NCBI GenBank assembly: GCA_945949525.1
Contig: CAMFES010000010.1
Location: 1-34,650 of the forward strand
DNA length: 34,650 bases
Direction: 5' to 3'
Source of the DNA: an uncultured Veillonellaceae bacterium
GTDB taxonomy: Bacteria; Bacillota; Negativicutes; Selenomonadales; Selenomonadaceae
Of this stretch, positions 1 to 34,650 are shown in pieces; position 1 is the stretch's first letter; each line of letters begins with the position of its first letter. A program made the position numbers and the translations under genes. The notes below the pieces were generated by a model. The model was not told the origin of the DNA. It worked only from the letters and a program-made list of their open reading frames with translations, and searched no databases.

Positions 1-45
1 ATAAAATGACATACATTATTTGTGACCATAGTGATACATACAACT

Positions 46-220
46 TTACGAGCAAACCTGAAAAAGGGGGTGGGGAAGCTGACGCGATTTGCTACTGCCA
101 ACCGTTGCATAAACGTACAGTGCAAACAACTCTGTTCATAATAGCAGATTGCCTTGCATAGCAGTTGGCAGTTACAGGCTTCGTCAGCATCCTACCTCCC
201 CTTTTTCAGGCTTGCTCGTA
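46..220. repeat. Long imperfect palindrome (repeat region A1)
   Basis: Two arms of about 57 bases (46-102 and 164-220) are near-perfect reverse complements. Each runs from TTACGAGCAA through a G-rich block (GAAAAAGGGG on one side, its complement on the other) to CTGCCAAC at the inner end. The spacer is about 60 bases. There is no coding ORF. The arms could form a large cruciform in DNA or a long hairpin in RNA. The block GCATAGCAGTTG near 157-168 recurs inside repeat B near 21930-21941, which suggests a shared origin. Confidence 0.75.
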
Positions 221-271
221 ATGTAGGATTTGTTGCTATAGTGCAACATAAGAGGTTGCTGATAAGCAAGT

Positions 272-606
272 GGGGAGCTGTCGTAGGATTGTAACTGTTG
301 GCAGATAATGCAATGGGCGGTTGACTTATAAGCAGATTTGTGCAAATTTTGTGTCAGACCTATTAAAGAGTATCAGGGCATGTACCATTCGCATGGCACT
401 TAGACGCGCCTCGGTGCTTAGTGATACGCGAGCCAAAGGCGAAGCGTGAACTTAGCATCCGCTAGGCGTGGATAGTAGCGCGAGCGTGCCTGCGATGGTA
501 CTGCCCTGATGCTCTATAAAAAGGTCTGACCGTAAGTCTATACACAACAATGTAAAAAAGTAACCGCCCATGTGATATTTGCTATTATTTACCTGACAGC
601 TCCCCT
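272..606. repeat. Nested palindromic element (repeat region A2)
   Basis: The outer arms carry GGGGAGCTGTC (272-282) against GACAGCTCCCC (595-605), and ATGGGCGGTT near 313 against AACCGCCCAT near 562. The inner arms (353-396 and 487-530) pair over about 44 bases, starting GTCAGACC and ending near the conserved core. The core (398-467) contains CTTAGACGCGCCTCGGTGC, GATACGCGAG and CTTAGCATCCGCTAGGCG, which are also found in repeats B and C. With A1 it fills the 671 bases before scfB; no gene is supported there. Confidence 0.75.
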
Positions 607-671
607 GCACTAATCTCTAAAACGTTCATGTTTCCTCGAAGTGACAAACAAGCACGACGACAAACTGAAAT

Positions 672-2039
672 TTATTTTTCAAGTGCCAGTATGGCCTGTA
701 CGGCCAACGCACATTCCAGCCTCTTTTTCTGGATAGCACAGCCCATGTCATACGGAATGCGGATATCCTCGTTAAAGAGGTCGGCATTGGCATGACAGCC
801 ACCGCTGCAGAAGAATCTTGCCCAGCAATCAACGCACTTAGGCTTGTTCAGCACATGAGACTGACGGAAATACTGAGGCAGCTCCTGATTCTGCACGCCG
901 CTGAACACATCCCCCAGCCTGTAGCGGTCACGCCCCACAAACTGATGGCACGGATACAAATCACCATTGGCTGCCACCGCATAATACTCATGGCCAGCAC
1001 CGCAGCCGGAAAGCCTCTTTGCCACGCACGGGCCATTGGACAAATCCATGTTGAAATGGAAGAAGAAGAAACCCTTGCCCTCCCTGTGCCGCTTGAGATA
1101 AAACTCCGTCAGCCTGTCATACTCGGCATAAATCTCCGGCAGCATTTCCTCTGTCAAGGCATAAGGAGAATCCTTCAGCACCACCGGCTCCATGGAAAGG
1201 ATATCAAAGCCTGCATCCGCCATAGCTGCCACATCCTTGGTAAAATCAAGATTGCAGGCCGTATAGGTGCCCCGCATGTAATAATTCTCATCATTCCTTG
1301 AATCAACGCACTTACGGAAGTTTGCCATGACCTTGTCGTAGGTAGGGTTGCCACCGGCATCAGGACGCATGTTGTCATGGGTTTCCCGACGGCCATCCGT
1401 GCTGAGTACCAGGCTGATGTTGTTGTCATTCAGCCACTGGATATTAGCATCATTCAGCGCCAGGCCGTTAGTAGTCAGGGTGAGCTTGAAAACCTTGCCG
1501 GTTTCCTTCTCACGCTTTCTCACATACTCGGTAACATGCTTCACCAGCGGCATGTTGATAAGAGGCTCGCCTCCGAAGAAATCAATCTCGCAGTGCTTCC
1601 TGGGGCCGCTGTGGTCGATGATATAATCCACCGCGGCCTGTCCTACCTCCTTGCTCATCATCTGCCGCTCACCGCCGTATTCGCCGGTATCACCGAAGCA
1701 GTATTTGCAGCGCATGTTGCAGTCATGGGCAGTCATCAGGCAGAGGGATTTCACCAATCCCTTGGCCTTGAAGGTCGGCGGCACGTCAATATCCGGGGCG
1801 AACAGCTGCTGAATGTCCATGAGATGATGCAGCTCCTCCAGTGCCTCCCGCACATCATCAGCAGGATACATGCCGTCCATAGCCTTCTGCACCTCAGCAT
1901 CGTTTTCCCCGTCAAAATAGTCCATCATGTCGTAAATCATCTTGTCCACCACATGCACGGCACCGCTGTTCACATCCAGCAGGATATACATGCCGTTCTG
2001 CACAAACTTGTGGATTTTCTTCTGCATTTCCTTGTTCAT
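672..2039 (-). CDS. scfB: SCIFF peptide maturase, radical SAM/SPASM protein (thioether cross-link forming)
   Basis: This is a 455-residue radical SAM enzyme that installs a Cys-Thr thioether cross-link in the SCIFF precursor peptide (known for the family). The N-terminal ~90 residues form a peptide-recognition-type region. The SAM cluster motif C107-x3-C111-x2-C114 sits in HDCNMRCKYCF, followed by DFFGGEPL. The C-terminal SPASM region has further cysteines (GPCVAKRLSGC, YPCHQF, CVDCWARFFCSGGC) that would bind auxiliary Fe-S clusters. The length is normal for the family. It follows scfA by about 120 bases, with a terminator-like hairpin between them, so maturase expression probably depends on read-through. 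The precursor next door makes the assignment firm. Confidence 0.95.
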   Translation of the reverse strand: MNKEMQKKIHKFVQNGMYILLDVNSGAVHVVDKMIYDMMDYFDGENDAEVQKAMDGMYPADDVREALEELHHLMDIQQLFAPDIDVPPTFKAKGLVKSLCLMTAHDCNMRCKYCFGDTGEYGGERQMMSKEVGQAAVDYIIDHSGPRKHCEIDFFGGEPLINMPLVKHVTEYVRKREKETGKVFKLTLTTNGLALNDANIQWLNDNNISLVLSTDGRRETHDNMRPDAGGNPTYDKVMANFRKCVDSRNDENYYMRGTYTACNLDFTKDVAAMADAGFDILSMEPVVLKDSPYALTEEMLPEIYAEYDRLTEFYLKRHREGKGFFFFHFNMDLSNGPCVAKRLSGCGAGHEYYAVAANGDLYPCHQFVGRDRYRLGDVFSGVQNQELPQYFRQSHVLNKPKCVDCWARFFCSGGCHANADLFNEDIRIPYDMGCAIQKKRLECALAVQAILALEK

Positions 2040-2117
2040 CTATTCTCTCCTATAAGCTGCAAATTATCATCAAACAATCAGGCAAAAGCTATGCGCCAAG
2101 GCTGATTGTGCTAACGC

Positions 2118-2148
2118 GAAAAAAGGCTCCCTTTTGGCAGGGAGCCTA
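2118..2148 (-). terminator. Hairpin terminator/attenuator between scfA and scfB
   Basis: Read on the minus strand, AGGCTCCC pairs with GGGAGCCT (2124-2131 with 2140-2147) around a short loop and is followed by a run of T. It lies just after the scfA stop and before scfB. It would release most transcripts after the precursor gene, giving peptide in excess over enzyme. Confidence 0.8.
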
Positions 2149-2159
2149 ATCTCTAACTA

Positions 2160-2303
2160 TTATTTCTTGCTCTCGCAAACCTGATTGCCTACAGTGCAGG
2201 AAGTCTTGCAGGCGGACTGACAGGATGCCTGGCACTCGCCGCAGCCGCCGGAATTTTTGGTCAGCTGCAAGGAAGGCTGATTAACAGTCTGAATGTGTTT
2301 CAT
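2160..2303 (-). CDS. scfA: SCIFF family ribosomal peptide precursor (six-cysteine peptide)
   Basis: A 47-residue ORF begins MKHIQTVNQ and carries six cysteines (residues 21, 24, 28, 32, 36 and 43) in the arrangement CGECQASCQSACKTSC then C. This is the hallmark of the SCIFF peptides conserved in Clostridia and Negativicutes. The start has a strong AGGAGG site a few bases upstream. It is the substrate of ScfB encoded just downstream. The biological role of the mature peptide is not established. It has its own predicted promoter at 2342-2370 and a hairpin terminator after the stop. Confidence 0.95.
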   Translation of the reverse strand: MKHIQTVNQPSLQLTKNSGGCGECQASCQSACKTSCTVGNQVCESKK

Positions 2304-2341
2304 AAAGAGAAACCTCCTTCATCAAATAAAAATCTATTTCT

Positions 2342-2370
2342 ATTTTACCTTGTTTGCCATTTATATGCAA
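2342..2370 (-). promoter_or_regulatory. Predicted sigma-70 promoter of scfA
   Basis: On the minus strand, TTGCAT (2365-2370), a 17-base spacer and TAAAAT (2342-2347) are followed by a short leader and the scfA ribosome binding site. The promoter overlaps the last codons of the upstream secreted-protein gene, so scfA can be transcribed independently. Confidence 0.5.
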
Positions 2371-3673
2371 GTCCCTGAGCCTGGGTTGCCGGCATTAAAA
2401 TGAAATTAACCGGCAGATTGGAGGCTCCCGGCGGAGAAAACTCAAAGCAAAGCTGCTGTCCGGCCCCATAGGTGCCAAGGCTCGCCAGCTCACTGGAAAA
2501 ATAAATATAATCCGCATCAGCCGTAGACGGGAAGCGGCTGCTGGTAAAGCTGTCCACCTTTGCATTGCCGAAATACAGCTGGTTCTGAGGCACAGACAGC
2601 ATAAATTTCTGCTTATCCGCCATATCCTGCACAGACATGGCACCGGCATACACGCCCCCCAGAGGCTGAAGGATATACTGGACATCTCCTGTTCCCTTTA
2701 CCGGCACATGCAGCTCGTACATAATGCCGTAGTTGCCGTAGTTCTGGGTTTCACTGCCATCGGTGGCATCGATGCCATAGCGGTACACATCACGGTAATT
2801 GTCCGCCAGCGGAATAAACACCGCCCCATCCTGCTGAGGATTGTACACCTTTTCCGCCCGGATGATGCGGTTCATGCCCTTGTAGGTTCCCCGCAGGCGA
2901 TGCTCATCCTTCGGCAGCACCCTGGCCCTCTTCATGAACTCAATGGGATTCTCCCCGGCGGGATACATGATGACAGACAGGCGCACAGGCCCATCCGCGG
3001 TAAAATCATAGATGCCGTTTACCAGCTGCCCCGGCCGGACGATGGTTTCCGTCATCTCATTGCTCAGAATCTTTTTCCTGCCCGGAAAAACAAACACATT
3101 CCTGTTTGCCCTGCTCTCCATGTACTCCTGCTGGGTTGTCTTGCCCACCCACAGATAATCATCGCTTGGGGCACTGAGGGCTTCACGGCTCACATTCAGG
3201 ATTGCCGTGTATTTTCCCTCATTTTCCAGTACCACGGCAATCTTTTTGTTCTGCCGCGTATTGTTCAGGTGATAATAAAAAATCCTGCCGGCACCTGTCA
3301 CCACATCGGAGTAAAGAATTCCGTCCTGCTCCACATACTCAGGGCTGTCGGAAAAAAGCAGGGTGCCGCCGCCATCCTCTGTTGTTACCGGCCAGCGCTT
3401 CAAAAGCTGAGGACTGTCCTGATTCTTTACCTGCCAGTCCACTTCCTCCATGGGATGCCAGGACTCAGGCACGCGGTTGCTGTACTTTGGATGCAGGCCA
3501 TCCACATTCATGTTTACAGCCAGCTCCATGACCTGTTCTTCCCCACGGACAACCCCCGCGCCTGCCTCTGCATTATTTTCCATGCCGCCATGCTGGCGCG
3601 CCTCTGCCATGGACACGCCTGCCAGCATAACCACCGCAAGACCTGCCGACAAAATTTTTCTCTGCAAATTCAT
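2345..3673 (-). CDS. Secreted protein of unknown function
   Basis: I do not recognise a family. The 442-residue product starts MNLQRKILSAG with a classical signal peptide (basic start, hydrophobic LAVVMLAGVSMA, cleavage near AEA). I chose the ATG at 3673 because TTTGGAG lies at proper spacing before it; an in-frame GTG at 3694 lacks a site. The mature part is rich in Tyr, Gly and beta-prone segments with no predicted membrane anchor, so it is probably periplasmic or extracellular. It sits between the deacetylase gene (58-base gap) and scfA, on the same strand. A link to the SCIFF system is possible but unproven. Confidence 0.75.
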   Translation of the reverse strand: MNLQRKILSAGLAVVMLAGVSMAEARQHGGMENNAEAGAGVVRGEEQVMELAVNMNVDGLHPKYSNRVPESWHPMEEVDWQVKNQDSPQLLKRWPVTTEDGGGTLLFSDSPEYVEQDGILYSDVVTGAGRIFYYHLNNTRQNKKIAVVLENEGKYTAILNVSREALSAPSDDYLWVGKTTQQEYMESRANRNVFVFPGRKKILSNEMTETIVRPGQLVNGIYDFTADGPVRLSVIMYPAGENPIEFMKRARVLPKDEHRLRGTYKGMNRIIRAEKVYNPQQDGAVFIPLADNYRDVYRYGIDATDGSETQNYGNYGIMYELHVPVKGTGDVQYILQPLGGVYAGAMSVQDMADKQKFMLSVPQNQLYFGNAKVDSFTSSRFPSTADADYIYFSSELASLGTYGAGQQLCFEFSPPGASNLPVNFILMPATQAQGLAYKWQTR

Positions 3674-3752
3674 TTTTTCTCCAAACACTCCCACAAAAAT
3701 AATCCATAAATCCTTAGCAACAACAAAAAAATTAAAATTTCAGATTAAGACA

Positions 3753-4556
3753 TTAAATTTTATGCTGAAATATGCCCAGCTGGGCAAAAATCCTGCCCTT
3801 GGCCAAGCGCCACTTGAACTCATCAATGCCGAAGGCCGGATGGGGAATATTTATCCTCTGCAGCTGATAGGTATCCGTGTCCAGGGTGTTCAGACCCGCA
3901 TCTCCGGTCACCGCCGCCAGATATTCCTCCTCCCTCAGCATCTCCCGCAGCTCCGTTGTGTACTTGCCATTGGGGTAGGACAGAGTATAAATGGTATCGA
4001 CGCCGTTCCATTCCATCAGAAGCTTGGACAGCTTCACCTCGTTTCTGGCGGTTTCCATATCCATTTCCGTCAGGGGCAAATGATTTGCCGTGTGGCTGCC
4101 AATCTCGATGCCCCGGTGCTGCATATCCTTCAGCTGCTCCCATGACAGGTATTTTTCCCTGCCGATGCTGTTGGCCACCATGAAGACAGTAGCCTTCATG
4201 CCCCGTGCCTCCAGAATGGGCAAAAGCTCCGTATAATTGCTTTCATAGCCGTCATCAAAGGTCAGTATAACCGGTTTTTCCGGCAGCTCCTGCAAACCCT
4301 TTTTGGCTCTCAGGAAATCCCGTATGGAAATGGTGGTATAACCCTGCTCCTCCAGATAATCCAGCTGCTGCTGAAAATCCTCCACCGGCACATTATACTC
4401 GTATGCATCCTTCGGATCCTCCGCCTGCACCATGTGATATTCCAGAATAGGAAAACCCTCCGGCTCAGGCTGGGACAGCAGATACTGTATGCCGCCATAC
4501 AGGGCCAGCAGCAGGACTGCAGCCGTCCCCAGCCCCCATCGTAAATATTTTTTCAC
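3753..4556 (-). CDS. Polysaccharide deacetylase (NodB-domain, CE4), membrane anchored
   Basis: This 267-residue protein has an N-terminal transmembrane anchor (residues ~8-27) and a NodB-type deacetylase domain. The motif TFDDGYESNY carries the catalytic base and metal aspartates, and SHTANH supplies the two metal histidines. The family removes acetyl groups from peptidoglycan or other GlcNAc polymers outside the membrane. The start is a GTG preceded by AGAGG. It follows whiA on the same strand with a 71-base gap. The substrate cannot be told from sequence; cell-wall remodelling is most likely. Confidence 0.88.
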   Translation of the reverse strand: MKKYLRWGLGTAAVLLLALYGGIQYLLSQPEPEGFPILEYHMVQAEDPKDAYEYNVPVEDFQQQLDYLEEQGYTTISIRDFLRAKKGLQELPEKPVILTFDDGYESNYTELLPILEARGMKATVFMVANSIGREKYLSWEQLKDMQHRGIEIGSHTANHLPLTEMDMETARNEVKLSKLLMEWNGVDTIYTLSYPNGKYTTELREMLREEEYLAAVTGDAGLNTLDTDTYQLQRINIPHPAFGIDEFKWRLAKGRIFAQLGIFQHKI

Positions 4557-4627
4557 AGTATTACCTCTTTTTGCATTTTAGATTAGAGCCTGCCCTTTCC
4601 CTGCCGCCATGCAGGCACGCCGCAGGG

Positions 4628-5542
4628 CTACAGGAAATCCCTCAGCCTCTTCAGACGATTATTCACGGCCGCCCGGCTGATGCCCAGCATCTCTCCCAGC
4701 TCCGCCAGGGAAGCATCCATGTTGTCCATTCGCGCCTGCGCTGCCGCCAGAAGCTTCGGAGGCAGCTTCTCCAGCCGCCCTTCCGCCTGCAGCCTTTTTA
4801 TGCAGGCCACCTGCTCTACGGAAGCGCTGACCGTTTTCTGCAGATTTGCAGTTTCACAGTTGACCAGGCGGTTTACCTGATTGCGGACCTCCTTAAGATT
4901 TCTCGCCACTGCCAGCCCATCTGCCGCCTTGACTGCTCCCAGCATGGCCAGCAGATCCATGATTTCCTCCCCATCCTTGATATATATCTGATAGCTGTTC
5001 TTCCTGTCTGTAAAACCCACAGGAAAATCCATGTGCTTCAGAATCTGTACAATGGTATGGGCAAAGGCGTAGCTGTTGGCAATAAACTCCAGATGGGACT
5101 GGGCCTCCGGCCGGTTCACAGTGCCGCCCCCCAGAAACGCTCCCCGGAGATATGCCTTGCGGCAGCACTGCTTCCGAAGGAGTCCCCGATCCCTGCCTAC
5201 GGCTCCTTCCTCGGAGCCAAGCATGCCAAGGGATTCCATCAGGGGACGCACGTTGGGAGAGGGCGCCACACGCAGCAGATAGCTGTTATTCTTCTTCAGC
5301 CTCTTGGAACGGCTCACCGTAACCTCCGGCTGAACCTGTCCGGTGGATTTCAAAAGCTGCAAGACCCTACGGGCCACAGCGGCGTTTTCCGTGGTAAAAT
5401 TCAGCCCCAGATTCATCCTGGCACCGATGGTCATGGAGGCCCCCATGCGCAAAAGAGCCGCCAGCTCCGCGCTCTGGCAGCATTTTCTCTTGCTGCTGCC
5501 ACGGGCAAGCTCATTTTTTACCTCTGTAGCAAAGGATGGCAT
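4628..5542 (-). CDS. whiA: DNA-binding protein WhiA
   Basis: This 304-residue protein matches WhiA from the first residues (MPSFATEVKNELA, then the KCCQSAELAALLRM region). An N-terminal LAGLIDADG-like fold spans about 1-200. A C-terminal helix-turn-helix lies within SLAELGEMLGISRAAVNNRLKRL. WhiA is linked to cell division and chromosome segregation in Firmicutes. Its position directly after rapZ and yvcK is the conserved order in Gram-positive lineages. The start has a GAGG site. The 79-base gap from yvcK contains short repeats of ATCCAA/ATCCGG but no gene. Confidence 0.96.
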   Translation of the reverse strand: MPSFATEVKNELARGSSKRKCCQSAELAALLRMGASMTIGARMNLGLNFTTENAAVARRVLQLLKSTGQVQPEVTVSRSKRLKKNNSYLLRVAPSPNVRPLMESLGMLGSEEGAVGRDRGLLRKQCCRKAYLRGAFLGGGTVNRPEAQSHLEFIANSYAFAHTIVQILKHMDFPVGFTDRKNSYQIYIKDGEEIMDLLAMLGAVKAADGLAVARNLKEVRNQVNRLVNCETANLQKTVSASVEQVACIKRLQAEGRLEKLPPKLLAAAQARMDNMDASLAELGEMLGISRAAVNNRLKRLRDFL

Positions 5543-5621
5543 TCCGTTACCTCACAATTACACATCCAATATCCAACATCCAACCCCGATATCCGGCATC
5601 ACAAATCCGGCTCCGGCAAAA

Positions 5622-6911
5622 TCACAGGGTTTCATACACCACCCGCATAACGCTTTCTGCCAGCTTCTTCGGGTCATGATGGATGGCATCATGGTCAGTG
5701 ATCAGGTCGGCCTTGATTACGCCCACCCCCAGAGCGTTCAGCACATCCTCGTCCACCACTACCGGATAAGCGCCTGTTTCGGCATATTTCTGCTTCAAGT
5801 CCTCCGGCACCGGTGTAGAGTTTACAATCACATAGTCTACCGCATTACGCCCCGCATGGTCAAGTATGGCCTTGACGTGCATGGAGGCAGTATAGCCGTC
5901 CGTTTCCCCCGGCTGGGTCATCACGTTGCAGATATAAATCTTCACGGCCTTGCTGCGGCACAGGGCATCACCGATACCCTCCACCAGGAGATTCGGCATT
6001 ATGCTAGTATAGAGGCTGCCCGGCCCCAGTACAATAGCCTCCGCATCACGCAGGGCATCCAAGGAGGACTGTACCGCCTCCACATGCTCCGGAAACAGCT
6101 TGACACGATGAATCTTTTTCTTCGCCTCCGGAATCTTGGATTCGCCGCAGACGATGGAACCATCCTCCATGATGGCATCCAGCCGCACGAACTCCTTGCT
6201 GGCAGGCAGCACCCGGCCCTTCACCGCCAGGACCTTGGAGGATTCCTTCAGGGCGGTTTCCACATCCCCTGTCACCTGCGCCATAGCCGCAATAAACAGG
6301 TTGCCGAAGCTGTGCCCCGACAGCTGGCTATCCCCCTCAAAACGATGCTGAAACAGCTTTTCCATCAACGGCTCCGTATCTGCCAGAGCCACCAGGCAGT
6401 TTCTGAGATCCCCCGGCGGAATCATGCCCAGCTCCTCCCGCAGTCGGCCGGAGGAGCCGCCATCATCAGCTACAGTCACCACCGCCGTAACGTTTGAGGT
6501 AGCCTGCTTGATGCCCCTGAGCAGCACGGACAGGCCGTGGCCACCGCCCACCACCGTAATGGCAGGCCCTTTGCCCAGCATCCGCTTCTCATAAATCAAA
6601 TCCACCAGCTTTTCTGATGAATTGGCAGGCAGCAGCACCGTAATAACAGAGCGAATCACGAACCTGGCTGCCGCCAGCATCACACCGAAGCCCGTCAGCA
6701 CCATCAGCATGCCCACCAGGGCAGTAAAGGTGTAATCATAGCTACCTGACCACAGATAGACAGCCCTGAAAATAGCTTCCTCGATATTATCAATGTATTT
6801 GTAGTTAAAAACCACTGCAATTCCCAGGCTGGCCAGCATAACACCGCCTGCAAACAGCAGCAGCCAGCGCTTGAACTTCATGCCGGGATACAGCCATTTT
6901 AACAAGTGCAT
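5622..6911 (-). CDS. yvcK: YvcK/CofD-like protein with N-terminal membrane segments
   Basis: YvcK family proteins bind UDP-GlcNAc-type sugar nucleotides and are needed for morphology on gluconeogenic carbon sources. The nucleotide-binding start ITVVGGGHGLSVLLRG is at about residues 118-133, followed by TVADDGGSSGRLR and PPGDLRNC, all typical. At 429 residues it is about 100 longer than the B. subtilis protein. The extra N-terminus carries two hydrophobic helices (about 15-37 and 62-90), so the enzyme domain should be tethered to the cytoplasmic membrane. The start ATG has GGAG upstream, and the rapZ stop is 14 bases before it. It is probably co-transcribed with rapZ and whiA. Confidence 0.95.
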   Translation of the reverse strand: MHLLKWLYPGMKFKRWLLLFAGGVMLASLGIAVVFNYKYIDNIEEAIFRAVYLWSGSYDYTFTALVGMLMVLTGFGVMLAAARFVIRSVITVLLPANSSEKLVDLIYEKRMLGKGPAITVVGGGHGLSVLLRGIKQATSNVTAVVTVADDGGSSGRLREELGMIPPGDLRNCLVALADTEPLMEKLFQHRFEGDSQLSGHSFGNLFIAAMAQVTGDVETALKESSKVLAVKGRVLPASKEFVRLDAIMEDGSIVCGESKIPEAKKKIHRVKLFPEHVEAVQSSLDALRDAEAIVLGPGSLYTSIMPNLLVEGIGDALCRSKAVKIYICNVMTQPGETDGYTASMHVKAILDHAGRNAVDYVIVNSTPVPEDLKQKYAETGAYPVVVDEDVLNALGVGVIKADLITDHDAIHHDPKKLAESVMRVVYETL

Positions 6912-6925
6912 CTATAACACTCCTT

Positions 6926-7840
6926 CTAAACCTCTTCCCTCACATGCTCCCAGACCTCGTTCTTCATCAAGTCACGATGCTCCAGCTTCACCTGGCAGCC
7001 CTTGTCCTTCAAAAGCTGGTAAATGTGATTGGCAATAAACACGGAACGGTGCATGCCGCCGGTACAACCGGCCGCGATTACCAGCTGTGCCTTGCCCTCC
7101 TTCTCGTACTGGGGAATCAGGAAATTCACCAGATTGTCAAGATGCTGCTTGAACTCCCTGGTTACAGGCCACTGATCGATATAGGCAGCCACATCCGGCA
7201 CGGAGCCACTCTTATGGCGCATGGACTCCACATAGAAAGGATTTGGCAGGAAGCGCACATCAAATACCAAATCCGCATCCAGAGGCATGCCGAACTTAAA
7301 GCCGAAGGAAATAACGTTGATGTTCATCTTCTCCCCCACCCGCGGGGCAAAGAGCTTCAAAATCTTTTCCTTCAGGTCAATCTTCTTCAGCTCCGATGTA
7401 TCCACGATATAAGTGGCCTTGTTGCGCACCTGAGCCAGCCTTTCCCGCTCCTTGGCTACGCCCTCGCTGATGCGGGAGCTTGGCGCCATAGGATGGCGGC
7501 GGCGTGTTTCCTTGTAGCGGCGGATGATGGCTGCATCAGAGGCATCCATAAAAAGCAGTACATACTGCTGGTTATCCCTGTCCATATCCTCCAGCACGTG
7601 AATAAAGGTATCAAAAAACTCACGGCTTCTGGTGTCCACCACCAGCACTACCTTGCTGACGCTGCCCCCGGACTGCTGGCACAGCTCCGCAAACTTGGGG
7701 ATGAACACAGGCGGCAGATTGTCCACCACAAAATAGCCTATATCCTCCAGATAGCGGCAGGCCTGGGTCTTGCCACTGCCGGACATGCCCGTGACAATAA
7801 CGAACTCACAGCATTTATCGGTACTCTTTTCTCTCTCCAT
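6926..7840 (-). CDS. rapZ: RapZ/YvcJ nucleotide-binding protein
   Basis: The 304-residue protein has a P-loop at residues 18-25 (GMSGSGKT), the DNLPP motif after it, and the conserved C-terminal domain ending in the GCTGGMHRSV segment. RapZ is an RNase adapter in enterobacteria that controls GlmS synthesis. In Firmicutes the YvcJ homologue is a GTPase of less certain role. GGAGG lies at good spacing before the ATG. The yvcK start is 14 bases downstream and the HAD gene stop 15 bases upstream, so the genes form an operon. Confidence 0.96.
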   Translation of the reverse strand: MEREKSTDKCCEFVIVTGMSGSGKTQACRYLEDIGYFVVDNLPPVFIPKFAELCQQSGGSVSKVVLVVDTRSREFFDTFIHVLEDMDRDNQQYVLLFMDASDAAIIRRYKETRRRHPMAPSSRISEGVAKERERLAQVRNKATYIVDTSELKKIDLKEKILKLFAPRVGEKMNINVISFGFKFGMPLDADLVFDVRFLPNPFYVESMRHKSGSVPDVAAYIDQWPVTREFKQHLDNLVNFLIPQYEKEGKAQLVIAAGCTGGMHRSVFIANHIYQLLKDKGCQVKLEHRDLMKNEVWEHVREEV

Positions 7841-7855
7841 ACAAACCTCCGGAAA

Positions 7856-8653
7856 CTACATGCAGAAGCGTTCCAGAGCTTCCGCAACCCCATCATGCTC
7901 ATTATCTGTTACCATATAGCGCGCCGCCGCCCTGGCCTCATCGTTGGCATTGCCCATGGCCACGCTGATGGCCACAGAGGTCAGCATGCTGACATCGTTG
8001 CTGGAATCGCCGATGGCCAGCACCTGCTCGGAAGGAATCTCCAGAATCTCAGCCAGCTTTGCTATGGCAGTGGCCTTGTTTACTCCCGGCTTAATCAGCT
8101 CCACATAGGTAGGCGAAGACTTCATAGCATCAATCCTGCCTCCAAACCTCTGACGCACCAGCTCCACAGCCGCATCTGCCTCCTCCGGCGTACTGCCCAT
8201 GATCAGCATCTTCGGCACCTTATAGGTATACTTGTAAATATCCTCTCCTACGGCAGTCCCCGGTACACCGCACATCTTCTGATAGAACTGGGCATGCTCG
8301 TCATTTTCCTTGAAATACAGCTTGTCCTCGCTGTAGAGATGAATATACAGCTCCTGCTCCCCGGCAAAGTCCAAAAGCTCCTTCACCAAATCCTCCTCCA
8401 GATATGAGGCATACAGCTCCTTGCCGGCCGCAGTCTTGATCAGTGCGCCGTTGTAGGTGATAATCGGTACATCCAGCTCCAGCTCCTTTGCATAAGGCAG
8501 GGTAGAAGCATACATGCGTCCGGTGGCAATGGTAAATACCACCCCGGCCTCCACCGCCCGCTTTATAGCATGCTTATTTCCCCTGGAAATCTTATGCTCG
8601 CTGTTTAAAAGTGTACCATCCATATCCGTAACAAACAATTTCGCTTTCATCAT
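7856..8653 (-). CDS. Cof-type HAD-superfamily hydrolase
   Basis: The N-terminal DMDGTLLNSEH motif supplies the catalytic aspartates. The ATGR motif, the Lys in KATAIAKL and the GDSSND motif complete the HAD core. The cap insertion (about residues 85-190) is of the Cof type. Such enzymes dephosphorylate sugar phosphates or flavin intermediates; the substrate cannot be assigned here. The ATG at 8653 is chosen because AGGAG lies five bases before it; a second ATG at 8650 and a TTG at 8656 are alternatives. It is the first gene of the rapZ-yvcK-whiA group and has a predicted promoter directly upstream. Confidence 0.9.
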   Translation of the reverse strand: MMKAKLFVTDMDGTLLNSEHKISRGNKHAIKRAVEAGVVFTIATGRMYASTLPYAKELELDVPIITYNGALIKTAAGKELYASYLEEDLVKELLDFAGEQELYIHLYSEDKLYFKENDEHAQFYQKMCGVPGTAVGEDIYKYTYKVPKMLIMGSTPEEADAAVELVRQRFGGRIDAMKSSPTYVELIKPGVNKATAIAKLAEILEIPSEQVLAIGDSSNDVSMLTSVAISVAMGNANDEARAAARYMVTDNEHDGVAEALERFCM

Positions 8654-8671
8654 CAATTCTCCTTTGTCCTA

Positions 8672-8701
8672 ATCATATACTAATCTGCTATAAAATATCA
8701 A
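8672..8701 (-). promoter_or_regulatory. Predicted promoter of the HAD-rapZ-yvcK-whiA operon
   Basis: On the minus strand TTGATA (8696-8701), an 18-base spacer and TATGAT (8672-8677) lie just before the HAD ribosome binding site. Both boxes match the sigma-70 consensus at five of six positions. Confidence 0.55.
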
Positions 8702-8721
8702 ACACGTAATGAACAATGCCC

Positions 8722-10698
8722 TCACGGGCTGAAGGTAACGGTAACGCTCTGGCCCGGCTGAATCTCCGCGCCAGCCGGGATGCTCTGTCCCCGTGCCAGC
8801 CCGTTGCCCTGCACATCTATGCCCAGACCAAGCTCCGCCAGCTTTCTGGACACATCCCTGATGCTCATGCCGGTCAGGTCAGGCATCCTGACCTTGCCGT
8901 CACTGGCCGCAGGGGCAGGCTTGGCAGCAGCTCCCGCTTCCTTGTCCTTGTTCATATCCGCAAAGGTGTCACTGGAGGGACTGATGTGCATAAACCGCAG
9001 CAGCTGGGAGAAAATATCCCTTGCCACAGGTGCCGCAATCTGCCCGCCGTAAAAGGCTCCCGCCGACGGGTCATCAATCACCACCAGCACCACTATCTCC
9101 GGATTTTCTACCGGCGCAAAGCCACAGAAGGAGGCAATATACCTGCCATCCATGTAACCGCTGGTGTGTTCGTTGATTTTCTGTGCCGTACCGGTCTTGC
9201 CAGCTATGCGATAGCCCTTCACGGCCGCCTTGGAGCCGCCGCCGGTGGCCACCACCTGCTCCAGAAGCCCCACCAGCGTCTTATCGGTAGCCGAATCAAT
9301 CACCCGGCGTACCTCCTCCCGTCCATATTCCTTGTAGACAGAGCCATCCGCATTGGTAATCTGCTTGATGATATGAGGCTTCAGCAGCACACCATCATTG
9401 GCCACGGCTGACATGGCCGTTACCAACTGCAGCGGCGTCACGGCGATACTCTGGCCGATGGCCATGGTGGCCACGTCAGAATTCACCATATTCTTCGGGT
9501 CCGAAAACAAAATACCCGATTCCTCTCCCGGCAGCTCTATCCCCGTGGCCTTGCCAAACCCGAACTTCTCAGCATATTCGTTGAGCTTTTCGCCTCCCAG
9601 CCACAGGCCTATCTGGGCAAAACAGGTGTTGATGGAATTTTTTACGATATCCGTAAAGGTGACATTGCCAAAGCTCTCGCCGTTCCAGTTCTGGATGCGC
9701 TTCTCCGAAACATCAATATGTCCCGGATCATAAAAGGACATGTTGGGAGCCACTACCCCTTCCTGCAGTGCCGTACCTGCCACCATGGCCTTGAAGGTAG
9801 AACCCGGCTCATAAACGGAGGAAATAGCCCTGTTGCGCCAGGCCTCAACATCGGCCTGCCAGAATTTGTTGGGGTTGTAGCTGGGGCGGGACGCCATGGC
9901 CAGCACATCGCCGGTCTTCGGGTCCATGACCACCGCCGTTACCGCCTTCGGCTTGTTATCAGCCATGGCCTTTTCCAGCGCCTGTTCCACGATAAACTGC
10001 ATGGTACTGTCTATGGTCAGGGTAATGCTCTTGGAATTATCCCCCTTGTAGCGCTGCTGAGCCGCTGCAAAGATGGAGTCAAAAATCGGCCTGCCCCGCA
10101 TATCTATCAGGAGGTCGGCCTCCTGGGCCTCTCCCTTCAGCATATCATCCGCATACTGCTCCATTCCGGCAAGGCCCTTGTCGTCAGTGCCGATAAACCC
10201 CAGCACATTGGCCGCCAGCATATCATTGGGATAGTATCTCTTTACCTCGTCATGCAGCTCAAGGCATTCATAGCTGTTGGCCTCCTTCAGTTCCTTGACG
10301 GCGTTTTCCTCATCCACCTCCAGCCGCCGCTTGACGTAAACAAACACGCCTCCCGTATCTATGTCCTCGCGAATCTCCTCCGGCTTCAGCTTCAGTATAT
10401 CCGCCAGCTGCACAGCAAGGTTTTCCCTGTCCTCGCTCCTGACCTTGCTGGGATTGATGACCAGGGATTTTGCCATGCGGCTGATGGCAAGCTCCCGCCC
10501 GTTCCTGTCCAGAATCCTGCCGCGGGGTGACTGCCTGGCCCTGTTTTCCTCCGCTATGGTGATGGCCCTCTCTGCCAGCTCATCGCCGTTCACCAGCTGC
10601 AGCCAGGCAAACCGCATCGTCAGCAGAAAAAAACAGCCCCATATCGCCAGCAACAGCCAGCCGATTCTGTTCTGCACATTGTGCCGCTGCTTCTTCAT
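8722..10698 (-). CDS. Class B penicillin-binding protein with C-terminal PASTA domain (FtsI/SpoVD type)
   Basis: This 658-residue peptidoglycan transpeptidase has one N-terminal transmembrane helix (about residues 11-35) and a dimerisation domain. In the transpeptidase domain the active-site Ser is in STFK (~298), followed by SIN (~355) and KTGTAQ (~501). A single PASTA repeat occupies about residues 595-655 (MPDLTGMSIRDVSRKLAELG), after an Ala-rich linker. The architecture matches SpoVD/FtsI of Firmicutes, but the gene stands outside a division cluster here. The start ATG has GGAG about 11 bases upstream. It could be the septal enzyme or a paralogue; the sequence alone does not decide. Confidence 0.92.
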   Translation of the reverse strand: MKKQRHNVQNRIGWLLLAIWGCFFLLTMRFAWLQLVNGDELAERAITIAEENRARQSPRGRILDRNGRELAISRMAKSLVINPSKVRSEDRENLAVQLADILKLKPEEIREDIDTGGVFVYVKRRLEVDEENAVKELKEANSYECLELHDEVKRYYPNDMLAANVLGFIGTDDKGLAGMEQYADDMLKGEAQEADLLIDMRGRPIFDSIFAAAQQRYKGDNSKSITLTIDSTMQFIVEQALEKAMADNKPKAVTAVVMDPKTGDVLAMASRPSYNPNKFWQADVEAWRNRAISSVYEPGSTFKAMVAGTALQEGVVAPNMSFYDPGHIDVSEKRIQNWNGESFGNVTFTDIVKNSINTCFAQIGLWLGGEKLNEYAEKFGFGKATGIELPGEESGILFSDPKNMVNSDVATMAIGQSIAVTPLQLVTAMSAVANDGVLLKPHIIKQITNADGSVYKEYGREEVRRVIDSATDKTLVGLLEQVVATGGGSKAAVKGYRIAGKTGTAQKINEHTSGYMDGRYIASFCGFAPVENPEIVVLVVIDDPSAGAFYGGQIAAPVARDIFSQLLRFMHISPSSDTFADMNKDKEAGAAAKPAPAASDGKVRMPDLTGMSIRDVSRKLAELGLGIDVQGNGLARGQSIPAGAEIQPGQSVTVTFSP

Positions 10699-10788
10699 CT
10701 ATTATATCACTCCAATAATAACTCATATCCTGTCCTTCCATTTTACACTATATCTTGTCAAAAGCAAAAATTTTTTACAGCAAAACGA

Positions 10789-10818
10789 TTTACAAATTAT
10801 TTATCCTGCTGATATAAT
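10789..10818 (+). promoter_or_regulatory. Predicted promoter of the Lrp/AsnC regulator
   Basis: TTTACA (10789-10794), an 18-base spacer and a perfect TATAAT (10813-10818) lie 26 bases before the start codon, giving a very short leader. Confidence 0.6.
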
Positions 10819-10844
10819 ATAGGTAGAATGGCGGTGATTGTTTT

Positions 10845-11291
10845 ATGGACGCTACAGACAAGCGAATTTTAAAAAGACTACAGGAAAATGCACGCGTCAC
10901 TGTTTCCGTGCTTAGCCAGGAGATTTCCCTCTCCATGCCGGCAATCAGTGAACGCTTGAAGAAGCTGGAAAATACCGGCGTGGTACAGCAGTACACGGCG
11001 ATTTTGGACCCTGCCCTGGTTGACAAGCACCTGATGGCTTTTATCTACATCAGCTTTGACAACCCAAGCAACGGTGACAAATTCAGGGAGTTTATCGCCA
11101 CTGAGATGGACGTAAAGGAATGCTTCTACATCACAGGCGACTATGATTATGCCCTGAAAATCATTACCAAGAGTACAAAAACCCTTGAAAAGCTGCTGAC
11201 ACGCATCAAGAATCAGGATGGCATCGTAAAAACCGAAACCATCGTCGTACTTTCCACGATTACCGACAGGCCTACAATCGAACTTGAATAA
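10845..11291 (+). CDS. Lrp/AsnC family transcriptional regulator
   Basis: A 148-residue protein has an N-terminal helix-turn-helix (DATDKRILKRLQENARVTVSVL..., with SMPAISERLKKLE as recognition region). The C-terminal RAM/AsnC ligand domain (about residues 65-140) includes the CFYITGDYDYALKI segment. Such proteins sense amino acids and often autoregulate. The gene is divergent from the penicillin-binding protein and ends at a strong hairpin terminator, so it is monocistronic. The effector and targets are not visible here. Confidence 0.93.
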   Translation: MDATDKRILKRLQENARVTVSVLSQEISLSMPAISERLKKLENTGVVQQYTAILDPALVDKHLMAFIYISFDNPSNGDKFREFIATEMDVKECFYITGDYDYALKIITKSTKTLEKLLTRIKNQDGIVKTETIVVLSTITDRPTIELE

Positions 11292-11296
11292 AGCTT

Positions 11297-11347
11297 ATGG
11301 GGGTGCCACATCAGAACGTTCGCTGATGCGGCACCCCCATTTTTTTA
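11297..11347 (+). terminator. Strong intrinsic terminator after the Lrp gene
   Basis: ATGGGGGTGCC pairs with GGCACCCCCAT at the base of a hairpin from 11297 to 11340 whose upper part (CATCAG/CTGATG) also pairs. Six T follow. It lies between the convergent ends of the Lrp gene and rlmH. Confidence 0.9.
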
Positions 11348-11824
11348 CCAGTGATATTTCTCCCCGCGGTTTATTTTAAAAGCGCGATAAATCTGCTCCA
11401 CCAGCAAAAGCCTTACCATCTGGTGTGTAAAGGTCATAGGCGAAAAGCTCAGCCGGAAATCGGCCGCCTGCCGCACCTCATCAGAAAGCCCAAAGGCTCC
11501 TCCAATCAAGAAGGTGATGCTGCTCCTGCCAGATAGCCCCAGCTGGCTGATTTTTGCCGCCAGCTCCTCCGAGGAGGCCTGTCTGCCGTACACATCCAGC
11601 ACGAAGAGATAGCTGCCCTCCGGCACCTGGCGCAGCAGGCGCTGCCCCTCCTGATAAAGCGCCTGCTTTTTTTCTGCCTCCGAAGGATTATCCTTCATCC
11701 TTTCCTCGCTGATTTCCAGGATTTTCACAGTGGCGAAGGGCGCAAGCCGCTTCAAAAACTCATTTATTCCCGCAGTCAGGTATTTTTCCTTGATTTTGCC
11801 TGCCGCCACGACAGTTATCCTCAT
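11345..11824 (-). CDS. rlmH: 23S rRNA (pseudouridine-1915-N3) methyltransferase RlmH
   Basis: The 159-residue SPOUT methyltransferase starts MRITVVAAGKIKEKYL. It has the conserved FLIGGAFGLSDEVRQAAD segment (SAM-binding knot) and the ending HQMVRLLLVEQIYRAFKINRGEKYHW, which defines the family. It methylates helix 69 pseudouridine of 23S rRNA. Its start overlaps the htrA stop by four bases (ATGA), so translation is probably coupled. walJ-htrA-rlmH is a conserved neighbourhood in Firmicutes. Confidence 0.97.
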   Translation of the reverse strand: MRITVVAAGKIKEKYLTAGINEFLKRLAPFATVKILEISEERMKDNPSEAEKKQALYQEGQRLLRQVPEGSYLFVLDVYGRQASSEELAAKISQLGLSGRSSITFLIGGAFGLSDEVRQAADFRLSFSPMTFTHQMVRLLLVEQIYRAFKINRGEKYHW

Positions 11825-12915
11825 GAGGCAGCCTCCAGCGCCACATCAACGGTCACCGTGCTGCCGTTCCTGTCCAGCTTGACCTTGACAGTATCGCCCA
11901 CCTTGGCATTCAGTACCGCATTGCGCACATCGCCCACCTTGTTGGTTTCCTTGTCGCCAATGGAAAGGATGATATCGCCGCGACGGATGCCTGCCTTGTA
12001 GGCAGGGCCGTTTACTGTGACATTTTCCACATACACGCCCTTGTCCACGTTCAGTATGTAGCCATAGCGCCCGGCGGTTTCCTTGTCAAAAATGCCTACT
12101 CCCAGATATGGCCGCGTCACCTTGCCGTCGTCCATCAGGTCATCAACAATTTCGCGCACTGTATTAATCGGAATGGCGAAGCCCATGCCCTCAACCCCGC
12201 TGCGGGCAATCTTGGCCGAATTGATGCCGATGACCCTGCCATCTGCATTGACCAGCGCACCGCCGGAGTTGCCCGGATTGATGGCGGCATCTGTCTGAAT
12301 GACCTTGATTACCCTGTCATCCAGCTCCAGGGAACGGTTCAGGGCGCTGATAACGCCGCTGGTGACACTGCCCTGAAACTCCAGCCCCATAGGATTGCCT
12401 ATGGCAATGGCAGGCTCTCCCACCATGATATCGTCAGAATCACCAAACTCCGCCGCCGGCAAATCATCTGCATCCACCTTGACCACGGCCAGGTCCGTCA
12501 GCTCGTCAGCACCAATCAGCCTGCCGGACAGGGAGCGCCCGTCCGAAAGGGAAACAATGATTTCCTTGGCACCGCTGATGACATGATTGTTGGTCACTAT
12601 ATAGCCATCCTTGCGGAAGATAACGCCGGAACCGGCCCCCTCCACCTGCACGGGATTGTTGAACCAGTCCCTGGCCACCGCCTTGTTGGTGATGCCCACC
12701 ACGGCAGGGCCAACCGCCTTGGCAGCCTGCACTACCGGCGTATTCCTCGCGTCTGACACATCCTTGCCGGACACAGCCGCCGGAATGCCACTCCCCTCTG
12801 CCTGCTGCTCACCAGCCAGTCCGTTGCTGCAGCCGCCAAGAAGCACCGTTGCCGCAATCAGCACACCGGCCACTCCGGAAAAACATCTCTTTGCAAATTT
12901 GCTGCGATAAGTCAT
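11821..12915 (-). CDS. HtrA/DegP-like S1C serine protease with PDZ domain, lipoprotein
   Basis: The ATG at 12915 (364 residues) is chosen because AGGAGGAG lies just upstream; an extended reading to 12957 would overlap walJ. The N-terminus has a signal peptide with a lipobox (LLGGC), so the protein is probably a lipoprotein outside the cytoplasmic membrane. The catalytic triad is visible as His in TNNHVISG, Asp in LTDLAVVKV and Ser in NPGNSGGAL. One C-terminal PDZ domain (GPAYKAGIRRGDIILSI) would bind exposed C-termini of damaged proteins. The role is envelope protein quality control. The gene lies between walJ and rlmH, which supports the assignment. Confidence 0.93.
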   Translation of the reverse strand: MTYRSKFAKRCFSGVAGVLIAATVLLGGCSNGLAGEQQAEGSGIPAAVSGKDVSDARNTPVVQAAKAVGPAVVGITNKAVARDWFNNPVQVEGAGSGVIFRKDGYIVTNNHVISGAKEIIVSLSDGRSLSGRLIGADELTDLAVVKVDADDLPAAEFGDSDDIMVGEPAIAIGNPMGLEFQGSVTSGVISALNRSLELDDRVIKVIQTDAAINPGNSGGALVNADGRVIGINSAKIARSGVEGMGFAIPINTVREIVDDLMDDGKVTRPYLGVGIFDKETAGRYGYILNVDKGVYVENVTVNGPAYKAGIRRGDIILSIGDKETNKVGDVRNAVLNAKVGDTVKVKLDRNGSTVTVDVALEAAS

Positions 12916-12935
12916 AATCCTTCTCCTCCTCAATC

Positions 12936-13697
12936 TCAAAACTCTATGCTGACGCAATGATTCTGGTCTGTCAAATATACCTCCATATCATCAACCCCCT
13001 GCTGCCGGAATATCTCCTGCACGGTTGACATGGCCAGCTCCGGGCGATTGTTGGACTCGCTCAGATGTGCCAGCAACAGCTTTTTCGGCCTCCGTTTCAG
13101 CCCTGCCACCGCCAATGCCGCATCCCTGTTGGACAGATGCCCCCACCCTCCCAGGATTCTCTTCTTCAAGCTGTAGGGATAGCTGCCATTTTTCAAAAGC
13201 TCCACATCGTGATTTGTTTCCAGCACCATTACCTGTGCCCCCTCCAGCATGCTCTGCAGGCTGCCGTCCACAAAGCCCATGTCAGTTGCCACGATGCAGC
13301 GGCTGCTGCCCTGAATCACATAACCTACGGGATCTGCGGCATCGTGAGGAATTCCAAAGGCCCTGACAGTCACCCTGTCCAGTCGCACCCGGTCAATAAT
13401 CGGATTGATGCACTCTATGGGCAGTTCCCTGTAAAAGCTCATGGCCCGAAATGTCTCCGGACGGCTGAACACCTGCACCCCGTACTTTTTTGTCAGGGTC
13501 ATCAGCCCGCTAATATGGTCCCCATGCTCATGGGTGATAAAAACTCCGTCCAGCTCCTCTATCGCCTGCCCTATGCGGTTCAGCTCCTGACGGATGCGCC
13601 TGGCGCTGATTCCTGCGTCAATTAAAAGCTTTTTGCCATCCAGTTCGATAAACGTGGCATTTCCCTTGCTGCCACTGGCCAGTACAGCCACCTGCAT
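12936..13697 (-). CDS. walJ: MBL-fold metallo-hydrolase WalJ/YycJ
   Basis: The 253-residue protein starts MQVAVLASGSKGNATFIELDG and has the metallo-beta-lactamase zinc motif THEHGDHISG. Further metal ligands are in the ETNHD and HLSESNN segments. WalJ proteins are linked to cell-wall and replication coordination and belong to the exonuclease-like branch of the MBL superfamily. In many Firmicutes it ends the walRKHIJ operon; walR and walK are not upstream here. Its own promoter is predicted at 13739-13767, and htrA follows after 20 bases. Confidence 0.93.
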   Translation of the reverse strand: MQVAVLASGSKGNATFIELDGKKLLIDAGISARRIRQELNRIGQAIEELDGVFITHEHGDHISGLMTLTKKYGVQVFSRPETFRAMSFYRELPIECINPIIDRVRLDRVTVRAFGIPHDAADPVGYVIQGSSRCIVATDMGFVDGSLQSMLEGAQVMVLETNHDVELLKNGSYPYSLKKRILGGWGHLSNRDAALAVAGLKRRPKKLLLAHLSESNNRPELAMSTVQEIFRQQGVDDMEVYLTDQNHCVSIEF

Positions 13698-13738
13698 ATA
13701 TTACTCTCACTCCTATAAATCACGTTTCAGTATAAAAA

Positions 13739-13767
13739 ATAATAATGGAAATTATATGTAAAGTCAA
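13739..13767 (-). promoter_or_regulatory. Predicted promoter of walJ-htrA-rlmH
   Basis: On the minus strand TTGACT (13762-13767), a 17-base spacer and TATTAT (13739-13744) lie about 40 bases before the walJ start. Confidence 0.6.
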
Positions 13768-13963
13768 AGTATCAGATAATATTTCCCCGAATTGATTGCT
13801 GAAATTTTGTTCATATAGATATTTGACAAATTTCATTTCTAGTATTTTTTGTTTGATTGAAATCAATACAAAATCGTCGACATATCCGTCTATTACTTTG
13901 AGGATTAGTGGACTTTTTATTCAAATAAGGGGAATTAATTGTAAAAAAATATACAATTTCCAC

Positions 13964-13992
13964 TTGACTTGTATAACCATTTATGCTATCCT
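13964..13992 (+). promoter_or_regulatory. Predicted promoter of a candidate small RNA
   Basis: TTGACT (13964-13969), a 17-base spacer and TATCCT (13987-13992). No coding gene follows on this strand before a terminator about 165 bases downstream. The AT-rich stretch 13768-13963 between this promoter and that of walJ holds no ORF I can support. Confidence 0.55.
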
Positions 13993-13999
13993 TATAGCA

Positions 14000-14167
14000 A
14001 GATAAGTTTACAGCTTGAAATTTAGTATGTAGCTTACCACCTGCAGCGGCTGTTTTTTTCCAACGCCATTTCTCAGCCGCAGCAGTTAAGGTGATGTATT
14101 CCCTATAGTACATCCCTATAGTCAATCCCTTTCAGCCCTCAGATGTTTTTACTGGGGGTATTTTTTT
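14000..14167 (+). ncRNA. Candidate structured small RNA (6S-like architecture)
   Basis: A promoter-to-terminator unit of about 168 bases carries no ORF. The predicted RNA folds as one long interrupted hairpin. A closing stem pairs GCTTGAAA near 14013 with TTTCAGC near 14130, then ATGTA pairs with TACAT. Large unpaired stretches follow, then an apical stem in which CACC-TGCAGCGGCTG (from about 14037) pairs with CAGCCGCAGCA and GGTG. The 3' end is a hairpin CCCTCAG/CTGGGGG (14136-14158) plus a T-run. A long rod with a big central bubble resembles 6S RNA, but I cannot confirm homology; another sRNA class is equally possible. Confidence 0.45.
14136..14167 (+). terminator. Terminator of the candidate small RNA
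   Basis: CCCTCAG (14136-14142) pairs with CTGGGGG (14152-14158), including one G-T pair, and is followed by TATTTTTTT. Confidence 0.6.
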
Positions 14168-14170
14168 GTC

Positions 14171-14220
14171 CAAAAGCAAAAGAATCGGCATGCCACAAAG
14201 CCATGGCATGCCGATTTTTT
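14171..14220 (-). terminator. Terminator after the PerR-like gene
   Basis: A perfect 12-base stem, AATCGGCATGCC (14183-14194) with GGCATGCCGATT (14205-14216), is flanked by T-rich stretches on both strands. It overlaps the regulator's stop codon and can also stop plus-strand read-through from the small RNA. Confidence 0.85.
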
Positions 14221-14662
14221 AATGTCTTTCCTTGCTTCCCAGCTTCCTGCGGCACTCCGGACACCTGCCGAAGAAATACAGCTGCCGCCCGGTCACCTCA
14301 TAACCGCTTTTGGCCGCGGCTGCCTCCAGCAAATCCTCATCATTCACGTCAAAGACATCATCCACCCTGTTGCAGACCACACATCTTATGTGAGGATGGC
14401 TGACGGTCTCCGCATCATAACGATAGCTGTCCTCGCCTACATTCAAGACCTGCACCAGTCCCAGCTCGGAAAATATATCCATTGTCTTGTAGACAGTGGC
14501 CAGGCTCATGGTGGGATAGTCCGGCTGCAGCATATTGTAAAGCATTTCGGCATTTGGATGAGTATATGTTCTAGACAGTGCCTCATATACAGCCAAACGC
14601 TGCGGGGTAACCTTAAAGCCATTTTCCCGAAGTATACGGGTTACACTCTGCATTTCTAACAT
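14219..14662 (-). CDS. Fur-family regulator, PerR type
   Basis: With the ATG at 14662 (strong GGAGGAG upstream) the product has 147 residues. It has an N-terminal winged helix (FKVTPQRLAVYEALS, then MSLATVYKTMDIFSELGLV) and a C-terminal metal domain. The structural zinc cysteines are in CVVC and CPEC, and SHPH adds histidines. The residue after YRY is Asp, as in peroxide-sensing PerR, rather than Glu as in Fur. That suggests oxidative-stress control, but it is inference. A Fur/Per-box-like palindrome lies upstream, consistent with autoregulation. An upstream in-frame GTG at 14683 is less likely as start. Confidence 0.9.
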   Translation of the reverse strand: MLEMQSVTRILRENGFKVTPQRLAVYEALSRTYTHPNAEMLYNMLQPDYPTMSLATVYKTMDIFSELGLVQVLNVGEDSYRYDAETVSHPHIRCVVCNRVDDVFDVNDEDLLEAAAAKSGYEVTGRQLYFFGRCPECRRKLGSKERH

Positions 14663-14697
14663 AATAACTCCTCCACGCACCACACCGCAGATAATAT

Positions 14698-14739
14698 GAA
14701 TAATTATTATCCACTTAGAAAAATTACTATTAAAGTAAT
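14698..14739. promoter_or_regulatory. Operator-like palindromes between perR and tex
   Basis: Positions 14698-14712 (GAATAAT-T-ATTATCC) fit the 7-1-7 Fur/Per box at most positions. Next to it, ATTACT and AGTAAT form an inverted repeat around five bases (14723-14739). Both lie in the divergent promoter region. A TATAAT for tex is at 14784-14789 without a clear -35 box. Confidence 0.45.
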
Positions 14740-14820
14740 TCTACATTATACGGTTATTTATGTCAATCTACTTTTACTTATGTTATAATTACACAGAATC
14801 AAAACTTTAGGAGAATAAAT

Positions 14821-17010
14821 ATGCTATTAGATAACATCAACAATACCATAGCCAGGGAGCTGCAGGTACGTACTGCCCAGATTGACGCAGCCGTTCAGCT
14901 TCTGGATGACGGCAACACCGTTCCTTTTATCGCACGCTACCGCAAGGAGGCTACCGGCGAGCTGGAGGACGAGCAGCTCCGGACCATAGAGGAGCGCCTC
15001 GCCTATCTGAGAAATTTCGTAAAGCGTCAGGAGGAAATCCTGAACAAAATCGCTGAACAGGGCAAGCTGACGGATGAACTAAAGGCTGCCATTGAGAAGA
15101 CCTCCAAGCTGCAGGAGCTGGAGGATATTTATTTGCCCTACAAGCAGAAAAAACGCACCCGCGCCCAAAAGGCAAAGGAAAAGGGACTGGAGCCCCTGGC
15201 AGCCCTCCTGCTGCAGCAAAAATCCGCAGGCTCGCCGGAGAAGGAAGCAGCCGCCTATATCAATCCGGAGCTGGAGGTCGGTTCCGCGGAGGAGGCCCTT
15301 GCCGGCGCCATGGATATAATCGCAGAAATGATTTCGGAAAATGCCGGCCTGCGCCAGAAGCTCCGGGAAAAAATTCAGCAGACAGGTGTTATTTCCACCT
15401 CCCTGCCGAAAGAAAAGGAAAATACCGACGAGGGCAGGGTATTTCTCATGTACAAGGACTACAGCGAGCCTGTGCGCACCCTGCCTTCCCACCGCATTCT
15501 GGCCATCAACAGAGGCGAGCGCCTCGACTGCCTGAAGGTCAGGCTTGAGGTGGACGAGGAGCGGATGCTACGGCTGATTGAAAAGGAATACATCAAGGGA
15601 GGCTCCGGCTTCCGCCCGCTACTGCAGGAAGCCTGCGCAGACAGCTGGAAACGCCTGCTGGAGCCGTCCCTGGAAAGGGAACTGCGCTCCCAGCTGACGG
15701 AGGCCGCGGAAAAGCAGGCCATCAGCATATTTGGCACCAACCTGAAACAGCTTCTGCTGCAGGCCCCGCTGGCAGGCTATACCGTCATGGGCCTTGACCC
15801 TGGCTACCGCACCGGCTGCAAAATGGCTGTGATTGACGCCACCGGGCAGGTTATCGATCACGGCGTACTCTATATTACCCACGGGGAAAGGGGAGCGTCA
15901 GAGGCTGCCAGAAAGGCTCTCACCCTGATAAAAAAGCACAATGTTACCCTGATTTCCATCGGCAATGGTACCGCCTCCCTGGAAACCGAGGAATTTGCGG
16001 CAAAGCTCATCAAGGACAACAGCCTGAACGTCAGCTACATCATCACCAACGAAGCCGGTGCCTCCGTGTACTCGGCTTCCCCGCTGGCCAAGGAGGAGCT
16101 GCCGGAATACGATGTGACCATCCGCGGCGCGGTTTCCATCGCCCGCCGCGTGCAGGACCCTCTGGCCGAGCTGGTGAAGATTGACCCAAAGGCCATCGGT
16201 GTCGGCCAGTATCAGCATGATGTAAACCAGAAGCAGCTGGCGGATACCCTTGATCAGACGATTGAGGCTGCTGTAAACCATGTAGGCGTGGAGCTGAATA
16301 CAGCCTCCCAGGCTCTTTTAAAGCATGTTGCAGGCATCAATGCCTCGGTGGCCAAGAACATCGTTGCCTATCGCAATGCCAACGGCGCCTTCAAGAGCCG
16401 CCGGGAACTGCTGAAGGTTGCCCGTCTGGGCAATGCGGCCTTTACCCAGTGTGCAGGCTTCCTGCGCATCAATGGCGCCGCATCTCCGCTGGATAATACC
16501 CCGGTGCATCCTGAATCCTACGGACTGGCAGAAAAAATTCTGGCCCGCTTCGGCATGAAGCCATCAGATTTAAATGACAAGGCAAGCCTTGCCCTGCTGC
16601 AGTCCAAGCTGAAGCTGGTGCAGCCTGACAGGCTTGCCGCCGAGCTTTCTGCCGGTGTGCCGACAGTCAAGGACATCATGGAAGCCCTGACCAAGCCGGG
16701 GCGCGACCCCCGCGAGGAGCTGCCTGCGCCCCTGACGAGAAAAGCTATCGTAAAGCTCTCCGATATCAAGCCGGGCACCATTATGCGCGGCACTGTTCGC
16801 AATATTACGGACTTCGGTGTTTTTGTTGATATCGGCATCAAGCAGGCGGGCCTGATTCATATATCCGAGCTGAGCCAAAAACGTATCAAGCACCCCCTGG
16901 ACGTAGTTTCCGTAGGTGATATACTCACGGTCATGGTCATCAGCGTGGATGAGGCCAGAGGCCGTATCGGGCTCAGCCTGAAGCAGGTTCCGACCCAATC
17001 CGCAGTATAA
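14821..17010 (+). CDS. tex: Tex-like S1 RNA-binding protein
   Basis: The 729-residue protein has the complete Tex layout. It comprises an N-terminal helical region with PFIARYRKEATG, a YqgF/RNase H-like domain starting at about residue 318 (MGLDPGYRTGCKMAVID), helix-hairpin-helix segments around 490-560 (VGVELNTASQALLKHVAGI), and a C-terminal S1 domain from about 650 (GTVRNITDFGVFVDIG). Tex acts in transcription and RNA metabolism. The start has AGGAG at good spacing. No terminator follows the stop, so transcripts may run into the IS30 element and the next gene. Confidence 0.96.
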   Translation: MLLDNINNTIARELQVRTAQIDAAVQLLDDGNTVPFIARYRKEATGELEDEQLRTIEERLAYLRNFVKRQEEILNKIAEQGKLTDELKAAIEKTSKLQELEDIYLPYKQKKRTRAQKAKEKGLEPLAALLLQQKSAGSPEKEAAAYINPELEVGSAEEALAGAMDIIAEMISENAGLRQKLREKIQQTGVISTSLPKEKENTDEGRVFLMYKDYSEPVRTLPSHRILAINRGERLDCLKVRLEVDEERMLRLIEKEYIKGGSGFRPLLQEACADSWKRLLEPSLERELRSQLTEAAEKQAISIFGTNLKQLLLQAPLAGYTVMGLDPGYRTGCKMAVIDATGQVIDHGVLYITHGERGASEAARKALTLIKKHNVTLISIGNGTASLETEEFAAKLIKDNSLNVSYIITNEAGASVYSASPLAKEELPEYDVTIRGAVSIARRVQDPLAELVKIDPKAIGVGQYQHDVNQKQLADTLDQTIEAAVNHVGVELNTASQALLKHVAGINASVAKNIVAYRNANGAFKSRRELLKVARLGNAAFTQCAGFLRINGAASPLDNTPVHPESYGLAEKILARFGMKPSDLNDKASLALLQSKLKLVQPDRLAAELSAGVPTVKDIMEALTKPGRDPREELPAPLTRKAIVKLSDIKPGTIMRGTVRNITDFGVFVDIGIKQAGLIHISELSQKRIKHPLDVVSVGDILTVMVISVDEARGRIGLSLKQVPTQSAV

Positions 17011-17035
17011 GAAAGAATAAACACAGAAAACAGGC

Positions 17036-17063
17036 TGGAAATCCGATAAATATACGTTATAAT
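17036..17063 (+). promoter_or_regulatory. Predicted original promoter of the CobT-fusion gene, now separated by IS30
   Basis: TGGAAA (17036-17041), a 16-base spacer and a perfect TATAAT (17058-17063) lie directly before the insertion site. Without the element this promoter would be about 40 bases upstream of the CobT-fusion start codon. Confidence 0.45.
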
Positions 17064-17068
17064 ACAAC

Positions 17069-17081
17069 AAAATACATTGAG
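17069..17081 (+). repeat. Left copy of 13-base direct repeat flanking IS30 element
   Basis: AAAATACATTGAG is repeated exactly at 18301-18313 and is the likely target-site duplication. Thirteen bases is longer than the 2-3 usually seen for the IS30 family. Confidence 0.75.
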
Positions 17082-17127
17082 GGTTGATTGTATAATGAAA
17101 TTGAACAGTTAATCAAAAAATAAAAAT

Positions 17128-17192
17128 CCATAGTGACTACCTGTGTTAAAATGGTTTTGCTCGAATCATCAACAAAGGAGTAATCACTATGG
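17128..17192 (+). promoter_or_regulatory. Inverted repeat able to hide the transposase start codon
   Basis: Bases 17128-17140 and 17180-17192 pair over 13 positions with one mismatch. The right arm spans the end of the ribosome binding site and the ATG. The hairpin would form only in transcripts entering from outside the element, because a transcript started inside the loop lacks the left arm. Confidence 0.6.
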
Positions 17193-18265
17193 ATCAATCC
17201 CATTCTAACACAATTGAGACTTCACGTAAACTAGGAAAGCACTTAACTTTGGATGAAAGGGGGATGATTCAGGCACTGCACCAGCAAGGATATTCTCTAC
17301 GTGACATTGCTACTATCGTGGGCTGTGCGCACACAACCATATACTACGAAATTCGACGTGGAACACCTAAGCCTAATAGCAATCGTGGGCGTAAGCCACA
17401 ATACACAGCCAAGCGTGGGCAAAAAGCTTATGAGGAACACCGGAAACACTCTAGGAGACCTCTGAAAATTTACTGTGAGGATTGCGAACCATTCATCCAA
17501 TGGATGGTAAAGCAGGTGCGTGACAAACGTTGGTCTCTAGATGCTTGCGTTGGGTATGCCAGGCGTTGCAATTTGTTCAATGCAAAGCAAATACCCTGTA
17601 CTAAGACACTTTATAATATGCTCTGGGCTGGAAAGCTGCCCTTGTCTCTTTTCGATATACCACAGGCTCTTAGACGTAAAGCGCATCGCAAATGGACTCG
17701 TAAGAATAAGCGTATAAAAGGGCGTAGTATTGATGAACGGCCTGACATTGTCAACGCTGGCACAGAAATAGGCCATTGGGAGGTTGATACAGTCGTAGGG
17801 CACCGTAAAGGCCATGAAGCTGTCGTTTTCACTGCGGTTGAGAAGGTAACACGCAACTATATTGCCATCCGCATTCCAGAACGTACAAAAGAAGGTATGG
17901 AAGTGGCAATATCGCAATTAAAGGAGCAGTATGGCATCAATCATTTCAGCACAGTATTCAAGACAATGACTGCAGATAATGGTCCAGAATTTACAACATT
18001 CTCCAACCTTGAAAGTCTGGGAACCAAGGTGTATTTTGCACATCCATACAGTTCCTGGGAGCGCCCTCAGAATGAACGTCACAATGGCCTACTGAGAGAG
18101 TTCATACCTAAGGGCACTTCCATAGAGCAGTATACGGATGATGATATCCTTAATATGGCAGACATACTTAACCAGCGTCCGCGCCGTATTTTGGACTATC
18201 ATAGTCCGGCAGATTTGTTTGAAGCATTCCTTGATGAAGTCTACACTATTGATAATATTTATTGA
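17189..18265 (+). CDS. IS30-family transposase
   Basis: The 358-residue protein has an N-terminal helix-turn-helix (LTLDERGMIQALHQQGYSLRDIA, then TIYYEIRRG) and a DDE catalytic domain. The first Asp is in GHWEVDTVVG, the second in TADNGPEF and the Glu in PQNERHNGLLREF, all intact. AAAGGAG precedes the ATG. The gene fills its element, so the copy should be functional. Confidence 0.93.
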   Translation: MDQSHSNTIETSRKLGKHLTLDERGMIQALHQQGYSLRDIATIVGCAHTTIYYEIRRGTPKPNSNRGRKPQYTAKRGQKAYEEHRKHSRRPLKIYCEDCEPFIQWMVKQVRDKRWSLDACVGYARRCNLFNAKQIPCTKTLYNMLWAGKLPLSLFDIPQALRRKAHRKWTRKNKRIKGRSIDERPDIVNAGTEIGHWEVDTVVGHRKGHEAVVFTAVEKVTRNYIAIRIPERTKEGMEVAISQLKEQYGINHFSTVFKTMTADNGPEFTTFSNLESLGTKVYFAHPYSSWERPQNERHNGLLREFIPKGTSIEQYTDDDILNMADILNQRPRRILDYHSPADLFEAFLDEVYTIDNIY

Positions 18266-18300
18266 TTAGAAAAATGTTCAATTTCAACTTGCAATTTACG

Positions 18301-18313
18301 AAAATACATTGAG
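18301..18313 (+). repeat. Right copy of 13-base direct repeat flanking IS30 element
   Basis: Exact copy of 17069-17081, adjoining the right end of the element and just before the ribosome binding site of the next gene. Confidence 0.75.
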
Positions 18314-18331
18314 TGAAAGGGGAAGATTATT

Positions 18332-20527
18332 TTGTCCAAAAAAAGCAAGCTGCGCAAGGCAGGTATAACAAAGATAGTGGTAGAAGATGCAAATCATAAT
18401 AAAATCACTATTTCCAAGGAGGAAATAATGGCAAAAATGCGTGAGCTTGGCCACGAAAGACTCATAAAGGATGTAGTCTGCAAGACCATCAAGCCTGTCA
18501 AGCAGAAGGATGCCGAGGATTATGCCTCTATTGTGAACAAATGGATGCCGCCGGAACACGGCATTGGTGCGCTCATGGAGCTTGCCAAGCGCTATGTATC
18601 AATAGTGGGTATGCCCCTGAAGACCATGCGGACGCCCTTTACCGCCATTTTCTGTGCAGATCATGGCGTGGCAGAGGAAAATGTCAGTGCCTATCCCCCG
18701 GAAACCACCCTGCACATGGCCACCAACTACGTTATTTCCAAGGGCGCAGCGGCCAATGCCTTTGCCAATTTTACCCAAGCCGCTATGGCTGTATTTGATG
18801 TGGGCATCAAAGGGGATACCAGCCAGCTGCCTATTAACAGCACCATGAAAATTGGCTACGGCACGCAAAATGCCACCAAGGGACCGGCTATGACCAGGGA
18901 ACAGGCAGCAACCTCCGTCATGGTGGGCATCACCGTGGCTAACCAGGCCGCAAAGCAGGATTTCTCTGTCCTGCTGCCGGGTGAAATGGGTATTTCCAAC
19001 ACAACTGCCAGTGCCGCCATCACTGCCGTAATGTGCGGCATCACACCTGAGGAGGCTACCGGCAGGGGCACCAATATTTCCGACCAGCGGCTGCAAACAA
19101 AAATCGCCACGGTCAAAAAGATGCTGGAGGTGAACCAGCCTGATGCCTCAGATCCATTTGACGTGCTGGCCAAGGTAGGCGGCTTTGAACTGGGCGCTAT
19201 TGCCGGCCTGATTATCGGTGGTGCCAGCAGCAAAATGCTGACCATCCTGGACGGCTTCAACACCGGTGCAGCAGCCCTGATTGCCGCAGCCATCTGCCCG
19301 ACTGTCAAGGACTACATAGCTGCCTCCCACATAGGCGGCGAGCCGGGGCACAAATATGTGCTGGACAAGCTGGGACTGAAGCCTGTTATGAAACTGGATC
19401 TGAAGCTGGGAGAGGCCATCGGCTCCTCCATCGTGGCAGACCTGCTCATCAAAACCATGATTTCCACCGCCAACCTGACAAAATCCGATGATGAAAAAAT
19501 GGTGTTCATGGACAAGATGAACTGGAACAGCATTCCTGCTGAATCTGTAACCCTTACAGACAAGACCTTTGACTATTATACCAATACTATGCCGGAGCTG
19601 GACAAGGAAGCAATGGAGGCCTGCCAGGCAAGGATTGATAATCTGGCAAAACCAATCTACAGTCTTGGTGTCATAGAAAAGATAGCCACCCAGCTGAGCG
19701 GTATTCTTGGCGAAGAGCTGCCTCACACCGATACAGAGCGGGCCCTGCTTCTGTTCGGCCTGGATAAAATCAACCATCGTGAAGCCAAGAGCGGAGCGGA
19801 AAAACGCCTGCCTGACTCCATCAAAAAGCTGGTTAACGCAGGTGTGGAGCTGACGCCGAAAATGCTTTTTAACTGCCCTGACTACATGTCCAATCCGGCG
19901 GAATGGGAAGACTACGATGAAAAGAACCAAGCCTACACCTTTGAGCAGGCTGCCCTGATTAACGGCTTTGCACAAGCAACTAATGTAGCTCTTCAGTCCT
20001 CCCACCTGTTCCTGGGACACACCCAGATGGATGCCTTTGAGTACGGAAGAGTGCAGGGCGAAAAGCTGGCCCTGAAAAACGGTATTCTGGGTATCGGCAT
20101 GATCGACGGCAGGCCGGAAAACATTGAGGCCATCGCCGACGCCCTGATAGCTGAGGACGGCAGCCTGCGCTACGAGGCTACCAGCTTCCTGAACAACCTG
20201 ACGGAAAACCAGCAGCTGCTGGTCTCTGCCGCGCTTGGTGCCATGATTTCTGCAGCTCACAACCATACCCTGGTGGTGCTGGACAATGAAGCAACCGTCG
20301 CTGTAGCACGCTACGCAGTAAATATGCTGCCGGAGCTGGAGCCGTTCCTGCTGCCGATACAGCCTAATCTGTACCAGCTGAACATAAAGTCCTCTGGCAT
20401 CACGGCTCTTGCAGGCATCAGCCTTGTGACTGCCTCCCTGCACATGCTGAACGATATGAAGACCTTCAGCGAGGCCCAGGTGGCGGTAGCCAATGACGGC
20501 CCCGGCAAGGGCAAGCAGATAAACTGA
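18332..20527 (+). CDS. Fused tandem CobT-like phosphoribosyltransferase (ArsAB-like), cobamide lower-ligand activation
   Basis: The 731-residue protein holds two CobT-like halves. The first (about 60-420) has the full CobT pattern: GEMGISNTTASAAI, the DGFNTGAAAL segment, SHIGGEPGH with the catalytic-base Glu at about residue 337, and LKLGEAIG. The second starts near residue 432 with DNLAKPIYSLGVIEKIA, like the start of CobT, and ends with the SGITALAGISL and MKTFSEAQV segments. It has lost the HxxxExGH motif. CobT activates dimethylbenzimidazole. In Sporomusa the paired homologues ArsA and ArsB activate phenol or p-cresol, and one active site is inactive. The substrate here is inferred. The start is TTG with AGGGG; an ATG at 18428 with AAGGAGG is an alternative. 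Confidence 0.85.
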   Translation: MSKKSKLRKAGITKIVVEDANHNKITISKEEIMAKMRELGHERLIKDVVCKTIKPVKQKDAEDYASIVNKWMPPEHGIGALMELAKRYVSIVGMPLKTMRTPFTAIFCADHGVAEENVSAYPPETTLHMATNYVISKGAAANAFANFTQAAMAVFDVGIKGDTSQLPINSTMKIGYGTQNATKGPAMTREQAATSVMVGITVANQAAKQDFSVLLPGEMGISNTTASAAITAVMCGITPEEATGRGTNISDQRLQTKIATVKKMLEVNQPDASDPFDVLAKVGGFELGAIAGLIIGGASSKMLTILDGFNTGAAALIAAAICPTVKDYIAASHIGGEPGHKYVLDKLGLKPVMKLDLKLGEAIGSSIVADLLIKTMISTANLTKSDDEKMVFMDKMNWNSIPAESVTLTDKTFDYYTNTMPELDKEAMEACQARIDNLAKPIYSLGVIEKIATQLSGILGEELPHTDTERALLLFGLDKINHREAKSGAEKRLPDSIKKLVNAGVELTPKMLFNCPDYMSNPAEWEDYDEKNQAYTFEQAALINGFAQATNVALQSSHLFLGHTQMDAFEYGRVQGEKLALKNGILGIGMIDGRPENIEAIADALIAEDGSLRYEATSFLNNLTENQQLLVSAALGAMISAAHNHTLVVLDNEATVAVARYAVNMLPELEPFLLPIQPNLYQLNIKSSGITALAGISLVTASLHMLNDMKTFSEAQVAVANDGPGKGKQIN

Positions 20528-20582
20528 TAGTGTGAACAGCTCAAATAACATATAAGAACAACATGTAAGGAAAATATATAAA

Positions 20583-20626
20583 AAGTGCAGGAGCCTGTCC
20601 TCTGGCGGCAGGTCCTGCACTTTTTT
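20583..20626 (+). terminator. Terminator between convergent genes
   Basis: AAGTGCAGGA and CAGG pair with TCCTGCACTT and CCTG in a long hairpin, followed by TTTTTT. The complementary strand also has five T after the stem, so it can serve both the CobT fusion and the secreted RelA/SpoT-like gene. Confidence 0.88.
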
Positions 20627-20638
20627 CGTGTCATTTAC

Positions 20639-21517
20639 TCAATGAACTATTCTGCTGTAATTTTTCACTGTCATTATGTCCTTTGGCTGTGCCACAGCCG
20701 CATAAACACTCCTGATGTCCTTATAAAGCTGCTCCTTGCGCTCTGCCGGGGTGTCAGGACTGCGCCATTCTTCATACATGGCATGTGTAGCCCTGTTGGC
20801 GGCAAGGGTTTCCTGTGAATGAATCTGCATCTCGAAATGCACGCCCTGGGCACTGGTAATATCAAGATGGATTGCCTTATAGCGTCCATTAGTATTCAGA
20901 TACTTGTTATCCACCTTTTCCAGCACATAGCCCTTTGTTTGGAGCAGGGAGATGGTCTTGCCGGTCATGGCTGCCATCTGATCATGAGGTACAATCTGGG
21001 TATAGCGTATCAGGTCGCCTGTTTCCTGCACATACTCCACATCGCTTTTAGGCATCCGTCCCTGCCTAATGGCAGTATCCGTCTTGCGCTCTATCTTGCT
21101 CATTATGCTGCTGGCAGTTTTTACTGAATATTCCAGCCCCTCCATGGAAGTCCCCAGCTCATCTGCTATCTCCAGCATATCCATAGTAATGGCAGGCTCG
21201 CTGGCCCTGGCAATATTGTACGCTATCTGTGCCTGCGGCTCGCAGCCTGTCAGAATATAATCATTGTCCGACATACTGCCGGAAACCACAACCTGTCCGG
21301 AACTGTTTCTGTACGGGATACCGCCTAAACGCATCTTATCCATGCTCGCGGAAAAGACACTCTCCCCCAGTGCCATAGCATCAGCAGCTTCTGCAGCTGT
21401 GCAATTATCAAGACTGCAATTCATAGTTGACCATGTAACAGCTGCGGCTATAAGAAGCATGCGCCCCTTACTCAGCCTGTTCAGCCGGGTTACCTTGGCA
21501 ATCTTGTGTAAGTCCAT
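20639..21517 (-). CDS. Secreted protein with RelA/SpoT-like C-terminal domain
   Basis: The 292-residue protein has an N-terminal signal sequence (hydrophobic MLLIAAAVTWSTM, cleavage near AEA/AADA, residues ~20-45). From about residue 125 it shows a RelA/SpoT-type nucleotidyltransferase pattern. A Lys/Ser-containing helix KTASSIMSKI is followed by DLIRYTQIVP, GRYKAIHLDI and FEMQIHSQET, where the Glu corresponds to the catalytic Glu of EIQIRT, then HAMYEEWR. In known members this fold makes (p)ppGpp, or (p)ppApp in the secreted toxin Tas1. The export signal speaks against a normal stringent-response role. A secreted effector or a non-catalytic relative are both possible. The start has AAGGGGGG. 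Confidence 0.65.
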   Translation of the reverse strand: MDLHKIAKVTRLNRLSKGRMLLIAAAVTWSTMNCSLDNCTAAEAADAMALGESVFSASMDKMRLGGIPYRNSSGQVVVSGSMSDNDYILTGCEPQAQIAYNIARASEPAITMDMLEIADELGTSMEGLEYSVKTASSIMSKIERKTDTAIRQGRMPKSDVEYVQETGDLIRYTQIVPHDQMAAMTGKTISLLQTKGYVLEKVDNKYLNTNGRYKAIHLDITSAQGVHFEMQIHSQETLAANRATHAMYEEWRSPDTPAERKEQLYKDIRSVYAAVAQPKDIMTVKNYSRIVH

Positions 21518-21631
21518 CTATATCCCCCCTTACCTATGATATTATAGCAAGGACAGGTGAAAAGATTCTGTAAATTCAGATTTCCATAGTGCTTGAATGT
21601 TATTTGGAGCATATACTGATGTAATTTTTAT

Positions 21632-21702
21632 TTCGTGGACTCTGTTCAGACATTAAAAAGGGGTGAGCAGGGGCAATACCTATAGAAAACACGCTCGCGC
21701 TC
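21632..21702. repeat. Left boundary repeat of the island (inverted copy of 34452-34521)
   Basis: From TTCGTG and CTCTGTTCAGAC through the block around AAAAAGGGGTGAGCAGGGGC to TAGAAAACACGCTCGCGCTC, this ~71-base stretch is nearly identical to the reverse complement of 34452-34521. The two copies enclose the accessory operon. Confidence 0.85.
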
Positions 21703-21703
21703 T

Positions 21704-22002
21704 AGGGATAACAAAACCCTATATCCATGATTATTTTCGGTCTAAATCCTTGTCTGCGTTGTTGTCGTCGGTCGGCATGGAACCACCATGCCTTCCTCCT
21801 CCGCCTAGCATACAAGTATTTATCCTCGAAACTAATTCATGTCAATAGGGTTTCATCATCCCTTTGCGCCTCGCGGATGCTAAACTCTTGCTGCGCCTGA
21901 CGGCTTGCGTAGTCGCAGCACAAGACAACGCATAGCAGTTGTCTTGTACTGGGTGATATGCCACCGGCATATCACCCGCCGCGCACCGAGGCGCGTCTAA
22001 GT
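21704..22002. repeat. Multi-hairpin repeat element (repeat region B)
   Basis: An outer stem pairs 21704-21722 with 21845-21863 (AGGGAT and AAACCCTAT blocks) and encloses GGCATGG/CCATGCC (21774-21792). Next, GCGCCTCG (21866-21873) pairs with CGAGGCGC (21987-21994) and closes three hairpins: GCTGCG/CGCAGC (21890-21919), a 10-base stem ACAAGACAAC/GTTGTCTTGT (21920-21947), and a perfect 12-base stem GGGTGATATGCC/GGCATATCACCC (21951-21977). The ends match the core modules of repeats A2 and C. The flanks 21518-21631 and 22003-22310 show no gene. Confidence 0.75.
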
Positions 22003-22310
22003 ACCTTGCATTGGCACCGCCTTCTCCACCCATCACTTCCCTGCCAAACGCCACTTATGTACACCCTCCCGCATCCCCGCTAACAATCACAATTTTCGCC
22101 ACCCCCCAGCTCCCATTGTCGGTTAGACGCAACCTCCATATTATTCCTAAACCTCATGTGATTTCTGTTCGTCAGATCGGAGATTCGCCTACACCTTCCT
22201 CCAAATTCCACCTCACAATGTCCCCCCTTGGTGTTCCTCTATGTCATTCCCACTATTAGATCCGACTAAGATTTTTCCCCATTATAGTGCGCCCATGCTG
22301 GGCGCAACAC

Positions 22311-22345
22311 AAAAAAGAGAGCCAGCAATATAGAATGCCGGCTCA
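22311..22345 (-). terminator. Terminator of the small secreted-protein gene
   Basis: On the minus strand GAGCCGGC pairs with GCTGGCTC (one G-T pair) around a 10-base loop, followed by TCTTTTTT. A further hairpin GCGCCC/GGGCGC lies just beyond, near 22289-22304. Confidence 0.85.
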
Positions 22346-22354
22346 TTTTATTTT

Positions 22355-22888
22355 TTATTCAAATAATGGTTCATTTTCGCTTGCAGAATAAAAAAATAAT
22401 GGTCCGCTGTCTCTTTCCTCGGAAAAAGACCTAATAACCAGTCGATTTATTTTATTGCACCAAGTAAAAGCAACTTTGTTACCATCAAGGTGTATTCGTT
22501 GTAATTCAAGCTTTGTCAAACCGATTGTAGTTAGAATAGCATCGTTAAAAGATATATATTGCTCACAATCTGCATCATTGGATGTATCACAGAACTTGGT
22601 AATGCTGCAAGCTATATTTTGAACACAATTATTGTCATTAATATCAAAAAGAATTACAAATTTATTATTCTGGGACACATATATTACATCATTGTCCTCC
22701 GAAGAATAATTTGGGTGTGTTTTCAAAATGAATTCATCAGGAACTTCTAAATTAAATTTTTCCACAAAGCTTTGTACATCAGAATCAGTTACTTGCATAG
22801 GATGAAAATTGTGGTCGTAATCATCAGCATAGCAAGTGTTGAATACGGCAAAAAAGGTAAAAAGTAGAATAGTTAATAGTTTTTTCAT
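22355..22888 (-). CDS. Small secreted protein of unknown function
   Basis: I do not recognise the family. The 177-residue product starts MKKLLTILLFTFFAVFNTCYA, a clear signal peptide with a cleavage site before DDYDHN. The mature part is acidic, Asn/Asp-rich and has six cysteines (for example NNCVQNIAC and KFCDTSNDADC) that could form disulphides. It is strongly AT-rich, unlike the core genes, which suggests recent transfer. AAGGTGG precedes the ATG and a terminator follows the stop, so it is a separate unit next to the DrmAB operon. No clear terminator separates it from drmB, 193 bases upstream. Confidence 0.75.
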   Translation of the reverse strand: MKKLLTILLFTFFAVFNTCYADDYDHNFHPMQVTDSDVQSFVEKFNLEVPDEFILKTHPNYSSEDNDVIYVSQNNKFVILFDINDNNCVQNIACSITKFCDTSNDADCEQYISFNDAILTTIGLTKLELQRIHLDGNKVAFTWCNKINRLVIRSFSEERDSGPLFFYSASENEPLFE

Positions 22889-23081
22889 GCTTTACACCAC
22901 CTTATACATTTTTCTATAGTATAACATATTTTATGGGAAGAAAATTTTTATAAACAAGTTACGATATGGATTGATATTAACAAGTTAATGCCATGTTTAG
23001 ACAAATTCGAGAACTTATTCATCAGATTTGGCTAAAATAATATGAAAAAGTTTCCTATATCGTCGAAGCACCGAGTAAGTA

Positions 23082-24941
23082 CTACCAAAAACTGAACCCC
23101 TTGAAAAAGCCTCCATCTCTGTTAGATACATTGCCTGCCACAGCATATCTATCCAACAGGCAATTTCTCATGACACAACTGGTCTCCGGCAGAAGTGTGC
23201 AGGCATGGCATGCCGCATAATTCAGTGAAGCATAGCCCTGATTTTTTGACTCACTGCATACCGGATCCGATGAACACCATGAGGCCTCCTGCAACATTGA
23301 GGACACAATTCTACTCATATTTTCTTGTAAAGCATTTCGCACCAAGCCCCCTAAGCTGCCATCAGCATCAGAAGACGATGTATATAACAATATACCCGCC
23401 ATATTTATATCAGAGTCAGGATAACTGCTATATATACGCTCTTTTATCGAAGCACCTGCATAGCCGCATTCCAAAGTAAGCTGCCTGATCAACAGATGGG
23501 ACAATGTATGTAACAGCACATATCTGGCTGAAAAATTTTCACAGCTTACATTGCTGTTCCGCAAATTCTCAAGCATGACATCATAATACCCGGAATTTTT
23601 ATTTTCCCACAACCTGAGTGCTTCCTCATTCATTTGGATAAATATCCCTTCCCCCAACATTTCTATAGCAGGATACCAGCCTAATGGTTTGCTACTCAGA
23701 GGTACTATATCATATTGCAAATTATAGCCTGGAAAAGCATCCATATTGTCTGTATCAGGCGGATCAGGTATCAGCCTGCGAAACCCTCGTAAAGCTAAAA
23801 TTTCCCGTAAGCGCTTTACCTGCACAACCTTGACAAAAAACGGCTGCAGACATTCCGCCACACCTGCTTCCTCAATATGAAACTGCATATCATCGTCATC
23901 TTCATAATGCCCCATGCACAGCACCTTGTATTCATCTTCATACAAGTTCTGTTCCGTATATGCTTCTGATACTTTTATACCTGCCCGGCACTTCAACTGC
24001 TTTACAACTGCCTCCAGCGTATACCTGCCACTATCCAGAAGCTGTCCAAAAATAAGTCTGGCAGCACTGGCAAAATCACTGTCTGATGCATCTGCTGACA
24101 AGCTATAAGACAGCCTGCTCCACTCCTTGTCAACCAGCTGGGCCAAATGTGTACTCCAAGGCGGTATGGTTAAGGCACTAATTGTTTGTGGAAAATACAC
24201 CCCGGTATCTCCTCTGTGCAGTCCCCGCAATTTTGCCCTGCAAGGCTCCGGATCATTGTGCTCATGCCTCAGCCCCAGCCAGGGCCGCCTGCCCTGGCAT
24301 CTATAGCCTTTCAGGGAATCCCACTTCATGCTGCCTGCCATAGAACGCATTGCTCCACAAGCTGAACATTTGATAACAATGCTATCTAATCCGCCACTTT
24401 CATCAGAAAAAGAAATCTGCAAATTACTGCCTTTCAGACCGGCAGCACATTTTGTAAAATCGCCATAATGTACCCACCAATTATATGGAAAGTCCTCGAT
24501 ATGCCCATTGACACAGGCCGCCACAAAGCGTGTCGGTATTATATTTGCATTGCACCTATTGCATTTGCGCCCCTCGTCATCCCCAAAAGCCCAAAAAGGC
24601 ATCAGCCGCTTGCACTTAGGACAAAAATGCATAACCGGAAATCTAAATGCAGGAATATCACAGTTACGCTCCACAGACCGAAAATCACCATCATCTTCCT
24701 CGCTGATATACGGCTGCCGAAATCCTTCCGTATTGAGCAGCTGCTCCAAATTCGCCTCATGCAAAACAGGGCTCTCCGAATTCCAGTAATCAGTGGCAGC
24801 AATCATCACAGAATAATCCGGCATATCAACTATTGAACCACAGCCAAAGGTAGTCACCAGCTGTGCCCGGCGCAGTTTTCCTACCACACGCTTCCTGCTT
24901 TGGACTATCCCTTTCTTTCTCGCACCAAATCTTAATGCCAT
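23082..24941 (-). CDS. drmB: DrmB, DUF1998-containing protein of DISARM-type defence
   Basis: The 619-residue protein has the DrmB pattern. It starts with RRAQLVTTFGCGSIVDMPDYS, followed by zinc-binding cysteines (FCPKCKRLM with CNRCN at about 100-135, and a CSACG pair). The DUF1998 region (about 470-610) includes LLHTLSHLLIRQL, CGYAGASIKERIY and GGLVRNAL, and ends with the cysteine cluster CHACTLLPETSCVMRNCLLDR. In DISARM, DrmA and DrmB form a complex that recognises phage DNA, including DNA with free 5' ends (known). Its RBS overlaps the end of drmA with a 2-base gap, so translation is probably coupled. It is the last gene of the operon. Confidence 0.88.
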   Translation of the reverse strand: MALRFGARKKGIVQSRKRVVGKLRRAQLVTTFGCGSIVDMPDYSVMIAATDYWNSESPVLHEANLEQLLNTEGFRQPYISEEDDGDFRSVERNCDIPAFRFPVMHFCPKCKRLMPFWAFGDDEGRKCNRCNANIIPTRFVAACVNGHIEDFPYNWWVHYGDFTKCAAGLKGSNLQISFSDESGGLDSIVIKCSACGAMRSMAGSMKWDSLKGYRCQGRRPWLGLRHEHNDPEPCRAKLRGLHRGDTGVYFPQTISALTIPPWSTHLAQLVDKEWSRLSYSLSADASDSDFASAARLIFGQLLDSGRYTLEAVVKQLKCRAGIKVSEAYTEQNLYEDEYKVLCMGHYEDDDDMQFHIEEAGVAECLQPFFVKVVQVKRLREILALRGFRRLIPDPPDTDNMDAFPGYNLQYDIVPLSSKPLGWYPAIEMLGEGIFIQMNEEALRLWENKNSGYYDVMLENLRNSNVSCENFSARYVLLHTLSHLLIRQLTLECGYAGASIKERIYSSYPDSDINMAGILLYTSSSDADGSLGGLVRNALQENMSRIVSSMLQEASWCSSDPVCSESKNQGYASLNYAACHACTLLPETSCVMRNCLLDRYAVAGNVSNRDGGFFKGFSFW

Positions 24942-24943
24942 AA

Positions 24944-27900
24944 TTACCTCCCCAGCAGGTAAATTCCTGCCTGCGCATCCACACTGCGTAAACTATTCAT
25001 GGTTCTGAACCTGTTATCTTCCATACTGGCTTGCAGCAGCTGCCTGACACTTTTATGAAAATAATCCTTATACACCAGATCTCCTACCGCCAGTTCTTCC
25101 CATTGCTCTGAAATATCAGCCAATTCCCTGTCTACAGCAGCCACCTCAGCTGGATCAATTTCCTGCACATATTCTAGTATCCACTGCCTGATATTTTCAA
25201 ACTCATTCCGTGACGAATCATAGCGACAAGCAGCTTCATTGGGCAACATGTCCTTCGCCATATACCTGCACAATGAAATATATAAAGCGTGCAACCCCCT
25301 GTCTCTGGCTCTATCCGCAAAAGGTGTCAAGCTAACAGCTTCTACATATCTGTATAGCGCACTATGATATTTCAAAAATTGCTCATAATGTGACCTGTCA
25401 CGGGACCTCCCACCATTATATACCATTGCCACCAATCCCGGATTATCCCTGCCTACGCGACTAGTAGCCTGGATATATTCCGCATTGGTTTTGGGCTGCC
25501 CAGCTACAATCATCGCTCCCAGCCTGCCTACATCAACACCAACGGAGATCATGTTGGATGCCAGCACAAAATCAAATACATCCTTATGCTTTCCCTGCCG
25601 ATAAGCACGTTTCAAGCGATCCTGAATAATGGTAGTAATATCTTCATTGTTCATGCGGCTGGTTAATTCAATCAAATTGTCATAAGGCACAGTTGTATCT
25701 ACATTTTCTGCAATATGGACAAACTTGGTTTTAGCTAAATAGAGGAACCTGCTTTGCACATCGTCCAAAATCTGCGTACTCGTGCCACCCAACTCTCGCA
25801 AACTGTTAAAATATCCTACCAACGTCCAAAAATTATCCACAACAGCATCGGAAAAACCGCTGGCAGCCAAGTACCGCGAGGCAAATAGCAAGGCTGCATT
25901 AGTACGAATCAAAGTAGTGGTAGCAGTTGTACCCACCCCCATCACACCATAGTACATTCTCGCCGGCTTATCGGCCTCAGTTGCCTCAACTGCAAAATAA
26001 GCATCCTTAGCAGATATTCCCTGAGGAGGAAACTGTGTATATTCCCTGCCATAAAGCGCCATAATCTGTTTACCGGCATTCCTTATGGTAGCTGTAGAAG
26101 CAATAACTTTCGCCGGTATTCCGTTGCACTCGCACAATTTTGTAATGACCGCTTCATAGATACCGGCCATAGTGCCAAGGGGCCCCGAAATCAGATGCAA
26201 TTCATCCTGAATAATCAGCTCCGGTGGCTTTTTCCCCCGTCCGATACCAAATAAATTGGCAGGTTTATCACTTAAAGGGATTTGGGCAAACTTGTCCACT
26301 GTTGCCACAACAAAATCAGGCAGATACCTGTATATAGCTTCATCCACAATATGCAGTGGCAGGCCGTTTGCATTTTTGCTAAACTCGCAGTCCTCCCCTG
26401 TACAGGAAATAATCATTCTCTGCCGCTCCATATCCACTGCATAATTATTTACGGTTAACTTCCTGCCACACCAAGGGCATACCTTAATCTGACACGGGTT
26501 AGCAATATCCGTACCTGCAAAATCGCCCTGCTTTTGCTTCTTTATTACAGAACTTGCTTCCTCAATACGATTGGGCGTCAATTTGCCACCTACCCACAGG
26601 CCAATGGAAATTTCCTCGCCGCCCAGCTTATATTTTTGCCGTAGCAGTTCACAAGCGCAAATCAGCATACTGGCCCGTTCAAACTGCTGCAAAGTCAAAA
26701 GCCGCAAGGTGTACCGCATCAATACCGTTACACCATTTTCCTGGCAATTTCTTAAACGACGCAAAAAAATGACAAAAGCAGTTATGCCCAGATAAGCTTC
26801 CGTTTTGCCGCCGCCTGTAGGAAACCATAACAAATCAACCATTTTACGAGCCACACCCTCAGGCTGTATAAAAGATGACAGCTCATGCAAAATAAATGCC
26901 AGCTGAAAAGGGTACCAGTTTATGCTCTGTCCCTCAACACTTCGTCCCGCCTTGATTAGTGTACGTTGCCGCTGCATGAGCATAGCTTCGTTTGCCCATT
27001 GGAATGCCTGCATAGCCTTGTTATCCCCACGGACACTGTTCCTGAGCAGAGTTACTGCCTCCATCATTCGCCTTTCAGCAGCACGGCATTTGGCAATATT
27101 ATTTTCCGCTGTTTCCAGATACTCCTGCTTCAAGGAAACTACACATTCCTGCAGTCCATCTATCCACATCTGGTAAGCATTGATAAATCCTTCTAACTTT
27201 GCCAATACCTCATCCGGCTGTTCATAGGCCAGAAACTGCATGGATAAAACCCGGCTATCCTTGATGCTGGCTGCCATCATCTGATGCAGGTTATAGGACG
27301 GCAGCCATTCAGAACTTACCCAGGCCGGTTCAGGCTGCTCCCTGTCCCAAACAGTTGCACAGCCATGCCCCTGGGCATAGCAACGAATATCATCATACAG
27401 CATAGCCAATTCCTTGACCTCCCTGTCACAAGAAATATTTTCCTGGCAATTAACATCCTCAAAAATACAACTGTTATCTGCAGAAGCAATTTTAAGAGAT
27501 GTCTGAAAAGCGCACAGAGCTGATTTGCCACCTACGTCATCATATCCCTTGCTGACATTGGCATTATACAAGACAGCCGTGATAAGGCGTGCCCCGGAGG
27601 ACAATACGTCATGGGTGTACAGCTGCAGCCGCAATCCATGCTCCAAAGAGAAAAATTCAACCTTCCGGACCGTAGCAATATTTACCTGCTGACAATAGCT
27701 ATAAGGCTGACGCTGCCAAAAGTCCAGCTGCTTTTTCGACTCATTGGTATACTTGGAAATATCTACTCCTGCCTGTGCAGCTTCAGAAGCAGTTATTGGT
27801 TTATAAAAAGCGTAACTTCCTTGTACCACTATCTCCTTAACCCCCGGCTTCAGCAGGCAGGTCACGCCAAAAGAAGCAGGATTGCGCTGATTGCTCAACG

Positions 27901-28123
27901 AAATGGAAGCATCGTACATATCCGCCTCATTTTCCATGATCGAGGCATTCGCCAAATTCAAGGCTTTTTCGCTATCCTGCTGCGGGTATAGCTTGCCCAT
28001 AATATAATACTGGCCGGGAAGCTCTGTCAAAATTTCCCGCTCATCCACCGGTCCCACAAAATCCTTGTACAATAACTCCCCAATAATATTTCTGGCCTCA
28101 TAAAATTCATCATACTTTCCCAT
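24944..28123 (-). CDS. drmA: DrmA, SF2-type helicase of DISARM-type defence
   Basis: The 1059-residue protein is a helicase with Walker A at about residue 430 (WFPTGGGKTEAYLG), a DELH box at about 636 (IIQDELHLISGPLG), motif III STAT at about 674, and a C-terminal helicase domain with NMISVGVDVGRLG, then QATSRVGRDNPG (~890). A zinc-like pair of cysteine motifs (CPWCGRKL and CTGEDC) lies between Walker A and DELH. The DrmB partner directly downstream identifies it as DrmA rather than a generic DEAD/H helicase. The RBS is AAGGTG. In known DISARM, DrmAB moves on DNA and loads the defence complex; here the partners differ. Confidence 0.88.
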   Translation of the reverse strand: MGKYDEFYEARNIIGELLYKDFVGPVDEREILTELPGQYYIMGKLYPQQDSEKALNLANASIMENEADMYDASISLSNQRNPASFGVTCLLKPGVKEIVVQGSYAFYKPITASEAAQAGVDISKYTNESKKQLDFWQRQPYSYCQQVNIATVRKVEFFSLEHGLRLQLYTHDVLSSGARLITAVLYNANVSKGYDDVGGKSALCAFQTSLKIASADNSCIFEDVNCQENISCDREVKELAMLYDDIRCYAQGHGCATVWDREQPEPAWVSSEWLPSYNLHQMMAASIKDSRVLSMQFLAYEQPDEVLAKLEGFINAYQMWIDGLQECVVSLKQEYLETAENNIAKCRAAERRMMEAVTLLRNSVRGDNKAMQAFQWANEAMLMQRQRTLIKAGRSVEGQSINWYPFQLAFILHELSSFIQPEGVARKMVDLLWFPTGGGKTEAYLGITAFVIFLRRLRNCQENGVTVLMRYTLRLLTLQQFERASMLICACELLRQKYKLGGEEISIGLWVGGKLTPNRIEEASSVIKKQKQGDFAGTDIANPCQIKVCPWCGRKLTVNNYAVDMERQRMIISCTGEDCEFSKNANGLPLHIVDEAIYRYLPDFVVATVDKFAQIPLSDKPANLFGIGRGKKPPELIIQDELHLISGPLGTMAGIYEAVITKLCECNGIPAKVIASTATIRNAGKQIMALYGREYTQFPPQGISAKDAYFAVEATEADKPARMYYGVMGVGTTATTTLIRTNAALLFASRYLAASGFSDAVVDNFWTLVGYFNSLRELGGTSTQILDDVQSRFLYLAKTKFVHIAENVDTTVPYDNLIELTSRMNNEDITTIIQDRLKRAYRQGKHKDVFDFVLASNMISVGVDVGRLGAMIVAGQPKTNAEYIQATSRVGRDNPGLVAMVYNGGRSRDRSHYEQFLKYHSALYRYVEAVSLTPFADRARDRGLHALYISLCRYMAKDMLPNEAACRYDSSRNEFENIRQWILEYVQEIDPAEVAAVDRELADISEQWEELAVGDLVYKDYFHKSVRQLLQASMEDNRFRTMNSLRSVDAQAGIYLLGR

Positions 28124-28132
28124 ATTATCACC

Positions 28133-30802
28133 TTAATAAGAATTCTTGCTGCCATAAGCAAAACCACAAATGGAAAATCCCTGCCACATGGCTAATTCAC
28201 CAAAATGTTTAGCTTCTGGCAAATCATCTGCATCAACGGCAATACAGGTCTTTAGGCTGTCTACAAACACATTGCTAAAAACATCAGGATAATACTTAAA
28301 CTTTATCGGATTATTGTTGTGCCAAATTCTATGAAAAGCATTATCCAGGCTCTCCGCAAATTTTTTGCCTGTATAACCTATAATGACATCTGTATATATA
28401 GGACAAATTTTATATACGACATAATTAGCAGTACCTTCCGGGCAACGATATAATTCCAGTTCCTCACCTGGCTCCAGCTTATCCTGTATATAATCCTGCG
28501 CCTCTGCGTTTTGCGCAAAATAAATATCATCAATATCTTCCGGCAAACCTATTTCAATATGAGTCAATGTCTTTAAATTCCAATTTTTTTTCTGAGATTG
28601 TGCACGATAGCAACGCCTGCCCTCATCCGGTGAAATATAAATATATTCCTTATCCAGGCTGACGCGGGCAAGCTGCTTTCTAGCCCTTGTCAAAGCAACA
28701 TACCACACCTTATTTTCCAAGGACGGCTGCTGAGACTTAAAATAATCATCCTGGTCATCCATTCCCATCTGTACATCCCTGGCCAGGAAAACTGAATCAA
28801 ATTCCTGCCCCTTGGCCCGATGAATATTGCTGACTGTAATGGCCGCCTTTTCTTCGTCCGGCTCCCTGAACAATAGCGCATCCTTGGCATTGGTCAGCAA
28901 TCCCCGTAAAATATCCTCGATATAATACGGCGGATTTACATCTTCACGATAAACGCTCAGCAGAGCCTGCCAAAAAACTCTATAGCTATACGCACTGCCA
29001 TAGTAAATGCCCTCATATATTTCTGCAAATTCAGCTTCCGTTATTACATCCCCATCCACTTCTTGCAGAATAAAACCAATCCAACTGGCCAAATCATGAT
29101 TATAGGCAGCTTTTTGCAGATTGTGCTTTACATCAAGATTTCTGAGCCAGGAAGATATTTGCAGTGCCTGGCTATTGGTTCGAGTCAATATGCCCAAAGT
29201 TCCGCCTTGCATATAGCTATCAAAATCATCTTGTTGGGCAGTCTTTAAATTTATTACATCCAATGGCAACTTAGCCAAAATGCTGTCCAATGCTTCTTCC
29301 ATCACCAGCTTATCATCAGCTAAAATAGCTTTTCGATATGGCGCAATTAAATCTGCCAAGGATGCCTCCTGACGACAATTCCTGGTAAAGGAAAAATAAT
29401 TTGCCGCAGGAAAATATGTGAACAACTTATGATAAAACTCTACAGAAGGCATTACAGCCTTGTCCTGGTCAGCCTGATAATCATACAGTGACTGGCAGGC
29501 ATCCCCCAGCAGAGTAAAGCCACACGTCTCCGGTAGCCCTTTAAGAATAGACAATACCAGTTCTGCTCTGACACCAACCAAATCCTGAACCTCATCAACA
29601 ATAATATGTTTGTATTGCTCCAATAAATCCTGATGCTTGTTAAATAATTCTACAGCCAGGCTAATCCTCGTATTGTAATTCAGCTGCCCCAGGACAAAAT
29701 TCGCCGGAAAATCAGCTGCATAGTCTTCCGCATCCTGCAAAACAGCCAGCATATAGGTCACAAAAGAATCAAATGTCCTCACCTCTATTTCACGCCAATT
29801 ATCTGGCAATGCCTCAGCAACATCCAGCAGACGCTCCCTCACTGTTGCCACAGCAGAACGGGAAAAACACAAAACCAGAATTTCACCTGCATCGGCCTGT
29901 TGCTCCACCAACAGCTGCTTCATGCGTTCAATCAATGTCCAAGTTTTACCTGTTCCAGGACCGGCATTGATGATGGTACGCTCCGTCACAGACAGATTAA
30001 TAACCTCTGACTGCTCCACTTCCTTAAATGCATTAAAATCCATTTTCCTGGTAGCAGCTACAGGCTCTGCTTTACTCTCTGACAAAGCAGCAGCCTTCAC
30101 CACAACCGCCTCAGGCTCTGCCTGCACTGCCTGAGCAGCCTGAACTGCTTCCTCTGCCAGCTTGCGCCGCCTGCTTCTACGCCTGCGATGTGCCTGCTCC
30201 GGTTCAGCAGGCTGCGTAGCAGTAACATGTTTTTCCTCGTCAGGTGGTGCAACCGACTCGCCAGGAAGCTGACTTTCCTCAGCAGGCAATACATTCATAT
30301 CAATTGCCGCCTCTGCTGGCTCCATGCTGACAACTTCTGTTGCCGGAGGGATAGCCAACATGTTTGCTGCATCAACTATGCCAGTTTTACTCTGCCCAGC
30401 TTGCTCCATATTATGCCATATAGCCTCAAATCGCGCCGCCTCCGCAGCCTGTTCCTTATTTGCAGCCACAGCTTCCAATTCAGCAGGCTGATAATCCGGA
30501 CGGCACTTGGCAAAATATTGGCAGGACACATTAATGCACCGGCACACCAGCTTATCGCCAATCGTCCCAAAGGGATAATCGCCTTTTATGGCATACAGAC
30601 ATCTGCGCGTAAATTTTTCGTACTCCTGCTGCTGCAGAGCATTGACAAAATTGATGCCATGTTCTTTCAGCAAATTCAAGGCCAGCGGATCATGGACACT
30701 GGCCAGAAAATGCCTGTCTTTATCGTAGGAATATGTTTTGTCATCAATGACCACTTGTAAATTGCTTTTAAAGCCTATGCAGGTATTGCTAATATCTGTC
30801 AT
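28133..30802 (-). CDS. UvrD/Rep-like SF1 helicase with N-terminal cysteine cluster
   Basis: The 889-residue protein has SF1 helicase motifs. Motif I is GPGTGKTWTLIERM (~282), motif II is IIVDEVQDL (~404), then GDACQSLYDYQ, FTRNCRQ, the RAKGQEFDSVFL segment (~664) and VWYVALTRARKQL (~702). The N-terminus (1-110) carries C87-x-C89-x4-C94-x5-C100, possibly a zinc or Fe-S site. It is followed by an Ala/Glu-rich linker (~105-260) with a basic patch RRRRSRRRK. The C-terminal ~150 residues match nothing I recognise. The gene is 9 bases before drmA and 19 after the Hsp70-like gene, so it belongs to the operon. Such a helicase is not part of canonical DISARM. Confidence 0.85.
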   Translation of the reverse strand: MTDISNTCIGFKSNLQVVIDDKTYSYDKDRHFLASVHDPLALNLLKEHGINFVNALQQQEYEKFTRRCLYAIKGDYPFGTIGDKLVCRCINVSCQYFAKCRPDYQPAELEAVAANKEQAAEAARFEAIWHNMEQAGQSKTGIVDAANMLAIPPATEVVSMEPAEAAIDMNVLPAEESQLPGESVAPPDEEKHVTATQPAEPEQAHRRRRSRRRKLAEEAVQAAQAVQAEPEAVVVKAAALSESKAEPVAATRKMDFNAFKEVEQSEVINLSVTERTIINAGPGTGKTWTLIERMKQLLVEQQADAGEILVLCFSRSAVATVRERLLDVAEALPDNWREIEVRTFDSFVTYMLAVLQDAEDYAADFPANFVLGQLNYNTRISLAVELFNKHQDLLEQYKHIIVDEVQDLVGVRAELVLSILKGLPETCGFTLLGDACQSLYDYQADQDKAVMPSVEFYHKLFTYFPAANYFSFTRNCRQEASLADLIAPYRKAILADDKLVMEEALDSILAKLPLDVINLKTAQQDDFDSYMQGGTLGILTRTNSQALQISSWLRNLDVKHNLQKAAYNHDLASWIGFILQEVDGDVITEAEFAEIYEGIYYGSAYSYRVFWQALLSVYREDVNPPYYIEDILRGLLTNAKDALLFREPDEEKAAITVSNIHRAKGQEFDSVFLARDVQMGMDDQDDYFKSQQPSLENKVWYVALTRARKQLARVSLDKEYIYISPDEGRRCYRAQSQKKNWNLKTLTHIEIGLPEDIDDIYFAQNAEAQDYIQDKLEPGEELELYRCPEGTANYVVYKICPIYTDVIIGYTGKKFAESLDNAFHRIWHNNNPIKFKYYPDVFSNVFVDSLKTCIAVDADDLPEAKHFGELAMWQGFSICGFAYGSKNSY

Positions 30803-30821
30803 TGCACGCCGTCACCCACTT

Positions 30822-32273
30822 CTATTTCAACTTGTAGTAAAATTTCAAACCGGCATATTCCCACACCCGTTGAAATTCATCCGCACGCATGGTACTCCTG
30901 ACCAGCACCCGAAATACCCTGTTCTCATCCACTAATGCTTTTACAATGACCTTTTCCTGCAAAAACTTGTACAGTGGCAAATCAATGGAGCGGTATTTGT
31001 CCAAAGAACTGTCTATATCCTGACTGCCGCTAAAAACAAATCTGGCACTACTATCAGGATCTACGATACCAAAGTTGTATTCCTTGTGCCAGTTTTGCAA
31101 ATTGACATCAGTTCCCAGAAGCTCAAAAGGAGTGTTATCTGAGAGCAGCATAGTTACCTGCTGGTTAGAATAATATCCGCCTGGATTTCTTGCCAGCATG
31201 GCTGCCCCTTCCCCCACATTCCACATAGTTTCTTCCGGGTAATACAGCTTGTCTCCATAGATTTTTTCAATTTCTTCCTGGAGAGGGCGCAAATTGCTGC
31301 TGCCACCTACCATCAAAATCCTGTCAATATTAGCTGCTCCCAGCCCTGACTGGCTGATGGTCTGCTGCAGGCAGTCAATAGCCGCCGTAACAAAGGGCTC
31401 CACAATATCCCTGAACCAGTCATACTCCAGAATTTCACGACAGACACCATATTCCCCGTATTTATTGATGTTAAAACGCACTGTATCTGAGTCACTCAGA
31501 GCCCGTTTTGCCTTTTCCGACCGTACCCGCATCACATCCTGCGCCATTGGCGGCATAGCGTCAAAAGCAATTTCCTTGCCCTTGGTACGGGCAATTTTCC
31601 GATGCATTCTGAGGGCAATCTGGCGATCAATTTCATCTCCTGCCTTTTCCATGCCGCCTGTAGCCAGCTCAGCTACCCGCCCCTTCTCATGCCGCAGCAC
31701 GGAAATGTCCAAGGTACCACCGCCCCAGTCAAAGACAACTACATTGGTCGCACTTTTTAAACTATGATAGTTAGCAAAAAAGGCTGCCGTAGATTCGCTG
31801 ACCATGGTATCAATGATAATACCGGCTCTTTGCGCCGCTTCCCGCAATTTAGTCCTTTTCGCCGAACTAAAGCCGATGGGAATGGCCACCGTAGCATGTT
31901 TTAATTCCACCTTATTGCGCCCCGTGACATTATCCTTCAATGTTTTAAAAATTTCTGCTGCAATATCAACCGCATTCCATTCCCTGCCACCAATCTGCCA
32001 GATAGCATCACTATCCAAAATCGTCTTAATAGAGGATATATACTCACATGACTCGCTCAGCTCCATCTGCCTTGCCCAAGCATCACGGCCAGTAAAAACC
32101 TCACCTGTTTTCCTGTCAATAGCCACAACGGAAGGAATTGGCAACCCTTCTTCATCACCATATTTAACAATCTTGGATATACCTTTTAACTTATTTATTC
32201 CTACAACTGCGCTGCTGGTTGTACCAAAGTCAATGCCAAAATATGACTCAAACTCTCTGCCCACTCTCTCCAC
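30822..32273 (-). CDS. Hsp70/DnaK-like ATPase (short C-terminus)
   Basis: The 483-residue protein has the Hsp70 nucleotide-binding domain: phosphate-1 FGIDFGTTSSAVVG near the start, phosphate-2 VVVFDWGGGTLDISVL (~180), and adenosine motif ILMVGGSSNLRPLQEEI (~330). The C-terminal part after ~370 is short (about 110 residues) and unlike the DnaK substrate-binding and lid domains. It is a specialised Hsp70-like protein, not housekeeping dnaK. The start is a GTG; an alternative GTG at 32264 is better placed behind GAGGTGGAG. It follows the coiled-coil gene after 5-14 bases and is tightly linked to it. Confidence 0.87.
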   Translation of the reverse strand: MERVGREFESYFGIDFGTTSSAVVGINKLKGISKIVKYGDEEGLPIPSVVAIDRKTGEVFTGRDAWARQMELSESCEYISSIKTILDSDAIWQIGGREWNAVDIAAEIFKTLKDNVTGRNKVELKHATVAIPIGFSSAKRTKLREAAQRAGIIIDTMVSESTAAFFANYHSLKSATNVVVFDWGGGTLDISVLRHEKGRVAELATGGMEKAGDEIDRQIALRMHRKIARTKGKEIAFDAMPPMAQDVMRVRSEKAKRALSDSDTVRFNINKYGEYGVCREILEYDWFRDIVEPFVTAAIDCLQQTISQSGLGAANIDRILMVGGSSNLRPLQEEIEKIYGDKLYYPEETMWNVGEGAAMLARNPGGYYSNQQVTMLLSDNTPFELLGTDVNLQNWHKEYNFGIVDPDSSARFVFSGSQDIDSSLDKYRSIDLPLYKFLQEKVIVKALVDENRVFRVLVRSTMRADEFQRVWEYAGLKFYYKLK

Positions 32274-32278
32274 CTCAA

Positions 32279-33526
32279 TTAAAACTTCATCCCTGCCTTA
32301 ATGCAGATAGCAAATACATTACGCAACTGATCCCGGAAATTTTCCCCCAAATCAACACTCATATCCATGCCATCTGATTCCATAAAATCAAGATATTCTA
32401 TGCGCAGCTTCGAGCAAAGACTGTTCAAAAATTCCACTGGAGCTTTCTCCGCTTCTACTTTCAGTACATTAATCATCTTCTCCTGCTCCGCTGCATTTTG
32501 CTCCGAGGCAGCTAAACTTGCCTCCAACTTGGCAAGCTCAATTTTATTAGCTTCCAGTAATGCCTGCAAATTTTCAATGGATTCCTCTTTTTGTGCTATT
32601 TTATCCAGATAACTTTTCTTCTCTAGTTCCAGCCTTTCCACCTGCTGCTGTTTCTGCTTGCAAAGCTGCTGCCAGTCTTTGAGTTTCTTCTCATAGCCTG
32701 CAAGAATAGCCTGCACATCCTCCTCTACCTGCTTATCTTCTTTATCAGCCGCACTATTGCCATTATCATTTTTAGAAACAGTCTTTGCATTTTGAGGCAT
32801 AGCCAGTTCTTTGTCATTGGATTTGTTTTCTTTCACAGATTGTACCGGCTTTGCTTGCTTCTCTGCTGACTGCAACACCTGCTCCTCTATGGCCTGTGAC
32901 TGCTCCAGCACAAACCAATTTTCAAGCATCTCCATTTTTTTCTGGCAAGCTATATCCATTTTTGAAAAATCATACTGCTTTTTTAGCTGAGCAATAAATT
33001 GGTTGAAGTTACGCATTGCCCCCATCTGAAGCCCTGCCTTATTTAACACATCAGCCGTAGGCAAAACAACATCGCTATTTAAATTTTTAAGGAACTGCTC
33101 AACATACTTAGGTGCATTGCCATCCAGTTTCTTTTCCTTATTCATGACAACTGTTGGAATACGCATGATTATTGCTACCAATAATTCTGCCTCTTTATGC
33201 TGGTCATTCAAGCACAAACCAAAGAGGGAAAATACCATACGGGCTGTTTCTGTAGTCTTTTTGCCGTATAGATTTCCCCTGGCAAACCTATGAAAAACAT
33301 CAACCGAATTTTTAGCATGACATATATATTCTTTCAAGGGTTTTGCCCCACAAAACTTTAAACCATCGTATATATACTTCTCAGTTGCATCAGAAAATCC
33401 TTCTGCCTGCAGCATTTCCGTCAAAACCTGTTCATACAACTTCTTATCAGCAACTTTAAGCTTAGAGCTTGATTTTGTCTTAGTGGCTTGCAAAATCTTA
33501 TCCAATACTTCTTTACAATTAGCCAT
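32279..33526 (-). CDS. Coiled-coil protein of unknown function, possible partner of the Hsp70-like protein
   Basis: The ATG at 33526 has GGAGGG upstream (415 residues). The N-terminal ~200 residues are helical with no recognised family. A Lys/Asn/Gln-rich linker follows, then a long coiled coil (about 270-365, heptad-like KKLKDWQQLCKQKQQQVERLELEKKSYLDKIAQKE in pieces). The C-terminal ~45 residues (EYLDFMESDG, FRDQLRNVFAICIKAGMKF) recall the tail of GrpE-like exchange factors, where a coil precedes a small domain; this is inference. Placement directly before the Hsp70-like gene fits a dedicated co-chaperone or adaptor. Confidence 0.75.
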   Translation of the reverse strand: MANCKEVLDKILQATKTKSSSKLKVADKKLYEQVLTEMLQAEGFSDATEKYIYDGLKFCGAKPLKEYICHAKNSVDVFHRFARGNLYGKKTTETARMVFSLFGLCLNDQHKEAELLVAIIMRIPTVVMNKEKKLDGNAPKYVEQFLKNLNSDVVLPTADVLNKAGLQMGAMRNFNQFIAQLKKQYDFSKMDIACQKKMEMLENWFVLEQSQAIEEQVLQSAEKQAKPVQSVKENKSNDKELAMPQNAKTVSKNDNGNSAADKEDKQVEEDVQAILAGYEKKLKDWQQLCKQKQQQVERLELEKKSYLDKIAQKEESIENLQALLEANKIELAKLEASLAASEQNAAEQEKMINVLKVEAEKAPVEFLNSLCSKLRIEYLDFMESDGMDMSVDLGENFRDQLRNVFAICIKAGMKF

Positions 33527-33573
33527 AATTCCCTCCATAAAAACACTTTTCATGCAACTTACCAGATTGCTGC

Positions 33574-34092
33574 TCAGATAATCTCTATCTGGCACATCTT
33601 CATAGCATTTAAGGCATTGATGTGGCTTTCAGCCGTAACACCTGCACAACAGGTGCTGTCAATCCTTATCTTAATTTCTGGAAAAAATGCTTTTAGGAGC
33701 ATGGCATTGGATATGACGCAGATATCCGTACACAGGCCTCCCAGGGTAATTTCATCATAACCCGCAGCAATCTCCTGCCAGCCGGTATACCCAAAAGAAG
33801 GTTTCTCCACAATAGCAACAGCTTTTTCTGCAAACTCCTGCAAAACTTCCGCTATCTGCCAGCCATCTGTACCTTTGATACAATGCTGCACCGGCAGATT
33901 TTTTCCCTCCTGAGTCTCCAGATAATTACTCCCATGCGTGTCCATAGTAAATACAATATCTGTATCTTTCCTTATCTGGATTTCTGCCAAACGCTCAGCC
34001 ATACGCGGCAGCATTTCCTGAGCTTCTTTAGTACCTAGGCTACCATCAATAAAATCTTTCTGCATATCCACAGCCACATATAGTTTTTTCAT
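33574..34092 (-). CDS. Nicotinamidase/isochorismatase-family cysteine hydrolase
   Basis: The 172-residue protein has the Asp-Lys-Cys triad of the family: D9 in VDMQKDF, K97 in VEKPSF and C121 in GGLCTDICV. Metal-ligand candidates typical of nicotinamidase PncA are in FTMDTHG (D51, H53), plus H70 in PVQHCIKGTDGW. The likely reaction is hydrolysis of nicotinamide to nicotinate in NAD salvage. It is the first gene of the defence operon, behind its promoter with AGGGAGAGG, and 47 bases before the coiled-coil gene. Whether it belongs to the defence function or is a passenger is open. Confidence 0.88.
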   Translation of the reverse strand: MKKLYVAVDMQKDFIDGSLGTKEAQEMLPRMAERLAEIQIRKDTDIVFTMDTHGSNYLETQEGKNLPVQHCIKGTDGWQIAEVLQEFAEKAVAIVEKPSFGYTGWQEIAAGYDEITLGGLCTDICVISNAMLLKAFFPEIKIRIDSTCCAGVTAESHINALNAMKMCQIEII

Positions 34093-34142
34093 AAGCCTCT
34101 CCCTATATCTAAATATATCATTAGTTTACTTCTTTAGCTATT

Positions 34143-34171
34143 ATTATATTCTTTTCTAACACTTTTACCAA
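34143..34171 (-). promoter_or_regulatory. Predicted promoter of the DrmAB operon
   Basis: On the minus strand TTGGTA (34166-34171), a 17-base spacer and a perfect TATAAT (34143-34148) lie about 50 bases before the first start codon. No comparable promoter is seen inside the operon. Confidence 0.65.
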
Positions 34172-34325
34172 TACTTATATAAAATTTTATAAAAACTGTC
34201 ATCTGCATACCTGCTGGCAGCTTCAAGCTTCGCCATCTCCCTATCTCCCCATTGCCGGGGAGATGCAAGCCTAAGCGTTATGTAATATGTAGCGTACATT
34301 TTGTAGCGTTGATTATTCTGTTATA

Positions 34326-34524
34326 TCTGTTCAGACTAAGAGAGGGGCGAGTTGGGGCTGTACCTATAGAAAACCTTTGTTGTGCCTCGGTGCTTAGCGA
34401 TACGCGAGCTGAAAGCGAAGCGTGAGCTTAGCATCCGCTAGGCGCAATGAGGAGCGCGAGCGTGTTTTCTATAGGTATTGCCCCTGCTCACCCCTTTTTA
34501 TGTCTGAACAGAGTGCACGAAGCA
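34326..34524. repeat. Long palindromic element (repeat region C) at the right island boundary
   Basis: The left arm (34326-34374) and right arm (34464-34512) are reverse complements over about 49 bases, from TCTGTTCAGAC to CTATAGAAAAC. The core carries GCCTCGGTGCTTAGCGATACGCGAG, split here as GCCTCGGTGCTTAG and GATACGCGAG, plus CTTAGCATCCGCTAGGCG and GAGCGCGAGCGTG, as in repeat A2. The right arm with its flank is the inverted copy of 21632-21702. The stretch 34172-34325 before it has one small hairpin (ATCTCCCC/GGGGAGAT, 34243-34264) and no gene. Confidence 0.85.
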
Positions 34525-34614
34525 ACAAAAAAGAGGCTACTTTGCAGTAATCTCTTTCTAGCCGGCAACTTCTATGGAAGCCTGCCTGACGGCAACCTTT
34601 CAATTAAAGTGTAA

Positions 34615-34638
34615 GGAAAATCTGCGCGCAGATTTTCC
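34615..34638. repeat. Perfect 24-base palindrome
   Basis: GGAAAATCTGCG is followed directly by its reverse complement. It may be part of a terminator for a gene beyond the window end; the rest of 34525-34650 shows no gene. Confidence 0.6.
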
Positions 34639-34650
34639 CGCAATATGCCA

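Follow-up and report, generated by a model that had tools for sequence, protein, structure and literature searches.

Gene content of the array

The window analysed here is a stretch of 34,650 bp that constitutes one complete contig from a draft genome of 83% completeness. Six open reading frames (ORFs), all on the minus strand, fill positions 34092–23082. An ORF check located all of them where the sequence-only reading of this DNA had placed them. The intergenic gaps, previously given as 2–47 bp, compute to 47, 5, 19, 9, and 2 bp when the coiled-coil (CC) gene is taken to start with the ATG at 33526. This start has a GGAGGG ribosome site; the alternative, a GTG at 33595, would yield a longer gene overlapping the preceding isochorismatase-fold gene. 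The features of the array are the following:

33574–34092, minus strand: isochorismatase-fold hydrolase, probable passenger (PF00857, 72 bits; without counterpart in other array loci)
32279–33526 (or 33595), minus strand: coiled-coil protein CC (relatives precede Hsp70 in other arrays)
30822–32273, minus strand: dedicated Hsp70 (PF00012, 130 bits; hhalign to DnaK; own clade)
28133–30802, minus strand: UvrD-family SF1 helicase with an N-terminal adapter and a HIRAN-like C-terminal domain (PF00580, PF13361)
30480–30802, minus strand: adapter domain of the UvrD protein, with a double-SN N-terminus and a Cys cluster (alignment and HMM)
28136–28600, minus strand: HIRAN-like C-terminal domain of the UvrD protein (AF2 model and structural realignment)
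24944–28123, minus strand: DrmA, short form, a YprA-family SF2 helicase (NF038325; match to 7s9v)
23082–24941, minus strand: DrmB, a DUF1998/MZB protein (NF038324, PF09369)

A sigma-70-like site with 10 of 12 matches is located 50 bp upstream of the isochorismatase-fold gene, making a single promoter for the six genes plausible. Only 558 bp remain between this gene and the end of the contig, and they contain intergenic repeat and no ORF of at least 90 aa. Since the window is the whole contig, the DNA beyond this stretch cannot be seen. Inverted repeats at 21654–21702 and 34452–34500 were considered as the ends of a mobile element and rejected, because about 50 matches to their sequence are spread over the genome.

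The remaining 18 main ORFs of the window are assigned by Pfam and PADLOC to housekeeping functions, including WhiA, RapZ, CofD, Tex, and CobT-type genes. In agreement with the sequence-only reading, no DNA methyltransferase, DrmC, DrmD, or DrmE is found among the matches listed for the ORFs of the window (the first 25 of 40 Pfam families, and PADLOC). The array has a GC content of 44.8%, compared with 51.9% across the first 20.6 kb of the window, and a closely related array is present on one contig classed as viral. The lower GC and the copy on this contig give the array the appearance of a mobile unit.

DrmA and DrmB

The assignment of these two proteins as DISARM core components is confirmed by the NCBIfam models, whose cut-offs both exceed: DrmA reaches 964.5 bits against DISARM_DrmAS (NF038325; cut-off 950) and DrmB 485 bits against DrmB_fam (NF038324; cut-off 240). 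DrmA also matches the solved structure of Serratia DrmA (7s9v) with E = 5e-145, and comparison with the PADLOC models assigns the window helicase (P0005) to DrmA, not to DruE.

The DrmA proteins of the arrays form one clade with a support of 0.999, and two annotated class 1 DISARM DrmAs fall outside it. The tree contains 36 DrmA loci without an Hsp70 of the array type, a single one of which (G002) is placed inside the array clade. The distribution of DrmA is patchy, with any DrmA match in 17 of 200 relatives.

Conservation of a five-gene unit

Relatives of the array were gathered with an Hsp70 profile, that is, by Hsp70-first sampling. The window Hsp70 alone, used as query, retrieved no relative in the search of genome contigs, and a three-sequence profile yielded 79 loci among the genome contigs and 6 among the viral ones. 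Loci with a close Hsp70 relative (score 250 or higher) and 8 kb or more of DNA downstream number 30. UvrD, DrmA, and DrmB follow Hsp70 in 25 of the 30, and the coiled-coil gene lies upstream of Hsp70 in these arrays with operon-sized spacing. For the more distant arrays, CC was called by position, length, and C-terminal sequence, as the profile match there is not significant. The UvrD, Hsp70, and CC genes thus accompany drmAB in other genomes, as the earlier proposal of a joint system had implied.

The hosts belong to several Bacillota families and groups (Lachnospiraceae, Selenomonadales, Eubacterium, Paenibacillus, Clostridium, and others), and the array is also present in an actinobacterial bin and in Gastranaerophilales bins. 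Two genomes of the same family as the window genome (G228 and G210) keep the order CC–Hsp70–UvrD–DrmA–DrmB between unrelated flanking genes, their Hsp70, DrmA, and DrmB being 48–57% identical to those of the window. The order persists at identities to the window as low as 27% for Hsp70 and 35% for DrmA. Patristic distances correlate between Hsp70 and DrmA (r = 0.93) and between DrmA and DrmB (r = 0.91), and none of 2000 permutations reaches either value; shared host ancestry may account for part of this agreement. The co-occurrence in the same order and the matching trees leave us nearly certain that the array is a five-gene functional unit, composed of CC, Hsp70, the UvrD protein with its adapter and HIRAN-like domain, DrmA, and DrmB.

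The first gene is not part of this unit as far as the other loci tell. Its product has an isochorismatase fold, its nicotinamidase match is weak and far under the NCBIfam cut-off, and no matching ORF is found in any other array locus. This absence is why the gene is considered a probable passenger. Its previous description as a nicotinamidase belonging to the unit is accordingly withdrawn, the isochorismatase fold being the part of that identity with support. From the proposal that all six genes constitute one anti-phage system, the five conserved genes are retained, and a role in defence is likely.

Adapter and HIRAN-like domain of the UvrD protein

The helicase core of the UvrD protein is defined by PF00580 and PF13361, both above the Pfam cut-offs. 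Across the arrays, its DEVQD motif is fully invariant and GPGTGKT largely so. Two further regions, a Cys-rich adapter and a HIRAN-like C-terminal domain, are newly recognised here.

The adapter comprises about residues 1–108 of the window protein and measures roughly 106 residues in the array UvrD proteins; it has two SN motifs and a DxxF helix region, and a Cys cluster (CRCxxxxCxxFxxC) is present in the adapters of nearly all array UvrD proteins. An HMM built from 27 arrays finds free-standing adapter proteins directly after Hsp70 in three loci: L094 (E = 2e-12), L096 (5e-9), and L095 (8e-7). The next large gene encodes DruE in L094 and L095 and a 1932-residue protein in L096. Short ORFs with similar starts, as judged by eye, are located behind Hsp70 in L107, L108, L110–L114, L119, L121, and L134. 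In the profile search the adapter is seen only beside Hsp70s of this type, and the profile retrieves nothing from the PDB sequences.

The C-terminal domain of about 155 residues is modelled by AF2 with a mean pLDDT of 92.5. The top six rows of a structural realignment are occupied by lp_0118 (Z 7.8), which we take to be a HIRAN protein, the HIRAN domain of HLTF (three entries, 4.4–4.7), and Rad5 (4.1), with unrelated chains at 2.9 or lower; by the own standard of the comparison tool, a Z below 8 falls short of proof. Foldseek returned nothing with E < 0.001 for the model, and Pfam was blank for the sequences of 15 C-terminal domains. All six top rows agree, and the HIRAN guess preceded the structural test; both points raise our belief in the fold, and on its best matches the modelled domain is described as HIRAN-like. 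An EVE domain, suspected by eye at the N-terminus of the UvrD protein of G002, has no Pfam match.

HIRAN domains bind 3' ssDNA ends (PMC6213728). DrmAB inhibits itself until it is opened by ssDNA or 5' overhangs, both of which it binds (Bravo 2022, PMC9142583). The predicted domain on the UvrD protein thus gives some support to the suggestion that DNA ends are recognised. DNA structure as a self/non-self cue is not a new idea, since it was already put forward for DrmAB (Bravo 2022, PMC9142583).

Hsp70 and the coiled-coil protein

The Hsp70 scores above the Pfam cut-off for PF00012. Its hhalign alignment to the DnaK of relatives spans residues 10–461 of 483, with the ATPase motifs retained; GIDFGTT, SIKT, DWGGGT, and GGSS all align with DnaK. 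The substrate-binding β domain lies within the aligned range, up to residue 461, with low similarity, and the α-helical lid is absent, as the protein stops at residue 483, shortly past the β domain. By this alignment, the protein is a lidless Hsp70 made up of a nucleotide-binding domain and, probably, a reduced substrate-binding β domain. In the tree, the array Hsp70s branch as a clade of their own, separate from DnaK.

CC is composed of a helical N-terminal region, which is missing in one relative, a long coiled coil, and a conserved C-terminal motif (EYxDF...LGENxRxQLxxxF). It has no match in Pfam or PADLOC, and an AF2 model from three sequences is mostly helical and of low confidence (mean pLDDT 68.6). 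A role as a GrpE-type exchange factor was considered but gained no support, comparison with GrpE revealing no detectable relation (hhalign probability 6.5%). Neither CC nor Hsp70 has a matching model in PADLOC-DB 2.0.0, so surveys with this database would miss the array or call it an incomplete DISARM.

Association with other effectors

DruE is found only in sister loci such as L094, L095, and L110. The DruE-linked Hsp70s are scattered at several points of the Hsp70 tree, some of them amid DrmAB-linked ones, with weak support for some of the nodes. In L086, CC, Hsp70, and adapter stand next to a PLD protein and further large proteins, and more remote members of this Hsp70 clade adjoin DUF1156 or helicase loci.

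The converse arrangement is observed in G002, the locus from the window's own genus that sits inside the array clade of DrmA. It retains UvrD with the C-terminal domain, DrmA, DrmB, and a NERD-like helicase, and lacks CC, Hsp70, and adapter together; a Vsr-like gene occupies their expected place. Since only 0.8 kb of the contig precedes UvrD, a displaced copy of the three is possible.

To judge from these neighbourhoods, CC, Hsp70, and adapter have the look of a portable module serving YprA-family defence helicases. The simplest reading is that of a regulatory module swapped between effectors, mostly of this family. In the sequence-only reading, four genes stood in for the DISARM genes that are missing. 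Three fits better, and Hsp70, CC, and adapter resemble a module also used with other effectors.

Proposed function

At the level of sequence, the analysis establishes the gene set, its order, its shared history, its domain architecture, and the reuse of CC, Hsp70, and adapter with other effectors. We consider it most likely, with a probability of about 0.5, that the array belongs to the YprA/DISARM kind of anti-phage systems, in which UvrD-HIRAN and DrmAB attack DNA ends and Hsp70 and CC act as a switch through the adapter. The parts of this reading differ in strength. A function in defence is very probable, and an effector directed at DNA ends or ssDNA is moderately favoured. For regulation or sensing by Hsp70–CC through the adapter, suggested by gene association and domain architecture, the odds are even, and release by competing phage clients is doubtful.

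In the proposed mechanism, DrmAB would load on ssDNA or 5' overhangs, as in the solved Serratia DrmAB, and the HIRAN-like domain would bring the UvrD protein to 3' ends. With the UvrD protein at 3' ends and DrmAB at 5' overhangs or ssDNA, the motors could attack exposed ends or replication intermediates of phage DNA from both polarities. The NERD nuclease-helicase found behind DrmB in part of the arrays, or else host nucleases, would complete the degradation. Through the adapter, Hsp70 and CC would work on the helicase as a dedicated ATP-driven switch and keep the effector inactive or immature. Infection would supply competing clients in the form of misfolded or assembling phage proteins, upon which Hsp70–CC would license the helicase. 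Chaperone precedents are DnaJ, which takes part in phage sensing with bNACHT25 (PMC12169576), and the Hsp70–GrpE pairs of GTPase conflict systems (PMC7159879). DruE, for its part, engages replication intermediates that contain ssDNA, its activation presumably being decided by the partner proteins (PMC13192584).

In its broadest form, the proposal would make CC–Hsp70–adapter a portable chaperone module for sensing and licensing, serving UvrD–DrmAB, DruE, and, by neighbourhood, further helicase and DUF1156 loci, with the Hsp70 cycle and not DNA methylation deciding helicase release in anti-phage immunity. This generalisation is advanced tentatively, as the less probable side of the question.

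Help in helicase folding alone could also fit the gene association and domain architecture from which the switch role is deduced. Hsp70 and CC would then be assembly chaperones for a large helicase complex, with no role in sensing. The pair directly precedes the helicase genes, the ATPase site is retained, and the adapter is fused to the presumed client, all of which would suit this explanation too. However, UvrD–DrmA–DrmB loci without Hsp70 exist, G002 keeps its helicases without CC, Hsp70, and adapter, and the recurrence of the module beside DruE and further effectors suits regulation at least equally well. We regard assembly alone as rather unlikely, although it survives best among the alternatives to a chaperone-switched anti-phage system.

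Methylation and neighbouring genes

A Pfam scan of 105 proteins lying up to three genes from 23 arrays identified 7 C5 methyltransferases, 3 Vsr proteins, and HpaII and EcoRII endonucleases; a motif search for methyltransferases near the arrays yields 4. Of 24 relatives, about 7 thus have a C5 methyltransferase close by, in some cases accompanied by Vsr and endonuclease genes. The neighbours of the relatives also include AbiEii, type II restriction genes, and a reverse transcriptase. A NERD nuclease-helicase is located immediately after DrmB in 11 of 24 relatives, and the minimal array is without a nuclease.

These neighbours suggest another explanation, that of a DISARM-like system still dependent on methylation, in which a restriction-modification locus, neighbouring or distant, supplies the C5 methyltransferase that marks self, DrmAB attacks unmethylated DNA, and Hsp70 and CC are accessories. 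Besides the methyltransferases, Vsr proteins, and endonucleases of the scan, it draws on a methyltransferase 2 bp behind DrmB in L082, a methyltransferase–endonuclease–Vsr run ahead of CC in L072, and C5-methyltransferase genes on another contig of the window genome. Yet the stretch covered around most arrays contains no methyltransferase, including L075 and L081, with about 10 kb of DNA in front and several kb behind. Where one is present, its position and orientation differ among arrays, and with an adjacent endonuclease, a complete type II system suffices to explain it. Methylation dependence appears unlikely.

The claim that self and non-self are told apart without host methylation is retained in part. 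It agrees with the window, L075, and L081, where no linked methylase is seen, and discrimination independent of methylation is possible from the gene content; as a general rule it fails, because C5-methyltransferase genes adjoin about 7 of 24 relatives.

A function in DNA repair, of the kind seen in the MrfAB branch within the YprA family, would be compatible with an array whose enzymatic parts other than the chaperone are all helicases and which in its minimal form is nuclease-free. It is very unlikely in view of DrmA and DrmB scores above the DISARM model cut-offs, the patchy occurrence of DrmA, the lower GC, the copy on a viral-class contig, and neighbours such as AbiEii, type II restriction genes, Vsr, and reverse transcriptase. 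A chance neighbourhood of unrelated genes, true to the first gene in that it really is not conserved, is refuted for the other five by their order in 25 further loci.

Relation to known systems

A literature search across openly available papers found no publication joining Hsp70 with DrmA or this gene set. The DISARM-like clade holds many uncharacterised classes according to Bell 2025 (PMC12458937), a paper that also describes ARMADA, BRIGADE, and TALON and from whose main text Hsp70 is absent. The effector is known in kind, and the CC–Hsp70–adapter module is possibly novel.

If the proposed function is correct, DISARM-like immunity would gain a sensor layer built from a household chaperone fold and clonable from cultured hosts such as Eubacterium coprostanoligenes ATCC 51222 (L080) or Paenibacillus sp. 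1_12 (L088). A 3'-end-binding helicase may have been added to the 5'-overhang-binding DrmAB, and the adapter would offer a short, mutable contact point from chaperone to helicase. It would become testable how YprA-family helicases spare the host chromosome without a linked methylase, and how one helicase core connects to different triggers.

The array shares with DISARM the adjacent DrmA and DrmB, above the family cut-offs, and a tendency to adjoin restriction-modification genes. In contrast to DISARM, its contig has no DrmC, DrmD, DrmE, or methyltransferase among the matches listed, DrmC being often missing from accepted DISARM loci too. The array adds CC, Hsp70, and the adapter-UvrD-HIRAN protein, and its DrmA clade is set apart from the two annotated class 1 systems. 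The Hsp70-less UvrD–DrmA–DrmB(–NERD) loci on Azospirillum, Rhizobium, and Tsukamurella plasmids, for which we found no published name, likewise have UvrD directly before drmAB, with NERD or another helicase behind in several. They differ by the absence of CC, Hsp70, and adapter and by their position on other DrmA branches.

Chaperones in immunity are also a feature of GTPase conflict systems with HSP70–GrpE and of bNACHT25 with DnaJ (PMC7159879, PMC12169576), where the effectors are different; the CC of the array, moreover, has no detectable relation to GrpE. The CoCoNuT/NxD McrBC systems likewise have defence operons in which Hsp70 homologues occur together with coiled coils (PMC11090510). 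There, fusion joins the Hsp70 to McrB or McrC homologues, and its ATP hydrolysis is believed to be poor (PMC11090510), whereas the Hsp70 of the array is separate and keeps its ATPase motifs, and no McrB-type GTPase is present among the array proteins. Druantia and ARMADA, the type II of which includes a GajB-like UvrD helicase (PMC12458937), differ from the window in that DrmA and DrmB are split in the latter and BrxHII, PglX, and DruE are not among its listed matches. They resemble the array in their YprA-family helicase core, and in L094 and L095 the Hsp70–adapter pair precedes DruE itself.

Further genes in related arrays

In some DrmAB and DruE arrays, a protein of ~1000 aa is encoded immediately ahead of the coiled-coil gene. 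Copies in related loci of other genomes are:

L082 5484-8609, ~1000-aa protein
L083 5647-8694, ~1000-aa protein
L088 (Paenibacillus sp. 1_12) 5649-8681, ~1000-aa protein
L094 (DruE-linked) 5558-8476, ~1000-aa protein
L097 5708-8680, ~1000-aa protein, assigned by size and place only

The two copies scanned, from L088 and L094, gave no Pfam or PADLOC match. This protein is possibly a further component of the arrays.

Additional genes behind DrmB in relatives include:

L074 19105-21210, UvrD helicase with an N-terminus that appears RelE-like by eye
L093 15748-17856, gene for a PF00078 reverse transcriptase, 50 bp behind DrmB

With this N-terminus, the L074 helicase recalls ArmD of ARMADA type II.

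Other forms and partners of the module

A distant form of the module of coiled-coil protein, Hsp70 and adapter is found in alphaproteobacterial loci (L133, L122, L126, L130, and L152), which encode a zinc-finger-like protein, a coiled-coil-like protein, and an Hsp70 with a Cys-rich tail. In L133, a DUF1156 protein precedes these genes.

Another effector type is joined to the module in Thermosyntropha lipolytica:

L086 3194-11211, adapter-HIRAN protein, then a PLD protein, then two large proteins

Here, the helicase core is gone from the adapter-HIRAN protein, and the two large proteins resemble AddB and UvrD by eye.

Plasmids of Azospirillum, Tsukamurella, and Rhizobium carry UvrD-DrmA-DrmB, with or without the nuclease-helicase gene NERD behind DrmB, and lack Hsp70 (L033-L035 and L040). 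These loci, some of which adjoin Dcm/Vsr/DUF2357 cassettes, represent another DISARM-like class.

Surroundings of the array

The following features lie beside the array in the window:

20639-21517 (-), protein with a signal-like N-terminus
21638-21702 and 34326-34514, dispersed intergenic repeat

The C-terminal part of the protein weakly matches large PRK09169/XopAD-family proteins, far under the cut-off. The repeat, which has ~50 matches in the genome, resembles REP or MITE-type elements; one inverted pair of it flanks the array.
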